The notes under the pieces were generated by a model that made no database searches, had not been told where the DNA came from, and saw nothing but the letters and a program-made list of their open reading frames with translations. Source: Candidatus Thiodiazotropha sp. (ex Codakia rugifera) (GTDB lineage Bacteria; Pseudomonadota; Gammaproteobacteria; Chromatiales; Chromatiaceae). From it: 64,000 nucleotides of DNA. Positions 1 to 64,000 of the stretch are shown here, in pieces (the first letter of the stretch is position 1; the number at the start of each line of letters is the position of its first letter). The translations under genes and the position numbers were made by a program. The stretch covers positions 682,001 to 746,000 of the forward strand of contig JAHXHN010000003.1 in assembly GCA_025656675.1 (NCBI GenBank), written 5' to 3'.

Positions 1-1309
<1,309 letters not shown>

Positions 1310-1377
1310 TTATATCCAGCTGATGCCGGAATAGTATTGTCACAAGGTTAGTGATTTTTGCAGAATTCCTTACAGAA

Positions 1378-2568
1378 TCAAACAGAAATCAACTGCCACT
1401 GATCGGCCTTCAACACCAGCCGTTGATCACACCCCATCTCTTTGGCCTCTCCATGCTGTCCAGGCAGAGCACAGATTACCCTTCGTCCCTCAGCCCGCAA
1501 TCGTGCTATCGCTTGCTGTAGACGAGTATCGTCTGACCAGGGAGCAAAGATGGCGGTCGGCACTTCGCCCTGCACGACCGGCTGTGCTACTCGAATAAGG
1601 GTTTTCAAATCACTGCTGAAACCGGTAGCTGGCCTCGACCGACCAAAAACACGCCCAATCGCATCATATCGCCCCCCTCTGGCGATCTCCTTACCACTGC
1701 CAGGGACGAATGCCGCAAAAACAACACCGGTATGGAAGTGGTATCCCCGAAGTTCTGCAAGATCAAAATGGACAGGTATATCAGGGAGCCAGACGGCAAT
1801 CAGATCGGCCATCTTCTGTAGATAGTCCAGTGCCTGCATGACCGGTGGAGCGGCGTCCTTCAATAACTCCCTTGCCTGCAGTAAAGCATCGTTGCCGCTC
1901 AATTCACCCAGGCCAGCGAGCATATCGGCATGCAGCGGGGCAATTGAAAAGGAGGTCAGGAGTGATTCGATCTCAGGCATGGCCTTGCGCTGCAAAGCAT
2001 TGAAAAGCTCAGTTTCCTGCTGTTTATTGAGACCGGCCTGCGCTGCCAATCCCTTAAAGATACCCACATGTCCCAGATCGAGATAGACCTCCTGGACACC
2101 GGTTTTCTTCAAAGTCTCCATCATCAGACGCAGAATCTCGATATCACTCTCTACGCCACTGTGACCATACAACTCAGCACCAATTTGCAATGGGCTACGG
2201 GTACCGGCAAAACCATCAGAACGTGTATGTAACACGGTACCGAGGTAACAAAGGCGGGTAGGACTCTGGGAACGATTGTGGTGTGCATCGATACGCGCTG
2301 CCTGCGGTGTAATATCCGCACGCACGCCCATCATGCGACCTGTCAATTGGTCAGTCAGCTTGAAGGTATTCAGATCCAGGTCACTGCCTGTTCCCGTCAA
2401 CAGAGAGTCGAGGAATTCGACAAATGGCGGAATAACAAACTCATACCCCCAACTACTATAGAGGTCTAGCAATTCACGGCGTTTTCGTTCAATTTCACCC
2501 GCTTCAGGAGGGAGCACTTCATCGATGCCGTCAGGCAAAATCCAACGTTCATTTTCCATCTTAGTCAC
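1378..2568 (-). CDS. hisZ: ATP phosphoribosyltransferase regulatory subunit HisZ
   Basis: HisZ is a histidyl-tRNA synthetase paralogue without tRNA-charging activity; it forms a hetero-octamer with short-form HisG and confers activity and histidine feedback on the first step of histidine synthesis. The protein (396 aa) opens RWILPDGIDEVLPPEA and carries class II synthetase-like blocks (ARGGRYDAIG near residue 295, GFSSDLKTLI near 317) but no anticodon-binding domain, which is the HisZ pattern. The first possible codon is GTG at 2568; an in-frame ATG three codons later is equally plausible. It starts two bases beyond the DUF2065 stop, so the two are co-transcribed, and purA follows. Its presence implies that this organism uses the short HisG; hisG itself is not in the window. 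Confidence 0.95.
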   Translation of the reverse strand: MTKMENERWILPDGIDEVLPPEAGEIERKRRELLDLYSSWGYEFVIPPFVEFLDSLLTGTGSDLDLNTFKLTDQLTGRMMGVRADITPQAARIDAHHNRSQSPTRLCYLGTVLHTRSDGFAGTRSPLQIGAELYGHSGVESDIEILRLMMETLKKTGVQEVYLDLGHVGIFKGLAAQAGLNKQQETELFNALQRKAMPEIESLLTSFSIAPLHADMLAGLGELSGNDALLQARELLKDAAPPVMQALDYLQKMADLIAVWLPDIPVHFDLAELRGYHFHTGVVFAAFVPGSGKEIARGGRYDAIGRVFGRSRPATGFSSDLKTLIRVAQPVVQGEVPTAIFAPWSDDTRLQQAIARLRAEGRRVICALPGQHGEAKEMGCDQRLVLKADQWQLISV

Positions 2569-2570
2569 AA

Positions 2571-2756
2571 TTAATTCACAAGATAGAGCAGGATTACTCC
2601 GGTAACCATGCTGACCAGACCGCTGATTCTCATTGAGCGGTTGTCATGCTGAGCGATCATCAGTAAGACTTCCCGCATGCTATTGGGGCTGAGGAAGGGC
2701 CATATGCCTTCGATCACCAACAACAAGGCCAAAGCCACCAGCAAATCATGCCACAT
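2571..2756 (-). CDS. yjeT: YjeT/DUF2065 small membrane protein
   Basis: A 61-residue protein with two hydrophobic segments (residues 3-20 and 43-60) separated by a short polar, positively charged loop. The pattern WxDLLVALALLLVIEGIWPFLSP followed by an arginine-rich stretch and a second membrane helix is the DUF2065 (YjeT) family, whose molecular function is unknown. The start is set at the ATG of MWHDLL because this gives the usual family length; a longer frame reaches 2804 but would run through a terminator hairpin. The gene sits between hflC and hisZ-purA, as yjeT does between hflC and purA in E. coli. It overlaps hisZ closely enough for translational coupling. Confidence 0.85.
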   Translation of the reverse strand: MWHDLLVALALLLVIEGIWPFLSPNSMREVLLMIAQHDNRSMRISGLVSMVTGVILLYLVN

Positions 2757-2771
2757 CCGCGCATTCCCCAT

Positions 2772-2795
2772 AAAAAAACCGGGGATCATCCCGGT
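2772..2795 (-). terminator. Rho-independent terminator after hflC
   Basis: Read on the minus strand, a 6-bp GC-rich stem (ACCGGG/CCCGGT, loop ATGATC) is followed directly by a run of seven T. It lies downstream of hflC and just upstream of the DUF2065 start, so it probably separates the hflX-hflK-hflC transcript from DUF2065-hisZ-purA. A second stem-loop of 7 bp (GCGGTCC/GGACCGC, 2805-2822) precedes it on the same strand. Confidence 0.75.
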
Positions 2796-2920
2796 CCAGA
2801 GCATGCGGTCCGCCTGGACCGCCGGTCATTTTCCCAGAGCAAGCACCTCTTGTCTATCGGCACAGCCCATTAACTGCCCCTACTTGCCAAAATAACAATC
2901 AAAAATGATCGCGTTATCTC

Positions 2921-2975
2921 GCAGAGAGCGCAAAGCTTGTCATCTTTACGAAAGCAACAACCTTGCGTTCTCTGC
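2921..2975. repeat. Inverted repeat of the GCAGAGAGCGCAA type
   Basis: Arms at 2921-2933 (GCAGAGAGCGCAA) and 2963-2975 (TTGCGTTCTCTGC) pair at 12 of 13 positions around a 29-bp spacer. The motif has the look of the cgcaGAGa/gCGCAaAG intergenic repeats common in proteobacterial genomes. It lies in the 240-bp space between hflC and the terminator. Whether it is dispersed in this genome cannot be told from one window. Confidence 0.6.
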
Positions 2976-3036
2976 ATTTCTCAGAACAGGTCTGTCCGTT
3001 ACTGATGGTGACATCTTAACGGATATGTGATGACTG

Positions 3037-3903
3037 TTATTGACCCGTGCGATTTTTTAAGTAACGAAAGAAATCGGAATCGGGTTGTAACACCATCACG
3101 TCGGACCGGTTCTGAAAACTGTTCTTATAGGCATTCAGACTCCGGTAAAAGGAGTAGAACTCACTATCCTGCTTATAAGCGCCTGCATAGGTTTCTGCCG
3201 CCTTTCCATCACCCTCACCTCGCAGCTTTTCCGCTTCGCGGTAGGCATCAGCCACAATGACCACGCGTTCACGATCCGCATTGGCCCGAATCCTCTCTGC
3301 AGCCTCAGCACCCTTGGCTCGGAGGTCTCTGGCAACACGCTCACGTTCAGCACGCATTCGCTGGTAAACCGATTCACTCACCTCGGGTGGCAGGTCGATC
3401 TGCTTGACACGCACATCTAGAATTTCCACCCCCAGCTCCGCCGCTTTGGCATCGGAATCCTTGGTCAGTTTATCCATTATTTGAGTACGTTCACCTGAGA
3501 TAACCTCTTGCACCGTACGCTTACCAAATTCATCACGCAGACTGGTGTTAATGCGCTCTTGCAGCAGGCGGGCTGTCTTATCAAGTCCGCCACCGGTAGA
3601 ACGAAAATACTGGGCTACATCGGCTATTCGCCATTTAGCGAAGTAATCGACGATAACGTCCTTCTTCTCCGCTGTAAGAAAACGTTCTGGCCGGGCATCC
3701 ATCGTCTGGATTCGAGCATCAAACGTCTTAACGTTGTTTAATAGTGGCACCATCCAGTGGAGTCCGGGAGTATAGTCGGTAGCGACTATTTCACCCAGAC
3801 GCAGCTTCAAAGCCACTTCCCACTGATTGACGATAAATGCTGCCGAATAAAGAATCACCGCAGTGACAGCAACAATGGGGATCAGTAATTTGGATGTTTT
3901 CAT
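3037..3903 (-). CDS. hflC: HflC, SPFH/stomatin-family subunit of the FtsH modulator
   Basis: HflC forms, with HflK, a large periplasm-facing cage around the inner-membrane protease FtsH and tunes its proteolysis. The 288-aa product has an N-terminal membrane anchor (residues 6-25), then the SPFH/Band 7 domain starting at VNQWEVALKLRLGEIV and containing GLHWMVPLLNNVKTFDARIQT. A long Ala/Glu/Arg-rich coiled-coil stretch (RMRAERERVARDLRAKGAEAAERIRA, with adjacent segments) and the FYSFYRSLNAYK segment follow. It is somewhat shorter than E. coli HflC, mainly in the middle. Its ATG overlaps the hflK stop (TGATG), so the two subunits are translationally coupled. A terminator follows downstream. Confidence 0.95.
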   Translation of the reverse strand: MKTSKLLIPIVAVTAVILYSAAFIVNQWEVALKLRLGEIVATDYTPGLHWMVPLLNNVKTFDARIQTMDARPERFLTAEKKDVIVDYFAKWRIADVAQYFRSTGGGLDKTARLLQERINTSLRDEFGKRTVQEVISGERTQIMDKLTKDSDAKAAELGVEILDVRVKQIDLPPEVSESVYQRMRAERERVARDLRAKGAEAAERIRANADRERVVIVADAYREAEKLRGEGDGKAAETYAGAYKQDSEFYSFYRSLNAYKNSFQNRSDVMVLQPDSDFFRYLKNRTGQ

Positions 3904-5057
3904 CAGCGTACCCCCCTTGAGCGGTCAACATTACGTAACTTGCCGGTATTGGTCTGGTTGCGTGTACCATCATTTGATGAAAACGACTGCTGGCTGCTCT
4001 CTTTCCCCTGCTCTGCACTCTGTATCAACTTGTCGAGTGGTAGATACATGAGGCTGTTGCCTTCCTGCGTATCGAGCATCACTTTACTTGATTGGGCTAA
4101 CATGGACTCGATTGCATCCAGGTAGAGGCGTTCGCGTGTCACTTCTGGGGCCAATTGATACTCCTTGAGAACCGCCAGAAAACGGCTGGCGTCACCTTCG
4201 GCTTCGGCAATCACCCGGTCCCGATAGGCATTGGCATCTGCCGTACGACGGGCTGCCTCACCTCTTGCCTGCGGCACCACTTCGTTGGCGTAAGCTTCGG
4301 CCTGATTTTCCAGCTTCTCCTTATCCTCTCGTGCCTTGATAGCGTCATCGAAAGCACTTTTCACCTGTTCAGGCGGCTTGGCAGGTTGCATATTCACACT
4401 GGTGATAATAAGGCCCGCCTTATAGGTATCAATCAGGCCCTGTGCACCGCTCTTGATACGATCTGCAATGGCTCCACGACCCTGGGTAAGGATAAAATCC
4501 AGATCACTCTTACCGATGATTTCGCGGACTGCGGTCTCAGTGGCATCCCGCATCGTCTTATTCGGATCTCGATCCTGAAAGAGATAGTCGGCCGCATCCT
4601 GGATACGGGACTGGATGGTGAATTCCACATCCACGATATTCTCATCGCGTGTCAGCATCGTCGCCTTATGACGAAATGAGGTAATCTGGTCAACATTGAC
4701 TGGAATGACCTTTTCTATAGGGAACGGGATATGCCAATGTGGGCCAGGTTGAGTGGTCTCAGAATAGGCGCCAAAGCGTAAAATTACCCCACGCTCAGCA
4801 GGCTCGATAATGTAGATTCCACTGGCTATCCATACAATCAGTGCAATAGCGATTACCGCACCAATTGATTTTGAGCCAGGTCCTGAGCTGCCTCCAATCG
4901 GGCTATCACCTCGGGATGGCTTACCACCACCACCGAAGATGCCACCAAATTTATCCTGAAGTTTCTTAACCACTTCGTCCAGGTCAGGTGGCCCCTGATC
5001 GCCACCCTTGCCACTCCAGGGATCTTTACCGTTTCCACCCGGTTCATTCCAGGCCAT
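3903..5057 (-). CDS. hflK: HflK, SPFH-family partner of HflC
   Basis: Membrane subunit of the HflKC complex that regulates FtsH. The 384-residue protein starts MAWNEPGGNGKDPW, the conserved HflK opening; the start at 5057 is preferred over a four-codon-longer frame for that reason. A Gly-rich cytoplasmic N-terminus (to about residue 68) precedes the single transmembrane helix (IGAVIAIALIVWIASGIYII), then the SPFH domain (EPAERGVILRFGAYSETTQPGPHWHIPFPIEKV) and a coiled-coil region rich in Ala and Glu. The C-terminus ends in a Ser/Asn-rich tail. It sits between hflX and hflC with a 261-bp gap upstream, so it may have its own promoter. Confidence 0.96.
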   Translation of the reverse strand: MAWNEPGGNGKDPWSGKGGDQGPPDLDEVVKKLQDKFGGIFGGGGKPSRGDSPIGGSSGPGSKSIGAVIAIALIVWIASGIYIIEPAERGVILRFGAYSETTQPGPHWHIPFPIEKVIPVNVDQITSFRHKATMLTRDENIVDVEFTIQSRIQDAADYLFQDRDPNKTMRDATETAVREIIGKSDLDFILTQGRGAIADRIKSGAQGLIDTYKAGLIITSVNMQPAKPPEQVKSAFDDAIKAREDKEKLENQAEAYANEVVPQARGEAARRTADANAYRDRVIAEAEGDASRFLAVLKEYQLAPEVTRERLYLDAIESMLAQSSKVMLDTQEGNSLMYLPLDKLIQSAEQGKESSQQSFSSNDGTRNQTNTGKLRNVDRSRGVR

Positions 5058-5318
5058 TGAACACTCCAACTTAGTTACTGGTTTCGTCTGTTACATTTCA
5101 GACAACCGAAATTCGGATATGGGGCTGATTAATCATCTTTCAATCCCCCCATCTGATTCAAACAAGGCTTTTTGCCTTTCGTATCACCTTAACACAGGCG
5201 GCATTCTAACAGTCTGTAAGGCTCTAGTGTACCTCGTCATAGATTCTTTGGCATGCCACAAAAGAGGAAAAGTTTTTTTACCAGCTTATTGGAATTACCT
5301 TGGCGATTTCAGGTAGGC

Positions 5319-6602
5319 TTACTCGAGAATGCAACGCTGCAAGACAGGCTCTTCCTTCAATAGTTTCAGGAATTCTCGTTCAGACATATCAACATCCATT
5401 TCCCAACCTCCCTCTTCTGTGCTCGCTTCATTGAGTACCGAGCCCCGCTCAAACAGTAAGGCATGCAGTCGACCATCGCTCGGATTCAGACGCAAACGTT
5501 GCTGCACATGGTTTTGGCGGAAAAAATCAGCCAGTGCCTCCATCAATAATTCAGTCCCTTCACCAGTGATAGCAGAGAGCCATATTCTGATTACCTGACC
5601 ATTTTCATCCCGATCGACTCTAGGCTCAAAATCGTTAAGCAAATCTGTCTTATTGAAGACCTCTATTTGATGGACCCCCTCTGCACCAATTTGATTCAGT
5701 ACATCATTGACCTCTGCAATACACACAGCGCGCTGATGACTGGACGCATCGACGACATGTAGCAATAGAGATGCATCCGTGGTCTCCTTCAAAGTCGATT
5801 TGAATGCAGCCACAAGGTCATGGGGTAAATGACTGATGAAACCGACAGTATCGGCCAACACGACAGCACCCTCCCCTTTTAGCTCCAGTCTCCTCAAAGT
5901 TGGATCCAAAGTGGCGAAAAGCTGATTTGCGGCGTAGACACTGGAGCCCACAAGCTTATTGAAAAGGGTCGATTTACCTGCGTTGGTATAGCCAACCAGA
6001 GAAACGGTAGGGATATCAGCCCGCTCCCGTCCTCGTCGACCCTGTTCACGCTGAGAATCAACCCGTTTCAAACGCCGCTTAATCTGGTTGATACGCTGAT
6101 TCAACAGACGCCTATCACTTTCCAGCTGTGTCTCACCCGGTCCCCGCAGGCCGATACCACCCTTCTGCCTCTCCAGGTGCGTCCAACCTCTGACGAGTCG
6201 TGTCGAGAGATGCTGCAACTGGGCCAATTCGACCTGGAGCTTACCTTCAAAGGATCGAGCTCTTTGACTGAATATATCCAATATCAGCCCGGTCCGATCC
6301 ACGACCCGACAAGCAAACTCTTTTTCCAGATTTCGCTCCTGACTGGGAGACAGGGTATGGTTGAAGATCACCAAATCTGCACATTCTGCCGAGACGATCT
6401 GCTTGACCTCTTCCGCCTTACCTCGTCCGATGAAGAGTTTTGGATCGGGTTGCCGACGACTTCCCGGAACAAACTGTACAATCTCTGCACCCGCCGATAC
6501 CGCTAAATCGCGAAATTCATTAATCTCATCGGGGTCACTTGGCCCATTCAGGTCAATATGGACCAGAACGGCACGTTCACCCGCTTTGGGACGTTCAAAC
6601 AT
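5319..6602 (-). CDS. hflX: GTPase HflX (ribosome-associated)
   Basis: HflX is an Obg-related GTPase that binds 50S subunits and splits stalled ribosomes, for example under heat stress. The 427-aa sequence has the N-terminal HflX domain (FIGRGKAEEV near 57-66; LSPSQERNLE near 84-93), the conserved GGIGLRGPGETQLE linker at about 148-161, and a G domain with Walker A GYTNAGKST at 204-212, G3 DTVGF at 251-255 and G4 NKTD at 317-320. All catalytic motifs are intact and the length matches E. coli HflX. It follows hfq by 98 bp on the same strand, as in other Gammaproteobacteria. Confidence 0.97.
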   Translation of the reverse strand: MFERPKAGERAVLVHIDLNGPSDPDEINEFRDLAVSAGAEIVQFVPGSRRQPDPKLFIGRGKAEEVKQIVSAECADLVIFNHTLSPSQERNLEKEFACRVVDRTGLILDIFSQRARSFEGKLQVELAQLQHLSTRLVRGWTHLERQKGGIGLRGPGETQLESDRRLLNQRINQIKRRLKRVDSQREQGRRGRERADIPTVSLVGYTNAGKSTLFNKLVGSSVYAANQLFATLDPTLRRLELKGEGAVVLADTVGFISHLPHDLVAAFKSTLKETTDASLLLHVVDASSHQRAVCIAEVNDVLNQIGAEGVHQIEVFNKTDLLNDFEPRVDRDENGQVIRIWLSAITGEGTELLMEALADFFRQNHVQQRLRLNPSDGRLHALLFERGSVLNEASTEEGGWEMDVDMSEREFLKLLKEEPVLQRCILE

Positions 6603-6700
6603 GTTGAAATTGAGTCAAAGGATAGGGAGTAATCAGCATTCTCTACCGAACACACCCCCCAACCTGAGATGTGTCCGATACTGAAATAGTGTGTGATGGC

Positions 6701-6967
6701 CTAGAAATTACCGATTCCCGACTGTTCGGGTTCTTCAGTTTGGCCATTGGCATGCTGGATGCGAACATTCCGCGCGGGGACAACAGTTGAAATTGCATGC
6801 TTATAGACCATCTGACTGACACTGTTTTTCAAAAGCACGACAAACTGGTCGAAAGACTCGATTTGCCCCTGCAGTTTAATACCATTAACGAGAAAAATTG
6901 AGACTGGCACGCGTTCCTTCCTCAGTGCATTCAGAAAAGGGTCTTGTAGACTCTGCCCTTTAGACAT
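6701..6967 (-). CDS. hfq: RNA chaperone Hfq
   Basis: Hexameric Sm-like protein that pairs small RNAs with mRNAs. The 88-aa product carries the Sm1 motif ([27 protein letters not shown], residues 20-46) and the Sm2 motif [12 protein letters not shown] (55-66), including the YKH residues of the proximal uridine-binding site and the Q8 region ([10 protein letters not shown]) at the N-terminus. The C-terminal tail is short compared with the 102-residue E. coli protein. It is followed by hflX and preceded by miaA, the canonical order. A 184-bp gap upstream of the start probably holds a dedicated promoter; a clear purine-rich ribosome-binding site precedes the ATG. Confidence 0.98.
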
Positions 6968-7151
6968 GGAGGTTCTCCTTATTGTGTTTGTATTGTAAGC
7001 GGTGATATCAAGGGCAAAAAGCTGCCGACGGTAGTTAAACTACTCCAATGGCGAAAGTGTAGCACAATGTTTTTTTTTCCATGTATTCAAAATATCAATA
7101 GCTAATCACGGTAAAACCCTATCCATGCTACTAAAAACCTCCCATGTGCGG

Positions 7152-8108
7152 CTATTTCAGACAGGGAAACCGACTGGAAATCAGGTTTAGTGCTTGTTCC
7201 AGCACATCACCCTCTTCGTCCAGCCAACAACATGCCTTGTCACCTCGTAACCAGGTAAATTGGCGTTTGGCCAGCTGCCGGGTAGCAATAATACCCCTTT
7301 CGATCATCTCATCGCGAGACAGCTGCCCCAACAAATAGCTGAGCATCTGACGATATCCTACCGCTCGCATCGAGGGTAAGGACGGTGAAAGATTTCCCCT
7401 TTTGATCAATCCTTTAACCTCCTGCTCCAACCCCTGATCCAACATTTCAATAAATCGCTGCTCGATTCGGGCATGTAACAAGGCACGATCTTGTGGCGCT
7501 CGAACTAATTTTAACACTTGGTATGGAAAATTATGACCTGCATTCCCCTGTTGAAGTTCACTCATCGTTTTACCGGTGATTTCAATCACCTCTAAAGCGC
7601 GTATTGTCCGCTGAGGATCATTGGCATGGATACGATTTCCTGCGATAGGGTCGAGTTGCATGAGACGTTCGTGAAGTCGGTTTAGACCCAGGCGGGATTG
7701 CTCACCCTCCAATCTGGCTCTGATGACAGGATCGGCTTCAGGAAGATCTGATAATCCCTGTTCCAGTGCCTTGAAATAGAGCATGGTGCCCCCGACCAAC
7801 AGTGGTACTCTACCTGCTTTGGTGATTGTGGCCATTTCTGCCAGGGCATCATCACGAAAAGCAGCTGCTGAGTAGCTCTCAGCCGGGTCTCTGATATCAA
7901 TCAGCCGGTGCGGGGCAATCTGCAAGATGTCCTGATCAGGTTTAGCCGTGCCTATGTCCATTCCCCGGTATATCAGTGCTGAGTCGACACTGATGATCTC
8001 CAACGGCAGATGCTGAACCAGTTCCACTGCCAGTTCGGTCTTACCTGAAGCAGTCGGACCCATCAGGAATAGTGCTGGTGGCTGTTCATTTTCGAGGTGG
8101 TTCACCAT
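7152..8108 (-). CDS. miaA: tRNA dimethylallyltransferase
   Basis: Transfers the dimethylallyl group to N6 of A37 in tRNAs that read UNN codons. The 318-aa protein has the P-loop GPTASGKT (about residues 17-24), the dimethylallyl-binding segment [18 protein letters not shown], and the family blocks [20 protein letters not shown] and [11 protein letters not shown]. Towards the C-terminus [14 protein letters not shown] is the typical MiaA insertion. The ATG at 8108 is used; a GTG one codon upstream is possible. The start lies only a few bases from the mutL stop, so the two are co-translated, with hfq following 184 bp downstream. Confidence 0.97.
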
Positions 8109-8112
8109 CACC

Positions 8113-9900
8113 TCAGCGTCCCCTCAAAAAAAGCCTATCGAGCTCAGCTATCGACAATTGCACCCAGGTGGGTCTGCCATGATTGCACTGGTCTGCGCGT
8201 TCAGTTCTCTCCATATCACGCAGCAAGGCATTCATCTCATCTAATTCCAGACGTCGATTTGCCCTTACTGAAGTGTGGCAGGCCATTGTGGCCAATACTT
8301 TGTCGATCTCATCCTGCAATCGTTTCGTCTGGCCATGCTCTGCAAGGTCAGAGAGTAGATCACGCAAGAGTTTCTCAGCGTCAGCACCCTGCAGGAGAGC
8401 TGGAATTGTCCTAATCGCCAGCGTGTCGTGTCCCAATCGACTGACCTCTATGCCAATCTGGCTCAAGAATGCCTCAAACGTTTCAACCAGATCGGCTTCA
8501 GACGCACTGACTGCAACCCTCACAGGGACCAGTAGAGGTTGGCTAATTATGCCACTCCCGTTATGGGTCTGTTTAAAACGCTCATAGGTAATGCGCTCAT
8601 GAGCGGCATGCATATCAACCAGCACCAGACCTGACTGGTTCTGAGCCAGAATATAGATACCGTGTAATTGCGCCAATGCGAAGCCTAGTGGTGGTACCTG
8701 CTCAGTCTGTGGCGTCTCCACTGATGAATCGACCGGTTGTTGCGCAACAAATCCAGCCCGATATGCAGCTGGGCGTTCAGCCAGCCGCCAGTCGATTCCT
8801 TGCTGTTTCGGCACTCGATAGCCATGCTGTTGATCAGACTGATCGGCAGTGTTTTCCTCACTGAACCCTGACGGTTCAACTGACACGCTTACCGCCTGTG
8901 GATGTGTCTCCGCCAACACATGGTGAAGCCCCCTGTAGATGAAATCATGAACTGATCGTGAATCTCGAAAACGTACTTCATGTTTGGTCGGATGAACATT
9001 GACGTCTACCTTGCACGGATCCATGCCAAGAAAGAGCACATAGGCAGGATGACGACCATGATAGAGCACATCCTGGTAACTCTGCCTGACAGCGTGCGTC
9101 ACCAGTTTATCCCTTACCATGCGTCGATTGACATAGAAGTACTGCATATCGGCTTGTGAACGGGAGAAACTGGGTCTTGCCACCCAGCCACTCAGCGACA
9201 GATCGCCCGCTTGCTCGTCGACAGTGAGTGCCTGATCAAGAAAAGCTGTACCCAGCAACTGGACAATCCGTCGCTCTCTCTCTATCTGGTCTTCACAGGG
9301 TGGTAGCGAGAATAGCGGACGGCCATTGTGTCGCAACGTAAATCCGACATCAAACCGTACCAATGCAAGGCGTTGAACAAGTGAGTTTATATGGTTGAAT
9401 TCTGTCTTTTCCGTTCGTAGAAATTTACGCCTGGCCGGTGTATTAAAGAAAAGATCACGAATCTCAACACTGGTACCTTGCGGATGAGCCGCAGGTTTAG
9501 CCTGAGATGAGGTGTCGGTACCATCACCTGTTACCTCCCAGGCCTCCTGTGCCTCCTGGTGTTGTGAGATCAATCTGAGTCTGGAGACCGAGCTGATACT
9601 CGGTAGCGCTTCACCACGAAACCCCATACTTTGCAGTGACTCAAGGTCTCTGAATTGACTGACCTTGCTGGTGGCATGGCGTGACAATGCCAAAGCCAAC
9701 TCATGCTTGGCGATTCCGACACCATCATCTCGCACTCTGATGAGTTTAATCCCACCCTGCTCTATTTCGATTTCGATGCGTCGGGCACCTGCATCGAGAC
9801 TATTCTCAACCAGCTCCTTAACCACCGAAGCCGGGCGCTCTACCACCTCGCCAGCTGCGATTTGATTAATCAATTGTGGTGATAAAATGCGTATAGACAT
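8113..9900 (-). CDS. mutL: DNA mismatch repair protein MutL
   Basis: GHKL ATPase that couples MutS mismatch recognition to downstream strand removal. The 595-aa start at 9900 gives [30 protein letters not shown]..., identical in phasing to E. coli MutL, with ATPase residues E29 and N33. Further motifs are DDGVGI (near 58-63), GFRGEAL (near 92-98) and the [19 protein letters not shown] block. After a variable linker (about residues 335-400) the C-terminal dimerisation domain begins near [16 protein letters not shown]. It lacks an obvious DQHAxxE(x)4E endonuclease motif (the sequence has [12 protein letters not shown]), as expected for a MutH-dependent type. A frame extension to 9945 exists but lacks conservation. 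Confidence 0.97.
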
Positions 9901-10155
9901 ATTTACAAATGAGTGTCCGTTCAGAAGCCAATCATTATAACGCAAAGCTAAAAGATCGAATTATAGAAATCGCTGTATCCTTTATGCTTCCTGACGACCA
10001 TAGCGTTAGGTTTTTTAAGTATCTCGATAGGGCACTGAATGACTGAAGTCTTTATAAACGCGATGGTATGAGGATATGAATACTGGATCGATGGGGTGAA
10101 CAAAGATACGGGGATATTGAGCCACGCATTAAGGTACTGGACCAGGGCCAGGTGA

Positions 10156-10187
10156 CACCGCTCGGAAATCAACAAACAAGAGCGGTG
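10156..10187. repeat. Stem-loop after amiB
   Basis: Perfect 8-bp inverted repeat CACCGCTC/GAGCGGTG with a 16-base spacer, starting 9 bases beyond the amiB stop. There is no T run on the minus strand, so it is not a standard intrinsic terminator; it could protect the mRNA 3' end or attenuate read-through into mutL. Confidence 0.5.
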
Positions 10188-10195
10188 AGACGGGA

Positions 10196-11512
10196 TCAAC
10201 CACCCGGTATCTGCAGGACCTGCCCGATGCGGATGGTGTCACCCTTTAACTCATTGGCATGACGCAGGCGATTGACACTGATGTGGTAGCGGTTAGCTAT
10301 GGCAATCAGGGTATCGCCTGAAGAGATCACATGTTTACGAGGGGCTTTCACAGCTTGGCTGGCCGCCAGTAAGCTGCCAGGAGGGGGCTGGAACTTGAAG
10401 TAGGCCCGAATCCCTTTCATCAAGGCCTTGGCTACTTTTTGCTGATGCCCGGTATCTCTAAGGCGCCGTTCCTCATCCGGATTAGAGATGAAAGCGGTCT
10501 CCACCAGCATGGAGGGAATGTCGGGTGATTTCAAGACCACAAATCCGGCCTGTTGTACCTTACGCTTATGGGTTTTGCCCAAACCTTTAAGTTGTGACAG
10601 CACCCGGCTTGCCGCCTCCGAGCTGGCTTGCAGGGTGCCGATTTGGGAGAGATCCAGCAGTACGGAAGCGAGCATGTCATCTTTATCTTCCAACGATACA
10701 CCTCCCACCAAGTCAGCACTGTTTTCCCGTTCAGCCAACCAACGCGCTGCCTCATTTGAGGCTCCGCTACGTGAAAGCGTATACACAGAGGAACCCCGCA
10801 CACGGGGATCATGGAAGGCATCAGCATGGATTGACACAAACAGATCGGCCTGATGTTCCCTTGCTTTCGCAATCCGCTTACGTAATCCAAGATAGTAGTC
10901 ACCGTCACGTATCAGTACAGCGCGCATACCCTTTTGCTTATTGATCATCCCAACCAGTTTCCGGCCGATTGCGAGTACAACGTCCTTTTCGTAGGTACCT
11001 TTACGCCCGCGAGCACCAGGATCTTCTCCACCATGCCCCGGATCGACCGCTATTACGACATCCCTTTGCCCCATAGCCTTTGCGGTCTTCACAGGTTTAT
11101 TGCGCCGGCTGGCAGGACGCTTGTCATCATAGAGGTCGATAACCAGTCTATGTCCATACTCCCGATTGGGCTTGAGTGAGAAACTCTTGGGTTTGACTGC
11201 GCTGTTCAGGTCAAACACCACCCGCATGTCACGTTTGTTACGCGATGCAGAACGCATTCCCCTGATAATCTTGTTCTCTTTGGTGGGGTCGGGCAGATGT
11301 TTGGTCAGGGTGGTATTTTCTAGATCGAGTACCAGTCGATTGGGAGCCTGCAGGGTGAATATCTTATGCGTTATCTGTGCATTCGCATCGAATACCAATC
11401 TGACATGATCAGGGGCAGACCAGATTCGCAGCCCAGTGACTTCTGACTGCTTTGCATAGAGAGGGAAGCTGCTGAGCAGCGCCAGGAGTAACAGTACGAG
11501 GTTTTTCCCCAT
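10196..11512 (-). CDS. amiB: N-acetylmuramoyl-L-alanine amidase, AmiB type with LysM
   Basis: Periplasmic amidase that cuts septal peptidoglycan during daughter-cell separation. The 438-aa start at 11512 gives MGKNLVLLLLALLSSFPLYA, a Sec signal peptide. An AMIN domain follows (about 25-130, VTGLRIWSAPDHVRLVFDAN). The Amidase_3 catalytic domain (about 150-375) has zinc/catalytic blocks VAVDPGHGGEDPGA, SIHADAF and LVETAFISNPDEE. A C-terminal LysM repeat (HVISSGDTLIAIANRYHISV...) anchors it to the wall. LysM plus position between tsaE and mutL match AmiB rather than AmiC. A 22-codon longer frame exists but would put the signal peptide inside the protein. Confidence 0.95.
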   Translation of the reverse strand: MGKNLVLLLLALLSSFPLYAKQSEVTGLRIWSAPDHVRLVFDANAQITHKIFTLQAPNRLVLDLENTTLTKHLPDPTKENKIIRGMRSASRNKRDMRVVFDLNSAVKPKSFSLKPNREYGHRLVIDLYDDKRPASRRNKPVKTAKAMGQRDVVIAVDPGHGGEDPGARGRKGTYEKDVVLAIGRKLVGMINKQKGMRAVLIRDGDYYLGLRKRIAKAREHQADLFVSIHADAFHDPRVRGSSVYTLSRSGASNEAARWLAERENSADLVGGVSLEDKDDMLASVLLDLSQIGTLQASSEAASRVLSQLKGLGKTHKRKVQQAGFVVLKSPDIPSMLVETAFISNPDEERRLRDTGHQQKVAKALMKGIRAYFKFQPPPGSLLAASQAVKAPRKHVISSGDTLIAIANRYHISVNRLRHANELKGDTIRIGQVLQIPGG

Positions 11513-11616
11513 TTCCCAATGACCTGATGAATATAAGAAATTCACTCTAAAAATAGCATGTGACAAATATTTTTCCAAGGTTTTCTGTAGGATAGGCCGA
11601 TTTTCTTTAAAAACAA

Positions 11617-12087
11617 TTAACCTTTTGCCAGATCCCCCTGTAGTGCCTCGTAACTTTTGGCTCCCTGCGCACTCTCTGCAGAGAAAACCAGGATCCGTCC
11701 CTGGCCCTGATGTGAAATCCGAACCTTGAGATCTGCGGGTGGTAATAGACCCTCACCCCTCTCCGGCCATTCAATCAGTAAAATCGCATCAGAACCCAGC
11801 AAATCTTCGATTCCAAGATATTCCAGCTCCTCAGGATCCGCTAATCGGTAGAGGTCGAAATGATAACAGGATAGTGGGCCCAGCTCATAGGGTTCAAGCA
11901 GTGTGTAAGTTGGGCTTTTGACCCTTCCCTGATAGCCAAGTTGTCTCAGAAAGCCTCTAGCCAGGGTCGTCTTGCCCACGCCAAGATCACCTTCGAGGTA
12001 GACAATACAAGGCGGGATACAGTTCACTGCCAATCGTCGACCAATAGCCTCTTGTTCAGCTTCCCCCTCCACTTCAATCTCAAACAC
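11617..12087 (-). CDS. tsaE: tRNA threonylcarbamoyladenosine biosynthesis ATPase TsaE
   Basis: ATPase that works with TsaB and TsaD in forming t6A37 of ANN-decoding tRNAs. The 156-residue reading has the P-loop GDLGVGKTT at 33-41, followed by SPTYTLLEPYE and the HFDLYRLADPEELEYLGIEDLL block typical of the family. The gene start lies inside the end of nnr: three successive GTG codons follow a GGAGG ribosome-binding site, and the last (12087) has the best spacing; the others (12090, 12093) would add one or two residues. The overlap with nnr mirrors the nnr-tsaE arrangement (yjeF-yjeE) in E. coli. Confidence 0.94.
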   Translation of the reverse strand: MFEIEVEGEAEQEAIGRRLAVNCIPPCIVYLEGDLGVGKTTLARGFLRQLGYQGRVKSPTYTLLEPYELGPLSCYHFDLYRLADPEELEYLGIEDLLGSDAILLIEWPERGEGLLPPADLKVRISHQGQGRILVFSAESAQGAKSYEALQGDLAKG

Positions 12088-13591
12088 CACCACCCTCCAG
12101 GTTAAGCAGGGTCCGTAATTCAGGTAACAGATCACTGGCCAACAGGCCTATTTCACCCTTGATTGACGCCCTGTCGCCTGCTGCCGCATGTAGACAGACC
12201 CCAAGCTCGGCGGCATCGCGAAGTGAATAACCCTGGGCAATTGAAGCACCGATAATACCACTCAATACATCGCCGCTACCGCCTGTAGCCATACCAGGGT
12301 TACCATCGCTGCACAATGCAGGCGGGTGGCCGGCACCTTCACTAATCAGGCTGCCAGCACCTTTTAGCACTACCACCCCGCCAAATCGAAGCTGTAGCTC
12401 TTCACAGGCGGCGAATCTGTCATTTTGGACCATTTGCGTGTCACAACCCAGAAGTCTGGAGGCTTCACCGGGATGGGGAGTCAGCACCCAGTTTTCACGA
12501 TGCATGGGGTATTCAGCCAGCCAATACAGGGCATCCGCATCCAAAACGGTGGGTAAACTACTCTCGAGTGAAGCACGATAGACCCTTTGCCCCCAATCAG
12601 AACGACCCAAACCCGGTCCCAGGACTAAACAGTTAGCACGTTTCTGCAGCCTGAGCAGGTCCTCCCTGTCAGTCACCCCATTGACCATCAATTCAGGGCG
12701 CCCCTGGTTGATGAAAGGAGCATGGTCCGGGTGGGTTGCGAGCGTCACCAGTCCGACGCCACTCCTGGCAGCTGCCTCAGCAGCAAGTCGCGCTGCCCCT
12801 GAATACCCTTGATCGCCTGCCACCACGAGCAGATGACCAAAATCACCCTTGTGCGCACTACGCTGTCGTGGAGAGACCAGGTGGGACCGCTTTTGCCAGT
12901 CAATACGCCGGGCTGCAACGACTTGTCGCGCATAGATACGTGCCGGAACATCTAACGCATCGAATGTGACCTCCCCACAACAATCAGGGCCACGCCCGGT
13001 AAACATCCCCTGTTTGAGGCCGATAAAACTGATAGTCACATCGGCTTCTATGGCACAACCCATGACACGTCCACTGTCTGCATGAAGCCCCGATGGGATA
13101 TCGACGGCAAATACCGGGGCCTGATGACGATTGATCTGTTCTATGGCTGATGCCCACCGGCCGACAACTTCACGCTCAAGTCCCGTGCCAAGAATGGCAT
13201 CGACAATCAAACCTGGCTTTCCTGTCACTCCTTCAAAGGGTTCGATGTTTTGGCCTAAACTTGACCAGGCCTTGGCCATTGTCAGTGCATCCCCCTTGAG
13301 TTGATGCACATCCCCGAGTTGCAATACCCGCACCTGGAGACCCGCTTCTCTCGCCAACCTGGCAATGACATAGCCATCACCACCATTATTGCCCATGCCG
13401 CAAACCACCAGAACCTCAGATAGATCCGGCCAGTGATCCTGCATGCACTGGAATGCGCGGCTACCGGCACGTTCCATCAGCTCAGCCCCGGGAATCGCGA
13501 ACTCCTCTATTGCAATTCGATCTAACTCGCGCACCTGCCCGGCCCGATAGAGGGCATAGGGTAGTTCTTCGGTATATGGCATTAGGCGCAT
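12080..13591 (-). CDS. nnr: Bifunctional NAD(P)H-hydrate epimerase/dehydratase
   Basis: Repairs hydrated NADH/NADPH: the N-terminal YjeF_N domain epimerises R/S-NAD(P)HX and the C-terminal carbohydrate-kinase-like domain dehydrates the S form with ADP or ATP. The 503-aa protein shows the epimerase block GMGNNGGDGYVIARLA and DIPSGLHADSG, and the dehydratase blocks GHLLVVAGDQGYSGAARLAAEA, VLTPHPGEASRLLG, VLKGAGSLI and GNPGMATGGSGDVLSGIIGA. The start at 13591 is preferred because a GGA lies just upstream; ATG at 13582 is possible. It heads the minus-strand nnr-tsaE-amiB-mutL group. Confidence 0.95.
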   Translation of the reverse strand: MRLMPYTEELPYALYRAGQVRELDRIAIEEFAIPGAELMERAGSRAFQCMQDHWPDLSEVLVVCGMGNNGGDGYVIARLAREAGLQVRVLQLGDVHQLKGDALTMAKAWSSLGQNIEPFEGVTGKPGLIVDAILGTGLEREVVGRWASAIEQINRHQAPVFAVDIPSGLHADSGRVMGCAIEADVTISFIGLKQGMFTGRGPDCCGEVTFDALDVPARIYARQVVAARRIDWQKRSHLVSPRQRSAHKGDFGHLLVVAGDQGYSGAARLAAEAAARSGVGLVTLATHPDHAPFINQGRPELMVNGVTDREDLLRLQKRANCLVLGPGLGRSDWGQRVYRASLESSLPTVLDADALYWLAEYPMHRENWVLTPHPGEASRLLGCDTQMVQNDRFAACEELQLRFGGVVVLKGAGSLISEGAGHPPALCSDGNPGMATGGSGDVLSGIIGASIAQGYSLRDAAELGVCLHAAAGDRASIKGEIGLLASDLLPELRTLLNLEGGGV

Positions 13592-13750
13592 CAGTCCATT
13601 CTCATAAAAAAACCGACCCAACAATACCGTGTTGCCGGTGATGGTTCAAAGCGCCACCCCCATAAAACCTGCAAGCATTTGGCATCTTCACCTTTATCGA
13701 CAGCCTTAAACAGATTCATATTGATGACTGATATATAGTGCTTGATTATC

Positions 13751-13987
13751 CTAGATTCCGCAGTTGACTGCTGATATCTGACGTATGGTAATGAAATGCT
13801 GAATCAAATACTGGATTTTTACCGCACCCACTGGATGAATTGTGGCGTGCTACATGGATTTGTGAATAATCCCAACTCACCCAGCTATGTTGTCGTTCAT
13901 GTGAAGGGAATAGCCATTAACGGCGAACGACGCCATGCCGGGCACGCCGGGATTTCCCTCGAATCCATGTTCAACTGCAGATTCTAG
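13751..13987. repeat. MITE-like segment with 17-bp terminal inverted repeats
   Basis: The nnr-queG gap (13592-13991, 400 bp) holds this segment. CTAGATTCCGCAGTTGA at 13751-13767 pairs with TCAACTGCAGATTCTAG at 13971-13987 at 15 of 17 positions. Between them is a 63-codon open frame (13796-13987, no recognisable product) whose stop lies in the right repeat, and a GC-rich patch near 13921-13960. The queG ATG begins four bases after the right repeat and has no clear ribosome-binding site. No target-site duplication is evident. It could be a miniature element or a decayed gene fragment. The rest of the gap shows nothing recognisable. Confidence 0.5.
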
Positions 13988-13991
13988 AATT

Positions 13992-15080
13992 ATGAATCAG
14001 AAACTCAATCATGCCGAACTATTGACTTTAACCAAACAGATAAAGGATTGGGGGCGAGGGCTTGGGCTAAATGGAATCGGTATCACCGATACGGACCTGA
14101 CCCATGCTGAGGCCAATCTTTTGGAATGGTTGGAAAACGGCTTTCATGGCGAGATGAATTATATGGCAAAGCACGGCACCAAGCGTTGCCGTCCTACGGA
14201 ACTGGAACCTGGCACCTCACGGATCATTTCAGTGAGACTGGACTACCTTCCGGAACCGCTAGCCAAGGCCGAACAGGCATTGCATGATCCTGATAAGGCA
14301 TTCATTGCACGCTATGCACTCGGACGTGATTACCATAAATTGTTGCGGAAAAGGCTTCAAAAACTGGCCGATAGGATCAAACAAGCTGTACCTGAGGCTC
14401 AATACAGGGTTTATGTGGATTCAGCGCCGGTTATGGAGAAACCATTGGCACAAAAGGCCGGATTGGGCTGGATTGGGAAACACACAAATCTTATCGCTAA
14501 AGATGCAAGTTCCTGGTTTTTCCTTGGTGAAATCTACACCAATATCCCATTAATTTGTGATCAACCTGCCCGGCAGCACTGTGGTGACTGCGAAGCCTGT
14601 ATCAGAAGCTGCCCAACGCAAGCCATCATCGCCCCTTATCAATTGGATGCAAGACGTTGTATCGCCTATCTGACCATCGAACTGCAAGGCTCGATTCCCG
14701 AGCATCTCAGGACGGCCATTGGTAACCGAATATTCGGCTGTGATGACTGCATGCAGGTCTGTCCATGGAACCGTTTTGCCCCACTCACGAAAGAGAACGA
14801 CTTTCTCCCTCGCGCATCCCTCGACAGCTCCACCCTGGTACGCCTGTTCGACTGGGACGAGGCCACATTTCTGAAAAGCACTGAAGGTTCGGCAATCCGC
14901 CGCTTAGGACATCTGCGCTGGCTGAGAAATATTGCAGTAGCACTCGGGAACGCACAGACCACAGCTGAGGTTATTTCCTCACTGAGTCGCCGACTGAACC
15001 ATGATTCGGCACTCCTGGTTGAACATGTCGACTGGGCTCTGGCACGCCATCAAGGTAAACGTAGAAAATGGTCGCGGTAG
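13992..15080 (+). CDS. queG: Epoxyqueuosine reductase QueG
   Basis: Cobalamin- and Fe-S-dependent enzyme that reduces epoxyqueuosine to queuosine in tRNA. The 362-aa protein contains the N-terminal DUF1730 domain ([34 protein letters not shown]) and the [16 protein letters not shown] block, [10 protein letters not shown], then two [4Fe-4S] motifs: [16 protein letters not shown] and [11 protein letters not shown] with the upstream Cys partners, and a C-terminal HEAT-like region. The ATG at 13992 is used rather than a 19-codon extension that reads through an inverted repeat. Its 3' end overlaps the convergent orn gene by 31 bp. Confidence 0.96.
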
Positions 15081-15598
15081 TAGCGTAATTCGTCAATGGA
15101 ATCCTTAATATCATCCAGTGCCAGATGCTTACCCTCCTTGCTAAAGCCTTCACTCAGTGAGGGTGACCATCGATTGACAAGCTCTTTCAAAGTACTGACA
15201 TCCAGATTTCTATAATGGAAGAAAGCCTCAAGTTTTGGCATGGTCCTGGCCAGAAAACGTCTATCCTGGCAAATACTGTTGCCACACATGGGGGAGGCAC
15301 CGGCAGGCACATATTTCACAAGAAAATCGAGTGTCTCGGCTTCTGCACTGGCCTCGTTATAGTCACTTCCCCTGACCCGTTCAAGCAGTCCGGAACCACC
15401 ATGCTGGCGCTGATTCCATGCATCCATCGCATCCAGTCTTTGCTGGGATTGGTGAATTGCAATCATCGGTCCTTCAGCAAGGATATTGAGTCTGGCATCG
15501 GTTACAATAGTCGCGATTTCAATGATCTCATCCTTCTGTGTATCAAGCCCGGTCATTTCCAGGTCGATCCAAATTAGATTGGAGGCATCAACAGGCAT
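15050..15598 (-). CDS. orn: Oligoribonuclease
   Basis: DEDDh 3'-5' exonuclease that degrades 2-5-nt RNAs, including pGpG from c-di-GMP turnover. The 182-aa product has the DEDD motifs: Exo[11 protein letters not shown] (Asp/Glu), ExoII with [16 protein letters not shown], and Exo[21 protein letters not shown] with the catalytic His/Asp. The start [19 protein letters not shown] matches E. coli length; an 11-codon extension is less likely. The gene is convergent with queG and their coding ends overlap by 31 bp; it diverges from the M48 peptidase gene. Confidence 0.97.
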
Positions 15599-15687
15599 CT
15601 TATTATCCTTGTTCAGTGACGGGTTTAGCATGACCGCCGGATTCTAGCAGGAACCCAACGGAGACTGTATCCTTGGAAGCGAACTGG

Positions 15688-15707
15688 CCAGAATCAACTG
15701 ATTCTGG
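15688..15707. repeat. Perfect 9-bp palindrome in the orn/M48 divergent region
   Basis: CCAGAATCA and TGATTCTGG flank a two-base centre, giving a near-perfect 20-bp palindrome halfway between the divergent starts of orn (15598) and the M48 peptidase gene (15760). It has the size and position of a dimeric regulator operator, but it could equally be a small repeat element. Confidence 0.45.
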
Positions 15708-15759
15708 ATGGACACTATTTACCCAACTGTGATATCACAACGGACCTTAATTACGACTG

Positions 15760-17007
15760 ATGTCTCTTTTTACACAACTCTTTCTTATATGCTTAACACT
15801 CGGCACACTACTCCAGTTTTGGTTGCTAGTGCGCCACCTCGGTCATGTCGCTAAAAATCGTGGGGAAGTACCCTTTGAATTCAGCGGTAAAGTCGACCTC
15901 AGCGATCATCAAAAAGCAGCCGATTACACCCAAGCCAAGGGTAAAATCGCCGCTATAGAGATTTTTCTGGGTGTGGTGTTGCTGCTATTCTGGACACTCG
16001 GAGGCGGACTCGATCTGTTGGACCGCTATTGGCGGGGGTTTGATTGGGGAGAGATCATCTTAGGGATGATATTTATCTTCTCCTTTTTCTTTATCAGCAG
16101 CCTGCTTGACCTTCCGTTCAGCCTATATCGCACATTTCGTATGGAGGCTGCATTCGGTTTCAACCGTATCACTCCAATCCAATACCTCAAAGATCACCTA
16201 CTCGGTATCCTGCTTGCCCTCTTGCTGGGAGGACCATTGCTGTGGGTCATCCTGCAATTGATGGAGAGTGCCGGCAGCTACTGGTGGTTAGCAGCATGGG
16301 CAGTCTGGATGGGCTTCTCTCTGACCTTAAGCTGGGCCTACCCGCGTTTTATCGCACCACTCTTCAATACCTTTACCCCACTGGATGAAGGTGAAATGCG
16401 CGATCGTATCCAAGGCTTGTTACAACGATGTGGATTCACCAGCGACGGGATCTTTGTCATGGATGGTTCGAAACGATCAAGCCATGGTAATGCTTACTTC
16501 ACAGGCTTTGGAAAAAGTAAGCGTATTGTCTTTTTCGACACCCTGTTGGAGGCCCTGAGTATCGATGAGATGGAAGCTGTCCTGGCCCATGAACTGGGTC
16601 ATTTTCACTACAAACACATTATCAAGCAGATGGTACTGATGGGATTTCTTTCGCTGGTAGGTATGGCGCTTCTTGGATGGCTATCCCAGCAGCCCTGGTT
16701 CTACAGCGGACTTGGCATTACCCATCCATCGAATTCAGCCGCTCTGCTGCTGTTTATGCTCACTATCCCGGTATTCACCACTTTTTTCACCCCATTCGGG
16801 AGCTACCTCTCCCGTCGTTACGAGTTTCAAGCCGACGATTACGCCATCAAGCAGACAAATGGGGAGTTTCTTGTGCAAGCACTGGTCAAACTCTATCAAG
16901 ACAATGCGAGTACACTGACGCCCGACCCGCTCTATTCGCTGTTTCATGACAGCCACCCGCCAGCTCCAGTGCGCATTGCCCATATTTCTCAACAAAGCTC
17001 AGGTTAA
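15760..17007 (+). CDS. M48-family metallopeptidase, Ste24/CAAX protease type
   Basis: Integral inner-membrane zinc endopeptidase. The 415-aa protein has several hydrophobic helices (about residues 5-25, 66-82, 98-118, 148-166, 176-195, 290-310, 325-345), the zinc site HELGH at 277-281, and a downstream third-ligand region SRRYEFQADDYAI. The N-terminal Ste24-type extension (PFRTFRMEAAFGFNRITPIQYLKD-like block at about 123-145) separates it from short HtpX. Bacterial members probably take part in membrane protein quality control; the substrate is unknown. It heads a plus-strand run with a small cytochrome c (12-bp gap), rsgA and a CarS-like gene. Confidence 0.93.
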   Translation: MSLFTQLFLICLTLGTLLQFWLLVRHLGHVAKNRGEVPFEFSGKVDLSDHQKAADYTQAKGKIAAIEIFLGVVLLLFWTLGGGLDLLDRYWRGFDWGEIILGMIFIFSFFFISSLLDLPFSLYRTFRMEAAFGFNRITPIQYLKDHLLGILLALLLGGPLLWVILQLMESAGSYWWLAAWAVWMGFSLTLSWAYPRFIAPLFNTFTPLDEGEMRDRIQGLLQRCGFTSDGIFVMDGSKRSSHGNAYFTGFGKSKRIVFFDTLLEALSIDEMEAVLAHELGHFHYKHIIKQMVLMGFLSLVGMALLGWLSQQPWFYSGLGITHPSNSAALLLFMLTIPVFTTFFTPFGSYLSRRYEFQADDYAIKQTNGEFLVQALVKLYQDNASTLTPDPLYSLFHDSHPPAPVRIAHISQQSSG

Positions 17008-17019
17008 AGGAGATACCAC

Positions 17020-17304
17020 ATGATTCAGATTGTTATACCGGCCGCGATACTGATTTTGGCCGCAACTTCTTCACAAGCTGCCGATCTGGCAGTAGGCAAG
17101 AAACTGAATGATGAGCACTGTGTAAAATGTCACGGCAGCGAAGTCTATACACGAACTGACAGACGAGTAACCTCACTTCCAGGATTGCATAAACAGGTAC
17201 GCTTCTGTGAACAGAACTTGGGGCTGACCTGGTTTGATGACGAAGTGGCCAATACTGCCACTTACCTCAATCTGGAGTACTACAAATTCAATCAATCCCC
17301 TTGA
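17020..17304 (+). CDS. Small monoheme cytochrome c, periplasmic
   Basis: A 94-residue protein with a signal peptide ([20 protein letters not shown], cleavage after SQA) and one heme-binding CVKCH at about residues 35-39. The distal part ([17 protein letters not shown]) resembles the C-terminal helix of class I cytochromes c, though there is no clear Met ligand, so the sixth ligand may be something else. An AAAGGAG ribosome-binding site lies upstream. It is placed between the M48 peptidase and rsgA genes, a neighbourhood without an obvious respiratory complex. Its electron partner cannot be told from the sequence. Confidence 0.88.
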
Positions 17305-17316
17305 GTCTTTCACTTC

Positions 17317-18318
17317 GTGGCTAAACGCCGTCTGACAATTCAGCAGAAAAGCCGTATCCAGGCCATTCAGGAGAAGCGTCGGCAGCATCTTGAGAAAAAG
17401 GCAAATCAATCCCTCACCGAAGCTGCTGATAATCCCTCTCAGGAAGGACGAGTCATCATTCGTCATGGTGCTACGTTGGGTATTGTGGATAAGGAAGGGA
17501 GACTGTTTCGCTGCCAGACTCGCCAAAACATCGGTCATCCTGTGTGTGGTGATCAGGTGATCTGGCAACCCGTGGACAATAAGACAGGTGTTGTCACGGC
17601 TCTCATGTCGAGAAAGAGTGTCCTTAGTCGTCCTGACTACAGTGGTCGGCATAAACCCCTGGCTGCCAATATCTCACAACTGGTAATTGTACTCGCACCA
17701 AAGCCAGAACCCAGCGGCTACCTGTTGGACCAATACCTCATCACAGCCGAGACTATTCGTATCCCACCCCTGATTGCCATTAATAAGATTGACCTGTTGC
17801 AAGATCAAGAAGAGCAACATTTCTTGCAGCGCCTGCAACCCTACAAAGCAATCGGTTACCCGGTCATTGGCGTCAGTGCCAAAAGTGAGCATGGACTGGA
17901 CTCATTGATCGAAAGGTTAAAAGGGGAGACAAGTATTCTGGTGGGGCAATCGGGTGTTGGAAAGTCGTCACTGATCAATAGCTTGTTACCCGATCATGAG
18001 GTAGATACAGGCAAACTTTCTGAAACTACGGGGCTTGGTAGACACACCACATCGGCTGCTACCTGTTATGCTCTTCCCCAGGGTGGAGAATTGATCGATT
18101 CACCCGGTGTCCGCAGTTTCCGTCTTACCGACCTCTCCCGCAAGGAACTGGAACAGGGTTTTGCGGAGTTCCGTCCCTTCCTTGGCCACTGTCGTTTTCA
18201 TAACTGCACTCACGCTCATGAGCCTGACTGTGCCATTCGAGCTGCCGTGACCAAGGGAGATATAACATCGCTACGCTTGGAAAACTTTCTCAAGCTGAGC
18301 CAGGCCGTTACACGTTAA
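17317..18318 (+). CDS. rsgA: Ribosome small-subunit biogenesis GTPase RsgA
   Basis: Circularly permuted GTPase that checks late 30S maturation. The 333-aa protein starts at a GTG (MAKRRLTIQQKSRIQ, a basic N-terminus). It has an OB-fold (about 40-100), the permuted G motifs NKIDL at 156-160, SAKSEHG near 188 and the P-loop GQSGVGKSS at 210-218, then DSPGVRSF. A C-terminal zinc motif spans CRFHNCTHAHEPDC. All motifs are complete. It follows the small cytochrome by 12 bp and precedes the CarS-like gene by 4 bp, so the run is probably one transcript. Confidence 0.96.
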   Translation: MAKRRLTIQQKSRIQAIQEKRRQHLEKKANQSLTEAADNPSQEGRVIIRHGATLGIVDKEGRLFRCQTRQNIGHPVCGDQVIWQPVDNKTGVVTALMSRKSVLSRPDYSGRHKPLAANISQLVIVLAPKPEPSGYLLDQYLITAETIRIPPLIAINKIDLLQDQEEQHFLQRLQPYKAIGYPVIGVSAKSEHGLDSLIERLKGETSILVGQSGVGKSSLINSLLPDHEVDTGKLSETTGLGRHTTSAATCYALPQGGELIDSPGVRSFRLTDLSRKELEQGFAEFRPFLGHCRFHNCTHAHEPDCAIRAAVTKGDITSLRLENFLKLSQAVTR

Positions 18319-18322
18319 TGGA

Positions 18323-18805
18323 ATGGCTATCGAATTAAAGCTTTTGTTACTCCTGGTAGTGGCAAACGGTGCACCTATCCTGGCAAGACATCTTTTTGGC
18401 GCCCGTTTCAATTGGCCACTGGATGGTGGTTATCTGACCTCCAAGGGGCACTATCTTCTCGGTCCATCCAAGACGGTTCGGGGTCTGATTGCAGCCGTTG
18501 TAGTGACCTCGGCAATCGCTCATATGATAAAAATTGATTGGCAATGGGGAGCGATGATTGGTGCTGCAGCCATGCTCGGTGATCTGGTTGCCAGTTTCAT
18601 TAAACGACGACTCGACATGCCACCTAGCAGCCAGGCATTTGGCCTGGATCAGATTCCTGAAGCATTACTGCCTCTTCTTTTCTGTGTCACAGTATTCGAT
18701 CTAAGTTGGTGGAGTGTCCTCTTTCTGGTTTTGGCTTTTTTAGTGGTGGTGCCTTTGCTCTCACGACTGCTCTTTCTGCTTGGCATCCGCAGACGGCCTT
18801 ATTAG
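18323..18805 (+). CDS. CarS-like (CDP-archaeol synthase/DUF46) membrane protein
   Basis: A 160-aa protein with about four transmembrane helices and the conserved CarS/CdsA-related signature region (PLDGG near 33-37, LLGPSKTVRGL near 45-55, GDLVASFIKRRLDMPPSS near 84-101, FGLDQIPEAL near 106-115). In Archaea CarS transfers CMP from CTP to archaetidic acid; bacterial homologues are annotated the same way, but the substrate in a phosphatidate-based membrane is unknown. It starts four bases after the rsgA stop. The Asp/Lys/Arg residues of the cytidylyltransferase signature are present, so it may be an active CDP-lipid synthase. Confidence 0.8.
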   Translation: MAIELKLLLLLVVANGAPILARHLFGARFNWPLDGGYLTSKGHYLLGPSKTVRGLIAAVVVTSAIAHMIKIDWQWGAMIGAAAMLGDLVASFIKRRLDMPPSSQAFGLDQIPEALLPLLFCVTVFDLSWWSVLFLVLAFLVVVPLLSRLLFLLGIRRRPY

Positions 18806-18864
18806 GGTACAAAACAGCCTCAGCAGGGCGTATTGGATTAGTGTTAACAGGCCCTAAGGAAGCG

Positions 18865-19806
18865 TCAGCTTTTAACCACTAATGTATGCAGCGCAATCTC
18901 CGGTGGGCAGTTGATGCGCACCTCTACAATTGAGGTGCCTGTTCCTGCAGTGGTATATCCTCGCATCTCACCATGTCGCCAATTCCCAAATCCGAGACGC
19001 CTGGGGCAACGGGCATCCAGAGTGAGCGGGTACCCCCCTGGTAAGCAGATCTGGCCACCATGGGTATGACCACAGAAAAAAAGATCAAATCCGGTGTGGG
19101 CCGCTTGGCGATATATCTCCGGGGTGTGAGAGAGAAGTATCGATACCCTCTCCTGTGGAATCCCCTCTGCCGCCTTTTCAATATTATCGACCCGATAGTA
19201 GTGCGCATCATCAACACCAGCCAGATGAATGGTCTGACCTCCCCGTGTCAATTCCACCGATTCGTTGAGTAATATCCTGATACCCATTGATTCCAGTTCA
19301 GGCACCATCCTAATCGTATCGTGATTGCCTAGAACCGCATAAACCGGCTGCTTTAACTCATCACACAATGCACGCATACCTCTCATCGAGGCAGCGATAT
19401 CGCCAAACGTCCAAGCGCGATAATCACCGGTTAAGACGACTGCATCGTAAGTCATGCCACTGATTCTTTTAATCAACGCTTCTGTGGCAGGCTGATGCAT
19501 ATCAGTATGCAGGTCACTGAGATGCAACAGAGTAAAGCCATCGAAGTCAGGGGGGAGGCGAGGTATTTCGAACAGATTGCGAGTAACACGAAAATTCTGT
19601 GTATTACTACGTCCTCGCCAATAGAATCCAGTGATTTTCAGCAAGACGCGTAACAAACCATGACTGGAATACCAGTTTTCTGGATGAAAAAAATTGAGCC
19701 CTTTACCAAAAACACTGGGTAATGACTCTTCTTCGATACCGATACGCAATCGGGCATGCACCGATCCCAAGCGTCTCTCCAAACTGGTCCGCAGGTCTGA
19801 ATCCAT
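18865..19806 (-). CDS. Calcineurin-like metallophosphoesterase, YkuE/LpxH-like type
   Basis: A 313-aa phosphoesterase with the dinuclear-metal motifs in order: LSDLHTDM (about 94-101), VVLTGDYR (near 119-126), LGNHD (near 158-162), LLSHTPEI (near 224-231) and CGHTHGGQICLP (near 244-255). The spacing is that of membrane-associated YkuE-type enzymes, but the N-terminus is not a transmembrane helix; it is a roughly 80-residue soluble or amphipathic region. The substrate is unknown; YkuE family members hydrolyse phospholipid-linked or nucleotide substrates. It is convergent with the CarS-like gene, 59 bp away, which might hint at lipid phosphate metabolism (inference). Confidence 0.88.
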   Translation of the reverse strand: MDSDLRTSLERRLGSVHARLRIGIEEESLPSVFGKGLNFFHPENWYSSHGLLRVLLKITGFYWRGRSNTQNFRVTRNLFEIPRLPPDFDGFTLLHLSDLHTDMHQPATEALIKRISGMTYDAVVLTGDYRAWTFGDIAASMRGMRALCDELKQPVYAVLGNHDTIRMVPELESMGIRILLNESVELTRGGQTIHLAGVDDAHYYRVDNIEKAAEGIPQERVSILLSHTPEIYRQAAHTGFDLFFCGHTHGGQICLPGGYPLTLDARCPRRLGFGNWRHGEMRGYTTAGTGTSIVEVRINCPPEIALHTLVVKS

Positions 19807-20113
19807 CTATAGAGTATATCCTGAATCAAAAAGTTGATGCCCAACGAAGCATACGGATAGATGATTTGGATACAGTTCAATAAGTTACACAATAACCTGG
19901 CCATAGAACTGCGTCTTATGATTAGAGAGATGGATATGACTTTTTCTACCAGCAGTTTTTTTTCAACCATTCTCTGTCATGCAGTGACCCTTCAAGAATG
20001 GTAATTTATTAACCCAAGCCATAGACATAACAAGAAAAGACTCTTAGGCTTGATCTATACCGTAACGATTATTTCCTCATTCTTTCTCAATAACATCATC
20101 TAAAGCCAATAGA
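19807..20113. other. 307-bp divergent intergenic region, no gene seen
   Basis: AT-rich space between the phosphoesterase (minus) and HDOD gene (plus), probably carrying both promoters. Short open frames here have no ribosome-binding site or recognisable product, and no convincing hairpin or operator was seen. Confidence 0.6.
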
Positions 20114-20959
20114 ATGGACAGCGTGGATCTTGACAAGCTGCAACGTGCTATCCGTAAAATTGGTATACCCCAACAACCCGACATTATCCTGGAACTGGCG
20201 AGAGAGCAGCTCAAGAGTGAGCCGGATTTTACGCGTATCGAAAAGATCGTCATCAGGGATGTGGGTATTGCCAGCTATGTTCTGAAAGTCATTAATTCAC
20301 CCTTTTTCGGCGTGAGTAAACCGGTGGACTCCATTCATCAAGCATTGATCATGTTGGGATTAAAACAGATCAATAATCTGGTGACTGAGAAACTATTGAG
20401 TAACATTCTCAATACTAAAAGCACCCCCCTGTCGAGATTGATCTGGGAACGCTCCCGCAAATCCGCGATGATCTGTTCTACACTGGCAAGCAAGATCAGT
20501 CTGCCTTTTCAACCGGAAAAGGAGCGTGCCTATACGCTTGGGCTTTTCCATCACTCCGGTACGCTGCTGCTCATGCGAAAGCATCCTGGTTATATGGATA
20601 TCTATAACCGGTCACTCGAAGAGAATACCCCATTACATGAAGTAGAACTCGATGAGATCGGCATTGACCACCGGATGATTGGCTATGCCATGGCCCAGGC
20701 ATGGCAACTCAATCCTGATATCGCGCAGTCGATTCTCAACCAGCATGAATCCAGACCATGGCTATCGGGTGCAAGTATACAAGACGAGGTAGATGCCCTT
20801 GGGGCGATTCTTGAATTAGCGAATGTATTTATTCATGAGGTGGATGTCGAGCCTGCTCTACTGACCTATTTGGATTTACCTGAACAGCAATACCTGGAAA
20901 TAGAGGATAGATTGTTAATTGACCTGGCCATTGATACGCAAGGTGTCAATCGCCATTAG
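20114..20959 (+). CDS. HDOD domain protein
   Basis: A 281-aa single-domain protein: the HDOD domain (about 15-215) with IGIPQQPDIILELAREQL, VIRDVGIASYVLKVINSPFFG and IHQALIMLGLKQINNLV. HDOD domains are degenerate HD phosphohydrolases used in bacterial signalling, often as effectors of two-component or cyclic-di-GMP networks. The later segment TLGLFHHSGTLLLMRKHP and the EIGIDHRMIGYAMAQAWQL block keep the general HD fold; the catalytic HD pair is not preserved, as is usual. It precedes a NUDIX gene (46-bp gap). No receiver or output domain is attached. Confidence 0.9.
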   Translation: MDSVDLDKLQRAIRKIGIPQQPDIILELAREQLKSEPDFTRIEKIVIRDVGIASYVLKVINSPFFGVSKPVDSIHQALIMLGLKQINNLVTEKLLSNILNTKSTPLSRLIWERSRKSAMICSTLASKISLPFQPEKERAYTLGLFHHSGTLLLMRKHPGYMDIYNRSLEENTPLHEVELDEIGIDHRMIGYAMAQAWQLNPDIAQSILNQHESRPWLSGASIQDEVDALGAILELANVFIHEVDVEPALLTYLDLPEQQYLEIEDRLLIDLAIDTQGVNRH

Positions 20960-21005
20960 TGAGCCCTGGATCCACGGATTCATATGAGGCTAAGGGGAGT
21001 GTGTT

Positions 21006-21497
21006 TTGGGCGAAAATAAAACAGACGAAAAGTTAAAACGCGCCCTCGACTTTCTTGAGGAAGAGACGCAGTCCATAACTGCCGGTCTTGTATTGATCTC
21101 TGTGGATACTCATCAACAACCACGCTTTCTGGTACTTGAGCGAAATGATGACGACTGTGCCTTTCCAGGAGGTCGGGTAAATACAGGAGAGACACTCTTG
21201 GAAGCTGCTGTAAGGGAAACACGGGAAGAAGTTCATGGAACAGGTGAAATTGACTTTCCATGGGGTATTGAATCAATAAAAACCAAGTATTATGGAAAAC
21301 ATAACCTTAAGCAGGGAGTCTATTTTCTCGCCAGACCTGAACTGATAGATCTAACAATAGGCTTCAACTTCTCAAAAGGCAGACCTGAGCATCAGCACTA
21401 CCGCTGGCTTCCCTACACAGAGGCAAGAGGTATGATTAAAAACAGACTACAGCCCGTATTGGACTGGGCCAACAATAAAGTGAAAGGCGACGATTGA
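21006..21497 (+). CDS. NUDIX hydrolase
   Basis: A 163-residue protein with the NUDIX box around residues 58-80 (GRVNTGETLLEAAVRETREEVHG), giving the GX5EX7REUXEEXGU pattern with a final Gly/Thr in place of the hydrophobic residue. The substrate is not predictable; the length and the PGGR lead-in suggest a nucleoside-diphosphate hydrolase. The start is a TTG at 21006, supported by the AAGGGGAG ribosome-binding site six bases upstream. It ends 15 bp from the convergent sensor kinase gene. Confidence 0.87.
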   Translation: MGENKTDEKLKRALDFLEEETQSITAGLVLISVDTHQQPRFLVLERNDDDCAFPGGRVNTGETLLEAAVRETREEVHGTGEIDFPWGIESIKTKYYGKHNLKQGVYFLARPELIDLTIGFNFSKGRPEHQHYRWLPYTEARGMIKNRLQPVLDWANNKVKGDD

Positions 21498-21512
21498 ATG
21501 GGAGACTGAAGC

Positions 21513-22871
21513 TCATCCGACAGGCAAGTGGATGTGGATAGCCACGCCTCCCAACACTTCTGAACGACCGATCTTTAACCCACCACCATAAGCACTGACA
21601 ATATCAGCGGCCACTGCCAGGCCAATACCCTGGCCGGGTTGTTGGGAATCGACCCGGTGCCCTCTTCGTAATACGGCATCCGCTTCGTCATCGGGAATAC
21701 CCTCTCCGTCATCCTCGACACATAAATGGAGGTACTCATCCATTGTTGCACTCACATGAACATGACCCGACCCATATTTACAGGCGTTCTCCATCAGGTT
21801 ACCAAGCAGCTCCATCAAGTCACCTTCCTCACCACGAAAACAACTCTCTTCCACCACTGACAACTGCCACTGGATCCCCTTCTCCAGGTAGACCTTGTCA
21901 AGTGAATTGACAAGACGCTCCACCACGGGCTCGATCAAAATACTCTGGGTCAGAATATTGCGCCCAGAGGCCGCTGCTCGCTGGAGCTGGTGGCTGACGA
22001 TCTGATTCATACGGTCCACTTGCTCACGTACTGTTAACGGAGAGTTCTGCATTGATTTGCTCCCTTTATCAGCAACACCCTGCAAAATCGCCAGTGGTGT
22101 CTTGAGACTGTGCGCCAGATCGCCAAGGCTGTCACGATAGCGCTGCTGTCGTGCCTGAGCGTGACGAATCAGGGAGTTGATATTCGAGGTCAAACGACTT
22201 AACTCTTTCGGATAGACACCCTCCAGTTGATCCGCACGGCCTGATTCAATCTCCGTCAGTGCCTGTTCCACTTCTCTTAATGGGTAGAGGCCCCAGCTCA
22301 ATACCCAGCCCTGGACCAGTAATAACAATATGGCAGCGCCGCCGAGCCAGAGAAACAGGGTATCCCGGAATGTACTCACCTGTTCCTGCAGCGGCTTCAG
22401 ATTCTCTCCAACAGCCAACACATACTGCAACTCACGTCCTTCAAAATCTTCCCAGACAACGCCGAAGCTGAGTCCCATGGCATCGCCATCAGCAAGCTTG
22501 AAGCGTTTAATTTTTGATTCGCCTGGAGCCATCTTCTGAAAAAAATCGAGTCTGCGACCCAGCGATGAAGCTGAGTGCCAAAGGTATTGGCCTTTCAAAC
22601 CGCTGACCTGTGCATAGAGGCCCGAGTCGGGTCGGTTGAAACGGGGATCCGTCAACACTTCAGGCATCCTGAGCTCACCCACCTCGCTCTCCTCCGCAGC
22701 AGCCAGCAAAGCATAGACACTGCTGAACAGGCGTGCTTGCAGCGCATCTTCGCTGGCAGAGCGGAAAGCCTTGTCGAGGGCCAATCCGGTAAGACCGAGA
22801 AAGGCACTTAACACCAGGCTCGCAGCCAGTAACAAGCGTTGATGTATGGAGAGGGTACGCCTCGATCCCAT
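21513..22871 (-). CDS. PhoQ-like sensor histidine kinase
   Basis: A 452-aa membrane kinase. Helix 1 lies at about 12-32, a periplasmic sensor of roughly 135 residues follows, then helix 2 at 171-192, a HAMP-like linker, the dimerisation H-box DLAHSLKTPL with His254, and a C-terminal ATPase domain with the N box (ELLGNLMENACKYG), the G1 motif VEDDGEGIP and the G2 motif GQGIGLAVA. The PhoQ similarity is to the kinase core and the HSLKTPLA type of H-box; the sensed signal is unknown. The response regulator lies upstream, but a 167-bp palindrome separates them, and no strong ribosome-binding site precedes this ATG. Confidence 0.92.
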   Translation of the reverse strand: MGSRRTLSIHQRLLLAASLVLSAFLGLTGLALDKAFRSASEDALQARLFSSVYALLAAAEESEVGELRMPEVLTDPRFNRPDSGLYAQVSGLKGQYLWHSASSLGRRLDFFQKMAPGESKIKRFKLADGDAMGLSFGVVWEDFEGRELQYVLAVGENLKPLQEQVSTFRDTLFLWLGGAAILLLLVQGWVLSWGLYPLREVEQALTEIESGRADQLEGVYPKELSRLTSNINSLIRHAQARQQRYRDSLGDLAHSLKTPLAILQGVADKGSKSMQNSPLTVREQVDRMNQIVSHQLQRAAASGRNILTQSILIEPVVERLVNSLDKVYLEKGIQWQLSVVEESCFRGEEGDLMELLGNLMENACKYGSGHVHVSATMDEYLHLCVEDDGEGIPDDEADAVLRRGHRVDSQQPGQGIGLAVAADIVSAYGGGLKIGRSEVLGGVAIHIHLPVG

Positions 22872-22873
22872 GC

Positions 22874-23040
22874 TAGGAGCCTATCGGACTTAGGATAAAT
22901 CGACTGCGGAAAAGCCATATTGGCCGGATTTCCCGATTAAACCCGTTAAATATACTCAATATTTACCTCAATTAATCGATAAATCTGACTCAGCATGGCT
23001 TTCCCTCGCTACGATCAACTAAGTCTTAACAGGTCCTATA
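22874..23040. repeat. 167-bp near-complete palindrome between response regulator and kinase
   Basis: The whole gap is one imperfect inverted repeat centred near 22956. Left-arm blocks recur in order in the reverse complement of the right arm: TAGGA, GACTTAG, ATCG, GGAAAAGCCAT (right arm GGAAAGCCAT), GATTT, CGATTAA, TAAATAT, with an inner perfect stem TAAATAT/ATATTTA and a five-base loop. The right end abuts the regulator stop codon and the left end stops two bases from the kinase ATG. It looks like a MITE-type or long REP-like palindrome, or a structured mRNA segment that could cause differential expression of regulator and kinase. Confidence 0.75.
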
Positions 23041-23721
23041 TTAGACGTTCCGCTCCAAGGCAAATCGATAGCCTCTGCCACGCAAGGTCTCAATAGGTTT
23101 ATAGCGTTCATCCGGATCGAGTTTCTTGCGTAGACGGCGTACGAAGACCTCAAGGGTATTACTATCCCTGTCCCAGTCCTGGTCGTAGATATGTTCGGTG
23201 AGTTCAGTCTTTGAAACCACTTCACCGGCATGCAACATCATATATTCCAGCACCTTGTATTCGTAGGCAGTCAATTCCACCGGATCGCCGTTCAAACTGA
23301 CTGTTTGAGTCCTTGTATCAAGGGCAACAGGACCTCCGGAGAGGATCGGTTGAGACCATCCACCAGACCGTCGTAACAGGGCATTCAGTCTGGCCAGCAA
23401 CTCCTCGACATGGAAGGGCTTTACCAGATAATCATCAGCTCCTGCCTCCAATCCCTCAACCTTGTCCTGCCAGTTACCCCTTGCTGTGAGAATCAGAATT
23501 GGAAAGTGTTTATCCAGATTTCGCAGCTCACGGATCAGTTCGATACCGGAAAGCTTGGGTAGTCCGATATCGATGATACCGACATCAATGCCATACTCTC
23601 TGCCTAGAAATAATCCTGCAGCACCATCCTCGGCACTATCCACGCTATAGCCCTGACTACGGAGTTTTTCCGCCAGCGGCTCGCGAATTGCGGCTTCGTC
23701 TTCAACCAGTAATACACGCAT
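23041..23721 (-). CDS. PhoP-like response regulator (OmpR family)
   Basis: A 226-aa regulator with receiver domain (1-118) and winged-helix DNA-binding domain (about 125-223). The acidic pocket is in VLLVEDEAA (residues 4-12), phospho-acceptor Asp51 in IIDIGLP, Thr in ILTARG, and Lys in YLVKPFH. The output domain shows VELTAYEYKVLEYMMLH, VFVRRLRKKLD and TLRGRGYRF. The start MRVLLVEDEA (23721) is chosen because it gives the standard N-terminus; a 17-codon extension overlaps the PepSY gene. The kinase gene follows after the palindrome. The target operons are not evident from this window. Confidence 0.95.
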   Translation of the reverse strand: MRVLLVEDEAAIREPLAEKLRSQGYSVDSAEDGAAGLFLGREYGIDVGIIDIGLPKLSGIELIRELRNLDKHFPILILTARGNWQDKVEGLEAGADDYLVKPFHVEELLARLNALLRRSGGWSQPILSGGPVALDTRTQTVSLNGDPVELTAYEYKVLEYMMLHAGEVVSKTELTEHIYDQDWDRDSNTLEVFVRRLRKKLDPDERYKPIETLRGRGYRFALERNV

Positions 23722-23731
23722 AGGGTTTGCC

Positions 23732-23998
23732 TTAACGTCGTCTGCCATTCTGGCGGCGGCCGCCTTCGGCATTGATACGCAATCGACGCACCTTACCCTC
23801 CTTGGTCAGGATACGGACATTATGTATCTGCCGACCGTCACGTTCACGGGTCTCGGCTGAAATCACTCGTCCACCCACACGTTCTTTCGCCTGCTGTACT
23901 GCCTGATCAAGACTGATATCACCTCTGGCATAGACTGAGGATATCAGCAACAGAGCGAACAATAGCCTATTGAGTATGGGTCGAGATAGTCTCGTCAT
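23732..23998 (-). CDS. PepSY-domain secreted protein
   Basis: An 88-residue product with a signal peptide (about 1-25, LLFALLLISSVYARG) and one PepSY domain: ISLDQAVQQAKERVGGRVISAETRERDGRQIHNVRILTKEGKVRRLRINAEG. PepSY domains are thought to inhibit or sense peptidases and are commonly encoded just before PhoP/PhoQ-type pairs, where the protein may modulate the sensor. Only ten bases separate it from the response regulator start, so it is the first gene of the operon or the second after the glycine-zipper gene (17-bp gap). The C-terminus is strongly basic. Confidence 0.87.
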   Translation of the reverse strand: MTRLSRPILNRLLFALLLISSVYARGDISLDQAVQQAKERVGGRVISAETRERDGRQIHNVRILTKEGKVRRLRINAEGGRRQNGRRR

Positions 23999-24015
23999 AA
24001 CATTACAGTCCTGAA

Positions 24016-24549
24016 TTAATCGTCATGCACCGGTCTGACATCTACCGCAATTGGGATACGCTTCCCGGGATGTTCTCTGGTGCGGGTGGTGAAAACACGC
24101 CCTTTGTACCGGTATGTTACATCATAGCCAACCAGCTGTTCTTCAAAACGCGATTGGTGTGTAACTTCGCAACGGCGTTCAATAGAGGTAGTGTAGCGTC
24201 CTCCCCTTTTTTGATGACTGATATCATGGCCGATTGCACCACCGAGCAGGGTACCTGCCAAAGTGGCTGCATCTCTGCCACGACCGCGCCCACGACTGAC
24301 ACTATTGGCCACCACACCTCCAATAATACCGCCCAATACAGTACCCGTGTAGCGGTGTCCATCCGGTCGATAGTGACTGACTTCCTCATCCCAACACTCC
24401 CTCTCGGGATAGGAGATCTCCACACTACGGTAGATGGGATCCACATCGATCACCTTGGCGGTATCACGATAGTGGTCACGATGACCGGCATTGGCTGCCA
24501 CCGATATCACCAATAACAATGTACCCATAGTAAGCGCCGCGCTTTTCAT
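24016..24549 (-). CDS. Glycine-zipper 2TM domain envelope protein
   Basis: A 177-aa exported protein: signal peptide MKSAALTMGTLLLVISVAANA, a His-rich mature N-terminus, then the 2TM glycine zipper around GTVLGGIIGGVVANSVSRG and DAATLAGTLLGGAIGHDI, and a C-terminal segment with CEVTHQSRFEEQLVGYDVTYRYKGRVF. This is the family of SlyB/YmgG-like or Rickettsia 17-kDa antigen-like envelope proteins. The longer frame to 24636 is rejected because the signal peptide would then be internal. It is 17 bp upstream of the PepSY gene, so the PepSY-PhoP-PhoQ group may be co-transcribed. SlyB is PhoP-regulated in enterobacteria, which fits this setting but is inference. Confidence 0.85.
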   Translation of the reverse strand: MKSAALTMGTLLLVISVAANAGHRDHYRDTAKVIDVDPIYRSVEISYPERECWDEEVSHYRPDGHRYTGTVLGGIIGGVVANSVSRGRGRGRDAATLAGTLLGGAIGHDISHQKRGGRYTTSIERRCEVTHQSRFEEQLVGYDVTYRYKGRVFTTRTREHPGKRIPIAVDVRPVHDD

Positions 24550-24776
24550 CTTATCTCTCCTGGCTTTATCCTGGTTAACCTGACACGAGGGACTGCCCTC
24601 TCTTTGGTTAAAGCTTACGAGATCTAAACTGAACAACGCCTGAATCGGAAAAATCCATTTTTATTACTTAATAATCAACAGATTAAACTGGCTCTGCTAG
24701 AGAAACTCATACAACACCATCGAATATGAAAGAGATATCGAAACCATGCGTGCACAGGGGTGGACTATCAACGCTC

Positions 24777-25373
24777 TCAAGAAGCATCTATCCTGGACCA
24801 AACAAGAATACGGTTATTGACTGGCATCTCAATATCTTCGTTGAATACCAGACCCTGCAATTCAGCCAACTCGTCCAACGCTTCGAAATCGCGAATGCCA
24901 CTCAATGGATCTCGGTTTTTGAGCCACTGATCAAACCGCCGATTACTCTCACTGGTATAACTGCCTCGGAAATTGAATGGTCCATACAGCACAAAGCACC
25001 CTCCATCGTTGAGCAGACGACCCACACCCAGAAACAGCAGCTCTACCTCAGGCCATGACATAATATGGGTGGTATTGGCACTAAACACCGCATCAAATCG
25101 GGTATCAGGCCATCTATCGCCGACATCAAGCCTGATGGGGCTTTTCAGGTTGGGGAGTGCCGCCTCATCAAGCCAGGCTTGGATACCCGGATGATTTTCA
25201 ACTCTGTCACTGGTTTGCCAGATTAACTCAGGCATCGCAGCGGCAAAATGGACCGCATGTTGTCCAGTGCCGCTGCCAATCTCCAAAACTGTACGATGGT
25301 GTGTGAAGAGTCGCTGTAATATCTGCAGAATCGGTGCCTTGTTCTCTTCACAGGCTTCTGAAAAGGGTTTCAT
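24777..25373 (-). CDS. DUF938 SAM-dependent methyltransferase-like protein
   Basis: A 198-residue DUF938 protein, a class I methyltransferase fold. MKPFSEACEENKAPILQIL is the conserved opening. The SAM-binding motif I is VLEIGSGTGQHAVHFAAAMP (about residues 30-49), then SDRVENHPGIQAWL and FDAVFSANTTHIMSW, and VLYGPFNFRGSYTSESN. The substrate is unknown. It lies 20 bp downstream of hemF on the same strand and is probably in the same transcript. Confidence 0.9.
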   Translation of the reverse strand: MKPFSEACEENKAPILQILQRLFTHHRTVLEIGSGTGQHAVHFAAAMPELIWQTSDRVENHPGIQAWLDEAALPNLKSPIRLDVGDRWPDTRFDAVFSANTTHIMSWPEVELLFLGVGRLLNDGGCFVLYGPFNFRGSYTSESNRRFDQWLKNRDPLSGIRDFEALDELAELQGLVFNEDIEMPVNNRILVWSRIDAS

Positions 25374-25393
25374 GTCAGAGATATCGAATCTTC

Positions 25394-26654
<1,261 letters not shown>

Positions 26655-26663
26655 ATTGCCACC

Positions 26664-27353
26664 TCATTCAACGAGTCCACAAGCCTGGTTGCCTGGAACA
26701 GCACTATCCATCATGTCGGGTTTTGTCAGCTTCATGGACTGCATTAGTCGAATATAGTCATCCCGTCGAGCACCATCTCCTAACCTGGGATTGTATTTTT
26801 TCTCCTCACCCACGGTACTGCATGTAAAGCCGTTATAGTCATGCCCCGGATAGATCAGGGTTTCGTTTGGCAAGGTAAATAGCCGATGGGTAATGGAATC
26901 GTAGGATTGCCCTGGATCACCCGACTGAAAATCAGTCCGGCCACTACCGCGGATCAATAAAATATCACCACAAAACACGACCCCATCACCAAGGTAGGAA
27001 ATATCGGTATTGGTATGTCCGGGTGTATGGATCACCTCGAGTCTCACCTCACCCAAAGCGATAAGATCACCATCAACCAGTTTAAGATCTGAACACTGAC
27101 TGGCGGCATTCGCATGCACCCCTATATGGCAATCCAGAGATTCACGAATCAAACCGCTGCCTGTAATGTGGTCAGCATGAATGTGGGTTTCCAGCGCATA
27201 TTTCAGGATTAGGCCCAATTCCCGGATCAATTTCAAATCACGCCCTACCTGCTCTCTGACCGGGTCAATAACAGCCGCCTCGCGGCTGTTCGCGTCCCAA
27301 ACCAGATAGGTATAGGTACTTGATCGATTATCGATGAGTTGTCGAATGTGCAT
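26664..27353 (-). CDS. Persulfide dioxygenase, ETHE1-like metallo-beta-lactamase fold
   Basis: Non-heme iron enzyme that oxidises glutathione persulfide to sulfite. The 229-aa start MHIRQLIDNRSSTYTYLV is used. Metal-site motif THIHADH is at 56-62, GHTNTDISYLG follows, then CGDILLIRGSGRTDFQSGDP, the ETHE1-specific signature with the Gly-Arg-Thr-Asp-Phe-Gln glutathione-binding segment, and YPGHDYNG. It belongs to a setting with hemF, and gshA and metZ lie a few kilobases away, consistent with sulfane-sulfur and glutathione metabolism (inference). The longer frame to 27401 has no support. Confidence 0.93.
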   Translation of the reverse strand: MHIRQLIDNRSSTYTYLVWDANSREAAVIDPVREQVGRDLKLIRELGLILKYALETHIHADHITGSGLIRESLDCHIGVHANAASQCSDLKLVDGDLIALGEVRLEVIHTPGHTNTDISYLGDGVVFCGDILLIRGSGRTDFQSGDPGQSYDSITHRLFTLPNETLIYPGHDYNGFTCSTVGEEKKYNPRLGDGARRDDYIRLMQSMKLTKPDMMDSAVPGNQACGLVE

Positions 27354-27444
27354 TTTCACAAGCGTTGTCACCATCACAGTTGCGATATTGAGGTATGCCA
27401 AATAGATCGATAGTTAAATGTGGGAATGATAGTCACTATTCAAC

Positions 27445-27511
27445 CCAGGATTAATTGGGGATATATCAGGCATATAACTCGTTAGTATCCGTAATGAGCA
27501 GCCAATTCTGG
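27445..27511. repeat. Small nested inverted repeat
   Basis: CCAGGATTAATTGG (27445-27458) and CCAATTCTGG (27502-27511) pair imperfectly, and inside them CTCGTTA and TAATGAG form a second stem around a seven-base loop. The adjacent CGACAGGCCC (27513-27522) recurs at 56238-56247 next to another palindrome. It lies in the gap before the 75-aa hypothetical gene. Confidence 0.4.
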
Positions 27512-27525
27512 TCGACAGGCCCTAA

Positions 27526-27753
27526 ATGAAAACAGCACAGGATCGCATCATGACCCTTGATAAAGCACGCGAGATCATTAAACAGCAAATCAGCTTTGGT
27601 AGCGGTTACAACCGCAATGCAGTTCGTCTCCTGTTGGGTGAAATCCAGCGGGAATATGGTCTGCAGGCAGGTGATCAACTGATCGAAGAGTTGGCTCTGG
27701 GTGAGGTGTTTGGTCTCGAACCCGGAACAGATTTTACACGTGTCGGTCGTTAA
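27526..27753 (+). CDS. Hypothetical 75-residue protein
   Basis: Not recognised. A soluble, mixed-charge protein (MKTAQDRIMTLDKAREIIKQQ...) with predicted helices at about 8-22, 30-43 and 48-63 and a Gly-Ser-Gly-Tyr stretch; no signal or membrane segment. It fills the space between a divergent-facing dioxygenase gene and a convergent methyltransferase gene, ending two bases before the latter, which argues for a real gene. No strong ribosome-binding site is visible (CCCTAA before the ATG), so an alternative start at Met9 (27550) is possible. Confidence 0.6.
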   Translation: MKTAQDRIMTLDKAREIIKQQISFGSGYNRNAVRLLLGEIQREYGLQAGDQLIEELALGEVFGLEPGTDFTRVGR

Positions 27754-27755
27754 AA

Positions 27756-28340
27756 TCAGGTTTTCTCTGCAATCAGCATCGCTACATCCCGGGTGCCATG
27801 GGTTATATCGCCCAGCACATTCTCCTCACGGTAGTAGCGTAGTTTCAAAGCAGTAAACAACCTCAACAACTCATTATCATCCAGTCGAAACGCTGGGTTT
27901 TGCGGCCCAGTTGCGGAAACGGCTATTTGGGTAAATGTCTGATAATAGATCAGGCCACCCGGTAGCAATGCATCGATCAGTGACATGATCAAAGTCCGGT
28001 CGAGATAGTAACTGACGATGATCAGATCAAAACTGTTCGGCTGTGGCGGATTGATCTCCACGTCATGCACTTCAGCTGAGAGATCCCCCAACCCTTCCTC
28101 TACGGCATACTGTTGAAGACGTTCGATGGCAACCGGTGAGATATCCCAGGCACTGACCTCCAGACCTTGACGTGCCAATGTCAGTGCGTTGCCTCCCAGA
28201 CCACAGGCAAGATCCAGTGCCCGCCCCCTCTCCGGCAGAAGATGCAGGTTACGTTGCAGTACTTCAGCCGCAATAGGGGCCTTCTCTGCATCCGCATGGC
28301 GTTTGTCCCATTTTTTTCTGATCGTTTGTTGTTCGTCCAC
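27756..28340 (-). CDS. Class I SAM-dependent methyltransferase, TehB-like
   Basis: A 194-aa methyltransferase with motif I ALDLACGLGGNALTLARQG (about residues 41-59), then VSAWDISPVAIERL, and FDLIIVSYYLDRTL. It is of the TehB/thiopurine-like small methyltransferase type, whose members detoxify tellurite or methylate small thiols, but the substrate cannot be fixed from sequence. It starts 20 bp downstream of the metZ stop on the same strand and may be co-transcribed. Its 3' end touches the convergent 75-aa gene. Confidence 0.85.
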   Translation of the reverse strand: MDEQQTIRKKWDKRHADAEKAPIAAEVLQRNLHLLPERGRALDLACGLGGNALTLARQGLEVSAWDISPVAIERLQQYAVEEGLGDLSAEVHDVEINPPQPNSFDLIIVSYYLDRTLIMSLIDALLPGGLIYYQTFTQIAVSATGPQNPAFRLDDNELLRLFTALKLRYYREENVLGDITHGTRDVAMLIAEKT

Positions 28341-28360
28341 TCCGATAGAACCTGTTACAT

Positions 28361-29551
28361 TCAGAGGCTATCGAGACCACGCGCCAGGTCGGTCTGAATA
28401 TCCTCGATACACTCTAATCCAACCGCAATTCGCAGCAGACCGCTTCCAATACCTGACTGACTCAGTTCCTCGGGCGTCAGTCTGCCATGGGTTGTTGTAG
28501 CCGGGTGAGTGATCGTAGTTTTGGTATCCCCCAAGTTGGCAGTAATAGAAAGCATCCGCGTGGCATCAACAACCGTCCAAGCGGCAAGCTGCCCACCTTT
28601 GACGCTGAAAGAAACAATGCTGCCAGGTTTGCTCTGCTGGCTCATGGCCAGTAAATGTTGGGGGTGACTGGTAAGACCGGGAAAATGGACCCGCTCAACT
28701 TGTGGATGTTGCTCCAACCATTCCGCTAACTGCTGTGCATTGCGTGAATGGGCCTGCATGCGAAGATCAAGTGTCTCCAGTCCCTTCAAAAAAACCCAGG
28801 CGTTAAAAGGGCTCATTGTAGGACCCGTTGTTCTTAGTACACCGAACACCGCTTCACCCACCACCTCATGGCTACCGACTACAGCGCCACCAATACAGCG
28901 ACCCTGACCATCCAGGTATTTGGTGGCAGAGTGGATGACGATGTCCGCACCAAGGCTTAGCGGTCGCTGCAGAGCGGGTGTACAAAGGCAGTTATCCACG
29001 ACCAGTAAACAGTCATGGGCATGAGCCAACTCACTCAGCTTGGCGATATCCGCCACATCAGTCAATGGATTTGATGGTGTTTCCAAAAACAACAGTTTTG
29101 TGCCCGGTCGAATGGCCTTTTCCCAAGCCGTCAGGTCGGTCAGATCGACAAAACTGGTTTCTATCCCAAAGCGGGAAAGGTACTTGTTGAATAGGATGGT
29201 GGTAGTACCGAAAACACTGCGGGATGAGACAATATGATCCCCTGACTGCAACAGTCCTATACAGGTTGCCATGATAGCTGACATACCCGAAGCTGTTGCG
29301 ACACAACGCTCCCCCCCCTCCAGGGCCGCCAGTCGCTCCTCAAAATTCCTTACAGTTGGATTGGTGAAGCGGGCATAGATGTTACCCGGCTCGTCTCCAC
29401 TGAATCGCGCTGCAGCCTCAGCCGCACTACTGAACACAAAGCTGGATGTAGGAAATATCGGCTCTCCATGCTCGCCTTCGGGCGTGCGATGGTGACCCAC
29501 GCGTATAGCCTGGGTTGATAAGCCCCAGCCGTGCTCTTTATGTTCCTCCAT
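28361..29551 (-). CDS. metZ: O-succinylhomoserine sulfhydrylase
   Basis: PLP enzyme that makes homocysteine from O-succinylhomoserine and sulfide, the direct sulfhydrylation route of methionine synthesis. The 396-aa Cys/Met-metabolism fold shows the substrate/PLP segment IYARFTNPTVRNFEERLAALEGG, GMSAI, ETPSNPL, VVDNCLCTP and the PLP lysine K211 in HSATKYLDGQGR. Length and the VGHHRTPEGEHGEPIFPTSSFVFSSA opening match MetZ rather than cystathionine gamma-synthase. An ACGAGG-type ribosome-binding site lies before the ATG. The partner enzymes are not in the window. Confidence 0.93.
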   Translation of the reverse strand: MEEHKEHGWGLSTQAIRVGHHRTPEGEHGEPIFPTSSFVFSSAAEAAARFSGDEPGNIYARFTNPTVRNFEERLAALEGGERCVATASGMSAIMATCIGLLQSGDHIVSSRSVFGTTTILFNKYLSRFGIETSFVDLTDLTAWEKAIRPGTKLLFLETPSNPLTDVADIAKLSELAHAHDCLLVVDNCLCTPALQRPLSLGADIVIHSATKYLDGQGRCIGGAVVGSHEVVGEAVFGVLRTTGPTMSPFNAWVFLKGLETLDLRMQAHSRNAQQLAEWLEQHPQVERVHFPGLTSHPQHLLAMSQQSKPGSIVSFSVKGGQLAAWTVVDATRMLSITANLGDTKTTITHPATTTHGRLTPEELSQSGIGSGLLRIAVGLECIEDIQTDLARGLDSL

Positions 29552-29677
29552 TTACAGCATCCTCGTTGTTTTCTACTGACAGGAGCGTTGGTTAAGACCT
29601 GACGTTGTGGGCTTAGTACCAAGCGAACACCTTAGGTGGGAAGACTCTCTCAACGATACTGCTTGTGATTTTAAAAC

Positions 29678-31303
29678 TCAACGGGCGGATAGCCTTCTTT
29701 TTTCATTCTCAGTCAGGGACATTGAGTCGATTTTTTGCGAAAAGTAGTTCTCCAGAAACTCATCAAAACTGACGCTATCAGCAGCCTCAATATCATGTTG
29801 ACGCTGCCAGGAATCCTTGGCCTCCTGCTGCAGTAGCTGCTGATCCTGGCTTGAGTGCGCCTGCTGTGTGAAGTAGTGCTGATGTTGCTTAGACATACGT
29901 TGCGCAAATTGGAAAAAACTCTCTCCCTTGTCACGCATCTCTGCCAACATACGTGCTGAGGGTGTTAGATCAGCATCTTGCAGGCGATGCACTTGCAGTT
30001 TCAGACTCTCACTATAGGGTTTGTCATGCATACCACTCTCCAGTACCTCGCAGATTGGCTGCAATGCTTCACATATTTCCAGTCCCCAATCCTGTAGCGA
30101 GACTTGTTCCCCGCGACGTTGTAACATCAGTCCAGGCTTTCTCCCTTGATGAGCGGCAGTCAGTTCATTCCAGTCAATCTCCTTCTGCTCTGCGACATTG
30201 ATTGCCGGACTCCCCTGCAGCAGGCACGTCAGCATCAGTGCCTCTACGAAATAGATCTGCTCTTCTGCAATCCCCAAAGGATGGAAGGCATTGACATCCA
30301 TTGAGCGCAACTCGACATAGCGTACACCTCGTCGCTGTAGCGCATGAATTGGCTTTTCCATCATCTCAGGTATCTGTTTTGGGCGTACCGTACTGTAGTA
30401 CTCATTCTCTATCTGCAGGATATTTGCATTCAACTGCTCATAGCGTCCATTGACCTTCACCCCCATGGCCTTGTAGATGGGGCAAGGTGTCTCGATGGCA
30501 CAGGAAAGTGTTTCGATATAAGCGTTCAGGCAATCGTAACAGGCTTTTATTCCTGTCCCCTGCTCCTTACTGTTCTGATAACCGATATCCCCCATCCGCA
30601 ACGAGGTAGCATAAGGAGAATAGTAGCTGTATTCATCGAAGGTTTGCAGGCTGGTCGGTCTTCCCCCGAGAAAAGACTTACATACAGCCGATGATGCGCC
30701 AAACAAGTAGGGAATCAACCAACCTACCCGCTGCAGATTCCTCAACATCGCAAAATAGGATTCTGATATAAATGTCTGTGTCGAACCCTGGTCCTGCTCA
30801 ATCAGTTGGTAGGCTTGCCAGAACGGCAGCGGCAGCGAGTAGTTGAAATGAACACCGGCAATCACCTGCATAACTCGGCCATAGCGGTGCCCCAGTCCTC
30901 GCCGATAGACGGTCTTCATCATCCCTGCATTGGAACTGCCATATTCTGCAATTGGTATCTGTTCATCATCCTCAACCACACAGGGCATACTGGTAGACCA
31001 GAGAATCTCATCACCGAGATGCTGATAAAGAAAGTGGTGGGCCTCAAACAAAAAACGCAAAGGTTCATCACGATCCGCTGAGGGCGGCGTAATGATCTCA
31101 GTCAGGGCTTCCGAGTAGTCAGTTGTGATGTAGCGATTGGTCAGTGCTGAACCGAGTGCCTCAGGGTGCGGCTTTTGAGAAATACAGCCATTGGGAGAGA
31201 CTCGCAGTCCCTCTTTTTCGAGACCAATCAAGCCACCGCTTAGTAACTCAATCTGATCTGCCTGATGTAAGCGTTGTAAACGTTGTTCGAGTATTTTATA
31301 CAA
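29678..31303 (-). CDS. gshA: Glutamate-cysteine ligase (gamma-proteobacterial type)
   Basis: First enzyme of glutathione synthesis: ATP-dependent joining of glutamate gamma-carboxyl to cysteine. The 541-residue protein has the family blocks GLEKEGLRV (residues 27-35), TTDYSEALTEIITPP, DEILWSTSMPC, GRVMQVIAGVHFNYSLP, GASSAVCKSF, TSLRMGDIGYQN and RGVRYVELRSMDVNAFHPLGI. All are intact. It stands alone, 126 bp upstream of metZ and 165 bp after the protease gene. It is the glutathione source that would feed the persulfide dioxygenase encoded about 2.3 kb further downstream. Confidence 0.96.
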   Translation of the reverse strand: MYKILEQRLQRLHQADQIELLSGGLIGLEKEGLRVSPNGCISQKPHPEALGSALTNRYITTDYSEALTEIITPPSADRDEPLRFLFEAHHFLYQHLGDEILWSTSMPCVVEDDEQIPIAEYGSSNAGMMKTVYRRGLGHRYGRVMQVIAGVHFNYSLPLPFWQAYQLIEQDQGSTQTFISESYFAMLRNLQRVGWLIPYLFGASSAVCKSFLGGRPTSLQTFDEYSYYSPYATSLRMGDIGYQNSKEQGTGIKACYDCLNAYIETLSCAIETPCPIYKAMGVKVNGRYEQLNANILQIENEYYSTVRPKQIPEMMEKPIHALQRRGVRYVELRSMDVNAFHPLGIAEEQIYFVEALMLTCLLQGSPAINVAEQKEIDWNELTAAHQGRKPGLMLQRRGEQVSLQDWGLEICEALQPICEVLESGMHDKPYSESLKLQVHRLQDADLTPSARMLAEMRDKGESFFQFAQRMSKQHQHYFTQQAHSSQDQQLLQQEAKDSWQRQHDIEAADSVSFDEFLENYFSQKIDSMSLTENEKRRLSAR

Positions 31304-31468
31304 ACCAGGGAAGTTCCATGAAAAAGAGATTCAGATCAGAATCAAGACACGGATTCTGGTTTAATTCCGGAAACCGCTAAATATGCACCAATACCGGCAA
31401 AAAATAAAACCCAATATGAACGGTTAACCGCTATGGGTATAGTTCAGCAATTTTCACACAATGAGCGA

Positions 31469-33559
31469 TTAGCGCATGACTGCCATTGGTGCCTGCATCC
31501 GAATCGAATCCATCAGGATACGTGCTGCTTCATTCAATTCGATACGCTGAGTCGCTTCTGACTCTTTGTCATCAGCATCATTATCCTTTTCAGCCTGTTC
31601 CATGGATTTAATGGACTTCATCCCCTGGGAGGCCCGGAAACGATTTTTATGCAGCAACTGCTCATGTTCACGATCATCCCACTCAGTGCGGCGACGGCGT
31701 TCTAACAGACTGACCTCCGTGCGCTTATCCAATTCAAGAAAACGTTTCTCCCGGTCCACTAACATTTCGAATCCGGGATCTTTCTGAATTCGACTCATAT
31801 GGTTATCGACAAGATGAGGTAAAGAATCCTTCCCCTTCGGCAGATAATTGGCAGGTCTGATTTGTGCCCAAGGCAGTGCATTCTCCAATGACCGCTCACC
31901 ATACTCATCTGAGTACTTTGCAGTGGGAAACTGAATATCGGGCACTACACCGCGGTGCTGGGTACTGCCGCCATTGATCCTAAAGAACTGCGCCATGGTC
32001 AGTCTCAACCGCCCCAGATCCTTTTTGCGTCCTGGAACGAAACGCCCCAGATCCACAAGGGTCTGGACTGTTCCCTTGCCGAATGTAGGCTCACCAATCA
32101 CGATACCCCGTTTATAATCCTGAATGGCCCCGGCAAAGATCTCTGAGGCGGAGGCACTGTTGCGATCAACCAATACCGCCAGGGGTCCTTCGTAAGCTAT
32201 GGCCTGATCCGGATCCTGTTCCACCTCTATCTTGCCGAAGGCATCCTTTATCTGCACCACGGGTCCTGAATCGATAAACAAACCGGTTAGTTCTGTCGCT
32301 TCGGAAAGTGAGCCACCCCCATTTTCGCGCAGATCGATGACAATCCCATTGACACCCTGTTTTTTAAGATCCACCAGCAGGTCGCGCACATCACGTGTGG
32401 TGCTTCGAAAATCTTCGTCTCCTCTCGCCTCAGCAGAAAAGTCACGATAGAAAGTAGGTACCTCTACGACACCAATACTGTAGTTATCCATACCATCCAA
32501 TTTGTCGATGATATAACTCTTGGCTGCCTGCTCTTCGAGCTTGATCTTGTTGCGAACAAGGGTAATGGTCTTTCTGTTGGCCCCTGTCTCATCCCCCTTT
32601 AGAAAGATTCCCAGACGTACAACAGATCCCTTTGGTCCACGAATCTGTTCAACTACATCCTGCAGACGCCACCCGACTATATCTGTGATTTTACCTTCCA
32701 GACCCTGCCCCACACCTACGATACGATCACCTGCATGGAGCAGATTGCTCTGTTCCGCGGGTCCGCCAATGACCGTCTTTTGTACAACCGTGTAACCATC
32801 TTCATCTTTGAGCACAGCACCGATACCCTCCAGGGAAAGTCGCATGCTGATATCAAAATTCTCGGATGTGCTGGGCGACATATAGCTGGTATGGGGTTCC
32901 AGACTCAGGGTATAGGCATTAATAAAGGTCTGGAAAATATCATTGGCATCAAACTGCTCGACCCGGCTTAGCAAACGTTGAAAACGGTCATGCAACGTCT
33001 TCCGGATCTCTTCATCTTTTTTATCCGTCAGCCGCAAATTGAGGAAGTCGTTCTTAACCCGTTTACGCCAGATATCGCTCAGTTCAGTACGTGTCTGGGC
33101 CCAAGGCTCCTCTTCCCGCTCGAATACATAAGTCTCATCAATTGTGAAGTCGAATTCACTATCCACCAATTTCTGAGCATGCCCCACTGCTTCCGCCACT
33201 CGCTTACGATAGAGACGAAAGATCTCAAAGGCCGGCTCGATTCTGGCATTTTTCAGATAGTCATCCAGTTTATCCTGATAGCGTGCAAACTGGACAATAT
33301 CCCTGGCCAGGAAAAATGAACGATTGGGATCAAGCGCATCGAAGTAGCGATGGAGTATCATCTCCGACATCGCATCATCGAGGGCAACATCTTTGTAATG
33401 GTACTTATCAATGACCTTGACGATCACATTGGCTGTCTGCTGTTGTTCAGGTGTCGGTTGCAGCTCACTGATCGGTACAAGCTGGCGATTGGCCCAAAGC
33501 GGTGTACTACCCAAAAACAGCAGTAACCAACTGAGCAGAATAACCTTGAATATTTTCAT
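31469..33559 (-). CDS. prc: Carboxy-terminal (tail-specific) protease Prc/Tsp
   Basis: Periplasmic serine protease that processes C-terminal residues and degrades tagged or misfolded envelope proteins, and trims the peptidoglycan hydrolase MepS in E. coli. The 696-aa protein has a signal peptide (1-23, ending PLWA), an N-terminal Tsp domain, a PDZ domain (about 235-320, with AVLKDEDGYTVVQKTVIGGPA) and the S41 catalytic core with Ser470 in NSASASEIFAGA and Lys495 in EPTFGKGTVQ, 25 residues apart as in E. coli. The C-terminal DUF3340 region (DREKRFLELDKRTEVSLLERRRR) follows. Length agrees with the family (E. coli 682 aa). Confidence 0.96.
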   Translation of the reverse strand: MKIFKVILLSWLLLFLGSTPLWANRQLVPISELQPTPEQQQTANVIVKVIDKYHYKDVALDDAMSEMILHRYFDALDPNRSFFLARDIVQFARYQDKLDDYLKNARIEPAFEIFRLYRKRVAEAVGHAQKLVDSEFDFTIDETYVFEREEEPWAQTRTELSDIWRKRVKNDFLNLRLTDKKDEEIRKTLHDRFQRLLSRVEQFDANDIFQTFINAYTLSLEPHTSYMSPSTSENFDISMRLSLEGIGAVLKDEDGYTVVQKTVIGGPAEQSNLLHAGDRIVGVGQGLEGKITDIVGWRLQDVVEQIRGPKGSVVRLGIFLKGDETGANRKTITLVRNKIKLEEQAAKSYIIDKLDGMDNYSIGVVEVPTFYRDFSAEARGDEDFRSTTRDVRDLLVDLKKQGVNGIVIDLRENGGGSLSEATELTGLFIDSGPVVQIKDAFGKIEVEQDPDQAIAYEGPLAVLVDRNSASASEIFAGAIQDYKRGIVIGEPTFGKGTVQTLVDLGRFVPGRKKDLGRLRLTMAQFFRINGGSTQHRGVVPDIQFPTAKYSDEYGERSLENALPWAQIRPANYLPKGKDSLPHLVDNHMSRIQKDPGFEMLVDREKRFLELDKRTEVSLLERRRRTEWDDREHEQLLHKNRFRASQGMKSIKSMEQAEKDNDADDKESEATQRIELNEAARILMDSIRMQAPMAVMR

Positions 33560-33711
33560 GAAACTACCTGATCATTATTGAAACAGTAATAAAAGCACTT
33601 GAATATCATAATAATAGTTAATTGGAATATGCTTTGGACTGGATTACCAGTCTCCTGGTTCCATTAGTTGCTAAAAAGGTGTACTGGCACTCAAGAATTT
33701 ACCATGAAATT

Positions 33712-34572
33712 TCATATATTCTCGTGCAGACCCTGTACCAGATCCAGATAACCAGGGGTTTCAGGATTTATAATCCCATGTCGTAACAAAAAGTCAATTA
33801 CAACCAGATTGCAATTCAATTTGAACTCATCGGTCTCTGAGACCAGCCTGGCTACCTCCAGAACAGGTAATAGCATGAACTCCGCCACTTCGCCATCAGA
33901 GTTCTGGGGTTTAAAGTCACTAGGGAGTTCCAGATCGTAGCAATAGAGGGTATCAGGCCTTAGGCCTGCGGGGGTCTCCCTACAATAGGTTAATGCACCA
34001 ACGGAAACGGCTCTATTAGCCAGAGCAGCCGGTACGCTTGCTTCTTCCATGCACTCCTTACGCAGGTTCTCCGCCAGGGAAAGGTTATGAGGAAGCCCCC
34101 CAGCCACCATATTGTCCAGACAATCGGGAAAGATGCGCCTGTCCGCCGCCCGCCGGGCTATCCAAAGTTTCAACCCCTTCTCACTACGCACGAATCCATT
34201 CAAATGCTGACCGTAGGCGCGCAAGCCCAAATAGGATGCTGTCGCACGATCGACAGTTGCAATAGCCGTTTCTCTACCGCTATGAGTTACCGGGTATTGT
34301 TCACCATGAATGTGTGAAATAACGCCCTCGTCAACTAAGGTTTTCGTTACCTCCATCAGTAATTGAGTGCGTAGCTCAAAGGTGTCATAACGCTCTAACA
34401 GGTGAGCGCCTGTATCGTCAATCCGGAATGCCTCAGGCCAATTGCCAAGGGCTTCCCAGACAGGCTGTTTGAGATGTCCTATCTTCTGCCCTAAAAAAAA
34501 GAGTGATTTAAAATTTCCCGGTTCCCAGCGGTTGAGCGCCTCTATATGACGCAGATAGCCATGCATGTTCAT
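33712..34572 (-). CDS. DUF4743/NUDIX domain protein
   Basis: A 286-aa protein: an N-terminal DUF4743 domain (about 1-115) followed by a NUDIX domain (about 120-260). The NUDIX box region is VAGGLPHNLSLAENLRKECMEEASVP: the REUXEEXGU core is KECMEEAS, a variant of the standard residues. This domain pair is seen in eukaryotic Nudt-like proteins related to thiamine pyrophosphokinase and in Gammaproteobacteria; a role in hydrolysing damaged thiamine diphosphates has been proposed for the related family, which is only a possibility here. It diverges from the GbsR-type regulator gene across 177 bp. Confidence 0.85.
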   Translation of the reverse strand: MNMHGYLRHIEALNRWEPGNFKSLFFLGQKIGHLKQPVWEALGNWPEAFRIDDTGAHLLERYDTFELRTQLLMEVTKTLVDEGVISHIHGEQYPVTHSGRETAIATVDRATASYLGLRAYGQHLNGFVRSEKGLKLWIARRAADRRIFPDCLDNMVAGGLPHNLSLAENLRKECMEEASVPAALANRAVSVGALTYCRETPAGLRPDTLYCYDLELPSDFKPQNSDGEVAEFMLLPVLEVARLVSETDEFKLNCNLVVIDFLLRHGIINPETPGYLDLVQGLHENI

Positions 34573-34714
34573 AGTTCAGTGTTGGTCTCTTCTCAGAGAG
34601 ACAAGTTGCTCCTGCCTCTGTCATCACCTCAATTGGATTCACAATCCAGGAATATACAGTCCCGGATGAGATTCACCTAAATAATAAGTTGACAAGAGGC
34701 AAATACTTTACTAA

Positions 34715-34732
34715 TTTCTGTAATAACAGAAA
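34715..34732. promoter_or_regulatory. Putative operator upstream of the GbsR-like gene
   Basis: Perfect palindrome with 7-bp arms TTTCTGT/ACAGAAA around AATA, 17 bp before the regulator ATG. The TAATTTCTGT half recurs before the next gene (35292-35301), so it is a good candidate for autoregulation by this winged-helix protein. Confidence 0.6.
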
Positions 34733-34749
34733 ATACTGAAAGATAAAAT

Positions 34750-35277
34750 ATGGAACTTACACCTGTCATGGAAAAATATATTCTTCATTGGGGCGAAATG
34801 GGTACCCGATGGGGCGTTAATCGCACTGTTGCTCAGATCCATGCCTTACTTTATCTCTCATCCAATCCGATCAATGCAGAAGAGATTACTGAGACACTGG
34901 GGGTGGCACGATCCAATGTCAGCACTAGCATTAAAGAGCTGCAATCTTGGAAACTGATCAAGACAGTCCATTTATTGGGTGACCGGCGTGACCATTTTGA
35001 AACCATGAAGGATCCCTGGGAGTTATTTCACGCCATCATGGAAGGACGTAAACAGCGAGAGTTGGACCCTACCCTGTCGCTATTGCGCGAGTGTGTACTT
35101 GACGGTGAAGAGGATAAGCAGACTCCTGCAGAGGTTAAGGCTCGAATTAAAGCTGTGTTGGATTTTATGGAAACGCTCGACACTTGGCATGGACAGATTA
35201 AGGTACTGCCCAAGAACACACTGTTGAAGTTAATTAGACTCGGCGCAAAAGTTCAGGGTTTCCTTGGAAAAACTTGA
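34750..35277 (+). CDS. GbsR/MarR-family transcriptional regulator
   Basis: A 175-aa winged-helix protein of the GbsR type. The helix-turn-helix is AEEITETLGVARSNVSTSIKELQSW (about residues 48-72), the N-terminus EKYILHWGEMGTRWGVNRTVAQIHALLY is typical of the family, and the C-terminal half (from about 100) is a dimerisation helix region. GbsR itself senses choline; the inducer here is unknown. It is the first gene of a plus-strand group with a membrane protein, a SDR/DoxX fusion, DUF2269 and DUF4166 proteins; a palindromic operator candidate overlaps its promoter and recurs before the second gene. Confidence 0.88.
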   Translation: MELTPVMEKYILHWGEMGTRWGVNRTVAQIHALLYLSSNPINAEEITETLGVARSNVSTSIKELQSWKLIKTVHLLGDRRDHFETMKDPWELFHAIMEGRKQRELDPTLSLLRECVLDGEEDKQTPAEVKARIKAVLDFMETLDTWHGQIKVLPKNTLLKLIRLGAKVQGFLGKT

Positions 35278-35294
35278 AATTTTTTATCCGTTAA

Positions 35295-35310
35295 TTTCTG
35301 TGTTTTCTGT
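35295..35310 (+). promoter_or_regulatory. Tandem TTTCTGT half-sites before the membrane-protein gene
   Basis: TTTCTGT at 35295-35301 and again at 35304-35310, the same heptamer as the palindrome arms upstream of the regulator. They lie between the regulator stop and the strong AAGGAG ribosome-binding site of the next gene, so this may be a second operator and promoter. Confidence 0.5.
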
Positions 35311-35345
35311 AATTTGTGAAATTTGTTACATAAGGAGATAGGCAA

Positions 35346-35711
35346 ATGAATCCAATCATCTTTTTCACCCTTGAAGTGACCCTTTCTCTAATGATCTGCC
35401 TTGGACTCATTAAGCTGATAAAGCCAAGACTGAGAGATATTCTATATGAGACTTGCGGCACCCAAAAAAGAGCCGAATTTTGGGTGACTTTCACACAATT
35501 AATGATGTTGATAGCCCCACTTATGATTGTAATCTATTTCGCACCTACCACCCCGGTGACGGAAACACTTCTAATCGTCTCGGTTAAAAATGTGTTATTT
35601 CAAACCCTATTTGGGCTGTTCTTTGCACTTGCCATAACCGGGAAGGTCATTTGGCGGTCAATTGCAGAGGACAAGAGTGCTCCTATTTCGATAGAGAAGG
35701 GAGTGATATGA
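35346..35711 (+). CDS. Small membrane protein, unknown function
   Basis: A 121-residue protein with about three transmembrane helices (residues 6-26, 52-68, 80-101) and short charged ends. No enzyme motif. TAAGGAG precedes the ATG by a standard distance. Its stop is next to the ATG of the SDR/DoxX gene, so the two are translationally coupled. Proteins of this kind are found with DUF2269 and DUF4166 genes in marine Gammaproteobacteria; the joint role is unknown. Confidence 0.8.
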   Translation: MNPIIFFTLEVTLSLMICLGLIKLIKPRLRDILYETCGTQKRAEFWVTFTQLMMLIAPLMIVIYFAPTTPVTETLLIVSVKNVLFQTLFGLFFALAITGKVIWRSIAEDKSAPISIEKGVI

Positions 35712-35712
35712 A

Positions 35713-36999
35713 ATGCGAATCCTGATTACCGGTGCGACCGGTTTTATTGGTAGCCACCTGATACAAAGACTGCAATCTGAAGGCCATCAGGTGTTTGGGG
35801 CGGTTCGTAATCAGGATGCGGCAATGCAACGCTGGCCCAATCTTGATTTTATTCTATCCGATTATGTTACAGATCATGCAGCAGCTGAATGGGTTCCTCG
35901 CGTTGAGGGAATGGATGTAGTCATCAATGCTGTTGGTATTATTCGTGAACAGGGTAATCAACGATTCGCCTCTATACATACAAAGGCGCCTATTGCCCTG
36001 TTTCAAGCTTGTGAGAAAGCTGCAGTCAAAAAGGTCATCCAGATTTCTGCCCTGGGTGCTGATGAGGGTGCATTCAGTCAATACCATCTAAGTAAAAAAG
36101 CGGCAGATGAATATCTATCAACACTGGATCTGAATTGGCTGATACTGATGCCCTCTATCGTTTATGGGCAGGGTGCCAAAAGCATGGCCTTTTTCAAGGC
36201 GATCGCAACCTTACCATGGGTTCCACTCGTTGATTCTGGCAACCAACCGATACAACCGATTCATATCAGCGATCTGATGAAATTAATCTCAGGCGTTGTC
36301 GAATCGAAATCAACATTTAAGCGAAGAATGGAAATTGTCGGGCCAGTCCCGATCACAATCAAAGACCTCTATTCAAAACTAAGGCATTGGTTCGGCATGG
36401 GATCACCCAGATTTTTTTCCATGCCCTATTCCGTTGCTTTACAGCTTGCATATTGGGGAGGGTTTCTAGGCAATACTCCCTTCTCTACAGAAACTGTGGC
36501 CATGTTAAGTAAAGGCAATACCGGTGATGTCAGTCAATTTGTGGGTCAAACTGGCCATTTGCCCATATCGATCGATCAACAATTGATTCACACACCCTCG
36601 CAAGAAAGTGACAGGTGGCATGCCATGCTCTATTTTCTGCGCCCCATTTTGCGTATGAGCATTGCTTTTGTCTGGTTATTTACCGGCATTATCTCAGTTC
36701 TAGTGGTACCTATAGAAACAAGTTATGCCATGCTATCCAAGGCAGGAATCAACGGGCTGTTCGCACCGGTCATGCTCTACAGCGCAGCAACCATTGACCT
36801 GCTATTGGGTATTGCCACGCTATTTCGATACCGAACCTCCTGGACTGGATGGATACAGATATCCATTGTTCTTTTGTACACACTGATCATCACTTTCTCT
36901 CAACCTGAACAATGGGTCCATCCATTTGGTCCGGTGACGAAAAATGCCCCATTTATCCTGGCAATCCTCGTCATGATGGCGTTGGAGAAGAGAGAATGA
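35713..36999 (+). CDS. NAD(P)-binding SDR/epimerase fused to DoxX-like membrane domain
   Basis: A 428-residue fusion. The N-terminal atypical short-chain dehydrogenase domain (1-295) has the Rossmann motif ITGATGFIGSHL (5-16), AVGIIREQ and a Tyr-X-X-X-Lys-like site at FSQYHLSKKAADEYL. A C-terminal DoxX-like domain (about 300-428) has four hydrophobic helices. No signal peptide. The substrate is unknown; similar fusions occur in operons with DUF2269 and DUF4166. It overlaps the DUF2269 start (ATGA). The TM domain suggests a membrane-bound NAD(P)H reductase acting on a lipid or quinone-like substrate (inference). Confidence 0.86.
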   Translation: MRILITGATGFIGSHLIQRLQSEGHQVFGAVRNQDAAMQRWPNLDFILSDYVTDHAAAEWVPRVEGMDVVINAVGIIREQGNQRFASIHTKAPIALFQACEKAAVKKVIQISALGADEGAFSQYHLSKKAADEYLSTLDLNWLILMPSIVYGQGAKSMAFFKAIATLPWVPLVDSGNQPIQPIHISDLMKLISGVVESKSTFKRRMEIVGPVPITIKDLYSKLRHWFGMGSPRFFSMPYSVALQLAYWGGFLGNTPFSTETVAMLSKGNTGDVSQFVGQTGHLPISIDQQLIHTPSQESDRWHAMLYFLRPILRMSIAFVWLFTGIISVLVVPIETSYAMLSKAGINGLFAPVMLYSAATIDLLLGIATLFRYRTSWTGWIQISIVLLYTLIITFSQPEQWVHPFGPVTKNAPFILAILVMMALEKRE

Positions 37000-37472
37000 G
37001 TGAGTATTTATTGATTAAATGGATTCATATTTTAAGTGCAACATTTCTATTTGGGACCGGTTTGGGGAGCGCATTTTATAAATGGCTTACTGACAGGGGA
37101 GGAAAGCCCGCAGCCATGGAACAGACCAACAGAATTATTGTTATTGCCGATTGGGTATTCACCACCCCTACGATTATCATTCAGCCATTAACAGGTCTAT
37201 GGCTATTACAACTTATGGATATCCCTTTGAACCAGGGATGGGTCGTCTTAACAATAATTCTGTATTGTATAGCTGGAGTATGCTGGTTACCTGTTGTTTG
37301 GCTTCAGATTCGTATGCGTGATCTATCTGCGCAGGCAAGCACCAACATGCTTCCTATTGATCAAAGCTATCACTATTACGCACAGATCTGGTTTTGGTTG
37401 GGTATCCCTGCATTCGCAGCCATGATCATCATCTATTTTCTGATGGTTTTTAAACCAGTAATCGACATATAG
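36996..37472 (+). CDS. DUF2269 integral membrane protein
   Basis: A 158-residue, four-helix membrane protein of the DUF2269 family: the opening YLLIKWIHILSATFLFGTGLGSAFYKW is diagnostic, with His residues in helix 1 that could bind heme in related families. Helices lie at about 5-28, 47-70, 78-100 and 128-152. The ATG at 36996 overlaps the preceding stop; a longer frame from 36912 is inside the SDR gene and rejected. Function unknown. Confidence 0.85.
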   Translation: MSEYLLIKWIHILSATFLFGTGLGSAFYKWLTDRGGKPAAMEQTNRIIVIADWVFTTPTIIIQPLTGLWLLQLMDIPLNQGWVVLTIILYCIAGVCWLPVVWLQIRMRDLSAQASTNMLPIDQSYHYYAQIWFWLGIPAFAAMIIIYFLMVFKPVIDI

Positions 37473-37483
37473 AGGGAACAAGC

Positions 37484-38098
37484 ATGTCACGATCAACACC
37501 ACTACCTGTTATTCAAAAGGCACTGGGTGCTCGTTTTGATCATCTTGGATCAATTGTCAAACGCCATTACAACCTGGTACCAGGCACATCATCTACGGTT
37601 AAGATCAATGGCACCATGAGTGAGGTCTATCACTCAAAAATCGCCAAGCTGTTTCTTTTACCAGGACGATTGTTCGGTGCATTGGTCCACTATAAGGGAA
37701 AAAACATTCCAACAGAAGTGAGAAACTGGACAACGTATGATGATAGTAAGGCCATGTTCTGGTATCGAACCCTTCACTTTCCAGGCAAGTCACCAATAAT
37801 TTTTCATTCACGCATGGAACATATCAACAACAATGAAATTATCGAATATGTGAATTACGGTATGGGTATTCGAATGTTGATATCCGAGCATGATGCAATA
37901 CTCAAATTCATCGGTATTGGATATTTGTGGAAAATCGGGTCGATCACCCTTTCCATTCCCAACTGGATGATGCTTGGCGATGCAGTCATCACTGAAAAAG
38001 CAATTTCTGAAAAGATGTTCACGATGGATTTCAAAATAACCCACCCACTGTTCGGCAGGACATTTTCCTATCATGGCGATTTCTCCATCGTTGAGTAA
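37484..38098 (+). CDS. DUF4166 protein
   Basis: A 204-aa protein recognised as DUF4166 by its PLPVIQKALGARFDHLGSIVKRHY opening, the MSEVYHSKIAKLFLLPGRLFGALVHYKGKNIPTEVRNWT block and the MDFKITHPLFGRTFSYHGDF C-terminus. The domain is beta-rich and found either alone or fused to saccharopine dehydrogenase-like reductases, which suits the adjacent SDR gene. AGAGGGA precedes the ATG. It is the last gene of the GbsR-led operon and convergent with the cNMP/acyltransferase gene. No enzyme activity can be assigned. Confidence 0.85.
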   Translation: MSRSTPLPVIQKALGARFDHLGSIVKRHYNLVPGTSSTVKINGTMSEVYHSKIAKLFLLPGRLFGALVHYKGKNIPTEVRNWTTYDDSKAMFWYRTLHFPGKSPIIFHSRMEHINNNEIIEYVNYGMGIRMLISEHDAILKFIGIGYLWKIGSITLSIPNWMMLGDAVITEKAISEKMFTMDFKITHPLFGRTFSYHGDFSIVE

Positions 38099-38151
38099 AG
38101 CTAGAACATGTTGGCAGGCAGGTACAAACGGTATTTATGCATCAACTGAGG

Positions 38152-40158
38152 TCAATGTGTGGCAGTTTCCGCAAGTTCAATGGCTTGTCTCACATACCCT
38201 TTGTACCAATGATTGAGTCGATTGATAAAAGCATATAGTGCTGTTGGATCTTCTCTGTCCTTGACATGATCAGAGACTCTGAAGGATGGAAACACAATAG
38301 CAGCAGTGGTGGTACGTGTGAGACGTTTGTCAAAATTGGCCACAGCGACAGGTACGATCAGCGGCTCCGGATCGGCTTCCAATGCAAGCCGGAATGCCCC
38401 GGATTTAAACGGCCCTGGCGACTCCTCCGTATAGTAACATCGCCCTTCCGGACAGATGATTATATTTTCACCCTGCTTTAAGCGTGCATGAGCCTGATCC
38501 ATAAAACGTCGATTCCGCGCCTCTCTGGTCAGGTGGAGGTCACGATCCTCATCGTCAACATCACCAGGATAGACATAGAGGTATTTAAGGCGATCAAAAT
38601 ATTGCTGAAATCCATACCAATCAAGTTCGGGTTTTCGTATAACTCTGATCGGTGCCTCACCATACTTTGGATAGATCAGCATACTGGATACAAAATGAGT
38701 ATCCAGGGTAAGACGGAAATCATTTGGCAACAGGTTATCCGTATGATTTTCCAAATGATTCATGATGAATATCTGTCCCGGACAATCAGGCAGATACTCC
38801 TCCCCCGCAACGCGGAACTCAGTCTGACTGAACAGCGCCTGGAACTCCTCCATGCAGTGACTTCGGACCTGTTGAGGTAACTGCACCGCCGGCGCATTGG
38901 CAACGCTTTCATAGATGCGTTGCAAGCCTTGATAGAAATGGAGTTCTGCATGAACCTTTTGCAGAATTTCCAGGGCCAGTCCAGCCAGGTTTCGCTCATT
39001 TTCATCTTCTCCATGATTGCGGAGCAACTCCAAGGTGCCAAAGGCATCCGAGAGAGTTAATCGGTTTTCCAGGAGATAGGGGATTTTATGCATGGGTGAT
39101 GTCACATGCAGGGTATCTGCATTCTGCTCCAGCAAGGCCGAAACCGCGAGGGTCTCTTTTTGATAACGCTTAGCAATCAGCTGGGTTCTCGCCATGCGTA
39201 AACGGTTGCCTATCAGCCAGATTACCCGCTCCATCAGCTGCATGGCGAATCGTGGGTCCTGCTGACACAATTCGTCGAGTTCATCTGCTGTAAATACCCA
39301 GGCACATACCGAAGTATTTGCCATCGCACATACCTGATATTGATAGGGTTTCACCAAAGCGGACCAACCAAATGCCTGTCCAATATTTTCCAGGCTGTTA
39401 AGAAAAAAACAGACCTTCCCGTCACTTCCGCAATACCAGAGTTCAACCCGCCCACTGACAAGCAGGTAGAACTCCTTGGCCTGCTGGTCCTGCTGAAACA
39501 GCAGGGTTCCCCCTTCTATCCTTATCATGCGACCCAAACCCAGCATTGATCGTAGATAAATATCGGGCATCGCTTCGAAAAAGGTTGTATGGCGTAAAAA
39601 CCTGAATGTTGATTCCTGGTCACTACCAAGGGTTTCCCTATCGAAGTGCATGGCTGATGATGAAGTCATTTTTGCGCTGCTCGTTTCCACCAAAGCACGG
39701 CCTTCAGCACCACTGGCGGTAAGAAGTCGATCTCTGTTATTCACAAGGCGATGAGCCAATACTTCGGCAACTCGTCGCAATAAGGTATGCGCCACTTGCG
39801 GTGATTGCTCGAATAGCACTGTAAATAGTGTGCGAGGTATGCGTAAAAAACGGCAATCCTGCTCGCACCGAACAGTCACTGTATGGCGATAGGGAGCACG
39901 GAACACCGACCAGCCGATCAAGGCACCTGTCTCATTATCTGTGCCCACCAGGAGATCGTCCAGTCCTGCAACATGGATTAAAAACTGTACCTTCCCGGTT
40001 AAAAGAAAAAAAAGTGCAATGGCTCGATCGTGTTGATGCAACAAAACCTCACCTTGTTCGGCATGCCGTACTTCTGATCCCTTTGCCAGGTAAGCGATAA
40101 CCTCCTCGTCGATATCCTGAAAAAATTCAAGTGCCGACAGCTCGGAAATTTCAGCCAT
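38152..40158 (-). CDS. Two cNMP-binding domains fused to a PlsC-like acyltransferase
   Basis: A 668-aa cytoplasmic protein. The first Crp-like sensor domain spans about 5-150 (GEVLLHQHDRAIALFFLLTGKVQF), the second about 190-330 (GGTLLFQQDQQAKEFYLLVSGRVELW). After a helical linker, a glycerolipid acyltransferase-like domain (about 440-650) has FIMNHLENHTDN in place of NHX4D (one residue longer), a conserved RVIRKPELD, ICPEGRCYYTEESPGPFKSGAF and IVPVAVANF. This suggests lipid acylation controlled by cyclic nucleotides, or a lost catalytic function. ATG at 40158 is preferred over 40173 because of an upstream GGA. No membrane segment is seen. Confidence 0.85.
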   Translation of the reverse strand: MAEISELSALEFFQDIDEEVIAYLAKGSEVRHAEQGEVLLHQHDRAIALFFLLTGKVQFLIHVAGLDDLLVGTDNETGALIGWSVFRAPYRHTVTVRCEQDCRFLRIPRTLFTVLFEQSPQVAHTLLRRVAEVLAHRLVNNRDRLLTASGAEGRALVETSSAKMTSSSAMHFDRETLGSDQESTFRFLRHTTFFEAMPDIYLRSMLGLGRMIRIEGGTLLFQQDQQAKEFYLLVSGRVELWYCGSDGKVCFFLNSLENIGQAFGWSALVKPYQYQVCAMANTSVCAWVFTADELDELCQQDPRFAMQLMERVIWLIGNRLRMARTQLIAKRYQKETLAVSALLEQNADTLHVTSPMHKIPYLLENRLTLSDAFGTLELLRNHGEDENERNLAGLALEILQKVHAELHFYQGLQRIYESVANAPAVQLPQQVRSHCMEEFQALFSQTEFRVAGEEYLPDCPGQIFIMNHLENHTDNLLPNDFRLTLDTHFVSSMLIYPKYGEAPIRVIRKPELDWYGFQQYFDRLKYLYVYPGDVDDEDRDLHLTREARNRRFMDQAHARLKQGENIIICPEGRCYYTEESPGPFKSGAFRLALEADPEPLIVPVAVANFDKRLTRTTTAAIVFPSFRVSDHVKDREDPTALYAFINRLNHWYKGYVRQAIELAETATH

Positions 40159-40271
40159 AATAGTAATCCGCATTTTTATTCAAACACTGATCTCTGTGAC
40201 TGCGGCAAAATCTTGCATTGTGGCAATCCCGTTATAGAGTCAGTGTGCTTCCAACCAGAGCATAAGATGGT

Positions 40272-41285
40272 TTGGTCGGATTCACCCCTGAGATGAATGT
40301 TTCATCACCCCCCTTACTTATCTATAGTAGATACATGCGCCGTCTATTCAAACCACAACACACCAAACCAAAGGATTTTGATCTTTTCTGGCAAGAAACC
40401 CTGACGGAACTGGACCATGTCGATCCAGACCCTGTTTCAACTGAAAAGCAATATGCTGAGATTTACCCTGGCCTCGTATCGGAGCAGATTCATTTTCGCT
40501 CATTGGGTGGCGTTCGGGTAACGGGTCTGCTAACTCGCTGGGAAGACGATATTGCACGACCACTAGTGGTCCACAGCCATGGTTATGGCTGTCGTTGTGA
40601 ACCACGCTGGTCCTGGGCAAAGGCCGGCTCCAATTGCTTTGGAGTGGATATTCGCGGCTTCGGTCGATCTCATGATGCCCTCATTGAACCATCCCATTGG
40701 GGCTGGGTATTGACCGGGATTCAATCACCGGAAACCTCGGTCATCAGGGGAGCCGTGTGCGACTACATTCAAGGCGCAAAGGTTGCAGAACAAATACTAT
40801 CCGGTCACACCAGCCACCGCACCTTTCAAGGTGTCAGCTTTGCAGGTGCATTAGCCCTGAAATCAGCCTCTGTACTCGACTCACCTGATCTTCTGGCTGT
40901 AGGTGTACCTACATTCGGCTGGACTGAAGGGCGCTATATCTTTGTTAAATCAGGATCTGGCGCCCAAATTAACCATTACCTCGCCTTCCACCCGGAAAGG
41001 TTGGATGATGTGATGCTGGTGATGCGCTACTTTGATCCTGTTAATTTTGCCGATGCTGTTCACTGTCCATCGGTGGTAGGGGTTGGATTGAAAGATGATG
41101 TGGTGCCCGCTAAGACCGTCTACGCTATAGCCAATCATCTTGCCGGCCCAAGTGAGATCATGGAATTTCCAGTCAGTCATACCGACTTACCTGAAGAACA
41201 ACTCTGGGAAAGATTTGAACACTATTGGTTAACCCTTACCCTGGAAGGGATAGATAGGGGATTTGGAAATCGGCAACTGACCTGA
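40272..41285 (+). CDS. Acetyl xylan esterase-like (CE7/AXE1) alpha/beta hydrolase
   Basis: A 337-residue alpha/beta hydrolase. The nucleophile elbow is GVSFAG (near 193-198), the acid is in VGVGLKDDVVPAKT and the base in PVSHTDLPEE. KPKDFDLFWQETLTEL and HSHGYG (oxyanion region) follow the AXE1 family pattern. Such enzymes deacetylate oligosaccharides or cephalosporins; the natural substrate is unknown. The start is uncertain: ATG at 40293 or 40335 would give shorter products, and none has a strong ribosome-binding site. No signal peptide, so cytoplasmic. Confidence 0.83.
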   Translation: MVGFTPEMNVSSPPLLIYSRYMRRLFKPQHTKPKDFDLFWQETLTELDHVDPDPVSTEKQYAEIYPGLVSEQIHFRSLGGVRVTGLLTRWEDDIARPLVVHSHGYGCRCEPRWSWAKAGSNCFGVDIRGFGRSHDALIEPSHWGWVLTGIQSPETSVIRGAVCDYIQGAKVAEQILSGHTSHRTFQGVSFAGALALKSASVLDSPDLLAVGVPTFGWTEGRYIFVKSGSGAQINHYLAFHPERLDDVMLVMRYFDPVNFADAVHCPSVVGVGLKDDVVPAKTVYAIANHLAGPSEIMEFPVSHTDLPEEQLWERFEHYWLTLTLEGIDRGFGNRQLT

Positions 41286-41307
41286 ATAGGTGTAAAAAAA
41301 CTGGCAA

Positions 41308-41595
41308 TTATAATCCCCGGCTTTCTTGAACTGACTTCCTATACGCATTCCAGGCATAGAAGGAAATCGCCGGTAAGAATAAGATCTCCAGGGGAAACAA
41401 GAGTAACAGATCCACCCTGATATTGCACTCGCCTGTACAGGTCTCCAATACCCAAACCTCATACACAATAGGTAATAACCACATAGCTGCGCTAATAACT
41501 TCTATGATCAGCTTAGACCGGATAAAAAGTGCGAAAAAGAAGACGCTTAGGGCTGCCCCTATAAGAATGAATAGATAGTAGGCAAGTATCAGCAT
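41308..41595 (-). CDS. Small membrane protein, unknown function
   Basis: A 95-residue, strongly hydrophobic protein with three helices (about 1-22, 28-50 and 62-83) and a short loop carrying two cysteines (ETCTGEC). No known family recognised. It lies 42 bp downstream of the thioredoxin-NHL lipoprotein gene on the same strand and may be its partner. The CxxxC pair in the loop is compatible with disulfide chemistry, but this is only a suggestion. Confidence 0.6.
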   Translation of the reverse strand: MLILAYYLFILIGAALSVFFFALFIRSKLIIEVISAAMWLLPIVYEVWVLETCTGECNIRVDLLLLFPLEILFLPAISFYAWNAYRKSVQESRGL

Positions 41596-41637
41596 CTTTT
41601 ATAACTGCTGCTCAAAGAGCCTGATTTAACACACAAG

Positions 41638-43251
41638 TTATTTAGCTTCAGCCAGATCGCTTTCAACAAGCTGCCACAAATCCGTCTCACCACTACCCAG
41701 GTCATACCTAACAATGCGATGGTTGTTGGTATCTGCAATCAGAAGTTTATCACCAAGCAAGGTCAATCCGCCTGGTTCGTTCAATTGAAACTGCCCATCT
41801 CCTATACTGCTCACCCCAGGCTTTCCATCACCAACAACCGTCTCAATAACACCCTTCTTCAAATTAATCGATTTCACTTTGTGATTATAGGTATCTGCAA
41901 TGAGTAATTCGTTACTGTTATAGGTTGTAATGCCAAGCACATGTTGTAGTTTTGCCTTGGCCAGCGTTCCATCCCGGTCGCCAAAATCAAATAATCCGGT
42001 TCCGATCAGGGTCTCAACTCTTTTCTCTTTAAGGTGAATTCGACGCACAGCAGAATCTTCTGAGTCAGCTACATAGAGCCAGGCTCCATCCAAGCTTAAA
42101 CCGCTGGGTTGACTGAATGTAGCAGTTCTGACAGCTCCATCGTCAATACCCTCACGTCCCGAACCTGCAAAAGGTCCAATTTTCCGTGTGCTTAGGTTAT
42201 ATCGCCAGATCTGGTGGCTTCCCGCCATTGCGATGTAGAGCTGATCCTCATCCAATGCAAGGGCCCAGGGAGAGGCAAGTCCTACTGAAAGTGGGTCGAA
42301 TTTGCCTCTACGTTTACGTTCCAGAGAGCCATCACCTGCTACTGTCTGCACATCGCACGACTCGAGATCAATATATCGAATCAGGTGATTTCCAGTATCA
42401 GCGACGTAGATCCCGTGATCATCGAACACAATCCCTTGCGGCATGTTAAACCGAGCTGTGGCACAGCTACCATCTTGTGTACCAAGTTCTTTGTCACCAA
42501 TAATCCTTTCAATGACACCCTGATGATCTGCCACGATGATACGGTTATGCAGCGTATCGCTGATAGCCACATACTCCCTGGAGGCGGCTATCTTTCCTGG
42601 TGCGGCCAATAGGGATGATGCAATACGATCTCGTTCTAGTTTTTGGGGGATTGGAGTCGGATCTAAAATTGCATGATGCTCTTCTAAAAGCTCACTGATC
42701 GTTTGATCAAAAAGATCATACTTACCTTCCCCAGTTACACGTCCAAGAACGTCTCCTGCCGGGTCAATAATCACCCGTGTTGGCCAGGCACGCATGCCAT
42801 AAGAGCGGGCAAGTGTGGAATTGACATCATTTACCACCGGATGTTCGATACCGTACCGCACAATAATATTGCGCAGGGTCTCCAAATTTTTCTCATTATC
42901 GAATTTTGGCGTATGCACACCTATCACTAATAATTGATCACCATGCTTCTTTTCCAGTTTTTTCAGGTCGGCGAGTACATGGACACAGTTGATACAACCA
43001 TAAGTCCAGAAATCCAGGACCACCACTTTTCCAAACAGGTCATCGAACGTTAATGGCTTCTCAACATTCAGCCAGGGTAAACCTGGTGCGAACTCAATGT
43101 CTGACAACGAAGATTTTTTCTGTCTCTCTGTCTGTTTTGAGTCCAACTGAGGCGATTCTGCAGAGCAGCTGGCAAGAAAAAATATCAGGAAAAACGCAAG
43201 TAACCCTGCTTTGATCGAATCATAGGTATAAGGAAGCGTATTACAGAGCAT
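41638..43251 (-). CDS. Thioredoxin-like plus NHL-repeat lipoprotein (NHLRC2-like)
   Basis: A 537-residue exported protein. A hydrophobic segment ends in FLASCSA (about 25-30), a lipoprotein signal. The TlpA/thioredoxin-like domain (about 48-190) has the redox site TYGCINCVHV (CxxC) and WPTRVIIDP with cis-proline. A C-terminal beta-propeller of NHL repeats (about 215-520) is visible as repeated PQGIVFD, PWALALD, PSGLSLDG, GITTYN and PGGLTLLG with Asp-rich loops (ADTGNHLIR, ADTYNHKVK, ADTNNHRIV). This matches the thioredoxin-NHL family NHLRC2. Its role in bacteria is unknown; the CxxC suggests redox function in the envelope. It is downstream of the ferredoxin and cytochrome cluster on the same strand. 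Confidence 0.85.
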   Translation of the reverse strand: MLCNTLPYTYDSIKAGLLAFFLIFFLASCSAESPQLDSKQTERQKKSSLSDIEFAPGLPWLNVEKPLTFDDLFGKVVVLDFWTYGCINCVHVLADLKKLEKKHGDQLLVIGVHTPKFDNEKNLETLRNIIVRYGIEHPVVNDVNSTLARSYGMRAWPTRVIIDPAGDVLGRVTGEGKYDLFDQTISELLEEHHAILDPTPIPQKLERDRIASSLLAAPGKIAASREYVAISDTLHNRIIVADHQGVIERIIGDKELGTQDGSCATARFNMPQGIVFDDHGIYVADTGNHLIRYIDLESCDVQTVAGDGSLERKRRGKFDPLSVGLASPWALALDEDQLYIAMAGSHQIWRYNLSTRKIGPFAGSGREGIDDGAVRTATFSQPSGLSLDGAWLYVADSEDSAVRRIHLKEKRVETLIGTGLFDFGDRDGTLAKAKLQHVLGITTYNSNELLIADTYNHKVKSINLKKGVIETVVGDGKPGVSSIGDGQFQLNEPGGLTLLGDKLLIADTNNHRIVRYDLGSGETDLWQLVESDLAEAK

Positions 43252-43491
43252 TGTAGACAGTCACCTAAATCCAAGTATTAACAATACTAGACCATGGATT
43301 TTCAGCTTTGTCTCCATCTGAATCATGGATGTTATGAAATTGTGACATTTCTCTCTTTCACCCATTGAATACAGGCCAGGAGTACATTGAATTGTAAGTA
43401 TTCGCAGGAATACAGATCAATTGAAGATAGACCTAAGTCACTATAAACATTTGTTAATTGGTGTTTATTTATGGACTATAAAGGAGAAATC

Positions 43492-43518
43492 ATGCGGTAC
43501 CAGTTTGTCGCTAATTGA
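43492..43518 (+). other. Eight-codon open frame with a strong ribosome-binding site
   Basis: AAAGGAG five bases upstream of ATG, then MRYQFVAN and a TGA that overlaps the 3' end of the minus-strand ferredoxin gene. The signal is better than that of many real genes here, but the frame is tiny. It could be the beginning of a deleted gene or a leader peptide; no downstream plus-strand gene exists to control. Confidence 0.3.
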
Positions 43519-44590
43519 ATACTTGATATAGTTTTTCATGGTGATTACGTTGCGAACAGATCTGACACAGATTTCCTATATGTCCTGATTGCACTGAAGG
43601 CAGGTGGAATTGAACGCCGCAACTGTGGCAGTTGTTTTTTTCCAGCATGACCACCTGCTGCTCAACCTCTTTCCATTTGTGAAGCGTAACAGCTTGTTGA
43701 TCACAGATATCGGCACATACACCACAACCTGTGCATAGTTCCGGATACAATTGGTAAATCGCCTTATCTTCGGATTCAACCAGTTGGATTGCCTGGTGAG
43801 GACAAGCTCGTGTACAGGCATCGCAACCATTGCAAACACGACTATCGATGATTGGAAGATTGGGCCAAGCCTGGGAATCTGTTGATTTTGGCAGCAGTTG
43901 GCCTGGAGGTACAAAAGCGTTCTTACCATCGGCAGGGGGTTCAAGAAGTTCCAGCCCATGTTGTAAACTACTGTTAAGAATGCCCCTTAAAAATCCTCTG
44001 CGACTGAGCTGCGGTCCAGCGGCATATTCGCTGATTGACAGTGTTATCTTTTGCCATTCGAGTAGTGATCGACGACTGAATCTTATTCTTCTGTTTCCAC
44101 GCTTCTTGAGGATGCGATTCAAAAGGTTGAGCCTGTCAAATAAATGGGGTCCCTGACCGCGTTCACAAACACTACAATTCCCTGCAGTAACAACCCAATT
44201 CATAATACCCTGTTGATACAAGCCCAATATTTCCTGTAATCCTATAGCATGCAGGCAATGTATAACCCCATCTTTTACTGAACTGTGTGCATATTCACAG
44301 GCACATAGCGCTAAACTCGAACCCTGCCAGTGGCCAATCATCATCTGCTGCTGAATGGTGATCGCACCTTCCGGACACACAGGTGCACATAAACCACAGC
44401 CATCACAGGCTGCTGTATCAAGATGAAGTGCTTCATCATCAAGTGCCCACGCTCCTTGCGGACAAACCTCAACACATGACTGGCAGTTTGCCACTTCGAT
44501 AATCGAGTGAACGCATCGATTGCTGATAATGCTTGGCAGTTTTTCCTCCTGCCGAGCATGCTCAACCAATTCGTGTAATTTAGGCATCAT
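43511..44590 (-). CDS. Multi-cluster 4Fe-4S ferredoxin-type protein
   Basis: A 359-aa electron-transfer protein with two ferredoxin pairs. N-terminal motifs: CQSCVEVCPQGA and CDGCGLCAPVCPEGA. After a middle region (about 90-230) with a CSVCERG motif and an SRRGFLRG segment, C-terminal motifs: CNGCDACTRACPHQA and CTGCGVCADICDQQA, then CHSCG and CQICSQ at the end. The internal SRRGFLRG looks like a twin-arginine motif but lies mid-protein, so it is not a signal here. Likely delivers electrons to or from the cytochrome/molybdoenzyme cluster encoded just upstream on the same strand. The partner is unknown. Confidence 0.85.
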   Translation of the reverse strand: MMPKLHELVEHARQEEKLPSIISNRCVHSIIEVANCQSCVEVCPQGAWALDDEALHLDTAACDGCGLCAPVCPEGAITIQQQMMIGHWQGSSLALCACEYAHSSVKDGVIHCLHAIGLQEILGLYQQGIMNWVVTAGNCSVCERGQGPHLFDRLNLLNRILKKRGNRRIRFSRRSLLEWQKITLSISEYAAGPQLSRRGFLRGILNSSLQHGLELLEPPADGKNAFVPPGQLLPKSTDSQAWPNLPIIDSRVCNGCDACTRACPHQAIQLVESEDKAIYQLYPELCTGCGVCADICDQQAVTLHKWKEVEQQVVMLEKNNCHSCGVQFHLPSVQSGHIGNLCQICSQRNHHEKLYQVFN

Positions 44591-44782
44591 CTTTATATCT
44601 TGGAAGTCAGCCTCATATCACCTGAATTATACCAGTCATTGAGTGAACAACGCGTAACAGTTGATCTGTAGAGCAAATACCGCATGTCCAATATCAAAAT
44701 TGTACTGATTTACGCTGTGTCTATCACTTTACGGAGCAAACAGTTACGCGAAGTATATGAAAATATCTGCCGAAACAGGCCG

Positions 44783-45166
44783 TTATTTTTTCATTGTACG
44801 TATATAGGCTACAAGTGCCTCGATTTCACCATCAGGAATATCTGCACGTCCTGGCATGGTTGCAGCACCACCGTACTTCGCAGAACCATTCTTGATGATA
44901 TTCACCAGGTCTGCATCTGTCCCCGTTTGGCCATCACCATCTGTATCATACTTAAACACACCGTCTGTAAAACTGCGTGGTTTAGGATCCATAGCCATCG
45001 CAGCGGGACCATCACCCATACCGGCCGGGCCATGACAGCTACCACAAGCGCCTTTGCCGTCATATATCGCTTTTCCTGCAGCCGCATCCGCCACAGCGTT
45101 TGGTGAAAGGGAGACAAGCAGCAACCCTCCGCACAGGGCAGCTAATTTATCCGTTTTTCTATACAT
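44783..45166 (-). CDS. Monoheme cytochrome c, periplasmic
   Basis: A 127-residue class I cytochrome c. Signal peptide MYRKTDKLAALCGGLLLVSLSPNAVA, heme site GACGSCHGPAG (CGSCH), then KYGGAATMPGRADIPDGEIEALVAYIRTMKK with the Met ligand in ATMPG. A 23-codon longer frame exists but would bury the signal peptide. It lies 161 bp from torD and 192 bp before the ferredoxin gene on the same strand, in the molybdoenzyme cluster, and is the likely soluble electron carrier. Confidence 0.9.
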   Translation of the reverse strand: MYRKTDKLAALCGGLLLVSLSPNAVADAAAGKAIYDGKGACGSCHGPAGMGDGPAAMAMDPKPRSFTDGVFKYDTDGDGQTGTDADLVNIIKNGSAKYGGAATMPGRADIPDGEIEALVAYIRTMKK

Positions 45167-45327
45167 ATCGATAAACTCCTCTGTCAACATTATAATCGCA
45201 ATAGATACTATGTTCAGTGTGATATCTCCAGCCAATACTCACAGCATAATAAACAGCGCTACCAATCAAAAAACCGGAGATAGGGATGCATTTGTTCTGG
45301 AAAACAGCTGCTTTCGGCTCAGCTTTA

Positions 45328-46101
45328 CTACACAGCCGGACCCATCCCAGGCATGAAACTGACGGGCACTTCTTCCATTTGCTTCCTTGGCTTCATTCTC
45401 TCTTCTATCTCTTCCTCACTGGGTCTTGGCTGGTCAAGAATGGTCACCATAAGGTCTCTCAACTCGTCGCAATAGGCGTCTGTTAAAAGCGCAATACCGG
45501 CAAAGTAAGGTGTTGCACAACGACTGGAAACGCGTTGCGCAAAGATGCCAAGCCAACGTAATAGATGTTCATCCATAAACCGGGCAGCCTCTTCAAGATC
45601 AGACTCACTTTCAGCAACAGCAAATAGATGAGAGAGAAACTGTAGCTGTAAAACCAGGTGGTCATCGGGCCTTACACGCCAGTTTTCAGCCATCAATCCA
45701 TATTGCTCATACCAGGCTCTCACCTGAAACATACTGTCTTGACACGCCAAGCTCTCTTCATCGATCCAAACAGACTCTTCAGGGGAAGACTGAATACTGT
45801 AATTCAGATAGATATCGGCATAGTCTGCAGCGAGCTCGTCAATGACTGTCTCATCAATACTCTCCGGGAGCGCCGCAAGTGAACGTCTCATCAGGTCTAA
45901 GGCCTGTAAGCCACTACTCCCAAGCAGCTTCAAGCCCAGGCCGTTAGGAAAATCACCCTCACGTAAGGCTTGTAACAGGATTCCATCAGGCTCCTTATCA
46001 TGCAGAAGCACCAACATTTCCATATCGTCCGCAACGGCCTGGTAAAATGCCTTGAGTACTTTAATGGGTCCCTTTCCCTGATTTTTTGCCTGTTTTCCCA
46101 T
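45328..46101 (-). CDS. TorD/DmsD-family molybdoenzyme maturation chaperone
   Basis: A 257-residue cytoplasmic chaperone of the TorD family, all-helical, recognised by ADYADIYLN (near 88-96), SVWIDEESLACQDSMFQVRAWYEQYGL and PDDHLVLQLQFLSHLF. Such proteins bind the Tat leader of the catalytic subunit and assist cofactor insertion. The ATG overlaps the ferredoxin subunit stop at 46101, so it is translationally coupled. A Met/Pro-rich C-terminal tail (KPRKQMEEVPVSFMPGMGPAV) is unusual for the family. Confidence 0.9.
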   Translation of the reverse strand: MGKQAKNQGKGPIKVLKAFYQAVADDMEMLVLLHDKEPDGILLQALREGDFPNGLGLKLLGSSGLQALDLMRRSLAALPESIDETVIDELAADYADIYLNYSIQSSPEESVWIDEESLACQDSMFQVRAWYEQYGLMAENWRVRPDDHLVLQLQFLSHLFAVAESESDLEEAARFMDEHLLRWLGIFAQRVSSRCATPYFAGIALLTDAYCDELRDLMVTILDQPRPSEEEIEERMKPRKQMEEVPVSFMPGMGPAV

Positions 46102-46766
46102 TACTTGACCTTCCCTTTACTGTGCGCCACAAATCCTATCGATGGCTTGGTCAATTCAATATCAGACATATTCTTCACTTGCCGCGATACCTGGTCATTA
46201 GGACCGACTGCTACGGTTTCCAGTTCTCCAGCCCAGATCTTATCAATTTGACCAATGTCCAAGACGCGCATCATGCAGGCCATGACACAGTATGGCTTAC
46301 GACCTGCCTCGATCTCATCGACACACATGTTGCACTTTTTGACAATGCTGTCACTGGGATCGAATTGAGGCGCACCAAAGGGACAAGCTGCTTCACAGCG
46401 CCGGCAACCGATGCAGAGTGTGGAATCGATATCGACGATTCCATCCTGTTTACGCTTAAAAATGGCGCCAGTCGGACAGGTCGGCAAGCAAGCAGGTGAT
46501 TCACAATGGTTACAGGACATGTTGACTTTATAAGCAAACACATCTGGGTATCTCCCCCCTTCAATGTATTGCACTCGTCTGAAGCGGGGCCCTGCTGCCA
46601 GGCCGTTTTTGTCCTTACAAGCGATCTCACAGGCACGACAACCTATGCAATCCACATTATTGTGAACGAATCCCAGCTGTAGATCTGGTTTGACCGGTGT
46701 ATAAGTCTCACGCTTACGACGCTTGACCGCTTCCTTGATCTTGGCTTTGTCTTTTGATTCTGACAT
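46101..46766 (-). CDS. DmsB/NrfC-like iron-sulfur subunit, four [4Fe-4S] clusters
   Basis: A 221-residue electron-transfer subunit with four cluster motifs: CIGCRACEIACKD, CNHCESPACLPTCPTGA, CIGCRRCEAACPFGAP and CNMCVDEIEAGRKPYCVMAC. These are the four clusters of DmsB/PsrB/NrfC-type proteins. It has no signal peptide and would be exported as a partner of the Tat substrate encoded upstream (18-bp gap). The start MSESKDKAK (46766) is preferred over a 5-codon extension. Its stop overlaps the torD start. Confidence 0.93.
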   Translation of the reverse strand: MSESKDKAKIKEAVKRRKRETYTPVKPDLQLGFVHNNVDCIGCRACEIACKDKNGLAAGPRFRRVQYIEGGRYPDVFAYKVNMSCNHCESPACLPTCPTGAIFKRKQDGIVDIDSTLCIGCRRCEAACPFGAPQFDPSDSIVKKCNMCVDEIEAGRKPYCVMACMMRVLDIGQIDKIWAGELETVAVGPNDQVSRQVKNMSDIELTKPSIGFVAHSKGKVK

Positions 46767-46783
46767 GCGTATTTCCTCCAAGA

Positions 46784-49348
46784 TTAAAGATCACGCCGGA
46801 ACACATGGGCGCGTGATGTCGCCAGCTTGTCCCAGCCCGGCCGATGTTCCAGATCCGTCTTCTTGATATTGCAAAGTACCGTATTGTATGCAAATGCCCC
46901 TGCTGGACTTGGTTCATCCAATGTCAGCATGTCCGGGTTACCTGCGCGGTCAACACCGTTCTCATCCAGTTCGATCCAGACCCCTTCATGCAACACGGCG
47001 ACACCGGGCATACAACGTTCAGTTACGTAGGCCGGTACAACGCACTTGCCACGATCATTCCAGACTTCCACCGTATCACCGGTCTTGATACCCAGCTTCT
47101 TGGCATCGGAGGCATTCATTGTCACCTCCTGCTCATAGGTCTCGCGCAGCCAGCTACAGTTATTGAAGATCGAATGCGTTCGCCAACGCGGATGGGGAGA
47201 AATCAGATGAAACGGATGTTTCTTGGTTTTAGGACTATTCAATGATTCCCAAGGCTCGATCCACTTGGGTATGTAGGGAATCTCATAACCATACATGGTC
47301 TTCTTCCAATCCGTGATCTGTGCCAACTGTGTCGCCAAAATCTCGATCTTGCCAGACGGAGTCTGAAAGCGTGCTCCATTCTCTATCTGATCCCGGAAAG
47401 CCACATGGGGCTGATCGAAAGTGAATTTATAGACACCCCGTTGTTTGAACTCATCCCAAGACATATCGACATGCTGATGGGGAATCACCTTGGTCTCCCA
47501 CCACTCGCGCAAATAGGCTTCGTCTACGTTTTCATTGACATGAAAGTAGTCCCTGTTGGCTTTCGGATTGTAGGCCTGTCCGAACACATCACCACCGATA
47601 CGATAGGCCAATTCTGTAAAGACCTGCATATCAGTCTTTGACTCACCCATGGGTTCGATCACCTTGGGTCGATGGATATAGTAGTGACCCTTATACCAGG
47701 GCAGTGCCACATCATGCCGCTCGAAGTGAGTGGCAATCGGTAGCAGGATATCGGCATACAGACCGGAGGGTGTGATGGTTGAATCCATACACACTACCAG
47801 CTCCAATTTATTAATCGCCTCTATCTCTTTATTGATATTGGTGAGTTGATTGAACCAATCGGAGCCCTGCCAGAAGATTCCCTTGATGTTGGGTATCTGG
47901 CCGTCTGTCTGGTCCTCACGCTGCCACAGCCCAATCTCTTCACGTTTGACATTGGGATAATTGAGCACACAGTGCGCCCAACGGTCCGACTTGATTGCCT
48001 GGAACCAGATGTTGGAGTATTGATCGTAGGGATAGGCGACTGCTTCTGCATGCCACGCCTTACCGACACCTTCAGCGCAGCCACCCAGAATACCGATATT
48101 ACCGGTCATCGCCTGAAGTGCTGCTGCCATACGATTGTACTGTTCACCATAAGCATTCCGTCCCGGTGCCCAGGACGCTTTAAGTGCGGCGGGCTTGGTC
48201 TTGGCATACATATCGGCGAGTTTGATAATGTCCTTGGCTGCCACACCACAGATTTTCGCTGCCCATTCAGGGGTCTTTGGCTCGCCGTCGTACTTGCCCA
48301 GGATATAGTCTTTGAAGTTCTCCTTGCCTTGCGCCCATTGCGGCATCGTGCCAGCATCCATACCCTGACAAAAACGATCAATGAATGATTGGTCATGCAG
48401 GTTATTGGTAAAGATATGGTGAGCCATACCGGCCATCATTGCAGCATCGGTGTTAGGACGGATAGGAATCCACCAGGCATCATAGGCTGATGCAGAATCG
48501 GTATATTGCGGATCAATAAGGACGAATTTGCAACCACGCTGTTTTGCCATCCGCATATACATGAAGGTGTTGCCACCATGAAATGTATAGGCTGGATTCC
48601 AACCCCACATAATAATCAGTTTTGAGTGTGCAAAGGCATCGTCTTCATTGCCATCTTCGATGGTGCCGAAGGTCATTCTTGAACTGAACGTGGTACCTTG
48701 ATAGGAAGGTACAGACCAGGAACTGGTACGACAACCAAACATACCCAGGAAGCGACCTAACAACCCCTCAATCTGATCCGACTTGTGTAAAACGCCGTAA
48801 GAGGCCCCAGCGTAGCTTTGATCCACCAAGGCGGTAGGTCCATATGTATCCTTGAGATAGACCATTTTCTTAGCCACGAAGTCCAAGGCTTCATCCCAGG
48901 AGATGCGTTTGAATTTACCCTCTCCCCGTTCTCCCACACGCATCATGGGGTAGAGTAACCGTTCAGCGGAGTAGAGCCGCTGACGATAGGAACGACCACG
49001 CAGGCAGGCTCTTAATTGCGGCTCCTCATTCGTGTCTTTACCGAAATGCCCACCCCGCTGATAACGACCATCATCAGTAGACAGGCGCACAATCACATCC
49101 TTCCACTTGTGTGCCACCAGCATGTGGCGTGAGCCACAATTGTGAGCGCAACTGGTTACCACTGTTTGCAATTCATCATCTTTAGGATATGGCTCATAAG
49201 CGAATGCCTTCGCCTCTTTTGCCGTCTTCAACTCAACCAAACCACCGGCAGCTACTACAGCACTTCCCGCTGCGGTTGTTTTCAAAAATGATCGCCGTGA
49301 CAGATTCAAGCGCTCATAAAGGTTGTCTTTCATTTTCTTGATGCTCAT
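46784..49348 (-). CDS. DmsA-family molybdopterin oxidoreductase catalytic subunit
   Basis: An 854-aa Tat-exported enzyme of the DMSO reductase family. Tat signal NLSRRSFLK (residues 15-23), then the Mo4Fe4S domain with C67, C71 and C115 but His75 where the third cysteine is in DmsA (CAHNCGSRHML). ACLRGRS and GEGKFKRISWDEALD follow, then a predicted serine molybdenum ligand S215 (VPSYQ) aligned with the DmsA serine. The molybdopterin domains continue to the C-terminal TGDTVEVWNDRGKCV block. Substrate unknown: DMSO/TMAO-like, or a sulfur, selenium or chlorate oxyanion. It is flanked by the pentaheme cytochrome and ferredoxin subunit genes. Confidence 0.92.
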   Translation of the reverse strand: MSIKKMKDNLYERLNLSRRSFLKTTAAGSAVVAAGGLVELKTAKEAKAFAYEPYPKDDELQTVVTSCAHNCGSRHMLVAHKWKDVIVRLSTDDGRYQRGGHFGKDTNEEPQLRACLRGRSYRQRLYSAERLLYPMMRVGERGEGKFKRISWDEALDFVAKKMVYLKDTYGPTALVDQSYAGASYGVLHKSDQIEGLLGRFLGMFGCRTSSWSVPSYQGTTFSSRMTFGTIEDGNEDDAFAHSKLIIMWGWNPAYTFHGGNTFMYMRMAKQRGCKFVLIDPQYTDSASAYDAWWIPIRPNTDAAMMAGMAHHIFTNNLHDQSFIDRFCQGMDAGTMPQWAQGKENFKDYILGKYDGEPKTPEWAAKICGVAAKDIIKLADMYAKTKPAALKASWAPGRNAYGEQYNRMAAALQAMTGNIGILGGCAEGVGKAWHAEAVAYPYDQYSNIWFQAIKSDRWAHCVLNYPNVKREEIGLWQREDQTDGQIPNIKGIFWQGSDWFNQLTNINKEIEAINKLELVVCMDSTITPSGLYADILLPIATHFERHDVALPWYKGHYYIHRPKVIEPMGESKTDMQVFTELAYRIGGDVFGQAYNPKANRDYFHVNENVDEAYLREWWETKVIPHQHVDMSWDEFKQRGVYKFTFDQPHVAFRDQIENGARFQTPSGKIEILATQLAQITDWKKTMYGYEIPYIPKWIEPWESLNSPKTKKHPFHLISPHPRWRTHSIFNNCSWLRETYEQEVTMNASDAKKLGIKTGDTVEVWNDRGKCVVPAYVTERCMPGVAVLHEGVWIELDENGVDRAGNPDMLTLDEPSPAGAFAYNTVLCNIKKTDLEHRPGWDKLATSRAHVFRRDL

Positions 49349-49372
49349 CCGTACCTCTCCGTCAACAAGTCG

Positions 49373-50170
49373 CTATTTAGCCGCCTGCTTGGTTTTTATG
49401 CGGAACCTTGGATTTGACTCTGTCGGTCGATTCTTGGCCCACTCAGGGATCTCACTCGCCATACCTTTCCATGCATGACGCGGATAAGGAAAGGGAATGC
49501 GATACCATTGACGCCCACCATGGCAGCCATAGCAGACATCTGAATCCTTCTTTGCCGCCTCTTCGATAGCATCCGCTTTTAGATAATTAACCTGGTGTCT
49601 AACGTTGCGGATATTGGAATGGCAAAGCAGGCAGTTGTCCTGAAACATGCTTCTGGATTCATGCCAGGGTTTGGGCAATCCCATAATCTTGTATGGATTG
49701 GCTCCATGACACATGAGACAGATCTCTGCAGGGTTTACAGACTTACGTAATGTGAAATCCTTGTTTGAATGGTCTGGTGGTAACATCGCCTCTTCACGCA
49801 GATCATTTCCCTGATGACAAGTGTTGCACTTCAAGTCCATCAGTTGCTTTGCCAGTGGTGTAACCAGATGGCGTCTATGCAAGGTATCCTGCGCACCTTC
49901 ATAGGTAGTCAAGGTTTGATACCAGGCTAACACGTCAGCGGATTTAACCCCTGCCGGTGACTGCTCCAACACCCTTTTATCCAAGACTTCTTGATGACAG
50001 CTAAGACACTGCTCGTCAGTCGCATCATCGATTGCCGGCTTAAAATGGATTGGATGCCATCTTGACCTTTCATAGTCACCGGACTTTTTTTCATCAGCCA
50101 ATAAGTGACTGCCTGATGTCAATAAAACTATTAGCAGGGATAATAATATGATTCGTAATTCCAACTTCAT
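49373..50170 (-). CDS. Pentaheme c-type cytochrome, periplasmic
   Basis: A 265-residue exported cytochrome with a signal peptide (about 1-25) and five CxxCH sites: CLSCH, CNTCH, CLMCH, CLLCH and CYGCH. Many further His residues (HRRHL, HHP-like, RHQVN) can serve as distal ligands, giving bis-His hemes. No transmembrane anchor is seen after the signal. It is 24 bp upstream of the molybdoenzyme gene and probably co-transcribed, so it replaces the usual membrane anchor as electron donor or acceptor. Not similar to NapB, NrfB or CymA at the level visible. Confidence 0.9.
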   Translation of the reverse strand: MKLELRIILLSLLIVLLTSGSHLLADEKKSGDYERSRWHPIHFKPAIDDATDEQCLSCHQEVLDKRVLEQSPAGVKSADVLAWYQTLTTYEGAQDTLHRRHLVTPLAKQLMDLKCNTCHQGNDLREEAMLPPDHSNKDFTLRKSVNPAEICLMCHGANPYKIMGLPKPWHESRSMFQDNCLLCHSNIRNVRHQVNYLKADAIEEAAKKDSDVCYGCHGGRQWYRIPFPYPRHAWKGMASEIPEWAKNRPTESNPRFRIKTKQAAK

Positions 50171-50231
50171 TGCATCCCCCTCGTCTGATGCGATCCAAAG
50201 AACCTTGTCTCTGTGGGAATTGATTCAGGAA

Positions 50232-50251
50232 AGGGTGCTTCCCTGCACCCT
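50232..50251 (-). terminator. Stem-loop between the Gly-Met-Ser repeat gene and the cytochrome gene
   Basis: Perfect 7-bp stem AGGGTGC/GCACCCT with a 6-base loop, followed on the minus strand by TTTCC rather than a long T run. It could end most transcripts from the repeat gene while letting some read into the respiratory cluster. Confidence 0.5.
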
Positions 50252-50293
50252 GTAACATCCATGTGGAATTAATCCATGATACAGACTGAGAGC

Positions 50294-51304
50294 TTAGCGC
50301 CAGCCACTCATACCGGACATACCGCCCATGCCGCCCATGCCGGACATACCACTCATGCCGCCCATGCCGGACATACCACTCATGCCGCCCATACCACTCA
50401 TACCGGACATGCCGCCCATGCCACTCATACCGGACATGCCGCCCATACCACTCATACCGGACATACCGCTAGCGGGATAGAAGAAGATCTGGCCCTGTGG
50501 CGTGATCTGGAAGTAACCGGACATGCCACTCATGCCGCCCATACCGGACATGCCACTCATGCCGCCCATACCGGACATGCCACTCATGCCGCCCATACCG
50601 GACATGCCACTCATGCCGCCCATGCCGCCCATGCCGCTCATGCCGCTCATACCGCCCATGCCGCCCATACCGGACATTCCGCCCATGCCACTCATGCCGG
50701 ACATACCGCTAGGCTGCCAAACCCATTGACCGCCCATGCCGGACATACCGCTCATGCCGCCCATGCCGCCCATGCCGGACATACCGCTCATGCCGCCCAT
50801 GCCGGACATACCGCTCATGCCGCCCATACCGGACATGCCACCCATGCCGCCCATGCCGGACATACCGCTCATGCCGCCCATGCCGCCCATGCCGGACATA
50901 CCGCTCATGCCGCCCATACCGGACATACCGCTCATGCCGCCCATACCGGACATGCCACTCATACCGGACATTCCACTAGCGGGATAGAAGAAGATCTGAC
51001 CTTGTGGCGTGATCTTGAAGTAACCGGACATACCGCTCATACCGGACATACCGCTCATACCGCCCATGCCGGACATGCCACTCATGCCGCCCATGCCGGA
51101 CATACCACTCATGCCGCCCATGCCGGACATACCGCTCATGCCGCCCATGCCACTCATACCGGACATACCGCCCATTCCACCCATGCCGGACATACCGGAC
51201 ATGCCATACATACCTGCTGAAGCCAAAGGCGCAACTGCGAGAGCAGTGGCAAAACCCAAGGCTTTTATTACCCCTTTCAAACTAGGCATTCGAATTTTTT
51301 TCAT
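50294..51304 (-). CDS. Secreted Gly-Met-Ser repeat protein, unknown function
   Basis: Not a recognised family. The 336-aa product has a signal peptide (MKKIRMPSLKGVIKALGFATALAVAPLASA) and a mature part made of GMSGMSGMG-type repeats (roughly nine-residue units, some shortened or extended), interrupted twice by a YFxITPQGQIFFYPAS segment and once by QWVWQPS. No cysteine. Composition is almost only Gly, Met and Ser outside these inserts, so it is probably an unstructured or fibrous extracellular or periplasmic protein, or one that binds metal through Met thioethers. Adjacent, same-strand genes encode a related-looking 94-aa secreted protein upstream and the pentaheme cytochrome downstream. A sulfur-globule-envelope role is one speculation. 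Confidence 0.75.
   Translation of the reverse strand: MKKIRMPSLKGVIKALGFATALAVAPLASAGMYGMSGMSGMGGMGGMSGMSGMGGMSGMSGMGGMSGMSGMGGMSGMSGMGGMSGMSGMSGMSGYFKITPQGQIFFYPASGMSGMSGMSGMGGMSGMSGMGGMSGMSGMGGMGGMSGMSGMGGMGGMSGMGGMSGMSGMGGMSGMSGMGGMGGMSGMSGMGGQWVWQPSGMSGMSGMGGMSGMGGMGGMSGMSGMGGMGGMSGMSGMGGMSGMSGMGGMSGMSGMGGMSGMSGYFQITPQGQIFFYPASGMSGMSGMGGMSGMSGMGGMSGMSGMGGMSGMSGMGGMSGMSGMGGMGGMSGMSGWR
50297..51213. repeat. Tandem degenerate minisatellite encoding Gly-Met-Ser units
   Basis: The repeat gene is built of 9-bp steps (Gly-Met-Ser or Gly-Met-Gly codons) and 27-bp composites. Because steps are multiples of three, all frames on both strands stay open, producing long antisense frames. Two copies of the insert (50471-50516 and 50978-51023) differ at only a few bases, which suggests recent internal duplication. 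A third insert, coding QWVWQPS, lies at 50709-50732. Confidence 0.8.
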
Positions 51305-51408
51305 GGTGCTTACCTCCAATGTGGATTTAGTTATTCGGTCTCGAGTCGAGACCCCCTTTCGTCTCTCCTATTTGAAGAGTGCAAAAGCCGTTATATGCAG
51401 CGCGTTGA

Positions 51409-51693
51409 TCAGGGATGCCATCCTCGAAGATCGTAAGGACCTGTCATACCGGGACGATTAAAAGGTGTGTACCAATTACCCTGGTTATCGAGAAAATAGA
51501 GGCTGCGTGGATAAGGTTGCTGAATACCCGTCAGCGCATGTTGATACCAAGCCTTATCGTTATTAACCCATTCTATGATCGGGGCGCCGCTTGGTCTTAA
51601 GGAGGGTTGAATGCCAGCAATGGGATAATCCGCTATCACTGAGGTTGCCATCAGCCACAACGCGCCACCGCAGACAAGTAGAGAAGTCCGCAT
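51409..51693 (-). CDS. Small secreted protein, unknown function
   Basis: A 94-residue exported protein: signal peptide to about residue 21 (ATSVIA), then a Trp/Tyr/Pro-rich mature part (DYPIAGIQPSLRPSGAPIIEW, YFLDNQGNWYTPFNRPGMTGPYDLRGWHP). No cysteine except in the signal peptide and no known domain. GGAGGG precedes the ATG. It is 104 bp upstream of the Gly-Met-Ser repeat gene on the same strand, so the pair is probably an operon. Its C-terminal GMTG segment and YFLDNQGNWYTP resemble the insert of the repeat protein (YFxITPQGQIFFYP), which supports a shared function. Confidence 0.7.
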   Translation of the reverse strand: MRTSLLVCGGALWLMATSVIADYPIAGIQPSLRPSGAPIIEWVNNDKAWYQHALTGIQQPYPRSLYFLDNQGNWYTPFNRPGMTGPYDLRGWHP

Positions 51694-52045
51694 CCTAGTA
51701 CCCTCCTAAAATTATTCTTAAATGCCAGAACAGATAGGCATATCTTGGAGAGCAACTGCTGTGCCAACGCTGTTAATTATTTGTTTAGTAATTGTTTTTT
51801 AAAGCTATTTTTGATTTTCTAGTGTGCTTCCATATGCATTTCGGAAAAAGAAACCTGCCTATCTGTCAGGTATTAATGGTACGTGACCTGAGTCACATAT
51901 TTATTTGAGCGTGAAAATCCAATAAGGAAAACTATTTTTGTTAGGAATTTCGTTCAGTTAGATATGAGGTTTCATGAAAAGTATGGCCCTTACCCATGCT
52001 CCAGAAAGTATCTGACAATCTGTCATAGAACACTATTTTATCAGC
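51694..52045. other. Promoter region of the secreted-protein genes
   Basis: A 350-bp AT-rich gap upstream of the 94-aa gene. It contains a perfect 11-bp inverted repeat (ACAGATAGGCA at 51730-51740 and TGCCTATCTGT at 51856-51866) and a CRP-like site at 51882-51897. Nothing coding was seen. Confidence 0.55.
51882..51897. promoter_or_regulatory. CRP-like binding site
   Basis: CGTGACCTGAGTCACA fits the TGTGA-N6-TCACA consensus at 9 of 10 positions. It is 189 bp upstream of the 94-aa secreted gene start, further than a typical class I or II site, so either the promoter is far upstream or the site serves as a remote activator or a repressor site. Confidence 0.5.
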
Positions 52046-52080
52046 AAAAAAAAAACGAAGGCCCATACAGAAGACCTTCG
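52046..52080 (-). terminator. Rho-independent terminator after the three-repeat secreted gene
   Basis: On the minus strand a CGAAGG/CCTTCG stem, with an internal 13-base loop region, is followed by ten T. It ends the transcript of the secreted protein gene at 52166. A second hairpin (GCTGGT/ACCAGC, 52127-52143) lies between the stop and this terminator. Confidence 0.8.
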
Positions 52081-52165
52081 TAAATAGAGGAACCGAATCC
52101 TCTCTGGCTTGTTGGCTAGCGGATGTGCTGGTCAGTAACCAGCGAGCGAATGTCAGCCATCGTTT

Positions 52166-52951
52166 TTATTCCAACAACATCACTTTTCCATCTGATGCAC
52201 GAACTGCCAATTGATGTACAAGCCTGTAGGGTGCTACCTCTTCAACCAGGCTAACGAGATAGATGCGTAAGACCTTACGTACTCGTCCCACTTGTAAACC
52301 CTGAAACCCTGAAAGCTGTAAATAGTCTCTTGCCAATTTCGTTATCTCTGACCATTCATCAATGGGCAGTGAAACATTCTCAAGTTGCAGCTGATAGCCT
52401 TCACATTGTCCCAAAACAGCTGAATCGCTATTTGAAGCCCCAGTAACAGGTGATATTTCCACGGGATGGAAACGCACTGAACCATCATCATCCCGTTCAA
52501 TTCGCCAGTAATCAAAACCAGGCAGATCCGGGATCACATCAACTTGAGTGTTGGCAGGACTCGGCTCCTTTACAGTTTCAAGTGGTTTGTTACCCGCTTG
52601 TGGTCTCAAAATAAGGCTACCATCCTCGGACCATTCCGCCTGCCAGCCACTCTGTTCCAAGGCACTGCCCAGTTGATTTCTCTGTTCATCAGTTGAGGAT
52701 ACGTCCTGATTGCCAGCTTCTGCCCGAATAGTGGGCAAATGATAGATAACACTTCCATCTGCAGCCTGATACTCTTGCCATCCTTGTGCTTGTAACGAAT
52801 TGCGCAAGCTGTCAGAGAGCTGCGTGTTTTCATCAGCTAAAGTCACCCCTGTAAAGAAAAACAATAATAGTCCATATGCCAATAGGACTGAGTTGTATCC
52901 GATCTTATTTTCTCTATTCACGTTTAGAGTCTCCTCCACAAAATAATGCAT
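52166..52951 (-). CDS. Exported protein with three GW...DGS...P repeats, unknown function
   Basis: A 261-aa protein with a hydrophobic signal (about 22-40, VLLAYGLLLFFFTGVTLA). Three degenerate units follow: QGWQEYQAADGSVIYHLP, SGWQAEWSEDGSLILRP and DYWRIERDDDGSVRFHP, each an aromatic start, an Asp-Gly-Ser turn and a Pro end. The C-terminal part (about 165-261) is a separate domain with CEGYQLQLENVSLPIDEW and KVLRIYLVSLVEEVAPYRLVHQLAV. The start MHYFVEETL (52951) is chosen; a 9-codon extension is less likely. No known family. It is upstream of the repeat-protein genes but separated by a strong terminator. Confidence 0.65.
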   Translation of the reverse strand: MHYFVEETLNVNRENKIGYNSVLLAYGLLLFFFTGVTLADENTQLSDSLRNSLQAQGWQEYQAADGSVIYHLPTIRAEAGNQDVSSTDEQRNQLGSALEQSGWQAEWSEDGSLILRPQAGNKPLETVKEPSPANTQVDVIPDLPGFDYWRIERDDDGSVRFHPVEISPVTGASNSDSAVLGQCEGYQLQLENVSLPIDEWSEITKLARDYLQLSGFQGLQVGRVRKVLRIYLVSLVEEVAPYRLVHQLAVRASDGKVMLLE

Positions 52952-53405
52952 GGTTAGCAATCCAAGACCAACCTGCAAAACTTAAGCCAAGCCTTATTTC
53001 TAGGGGAATAAATTGAAATGCGGGATCAAACAACCGGTAAAAACATGACAAATTGTCAACCGATGTTGTTTGGAACTGAGTAATAATTGCCTATTAATAA
53101 ATCAGTAAATGAATGAGCACTGATATAGTGTTGGAAGCGATTTTTTTTCGGAAGGTAAAATTTGTAAATAAGCTGTAATAAGATCGTAATATATTACATT
53201 TTCATTACTGGTTCATTAACCAAATAGAATCTCAATTATAATTTTTTATAGAGAGAATGTGACACAATATTCTTAATCTAAGTTTGCACTCATACGCATT
53301 TGTACATTCGATCATCCAATCAACATGAAATAAAAAATCCATTGAAATCTAACCACCTGAATAGCGCAAGTATTTGAAGGCGCTTGGGTAGTGCAATCTA
53401 TAAAC
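52952..53405. other. 454-bp intergenic region, no gene seen
   Basis: AT-rich space upstream of the exported-repeat gene and downstream of the PilZ gene. AGCGC and GCGCT (53360-53382) could pair in a weak stem, with no T run. No operator or open frame of interest was found; it probably carries the promoter of the gene at 52951. Confidence 0.55.
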
Positions 53406-54074
53406 TCAACCTCTCTCATGAGCAATGCTGCCCAGGACATAGGAGCATAGTATCAACTGCTGAAAGCGATTCAGACCTCGAAATTCTAATCCATGTATAT
53501 AGCGACTCCCTCCATCCTGTCCCGCAATCTCGCGAATATTGCGTATCACACCCATGACCTTGAGTTGATCCTCACCACCACACACCGACAAGGTATGAGA
53601 TACCTGTATGACTGAACCGACCTCTCCCAGTTTCTGCCGATCGATAACCCTGGCTCCGGTACTACTGATATCTGTAATGATGACTGGATGCTGATCCTCT
53701 CCCCCAGATGCGCCCTGCGGCTTTATGATTACGGCCTGTATCTCAGTCGGCACACGGGGTGCATTTCGTACAACAGCACTCTCGACATCTGCAGGGTAAG
53801 CAAGATGAATATGTGGATAGGGCTTGGATGAGGCATTCAGTACCCGTGATACGAATCCGAATATGTTGCTACCTTGCAACATACGAACAGTAAAGCTCTG
53901 ACCATCTCGAACGATAATTGGCTTTCCATTCTTGCGTGGTGTGGTAATCACCAGACTCTGTCCCGGTAGAAAACCTACCAGAGTGGCCGCATAGCGATCC
54001 ATATTGTCACTGGGTGGCGCGTTCTGTAATTGTAATACATCGCCAATCTGCAGGTGTCTGACGGGATCTGGCAA
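53406..54074 (-). CDS. YcgR/PilZ-domain protein, c-di-GMP binding
   Basis: A 222-residue protein with an N-terminal YcgR-like flagellar-brake domain (about 5-100: GDVLQLQ, TLVGFLPGQSLVITTP) and a C-terminal PilZ domain (about 105-215). The c-di-GMP motif is RNAPR (with the RxxxR pattern) followed by DISSTGARV (DxSxxG). No signal or membrane segment. Acts as a c-di-GMP effector, perhaps on motility or adhesion; no flagellar or pilus genes are near. It diverges from aat by about 255 bp. Confidence 0.9.
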   Translation of the reverse strand: MPDPVRHLQIGDVLQLQNAPPSDNMDRYAATLVGFLPGQSLVITTPRKNGKPIIVRDGQSFTVRMLQGSNIFGFVSRVLNASSKPYPHIHLAYPADVESAVVRNAPRVPTEIQAVIIKPQGASGGEDQHPVIITDISSTGARVIDRQKLGEVGSVIQVSHTLSVCGGEDQLKVMGVIRNIREIAGQDGGSRYIHGLEFRGLNRFQQLILCSYVLGSIAHERG

Positions 54075-54329
54075 GGCCTCACTCCAATCTGGGTTATATT
54101 TAGTGTTGAATGATTGATCGGTACAAAAGAGATAAAACCCATCTGTCCAATTAGTCTACCCTGTCACTTACCAATATATGCTTTGAGCTACAACCCAATG
54201 ATGCAGATCACCGCATTGGTATTCAATTATACGCGATTACCCTTATTCTAGCCTGTGAATGATGCGAATTTTTTGTTGTTAAAACAAGTGCCTGATAACA
54301 TTAATTGAAGCCCTTTGAAACAGCAAACA

Positions 54330-55049
54330 ATGATTTTTCTGCTTGACGATAACCCTAATACACCCTTTCCCGATGTCTCCCTTGCCGAGAAAGAGCCGGA
54401 TGGGTTATTGGCTGTGGGAGGCGATCTCACCCCTCAGCGGCTGATTCAAGCCTACCGGCTGGGTATATTTCCCTGGTTCACTGACGGTGAGCCAATCCTC
54501 TGGTGGTCACCGGATCCCCGCACTGTTTTGTACCCTGAAAAGATAAAAATCAGTCGCAGTTTGAGAAAAACAGTGCGAAAAAAGGTCTATAAGGTATCTT
54601 TTGACCATGATTTTGAGGGTGTAATCAGAGGTTGCGCCGAGCCAAGAGACAATTCTCCAGGCACTTGGCTTGTCCCTGAGATGATCGATGCCTATCACCA
54701 GCAGCATCAACTGGGACTGGCCCATTCAGTAGAGGTATGGGAGCGGGAACAACTTGTCGGCGGACTCTACGGAATGGCTATCGGCGGAGTCTTTTTTGGT
54801 GAATCGATGTTTAGCCGAACGGCCGACAGCTCCAAAATAGCGCTGCTGCATCTCAGTAGAAAACTGATCCACTGGGGGTTTAAAATGATCGATTGCCAAG
54901 TCTACACATCCCACCTGGCCAGCCTGGGTGCGGAAGAGATACCTCGGGTGGATTTCTGTGGTGATCTTGACCGCTGGACCCGACTCGAAGGGCGGGCTGG
55001 CAGTTGGGCTGACGAAGGTAAGATCTACCCCGAGTGCGAAGGATGCTGA
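54330..55049 (+). CDS. aat: Leucyl/phenylalanyl-tRNA-protein transferase
   Basis: Attaches Leu or Phe to N-terminal Arg or Lys of proteins, marking them for ClpAP through the bacterial N-degron pathway. The 239-aa protein has the family signature EPDGLLAVGGDLTPQRLIQAYRLGIFPWF (about 20-48), ILWWSPDPRTVLYP, GTWLVPEMIDAYHQQHQLGLAHSVEVWE and GGVFFGESMF. The ATG at 54330 gives a normal N-terminus; a TTG five codons upstream is possible. It overlaps bpt by seven bases, the usual aat-bpt operon. clpS/clpA are not in the window. Confidence 0.95.
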   Translation: MIFLLDDNPNTPFPDVSLAEKEPDGLLAVGGDLTPQRLIQAYRLGIFPWFTDGEPILWWSPDPRTVLYPEKIKISRSLRKTVRKKVYKVSFDHDFEGVIRGCAEPRDNSPGTWLVPEMIDAYHQQHQLGLAHSVEVWEREQLVGGLYGMAIGGVFFGESMFSRTADSSKIALLHLSRKLIHWGFKMIDCQVYTSHLASLGAEEIPRVDFCGDLDRWTRLEGRAGSWADEGKIYPECEGC

Positions 55050-55789
55050 ACGACCCACCCGGTTTTGAACAGGAGGGGACCTATGCGCTCTACATGAGTC
55101 AGGTGCATGACTGCTCCTATCTGCCAGGACGAGAGGCCCGCAATCTGTTTCTCGATCCTACAGCCAAAGTCAACTCAGATCTTTACCAGCAACTGATTGA
55201 TCGTGGATTTCGCCGAAGCGGTTGTTATCTCTATCAGCCAGCCTGTCCACACTGCAACGACTGTGTCTCTTTACGTATACCAACAGCGGCATTTGAACCG
55301 ACACGCAGTCAGCGCCGGGTCTGGAAGCGCAATTTACAGGCCTATGAGGTGGTTCCAGGTCCTGCAACCTTCAACGATGAGCACTATGAACTCTATCAGC
55401 AATATCTGTTACAGCGTCATCCTGACGGTGCCATGGCCTGTAACAGTCCCGGACAATACTCCCAGTTTCTCACTTGTGACTGGGCCGAAACCCAGTTCAT
55501 CGAGTTTCGCAAGGCCGACAAACTGGCTGCAGTAGCAGTCAGCGATCTACTCCCGAATGGCACCTCCTCTGTGTACACCTTCTATGATCCCCAAATGGGG
55601 CGTGATGGTCTTGGTATCTTTGCCCTCTTGTGGCAAATCAACCACGCCAGAGAACTTGGCCTGCAGTGGGTCTATCCAGGCTTCTGGATTGAGACGTGTA
55701 AAAAAATGAACTACAAGTCCCGTTTCCGTCCCTTCGAGGCATGGACCGGCCAGCAGTGGGTCAGTTACACCAAGCTGATTGACCTCTAG
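55043..55789 (+). CDS. bpt: Aspartate/glutamate leucyltransferase
   Basis: Adds Leu to N-terminal Asp or Glu, the second branch of the bacterial N-degron pathway. The 248-aa protein shows HDCSYLPGREARNLFLDP, DRGFRRSGCYLYQPACPHCNDCVSLRIP with the CxxC/CxxC-type cysteines, RRVWKRN, and GIFALLWQINHARELGLQWVYPGFWIETCKKMNYKSRFRP, the ATE signature. Start at ATG 55043 or GTG 55034; the former overlaps the aat stop (ATGCTGA). In many relatives infA follows, but here a TonB operon does. Confidence 0.94.
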   Translation: MLNDPPGFEQEGTYALYMSQVHDCSYLPGREARNLFLDPTAKVNSDLYQQLIDRGFRRSGCYLYQPACPHCNDCVSLRIPTAAFEPTRSQRRVWKRNLQAYEVVPGPATFNDEHYELYQQYLLQRHPDGAMACNSPGQYSQFLTCDWAETQFIEFRKADKLAAVAVSDLLPNGTSSVYTFYDPQMGRDGLGIFALLWQINHARELGLQWVYPGFWIETCKKMNYKSRFRPFEAWTGQQWVSYTKLIDL

Positions 55790-55866
55790 CTATTCATCAA
55801 CACAACTCTATCTGAATGCTTATCCCAATGGCTCTGATAGCATTGACAACGCGACAACAGTTTTAC

Positions 55867-55900
55867 CCGCTTCTGATAACGACTATTTTTTCAGAAGCGG
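55867..55900. repeat. Perfect 10-bp stem-loop after bpt
   Basis: CCGCTTCTGA/TCAGAAGCGG with a 14-base loop, 78 bp after the bpt stop. It lacks a downstream T run on the plus strand, so termination is uncertain, but it is the strongest stem in the 508-bp bpt-receptor gap. Confidence 0.5.
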
Positions 55901-56060
55901 TTCTGGGTATTTAATCAACCAGATTATGCGATATCACCCAGGGTGTGTTATTTGGCTCATTTCGCTTTCTCACCTTAGATAATTACCCCATAAAAATCTA
56001 CGACTTACCATTTGGTCTGATATTTGCCTTCCTTTAAGGGATGTCTGTCCATGGAAGATG

Positions 56061-56210
56061 CAGTCTATCGGACATGGGTCCTAAAATAACAAATCAGAGA
56101 TACAGCTCGGATTGCAACTGTTGGGCAATGAATCACGCCCATCGGTTTATAAAACAATAGCAATCTGGGTTGTACTCCCGATTTCTGATTACCCTGCTCA
56201 TGTCCGACTG
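56061..56210. repeat. Imperfect 150-bp palindrome before the TonB receptor gene
   Basis: Blocks of the left arm (CAGTC, GGACATG, ATCAGA, GATTGC-AnTGTT) recur in order in the reverse complement of the right arm, centred near 56135. The left arm carries CTATCGGAC, also found in the 22874 palindrome. The bpt-receptor gap (55790-56297, 508 bp) contains this and the 55867 stem; no gene was found in it. A T8 run follows at 56226-56233. Confidence 0.55.
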
Positions 56211-56297
56211 GCCTCTTTGTACAGATTTTTTTTATTCGACAGGCCCGATGTGCACTGAAGCTATCGAATGCATGTCATAGCACGGAATATTAGTTGT

Positions 56298-58469
56298 ATG
56301 AAGTCCCTGGTAAATAAACACATTATAAAACTCGCCCTTACCACCCTCCTGTTTATCCCGCAACACAACAGCTATTCGGCAGAAGAGACTGAAACCAATC
56401 AGCCCTTGGAAGAAGAATATGATGTTATCAGTGTCACCGCTTCACGTACCGAGCGACACACTCAAGAGGTTGCCGGTTCCATTGATGTTATTGACTCTGA
56501 ACGCATCGAAAGCGAAAAGATGTTCAATATCAAGGATGCCATTCAAGGCAGTCCTGGTGTGCTAATTAATTCCAAGAACTCAGCATACGATAGTCGTCTG
56601 ATCATCCGTGGTGCGGGCCAAAAGGCAAACTATGGGGTCCGGGAGATCATGGTCATCAGAGACGGCGTACCGATGACTGATCCTGACAGTTTTTCCCGCT
56701 TTGACTTTATCGATACCCAGGATATCGAACGTATCGAGATCACCAAGGGGCCTGGCTCTCTATTTGGCGCTGGTTCTTCCGGTGGAACCATACAGATCAT
56801 CTCCAAATCAGTTTTTGATACAGACAACAATCGCATCAAGCTGGGTGTCGGAGAATTTGGACAAAAGAATCTGCATGGCCGTCTCGCAGGCGATATAAAT
56901 GACAGCAATGCCTTCTCACTCACGGCCTCCTACCGAAAAGCGGACAACGACTGGCGCGAGTGGAATGAGTTCGAATCCAAACAGCTCGCCTTTAAGCATG
57001 GCTACCTGCTTGATAACGGTGGCACCCTGGAATCAGAGCTGAGTTATCACGAAGCAGATCTGCAATTGCCCGGTTCCATGGATGAGAGTGAATTCGAGCG
57101 CTATTTAGATAGCGGTGAACAAAAGGACACCAGCAGCAGTCCCTGGCAACACAGTGGTCGTTACTCGACAATCTGGTTCTTCAACTCACGCTATGAGCAG
57201 GAGATTGATAATCTGACACTGAAGCCTCGCATCTATGCCAATCGTTGGGATCACTACCATCCGGTCACCGGGGCGATCAATGATAACCCGGGCACTACCG
57301 TGTTGGGAACCGATCTGGAAATGGCCTACAAACACCAACTTTGGGGCCCCAGCACACTGGTTGGTGGGCTGACGGCACGCCGTGACGATACCGAAGGCTC
57401 GAAGAAATTCACCTACGGGGATATTGAAACCAGTCCGCCACCTCCCTGGAATCCGATGGGTCCGGAAACCATACTGCGCACCAACTCGGATACAGCGGGC
57501 GAGCTATTGGAAGAGGAGGATGCAACCAACACCCTGTATGGTTTTTTTCTCCAAGAGACCCTGCGACCCAATGAGCGAACCACCATCGATATCGGGTTTC
57601 GCTATGACCGAAATCATTTCGATATTGACAATACAGCCTATGGCGAATACAGCTATGGTGCAGGCAGCTATACCTTCTTCTCCACCCCGGAGCTGACCAA
57701 GACAGACAAAACCTTCAACCTCTTTTCCCCAAAACTGGGGGTGACTTATGAAATCACCCAGCTATTGAATGTTTATGGTGTGATCGCCCAGTCTGGCCAA
57801 GTGCCTTCAGAATCTGAGATTCAGAGTAACCCGACACTGGATGCCGCCACTGCCCGCAATATTGAGGTTGGTTTAAAAGGACGCGCTCATGACTGGTCAT
57901 TCGATATCGCTCTCTATCGTACTACGGTCAGTGATGAGATTGTTTCAGTACTCAACGAAGATCTGACCACTGAGTTTCAGAATGCAGGTAAAACGCTCAA
58001 GAAAGGTCTCGAGCTCAGCGGCCGTTACGACCTCGATCGACACTTCTGGGTTGAAGGCAGCTTTGCTTACAGCGACTACACCTTCAGCGACTTTGAGGAA
58101 TTGGTACGTACAGGTCGGACCCAAATCCCAGTTGATCGATCGGGAAACCAACTCCCCTATATCCCAAGACAGCAATATGGCCTTGCCTTGGGCTACAGCC
58201 ACCCTACCGGTTTCAAAGCCGTTCTGCGTAGTAACAGCTGGGGCAGCTATTACATGGACAACGCCAATACGGAGATCTACTCAGGCTACGAGTTTGTCAC
58301 CAACCTGATGCTGGGGTATCACACGGGTCCGCATAATATCTCACTGAATGTTGAAAACCTGTTCGACAAGCTTTACGCCACAGAAGTTAAGAAAAGCACC
58401 AGTGGCAACAAGACCTATTCAGCCGCCGCGCCACGCAGTGCCATGGTGAGTTACACCTATAGCTTTTAA
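56298..58469 (+). CDS. TonB-dependent outer-membrane receptor
   Basis: A 723-aa receptor: signal peptide (about 1-28, ending SYSAEE region), TonB box EEYDVISVTASRT, plug domain (about 45-165, ending GSLFGAGSSGGTIQIISK) and a 22-strand type barrel ending in the aromatic C-terminus SYTYSF. The start MKSLVNKHIIK (56298) is preferred over a 10-codon extension. NVENLFDKLYATEVKK is the conserved receptor C-terminal region. Ligand unknown: siderophore, metal or other. It is the first gene of an operon with its own ExbB, ExbD and TonB, so the uptake energy coupling is dedicated. Confidence 0.93.
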   Translation: MKSLVNKHIIKLALTTLLFIPQHNSYSAEETETNQPLEEEYDVISVTASRTERHTQEVAGSIDVIDSERIESEKMFNIKDAIQGSPGVLINSKNSAYDSRLIIRGAGQKANYGVREIMVIRDGVPMTDPDSFSRFDFIDTQDIERIEITKGPGSLFGAGSSGGTIQIISKSVFDTDNNRIKLGVGEFGQKNLHGRLAGDINDSNAFSLTASYRKADNDWREWNEFESKQLAFKHGYLLDNGGTLESELSYHEADLQLPGSMDESEFERYLDSGEQKDTSSSPWQHSGRYSTIWFFNSRYEQEIDNLTLKPRIYANRWDHYHPVTGAINDNPGTTVLGTDLEMAYKHQLWGPSTLVGGLTARRDDTEGSKKFTYGDIETSPPPPWNPMGPETILRTNSDTAGELLEEEDATNTLYGFFLQETLRPNERTTIDIGFRYDRNHFDIDNTAYGEYSYGAGSYTFFSTPELTKTDKTFNLFSPKLGVTYEITQLLNVYGVIAQSGQVPSESEIQSNPTLDAATARNIEVGLKGRAHDWSFDIALYRTTVSDEIVSVLNEDLTTEFQNAGKTLKKGLELSGRYDLDRHFWVEGSFAYSDYTFSDFEELVRTGRTQIPVDRSGNQLPYIPRQQYGLALGYSHPTGFKAVLRSNSWGSYYMDNANTEIYSGYEFVTNLMLGYHTGPHNISLNVENLFDKLYATEVKKSTSGNKTYSAAAPRSAMVSYTYSF

Positions 58470-58615
58470 TAACGGGATCAATGAAAAGGAAAGATGGCTT
58501 ATTGAGTGGGTCAACGGCATGGAAGCCGTCATCAGGCGTACAGGGACCTATTCACTACCTCACTCAACGGACTATGTCCTCTTTTCCATGTACCAGATTA
58601 TAAGGATCATACCAG

Positions 58616-59410
58616 ATGCAAAGGCAACTCTTTCGATCGTTCATCGCTGCCTGTCTACTGCCGCTTCCCGCCATGGCAGTCGATACCGACGGCCCTGAAA
58701 CAAAACCTATTGAACAACCCTCCCATGATCATCGCGGAGCCAAACAGATCGCATTGGAAAATGGTGAAGGCGCCACGATCACACTTTGGAAACCGGACTT
58801 AACGACTCAAACGCTGATCCTTGAGCATGGGGGTATCACCATCCCCAAAACAGGTATAGATAACTACCATGTTGTGGTGGCAGAAAAAGACTGGGGTAAC
58901 CAGAAGGAGGCCGTCATTCGCTATGAGTACATGTTCGGTCGCCCCAGTAAACAGAGTCCCAGCAAACTGACGACTGTTGAGAAGACCGACTTTGAAATCG
59001 TTCCCGATCCCATTCCCCGTGAACACTATCGCTATCACTCAATGCAGACCTGGGGTTTCCTGGTACGCCTGCACGGCAAGCCGATCCCCAATCTCGAATT
59101 GATTTTACAGACCACCAACGGCTCTCAGCAAACAGCGATCAGTGACCGGAACGGGCGCGTTGAATTTCAGATCCCTGATGACTTCCCCAACATTGTGGCT
59201 GGTGAGCGAGATAAAAGAAGTGCTCAACTCACCATCAGTAGCAGATACCGCAAAGGTGATATCGCTTACCAAACTCAGCTCAATGCCGATTACCGGGTCA
59301 ATCCCACACATTGGCAATCATCTCAATTGGGTTTATGGGTTGTAGGGGTTGGGATGCTCGCAGGCGGTTATCTGGGTCGTACCAGGAAGATCAAGGAGAA
59401 GCGAACATGA
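58616..59410 (+). CDS. Periplasmic protein with Ig-like fold and C-terminal anchor
   Basis: A 264-residue exported protein: signal peptide MQRQLFRSFIAACLLPLPAMA, a His-containing N-terminus (SHDHRGAK), a beta-rich body (about 40-165) and a Gly-rich TM helix near the C-terminus (LGLWVVGVGMLAGGYLGRT). The core VRLHGKPIPNLELILQTTNGSQQTAISDRNGRVEFQIPD resembles DUF4198 / carboxypeptidase-regulatory-like Ig folds found in nickel-cobalt uptake proteins (NikM-like), so a metal-binding role is a guess. Overlaps the next gene by 4 bp, indicating co-translation. Confidence 0.75.
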   Translation: MQRQLFRSFIAACLLPLPAMAVDTDGPETKPIEQPSHDHRGAKQIALENGEGATITLWKPDLTTQTLILEHGGITIPKTGIDNYHVVVAEKDWGNQKEAVIRYEYMFGRPSKQSPSKLTTVEKTDFEIVPDPIPREHYRYHSMQTWGFLVRLHGKPIPNLELILQTTNGSQQTAISDRNGRVEFQIPDDFPNIVAGERDKRSAQLTISSRYRKGDIAYQTQLNADYRVNPTHWQSSQLGLWVVGVGMLAGGYLGRTRKIKEKRT

Positions 59411-60462
59411 CCACCTGGATCAATCTTTCGCTGTTACGCAAACTGGTACAGCTCAGCGCCTTTATCTTTTTTGTCTATGGTGGCCTCATCACCGGCTACT
59501 ATCTCGAAGATAAAATCAGCGGTGCATTGCCCGCATTGAGCTGTGCATATGACTTCCAGGGCTCCGATCTCTGTACCCTGATTCCAATCCAGCACCAGAT
59601 GGACCACCGTCTGGGCGAGGTGATCGCCAAAGGTGGTAATCTGATGATGGGCATCATGCCTACCCTGATTACACTGGGTACCTTCCTGCTTTTTTTCGTT
59701 GTGCTCAATAAAGCCTTTTGTGGCTGGGTCTGTCCTGTTGGCACCTTCCAAGAGGTAATGCAGCTGATTGGACAGAAACTCGGCCTGCAGCGTCATGAGT
59801 CCCTGTCAAAAAAGCTGGTCATCCGACTTCGCCCGGTGAAGTGGTTCATGCTGTTGGTACTGGTATTCGGCCTTCCCCTGCTCACCGGCATCGGCATGCT
59901 GAATCATGATATGGGCGATCCGTTCTGCCGTATCTGTCCCAGCCGGATACTCACCACATTGGCTACCGGTGAGACCTCACAACTTACAGTGGATACGGCA
60001 AATACAACCACCCTGGTGCTTTCAGTCCTGGGGGATTTTCTGTTTGGCCTGATGATTGCCCTGGCGCTAACCGTGCGGCAGCCTTTTTGCAGAATCTGCC
60101 CCATGCTGGCTCTGCATGCGGTGTTTCGTAAGCTCGGATTGTTGCGATTGATAAAGAGTGCCACACCCCGTTGCGATCGCTGTGGTCTATGTGCCAAGGC
60201 ATGTCCTATGGATATCCACGAAATCCACACCGATATGCAGCATCCCAATGTCACCTTCGAGGATTGCACCCTCTGTGGTCGCTGTGTGGAGTTCTGCCCG
60301 GACAAGGATGTATTACAGCTCAAATACACCTTCATCCCGATCTTCAGTTCGAGTCCCCAATACTTCAAACAACGAAAAAAAAGCCAGACTCAATGGGAGA
60401 GGAAAAATCTCATCAGCTGGTTCAAACAGGCTAGATCAAAAACCGAGGCCAAGGCGCAATGA
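59407..60462 (+). CDS. NapH/CcoG-like 4Fe-4S membrane protein
   Basis: A 351-residue membrane protein with about five helices and several cysteine motifs: CGWVCPVGT (polyferredoxin-like), CRICPSRIL, CRICPML, then two [4Fe-4S] motifs CDRCGLCAKACPMDI and CTLCGRCVEFCPDKD at the C-terminal end (about 255-310). This is the NapH/NosR/CcoG group that carries electrons across or at the inner membrane to periplasmic acceptors. No CcoG Ig domain is attached, but the preceding gene encodes an Ig-like protein. ATG at 59407 overlaps the previous stop; a longer frame is rejected. It overlaps the next gene by 4 bp. Confidence 0.88.
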   Translation: MTTWINLSLLRKLVQLSAFIFFVYGGLITGYYLEDKISGALPALSCAYDFQGSDLCTLIPIQHQMDHRLGEVIAKGGNLMMGIMPTLITLGTFLLFFVVLNKAFCGWVCPVGTFQEVMQLIGQKLGLQRHESLSKKLVIRLRPVKWFMLLVLVFGLPLLTGIGMLNHDMGDPFCRICPSRILTTLATGETSQLTVDTANTTTLVLSVLGDFLFGLMIALALTVRQPFCRICPMLALHAVFRKLGLLRLIKSATPRCDRCGLCAKACPMDIHEIHTDMQHPNVTFEDCTLCGRCVEFCPDKDVLQLKYTFIPIFSSSPQYFKQRKKSQTQWERKNLISWFKQARSKTEAKAQ

Positions 60463-61169
60463 TTCCGATAGAGCCTGTCAGCCTCAGTTTCAGTGCCGCC
60501 CTGTTATTGGGTCTCAGCTTTGGATCCGGCCCCTGTAACATTGCCTGCCTGCCCTATCTTGGGCCGGTCTTTACTACCAGCGACCAAGGTATAAGGGGAG
60601 CATGGCGCACCCTACTCCCCTTCTCTCTGGGAAGGGTCACAGGTTATACCCTGCTGGCAGGCGGTGCCGGCTGGGCAGGTTTATGGGTGGAAGAGTTGGT
60701 CTCCGGGCCATGGGTTCGTTGGCTGTTGGGTGGTGCAACTATCCTGGTTGCCCTCTCCATTGTTTGGCGTCGTCGAACAGCAGGCTGCACTACCAACTGC
60801 CAAACGCCGCCGCAGGTGACTTTCGACACGGCACCTTCAACATCAGCGACAAAGGTCGCTATTGGCAGTCTGCCCGGAGGCCTCTATCTGATGGGACTGG
60901 GCATGGCTTTCAACCCCTGTGCCCCTCTAACCACTTTGATACTTGCAGCAGCTACCAGCGCCAGTTTGCTTGCCGGCATTTCCCTGGGTGCCGGTTTCGC
61001 ACTGGGTGCGGTGCTCCTGCCCACACTGATTTTTGCCTTCGGCGTTGCCCACTTCGGCCAACAGATCAGACACCACCTCAGCCAGCACCGGATAGCCTTG
61101 GAAAACACCAGTGTCGGACTGCTCATACTGATTGGCGGTGCCACTGCAATGGGATGGATCACACCATGA
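60459..61169 (+). CDS. DsbD/TauE-SafE-like membrane protein
   Basis: A 236-aa membrane protein with six predicted helices. GSGPCNIACLPYLGP (about residues 22-36) and MAFNPCAPLTTLI (about 149-161) are the two Cys-Pro motifs of DsbD/CcdA-type electron-transport domains. Members shuttle electrons from cytoplasm to periplasm, or export metals (UreH-like). In this operon electron transfer to the periplasm with the Fe-S protein is likely (inference). The loop GCTTNCQTPPQ has two more cysteines. It overlaps both neighbours by 4 bp (ATGA). Confidence 0.85.
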   Translation: MIPIEPVSLSFSAALLLGLSFGSGPCNIACLPYLGPVFTTSDQGIRGAWRTLLPFSLGRVTGYTLLAGGAGWAGLWVEELVSGPWVRWLLGGATILVALSIVWRRRTAGCTTNCQTPPQVTFDTAPSTSATKVAIGSLPGGLYLMGLGMAFNPCAPLTTLILAAATSASLLAGISLGAGFALGAVLLPTLIFAFGVAHFGQQIRHHLSQHRIALENTSVGLLILIGGATAMGWITP

Positions 61170-61828
61170 ATCTTGCTGAACTACTTACAAAAGGCGGACC
61201 CGTTATCTGGGTCCTTGCCATCTACTCATCCATCGGACTGGCCATTGTGCTGGAACGTTATTTTCTGTTCCTGCGTTTGAGGCAACTACCGAAAGTGTGG
61301 TTGGAGAAACTCAATCAACTCCTCGAACAGACGGATGCCAAACAGCAAATTGCCACACTCAAAGGGCCCGAAGCCAACGTCATTCAAGCTATTGTTGAGG
61401 CACATGCTGAGGGTGTCAAAGATCTCCATGGTGTTGGAAATCGGGTACGGGGTGAAGAGATACAACGTATGGAGTTTGGTCTGCGTACCCTGAGCATTCT
61501 TGGCAATACCGCTCCCCTGCTCGGTCTGTTAGGTACCATCACCGGCATGATCAAGGCTTTTATGGTCATTGAACAGGCTGGTGGAAAAGTGGACGCACAA
61601 GCCCTGGCAGGTGGTATATGGGAAGCCATGATCACCACTGGCGTGGGACTGGCAGTAGCCATACCCTTGCTGCTGTTACTGCATTTCCTGGAAGGGAGTG
61701 TTGAACGAAGGGCGCTGAAAATGAATCGTTGTATCTCCCTGTTGCTGGAACGCCGTACGGAGTCGCCCACATCATCCTCTCTGACAGAGCAAACACACCA
61801 TTGGGAGAACATAACCGATGGCGTTTGA
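61166..61828 (+). CDS. exbB: ExbB/TolQ/MotA-family proton channel
   Basis: A 220-residue three-helix protein. Helix 1 at about 10-31 (VIWVLAIYSSIGLAIVLERYF), then a cytoplasmic loop, helix 2 with LSILGNTAPLLGLLGTITGMIKAF (about 109-133) and helix 3 with IWEAMITTGVGLAVAIPLLLLLHF (about 149-172). These are the ExbB/TolQ signature segments. It pairs with ExbD and TonB (overlapping genes) to energise the receptor of this operon. Start ATG overlaps the preceding stop (ATGA). Confidence 0.95.
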   Translation: MNLAELLTKGGPVIWVLAIYSSIGLAIVLERYFLFLRLRQLPKVWLEKLNQLLEQTDAKQQIATLKGPEANVIQAIVEAHAEGVKDLHGVGNRVRGEEIQRMEFGLRTLSILGNTAPLLGLLGTITGMIKAFMVIEQAGGKVDAQALAGGIWEAMITTGVGLAVAIPLLLLLHFLEGSVERRALKMNRCISLLLERRTESPTSSSLTEQTHHWENITDGV

Positions 61829-62219
61829 GTATAAGAGGCGCTCCAGCCAAGTGCTCAATCTTACCCCTTTGATCGATATTGTTTTTTTGCTGTTGGTCTT
61901 CTTTATGCTCACCGCACACTTCATTGAGGATCAGGCCATTGATATCCAACTGCCGGAGGCCCAGAGCAGCAATCCCAGTCAGGAGGACGACACAGTCGAG
62001 GTTGTAATGGCGCCAAATGGCGATTTGCTGGTGGATGGTCATGTCTCAACACTGGATAAGCTCGAAGAAACCCTGCGAGGCGCCCTACATGCACCTGATA
62101 AACGATTTGTCAGACTAAAAGGCGATCAGAACGCACAGTTCGGACTAGGGATTAAAGTAATCGACGCGGCCCGTAATGCTGGAGCGGAGTCTCTCGACAT
62201 CCTCACTGAAAAGCCATGA
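61818..62219 (+). CDS. exbD: ExbD/TolR-family protein
   Basis: A 133-residue protein with a single N-terminal transmembrane helix (LTPLIDIVFLLLVFFMLTAHF, about 15-35) carrying the conserved proton-accepting Asp in LIDIVFLLLVFFM, and a periplasmic domain. It overlaps exbB by 11 bp and tonB by 4 bp, so stoichiometric expression is probable. The standard ExbD length is kept. Confidence 0.95.
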   Translation: MAFEYKRRSSQVLNLTPLIDIVFLLLVFFMLTAHFIEDQAIDIQLPEAQSSNPSQEDDTVEVVMAPNGDLLVDGHVSTLDKLEETLRGALHAPDKRFVRLKGDQNAQFGLGIKVIDAARNAGAESLDILTEKP

Positions 62220-62896
62220 TCCAAACTAACACCAGTTGGCGTCTACTGGCAGTAACCATCTCTATGCTGTTGCATCTGCTGATCGTGATGGAATGGTCTG
62301 ACAAACTGATTACCCGATCAGCGATTGAGGAACAAAAGCGATCTCCCCTGTTTGTGCAGTTGAATTTTCCTCAACCACTCCCTGAAGTGATCCCGGAAGT
62401 CATTCAACCGGTAAAACCGGTAATCAAACCTGTGGCTCGTCCAAAACCCAAACCCAAACCCAAACCCAAACCCAAAACAAAGCCCAAACCTAAAAAGAAA
62501 AAAGTAAAACCTGTTCTTGAACCTGTTATGGAGAAAGTGGTTGAAACCGAACCGGTTAAGGAAGTGTTAACAAAGAAAGAGGCACCACGACCTCGTGCAC
62601 AGCCCCAGGTAAATCTGCGTGAACTTTTCCTGGCAAAACTGCTGGCAAGCATTGAAGAGAAAAAATACTATCCGAGCATAGCCCGTCGCAGAAATCTGGA
62701 GGGAAATATAAAAGTCAGTTTCAAGCTGGAGTGTGACGGAAAAGTGGTACAGCTTGCCATCACCGGACAACACAATCTGCTGCGAAAAGCAGCAGGTAAA
62801 GCAGTTGACGCAGCACAGCCGTTACCTGAAATACCACCACAAATAAAATGTCCCATGCAAATCAGCTATGCCATGGCTTATAAGTTAGATAAATGA
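62216..62896 (+). CDS. tonB: TonB energy-transducing protein
   Basis: A 226-residue protein: N-terminal membrane anchor (LLAVTISMLLHLLIVMEW, residues 10-27, with the conserved Ser/His face), a Pro-Lys-rich spacer (about 60-125, long KPKPKP tract) and the C-terminal TonB domain (about 135-226) with SIEEKKYYPSIARRRNLEGNIKVSFKLECDGKV and the final strand. It has the normal architecture and is dedicated to this operon. The KP tract is encoded by a 6-bp-step repeat (aaaccc), prone to length variation. Confidence 0.94.
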   Translation: MIQTNTSWRLLAVTISMLLHLLIVMEWSDKLITRSAIEEQKRSPLFVQLNFPQPLPEVIPEVIQPVKPVIKPVARPKPKPKPKPKPKTKPKPKKKKVKPVLEPVMEKVVETEPVKEVLTKKEAPRPRAQPQVNLRELFLAKLLASIEEKKYYPSIARRRNLEGNIKVSFKLECDGKVVQLAITGQHNLLRKAAGKAVDAAQPLPEIPPQIKCPMQISYAMAYKLDK

Positions 62897-63027
62897 ATAC
62901 CCAGCAGATAAAATAATGTTGGTCATCTGCAATTACACATAACGCCAATTTATGCGGGCCATGATGAAGCCATGAGTCCAAGTGAGGAATAACTTGAAAA
63001 TCGGTTTCAACGCATAGTAAGCCTGCT

Positions 63028-63570
63028 CTACTCCCGCCAATGCTGAGGCTGATTTAGAACCTCTGAGCACTGAACCTTCCCTTCGATACGGCCGATCACG
63101 CCAGCCCTCAACGCCTGTACCATCCATGCATCAGCCTTCTCCGAGGGAATTGGATGAGGCGCCTCATAACCAAGTACGCCTGCGGTTCGAAACCCGAACT
63201 TTGGGTAGTAGCTGATATGACCAAGCACAAAAACCAAGTCCACACCTGACTCTGCCAACTGACTCAAACCTTCTCTAATCAATGCGCCTCCGATTCCTGT
63301 GCCTTGAAAATCGCATGCCACGGCTAGTGGGGCAAGAATCCGAACTGAGACTGCTTTATCGGATTGGAGTTTTGCCTGTGTGAAGAGAATATGGCCTACC
63401 AACCTTCCAGCTGATTCTGCAACCAACGATAGCAAAGGCTCTGCCGTTGCATCGTCCAGCAGACCATTGACAAGTTCCACAATTTCCTGGCCTTGCTCAT
63501 CCCCGAAGGCACTCATGTGGATATCACTAATCGCAGCACAGTCCGATGTTGTAGAATGCCTTATATTCAA
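63028..63570 (-). CDS. GNAT-family N-acetyltransferase
   Basis: A 180-residue GNAT protein. Acetyl-CoA-binding motif A region is LAVACDFQGTGIGGALIREGL (QGTGIG, about 89-94), followed by VLGHISYYPKFGFRTA, the common YhbS-type C-terminal block. Start is a TTG at 63570 with AAGGGATA upstream; no ATG is in the same frame. Substrate unknown; could be antibiotic, small-molecule or protein acetylation. Confidence 0.87.
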   Translation of the reverse strand: MNIRHSTTSDCAAISDIHMSAFGDEQGQEIVELVNGLLDDATAEPLLSLVAESAGRLVGHILFTQAKLQSDKAVSVRILAPLAVACDFQGTGIGGALIREGLSQLAESGVDLVFVLGHISYYPKFGFRTAGVLGYEAPHPIPSEKADAWMVQALRAGVIGRIEGKVQCSEVLNQPQHWRE

Positions 63571-63667
63571 GGTACATATCCCTTTTGGTTTAACAACGCC
63601 ATAATGTGTGGATTATAAAAAGTGGATAGAGAGCCAGAACCGTTAAATATTCCAACCATTTGCTGTG

Positions 63668-64000
63668 TCAGCCATTCAGCTTGTCTACCGTAAATGCCAA
63701 TTTCCGTCCAAGCTCCAAGACAGCCTTGTGTCGTTGAGTGTCAAGCAGCGAACCATCAGCATTGAATGCTTTAAATGCTTGTGGAATGGCTTGCTGATCG
63801 GGTAAAACCATAACCCCAATATTCGCCAGTAGCATTCTCAAAAATACTAACCCACGAAGTCCACCCAAAGCACCTGGGGACGCGGCTAGGACTACAGCCA
63901 TTTTACCTTTGAAAGCCATCAGTGGTGGCTCATCATCCGACTCGGCACGTGATGCCCAGTCAATTACATTTTTCAGCAATGGGCTAAAAGCACTATTATA
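63668..64000 (-). CDS. NADPH-dependent FMN reductase, 5' part outside window
   Basis: C-terminal 110 residues of a flavodoxin-like NADPH-FMN reductase. The visible part starts YNSAFSPLLKNVIDWASR, the family's conserved flavin-binding block, followed by FKGKMAVVLAASPGALGGLRGLVFLRMLLANIGVMVLPDQQAIPQAF. The frame is open to the right edge. Function is flavin or quinone/azo reduction; substrate unknown. It is transcribed toward the GNAT gene but separated by 97 bp. Confidence 0.85.
   Translation of the reverse strand, partial: YNSAFSPLLKNVIDWASRAESDDEPPLMAFKGKMAVVLAASPGALGGLRGLVFLRMLLANIGVMVLPDQQAIPQAFKAFNADGSLLDTQRHKAVLELGRKLAFTVDKLNG

Follow-up and report, generated by a model that had tools for sequence, protein, structure and literature searches.

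What use might a bacterium have for an exported-looking protein built almost wholly of Gly-Met-x triplets? The question is raised by a reading frame in the 4.65-Mb genome of Candidatus Thiodiazotropha sp. (ex Codakia rugifera), lying on the reverse strand of the 64,000-nucleotide stretch of DNA that was analysed here (the window; contig C3, positions 682001-746000). A preliminary description, made from the letters of the window, offered three roles for the product, namely a coat for sulfur or other deposits, methionine-based binding of copper or silver, and an extracellular fibre. These were proposed without regard to the operon, and in this respect they are incomplete: the usual neighbour of the gene is an enzyme of the DMSO reductase family, which points to methionine redox chemistry.

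The gene and its product

The frame (50294..51304, reverse strand) encodes 336 amino acids plus a stop. It opens with a Sec-type leader, MKKIRMPSLKGVIKALGFATALAVAPLASA (51215..51304), and continues into a tract of GMS and GMG repeats (50309..51214) with periods of 9, 18 and 27 bp; no other tandem repeat in the window is as strong. The tract is interrupted by three inserts, YFKITPQGQIFFYPAS (50975..51022), which is conserved in relatives, QWVWQPS (50708..50728) and YFQITPQGQIFFYPAS (50468..50515). Strand, length, leader and inserts are thus as first described. The leader was called by inspection, and on this reading the protein, which we call the GM protein, is predicted to be exported. Its 306 residues from GMYG on include 87 Met, 5 Pro, one Lys and one Arg, and neither His, Cys, Asp nor Glu. 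Successive methionines are exactly three residues apart in 83 of 86 gaps. The emphasis of the preliminary description on methionine was well placed. With one Lys and one Arg in the mature form, the protein would mostly be missed by trypsin-based proteomics.

An open frame is in itself little proof of a gene here, because the repeat is also open on the other strand (a 314-residue frame at 50276-51220, forward strand). The case for coding comes from the matches in relatives, from the recurrence of leader and inserts, and from synonymous variation between the repeat copies, in which Ser is written TCC 29 times, AGT 17, AGC 13 and TCA once, and Gly is written GGC 79 times, GGT 43, GGA three times and GGG once. 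Judged by these features of the sequence, the frame is a real gene. A non-coding minisatellite, the alternative considered, is ruled out by the leader, the inserts and the mixture of synonymous codons.

Among 40 related genomes, the window genome included, 27 have a match to the GM protein at E <= 0.001. They comprise 21 of the 22 genomes of the genus as well as G023, G032, G033, G025, G031 and G036. The preliminary description had asked whether frame and leader might be absent from close relatives; instead they recur there, inserts included, as befits a real protein that looks exported. In 13 aligned homologues the leader, the YF inserts and a C-terminal WR are all kept. Two short forms stand outside this alignment, one without the QWVW insert (L104) and one without it and one of the YF inserts (L098). 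In several genomes the repeat is cut off by a contig end, and one apparent break of the frame is seen in G003. The expected expansion and contraction of the repeat is seen between species, the 19 homologues with a clean frame ranging from 170 to 356 amino acids.

No curated family fits well, as had been anticipated. The Pfam Collagen model (PF01391) scores 29.5 bits, just over its cut-off of 27.2, and we read this match as a consequence of Gly at every third position. A collagen-like adhesin was rejected: the SclB and Lcl models fall far under their cut-offs, and Pro is scarce for Gly-X-Y of the collagen type (5 of 306 residues). Models of defence systems gave no match for the three proteins scanned. 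Elsewhere in the window there is a short AAACCC hexamer array of 8.5 copies (62444-62494).

The operon

All neighbours described here lie on the reverse strand like the GM gene, and their frequencies refer to the best 80 of 283 loci related through the cytochrome; upstream genes were counted in the 40 loci with at least 3 kb of upstream DNA, downstream genes in the 61 loci whose DNA, counted from the cytochrome start, extends for 9.5 kb or more. Upstream lies a gene for a 94-residue exported-looking partner (51409..51693; 34 of 40 loci), and upstream of this one for a 270-residue exported-looking protein (52166..52978; 22 of 40). The latter has repeats of the form W/Y...DGS[VL]...P. Downstream of the GM gene follow a five-haem cytochrome c with five CxxCH motifs (49373..50170), a DmsA-like molybdopterin enzyme with a Tat signal (46784..49348), a DmsB-like 4Fe-4S subunit (46101..46766; 60 of 61) and a TorD/DmsD-like chaperone (45328..46101; 59 of 61). 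Beyond these are a monohaem cytochrome c that is present in part of the genus (44783..45166), a polyferredoxin-like 4Fe-4S protein (43511..44590; 39 of 61) and a thioredoxin-like protein with NHL repeats (41638..43251), which comes next in the operon of the genus and is found in 14 of 61 loci overall. The gene order is common to those loci of the genus whose contigs extend far enough, some of them without the small cytochrome. A regulator of oxidant responses was not noticed next to the window operon.

The 94-residue, DmsB-like and TorD-like genes form a core that is kept together with the enzyme. The 94-residue protein is widely conserved and has matches in 23 of the 40 related genomes, and the pattern of its family in an alignment of 35 sequences is RP..AP...W..AL.G...P....QG.WYTPF.RPGM.GPYDIRGWH; searches of Pfam and PDB gave no credible match to it.

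Pairing of the GM gene with the enzyme

To see how widely the arrangement is shared, named genomes were scanned with an alignment of the cytochrome, which yielded 283 relatives, the best 80 of which were kept. The nearest named loci, with cytochromes of 94-95% identity, belong to Candidatus Thiodiazotropha MAGs, one of them from Ustalcina ferruginea. Among these best 80 of 283, a DmsA-like gene is present in 79 loci. A Gly/Met-rich frame on the same strand lies at most 3.6 kb upstream in 69 of the 79 loci that have at least 150 bp of upstream DNA (L097 has none and is outside this count), and in 35 of the 40 with at least 3 kb. The remaining 1,030,348 bases of the 80 loci, searched on both strands by the same criteria, hold two Met-rich frames only: a further GM frame in L137 and, in L134, a Met-rich tail on a homologue of the 94-residue protein. 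This last gene (L134:14844-15326, forward strand) looks as if sink and partner had been fused, the Met-rich part forming its C-terminus. Paired hosts include Ca. Thiodiazotropha, Sedimenticola, tubeworm symbionts, Thiomargarita, Venteria, Dechloromonas, Azonexus and Accumulibacter, and also an alphaproteobacterium (L160), where the GM frame is 2.5 kb away.

The loci without a GM frame are of several kinds. In L109 and L133 less than 220 bp of upstream DNA is available, and in L118 and L129 the contig begins in what appears to be the same repeat read in another frame. We take the GM frame to be absent from six loci with at least 675 bp upstream, which belong to a Solemya symbiont (L111), Thioploca (L115, with only 675 bp), Parabeggiatoa (L139), Sedimenticola endophacoides (L147) and two Rhodocyclaceae/Azonexaceae (L150 and L154). 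All of these except L139 have the DmsA-like gene. The GM protein can evidently be dispensed with, because the 94-residue gene stays in L147, L150 and L154.

The same association is seen in the 40 related genomes. All 24 that carry a DmsA-like gene have a GM match, while among the 16 without it three have a weak one: G025, G031 and G036, with best matches at E 1e-6, 7.7e-6 and 4.7e-13 and 38, 54 and 34% identity, respectively. No DmsA-like gene was found in these three at E <= 1e-100, and the stretches fetched from them hold no frame that passes the GM filter. For comparison, the match in G032 has E 4.6e-11 at 75% identity, G036 having the better E-value. One congener with a 2.6-Mb genome (G014) lacks the enzyme, the GM gene and the 94-residue gene alike.

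The pair has also been duplicated jointly. Four members of the genus carry a second DmsA copy (76-77% identical), and in the three cases where flanks are available (3/3) the second cytochrome is preceded, at a distance of 1.3-1.4 kb, by a diverged GM paralogue with the motif GTYRVTPQGxQLYP; the fourth copy (L205) begins at a contig end. In all three flanked copies, a gene for a Crp-type regulator is located between GM paralogue and cytochrome. This regulator (L060:7409-8215, reverse strand, and the equivalent place in L203 and L204), which was assigned by Pfam in L060 and by eye from the same sequence in the other two, may tell when the module is used. Beside the second DmsA, a cytochrome c (L060:2005-2844, reverse strand, in G002) ends in SGQFRVTPSGDIVLKP and SGNFRITPTGILFMP; these motifs resemble the GM inserts in kind and may represent a shared docking module.

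Furthermore, the pair travels jointly on a plasmid. In Rhodobacter xanthinilyticus, a conjugative plasmid of 264 kb has the 94-residue, GM, cytochrome, DmsA-like, 4Fe-4S and TorD genes in this order; next to them come genes for a further 4Fe-4S protein, a histidine kinase and a sigma-54 regulator. Its GM gene is annotated as hypothetical; we counted 66 Met in 219 residues. Among plasmid records with homologues of the window enzyme, this GM-linked one stands at 79.8% identity, and the 31 others all fall short of 60%. In a sample of the class, the enzyme was found at E <= 1e-200 in 16 of 369 genomes; this is not an independent count, because the sample overlaps the 80 loci. Of 13 enzyme copies fetched from outside the genus, ten have a GM frame upstream, two lack both it and the cytochrome (L197 and L200) and one lies at a contig end. 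The pairing of the GM gene with the DmsA-like operon is firm.

Variation of the repeat

The 69 GM frames were selected by a threshold on Met and Gly, such that their high Met content (median 27.6%, range 16.5-36.4%) is partly a matter of choice; this does not apply to the varied residues between the methionines. After GM, Ser is found 1807 times, Gly 1101 and Asn 270 times, followed by Tyr, Arg, Glu, Gln and others; Ser content runs from 0 to 22%, and Cys and His occur in 4 and 7 of the 69 frames.

GM paralogues without DmsA nearby exist in L042 (own genome), L059 and L061. The neighbours of the L042 paralogue include none found to be shared with L059 or L060, and in L061 a small number of them are seen again some 6-8 kb away from its paralogue. 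In five members of the genus (L043-L047) there is a third exported-looking type, rich in Gly, Pro and Met, collagen-like and ending in a motif of the GTYRISPSGEILLFP type. Together with the paralogues that have no DmsA neighbour, this type indicates that the repeat can also have uses away from the enzyme. The paralogue of the own genome (contig C2) has, at a distance of about 2.2 kb, a gene for an exported-looking protein of 100 residues (L042:6005-6307, reverse strand), in which Met, Lys and Glu are abundant and which resembles MrpX, discussed below, in composition.

The DmsA-like enzyme

The best NCBIfam model for the enzyme is TIGR02166 (DmsA/YnfE), with 618.9 bits under a cut-off of 777.7; this exceeds its scores for the BisC, TorA and thiosulfate reductase models, the last with 225.7 bits. 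The DmsB-like subunit likewise stays under the curated TIGR02951 cut-off. The enzyme belongs to the Molybdopterin family PF00384 and not to the MsrP family PF00174. Its identity is 35-37% with E. coli DmsA, YnfE and YnfF, and 73-85% with the six other GM-linked homologues in the alignment. Ser215 is invariant across ten aligned enzymes, the three E. coli proteins among them, and we take this column to be the molybdenum ligand; the aligned Ser stands in an SxPSY context in 78 of 78 full-length homologues. The multiple alignment is the basis for this assignment, since two pairwise alignments with proteins of solved structure place the region differently. The closest solved structures include 1eu1 and 1dms (DorA), whose SYGW motif reads SYAG in the window enzyme.

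MsrP (PF00174) was absent from the five genomes of the genus that were searched (5/5) and present in G023, which is of another genus. The own genome also encodes an exported-looking MsrA and a lipoprotein-like MsrAB fusion, which means that other envelope sulfoxide reductases are at hand.

A rechargeable methionine sink?

We give about an even chance to the reading that the GM protein serves the envelope as a methionine sink which is recharged by a dedicated sulfoxide reductase. The GM protein would be exported to the envelope, where arriving oxidants would convert its methionines to methionine sulfoxide, thereby sparing other proteins. Electrons would reach the DmsA-like enzyme, matured by the TorD-like chaperone, via the five-haem cytochrome c and the DmsB-like iron-sulfur subunit. 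The enzyme would then reduce the sulfoxides of the GM protein back, and the sink would thus be recharged.

That the sulfoxides of the GM protein are the substrate, and likewise the direction and purpose of the cycle, we infer from the chemistry of the family, as known for DorA and E. coli DmsA, and from the precedent of mrpX. As far as the available text of PMC7402097 goes, a DorA-type DMSO reductase acts on sulfoxide inside proteins in vitro, and E. coli DmsA reduces free Met-R-O. Against this reading, in the accessible part of PMC8076862, DmsA is not shown to act on protein-internal sulfoxide, and the corresponding part of PMC8340005 credits the S-oxide reductase activity of H. influenzae mostly to MtsZ and not to DmsABC. 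The precedent is mrpX, which together with yedYZ is described, in the sections of PMC4623255 at hand, as a system of periplasmic methionine cycling against hypochlorite.

With respect to expression, excerpts of PMC12172469 deal with two other Ca. Thiodiazotropha species, in which dmsB and dmsD rank within the 100 most transcribed orthogroups during the upwelling season. Sulfur-oxidation genes were raised in that season, and oxygen was similar at both sampling times. Neither the Crp-type regulators nor the rise of dmsB and dmsD with the sulfur-oxidation genes points to oxidants. The GM protein could also be a redox store, with methionines oxidised when oxidants are plentiful and the resulting pool of sulfoxide respired by the DmsA-like enzyme under anoxia as a self-made terminal electron acceptor. 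Such a methionine battery, recharged where oxic and anoxic zones meet, is a rather slim prospect.

Other explanations

The enzyme might instead serve in anaerobic respiration of the ordinary kind, in which DMSO or some other small S- or N-oxide is reduced, with the GM protein as an accessory (for scaffolding, electron transfer or stability) and not as its substrate. The DmsA/YnfE models score best, a Crp-type regulator adjoins the second copies, and possible DMSO respiration is the reading printed for the enzyme of a lucinid symbiont in the part of PMC6872982 available. However, the DmsA and DmsB cut-offs are both missed, and no DmsC-like anchor was matched among the nine neighbours scanned. 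This explanation also leaves the Met-rich companion in 69 of 79 loci (best 80 of 283) unaccounted for, and no gene of the GM type is annotated in the dms and ynf operons of E. coli. We consider it unlikely.

As to the coating of periplasmic elemental sulfur or another deposit, with the enzyme working on sulfur compounds, the suggestion suits those hosts that store sulfur: many of the paired ones are sulfur oxidisers (Thiodiazotropha, Sedimenticola, Thiomargarita, tubeworm symbionts), and sulfur storage is known among them. The protein is of low complexity, Gly-rich and exported-looking, and dmsB and dmsD were high in a season of high sulfur-oxidation genes, in one symbiosis (PMC12172469, in part). 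The suggestion does not easily extend to Dechloromonas, Azonexus, Accumulibacter and the Rhodobacter plasmid, where the pair is also found. Moreover, the portion of PMC11171427 consulted has the L. kazani symbionts highly expressing three types of Sgp, and the thiosulfate reductase model reaches 225.7 bits versus 618.9 for DmsA/YnfE, such that a sulfur coat appears rather improbable. A structural fibre or collagen-like matrix that holds enzyme or cells would make sense of Gly at every third place, the (GXY) runs comprising a median of 86% of residues in the 69 frames, of the Collagen score above cut-off, and of the conserved aromatic inserts, which could act as contacts. Yet the median Pro content over these frames is only 1.8%, such runs hold less than half of the residues in 6 of the 69, and in many triplets Gly is in third place, which is poor for a triple helix; a fibre is hence quite doubtful. 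Two further explanations have still less in their favour. In one, the enzyme makes or handles an oxidant, e.g., by oxyanion reduction, and the GM protein shields against the by-product without being the substrate. Perchlorate and chlorate reductases have an Asp-type molybdenum ligand, from which the aligned Ser separates the enzyme, and chlorite dismutase was not among the nine neighbours scanned; this makes a shield very improbable, even though (per)chlorate reductases are members of the DMSO reductase family (PMC9751292, as far as accessible), as are putative selenate reductases, and perchlorate-reduction islands carry mrpX and yedYZ (PMC4623255, likewise). The other, a Cu(I)- or Ag(I)-binding protein relying on methionine only, matches the MxxM spacing throughout (83 of 86 gaps of three), and Met clusters do bind Cu(I). 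Against it, the nine neighbours scanned include no copper protein, the mature GM protein is devoid of His, Cys, Asp and Glu, and the usual partner is a molybdoenzyme, which renders it the most improbable of the readings considered.

Significance

In the literature searched, with subscription papers largely outside it, we found no description of a GM protein paired with a DMSO-reductase-like enzyme. By analogy, the module of GM protein and DmsA-like enzyme is suggested to work like MrpX/YedYZ, with a different enzyme family. Among the genes most highly expressed in a lucinid symbiont there is, going by the available part of the published account, a DMSO-reductase-like one whose role was left unexplained. 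It is probably the GM-linked one: in the genome matched to Ca. T. endoloripes (G016/L102), the sole close DmsA homologue is GM-linked, and we take it to be the published gene. If the GM protein proves to be the true substrate, the wrong one has been assigned to an entire clade of these enzymes, found in sulfur oxidisers and in Betaproteobacteria, and the reduction of protein-bound methionine sulfoxide by the DMSO reductase family gains a natural partner.

Comparison with known systems

Sulfur globule proteins (Sgp) are exported Gly-rich proteins of sulfur oxidisers; to our knowledge they are not Met-rich, and by description they are set apart from the GM protein. On the side of the enzyme, Rhodobacter DorA is related through the solved structures 1eu1 and 1dms, which are among the closest. 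It differs in being monomeric, in its operon and in its SYGW motif, and lies on a separate branch. E. coli DmsABC and YnfEFGH share with the window operon a catalytic subunit of 35-37% identity, the aligned Ser, a DmsB-like subunit and a chaperone of the TorD/DmsD type. The window operon departs from them in its five-haem cytochrome, in having no DmsC-like match among the nine proteins scanned, in scores under the TIGR02166 and TIGR02951 cut-offs, and in the GM gene beside the enzyme.

A close parallel in gene context is mrpX/yedYZ of perchlorate-reducing bacteria. There the enzyme is MsrP (PF00174), whereas here it is of the DMSO reductase family with DmsB-like and multihaem partners, and SigF/NrsF were not noticed among the frames listed around the GM gene. 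The window protein, unlike MrpX, is a long (Gly-Met-x)n repeat, and the two are likened by proposed role and gene context. As mrpX, for a Met-rich periplasmic peptide, is encoded with a methionine sulfoxide reductase, so the gene for the exported-looking GM protein lies beside a DmsA-like molybdoenzyme in 69 of 79 loci (best 80 of 283); this enzyme may act on methionine sulfoxide, by the reasoning given above.
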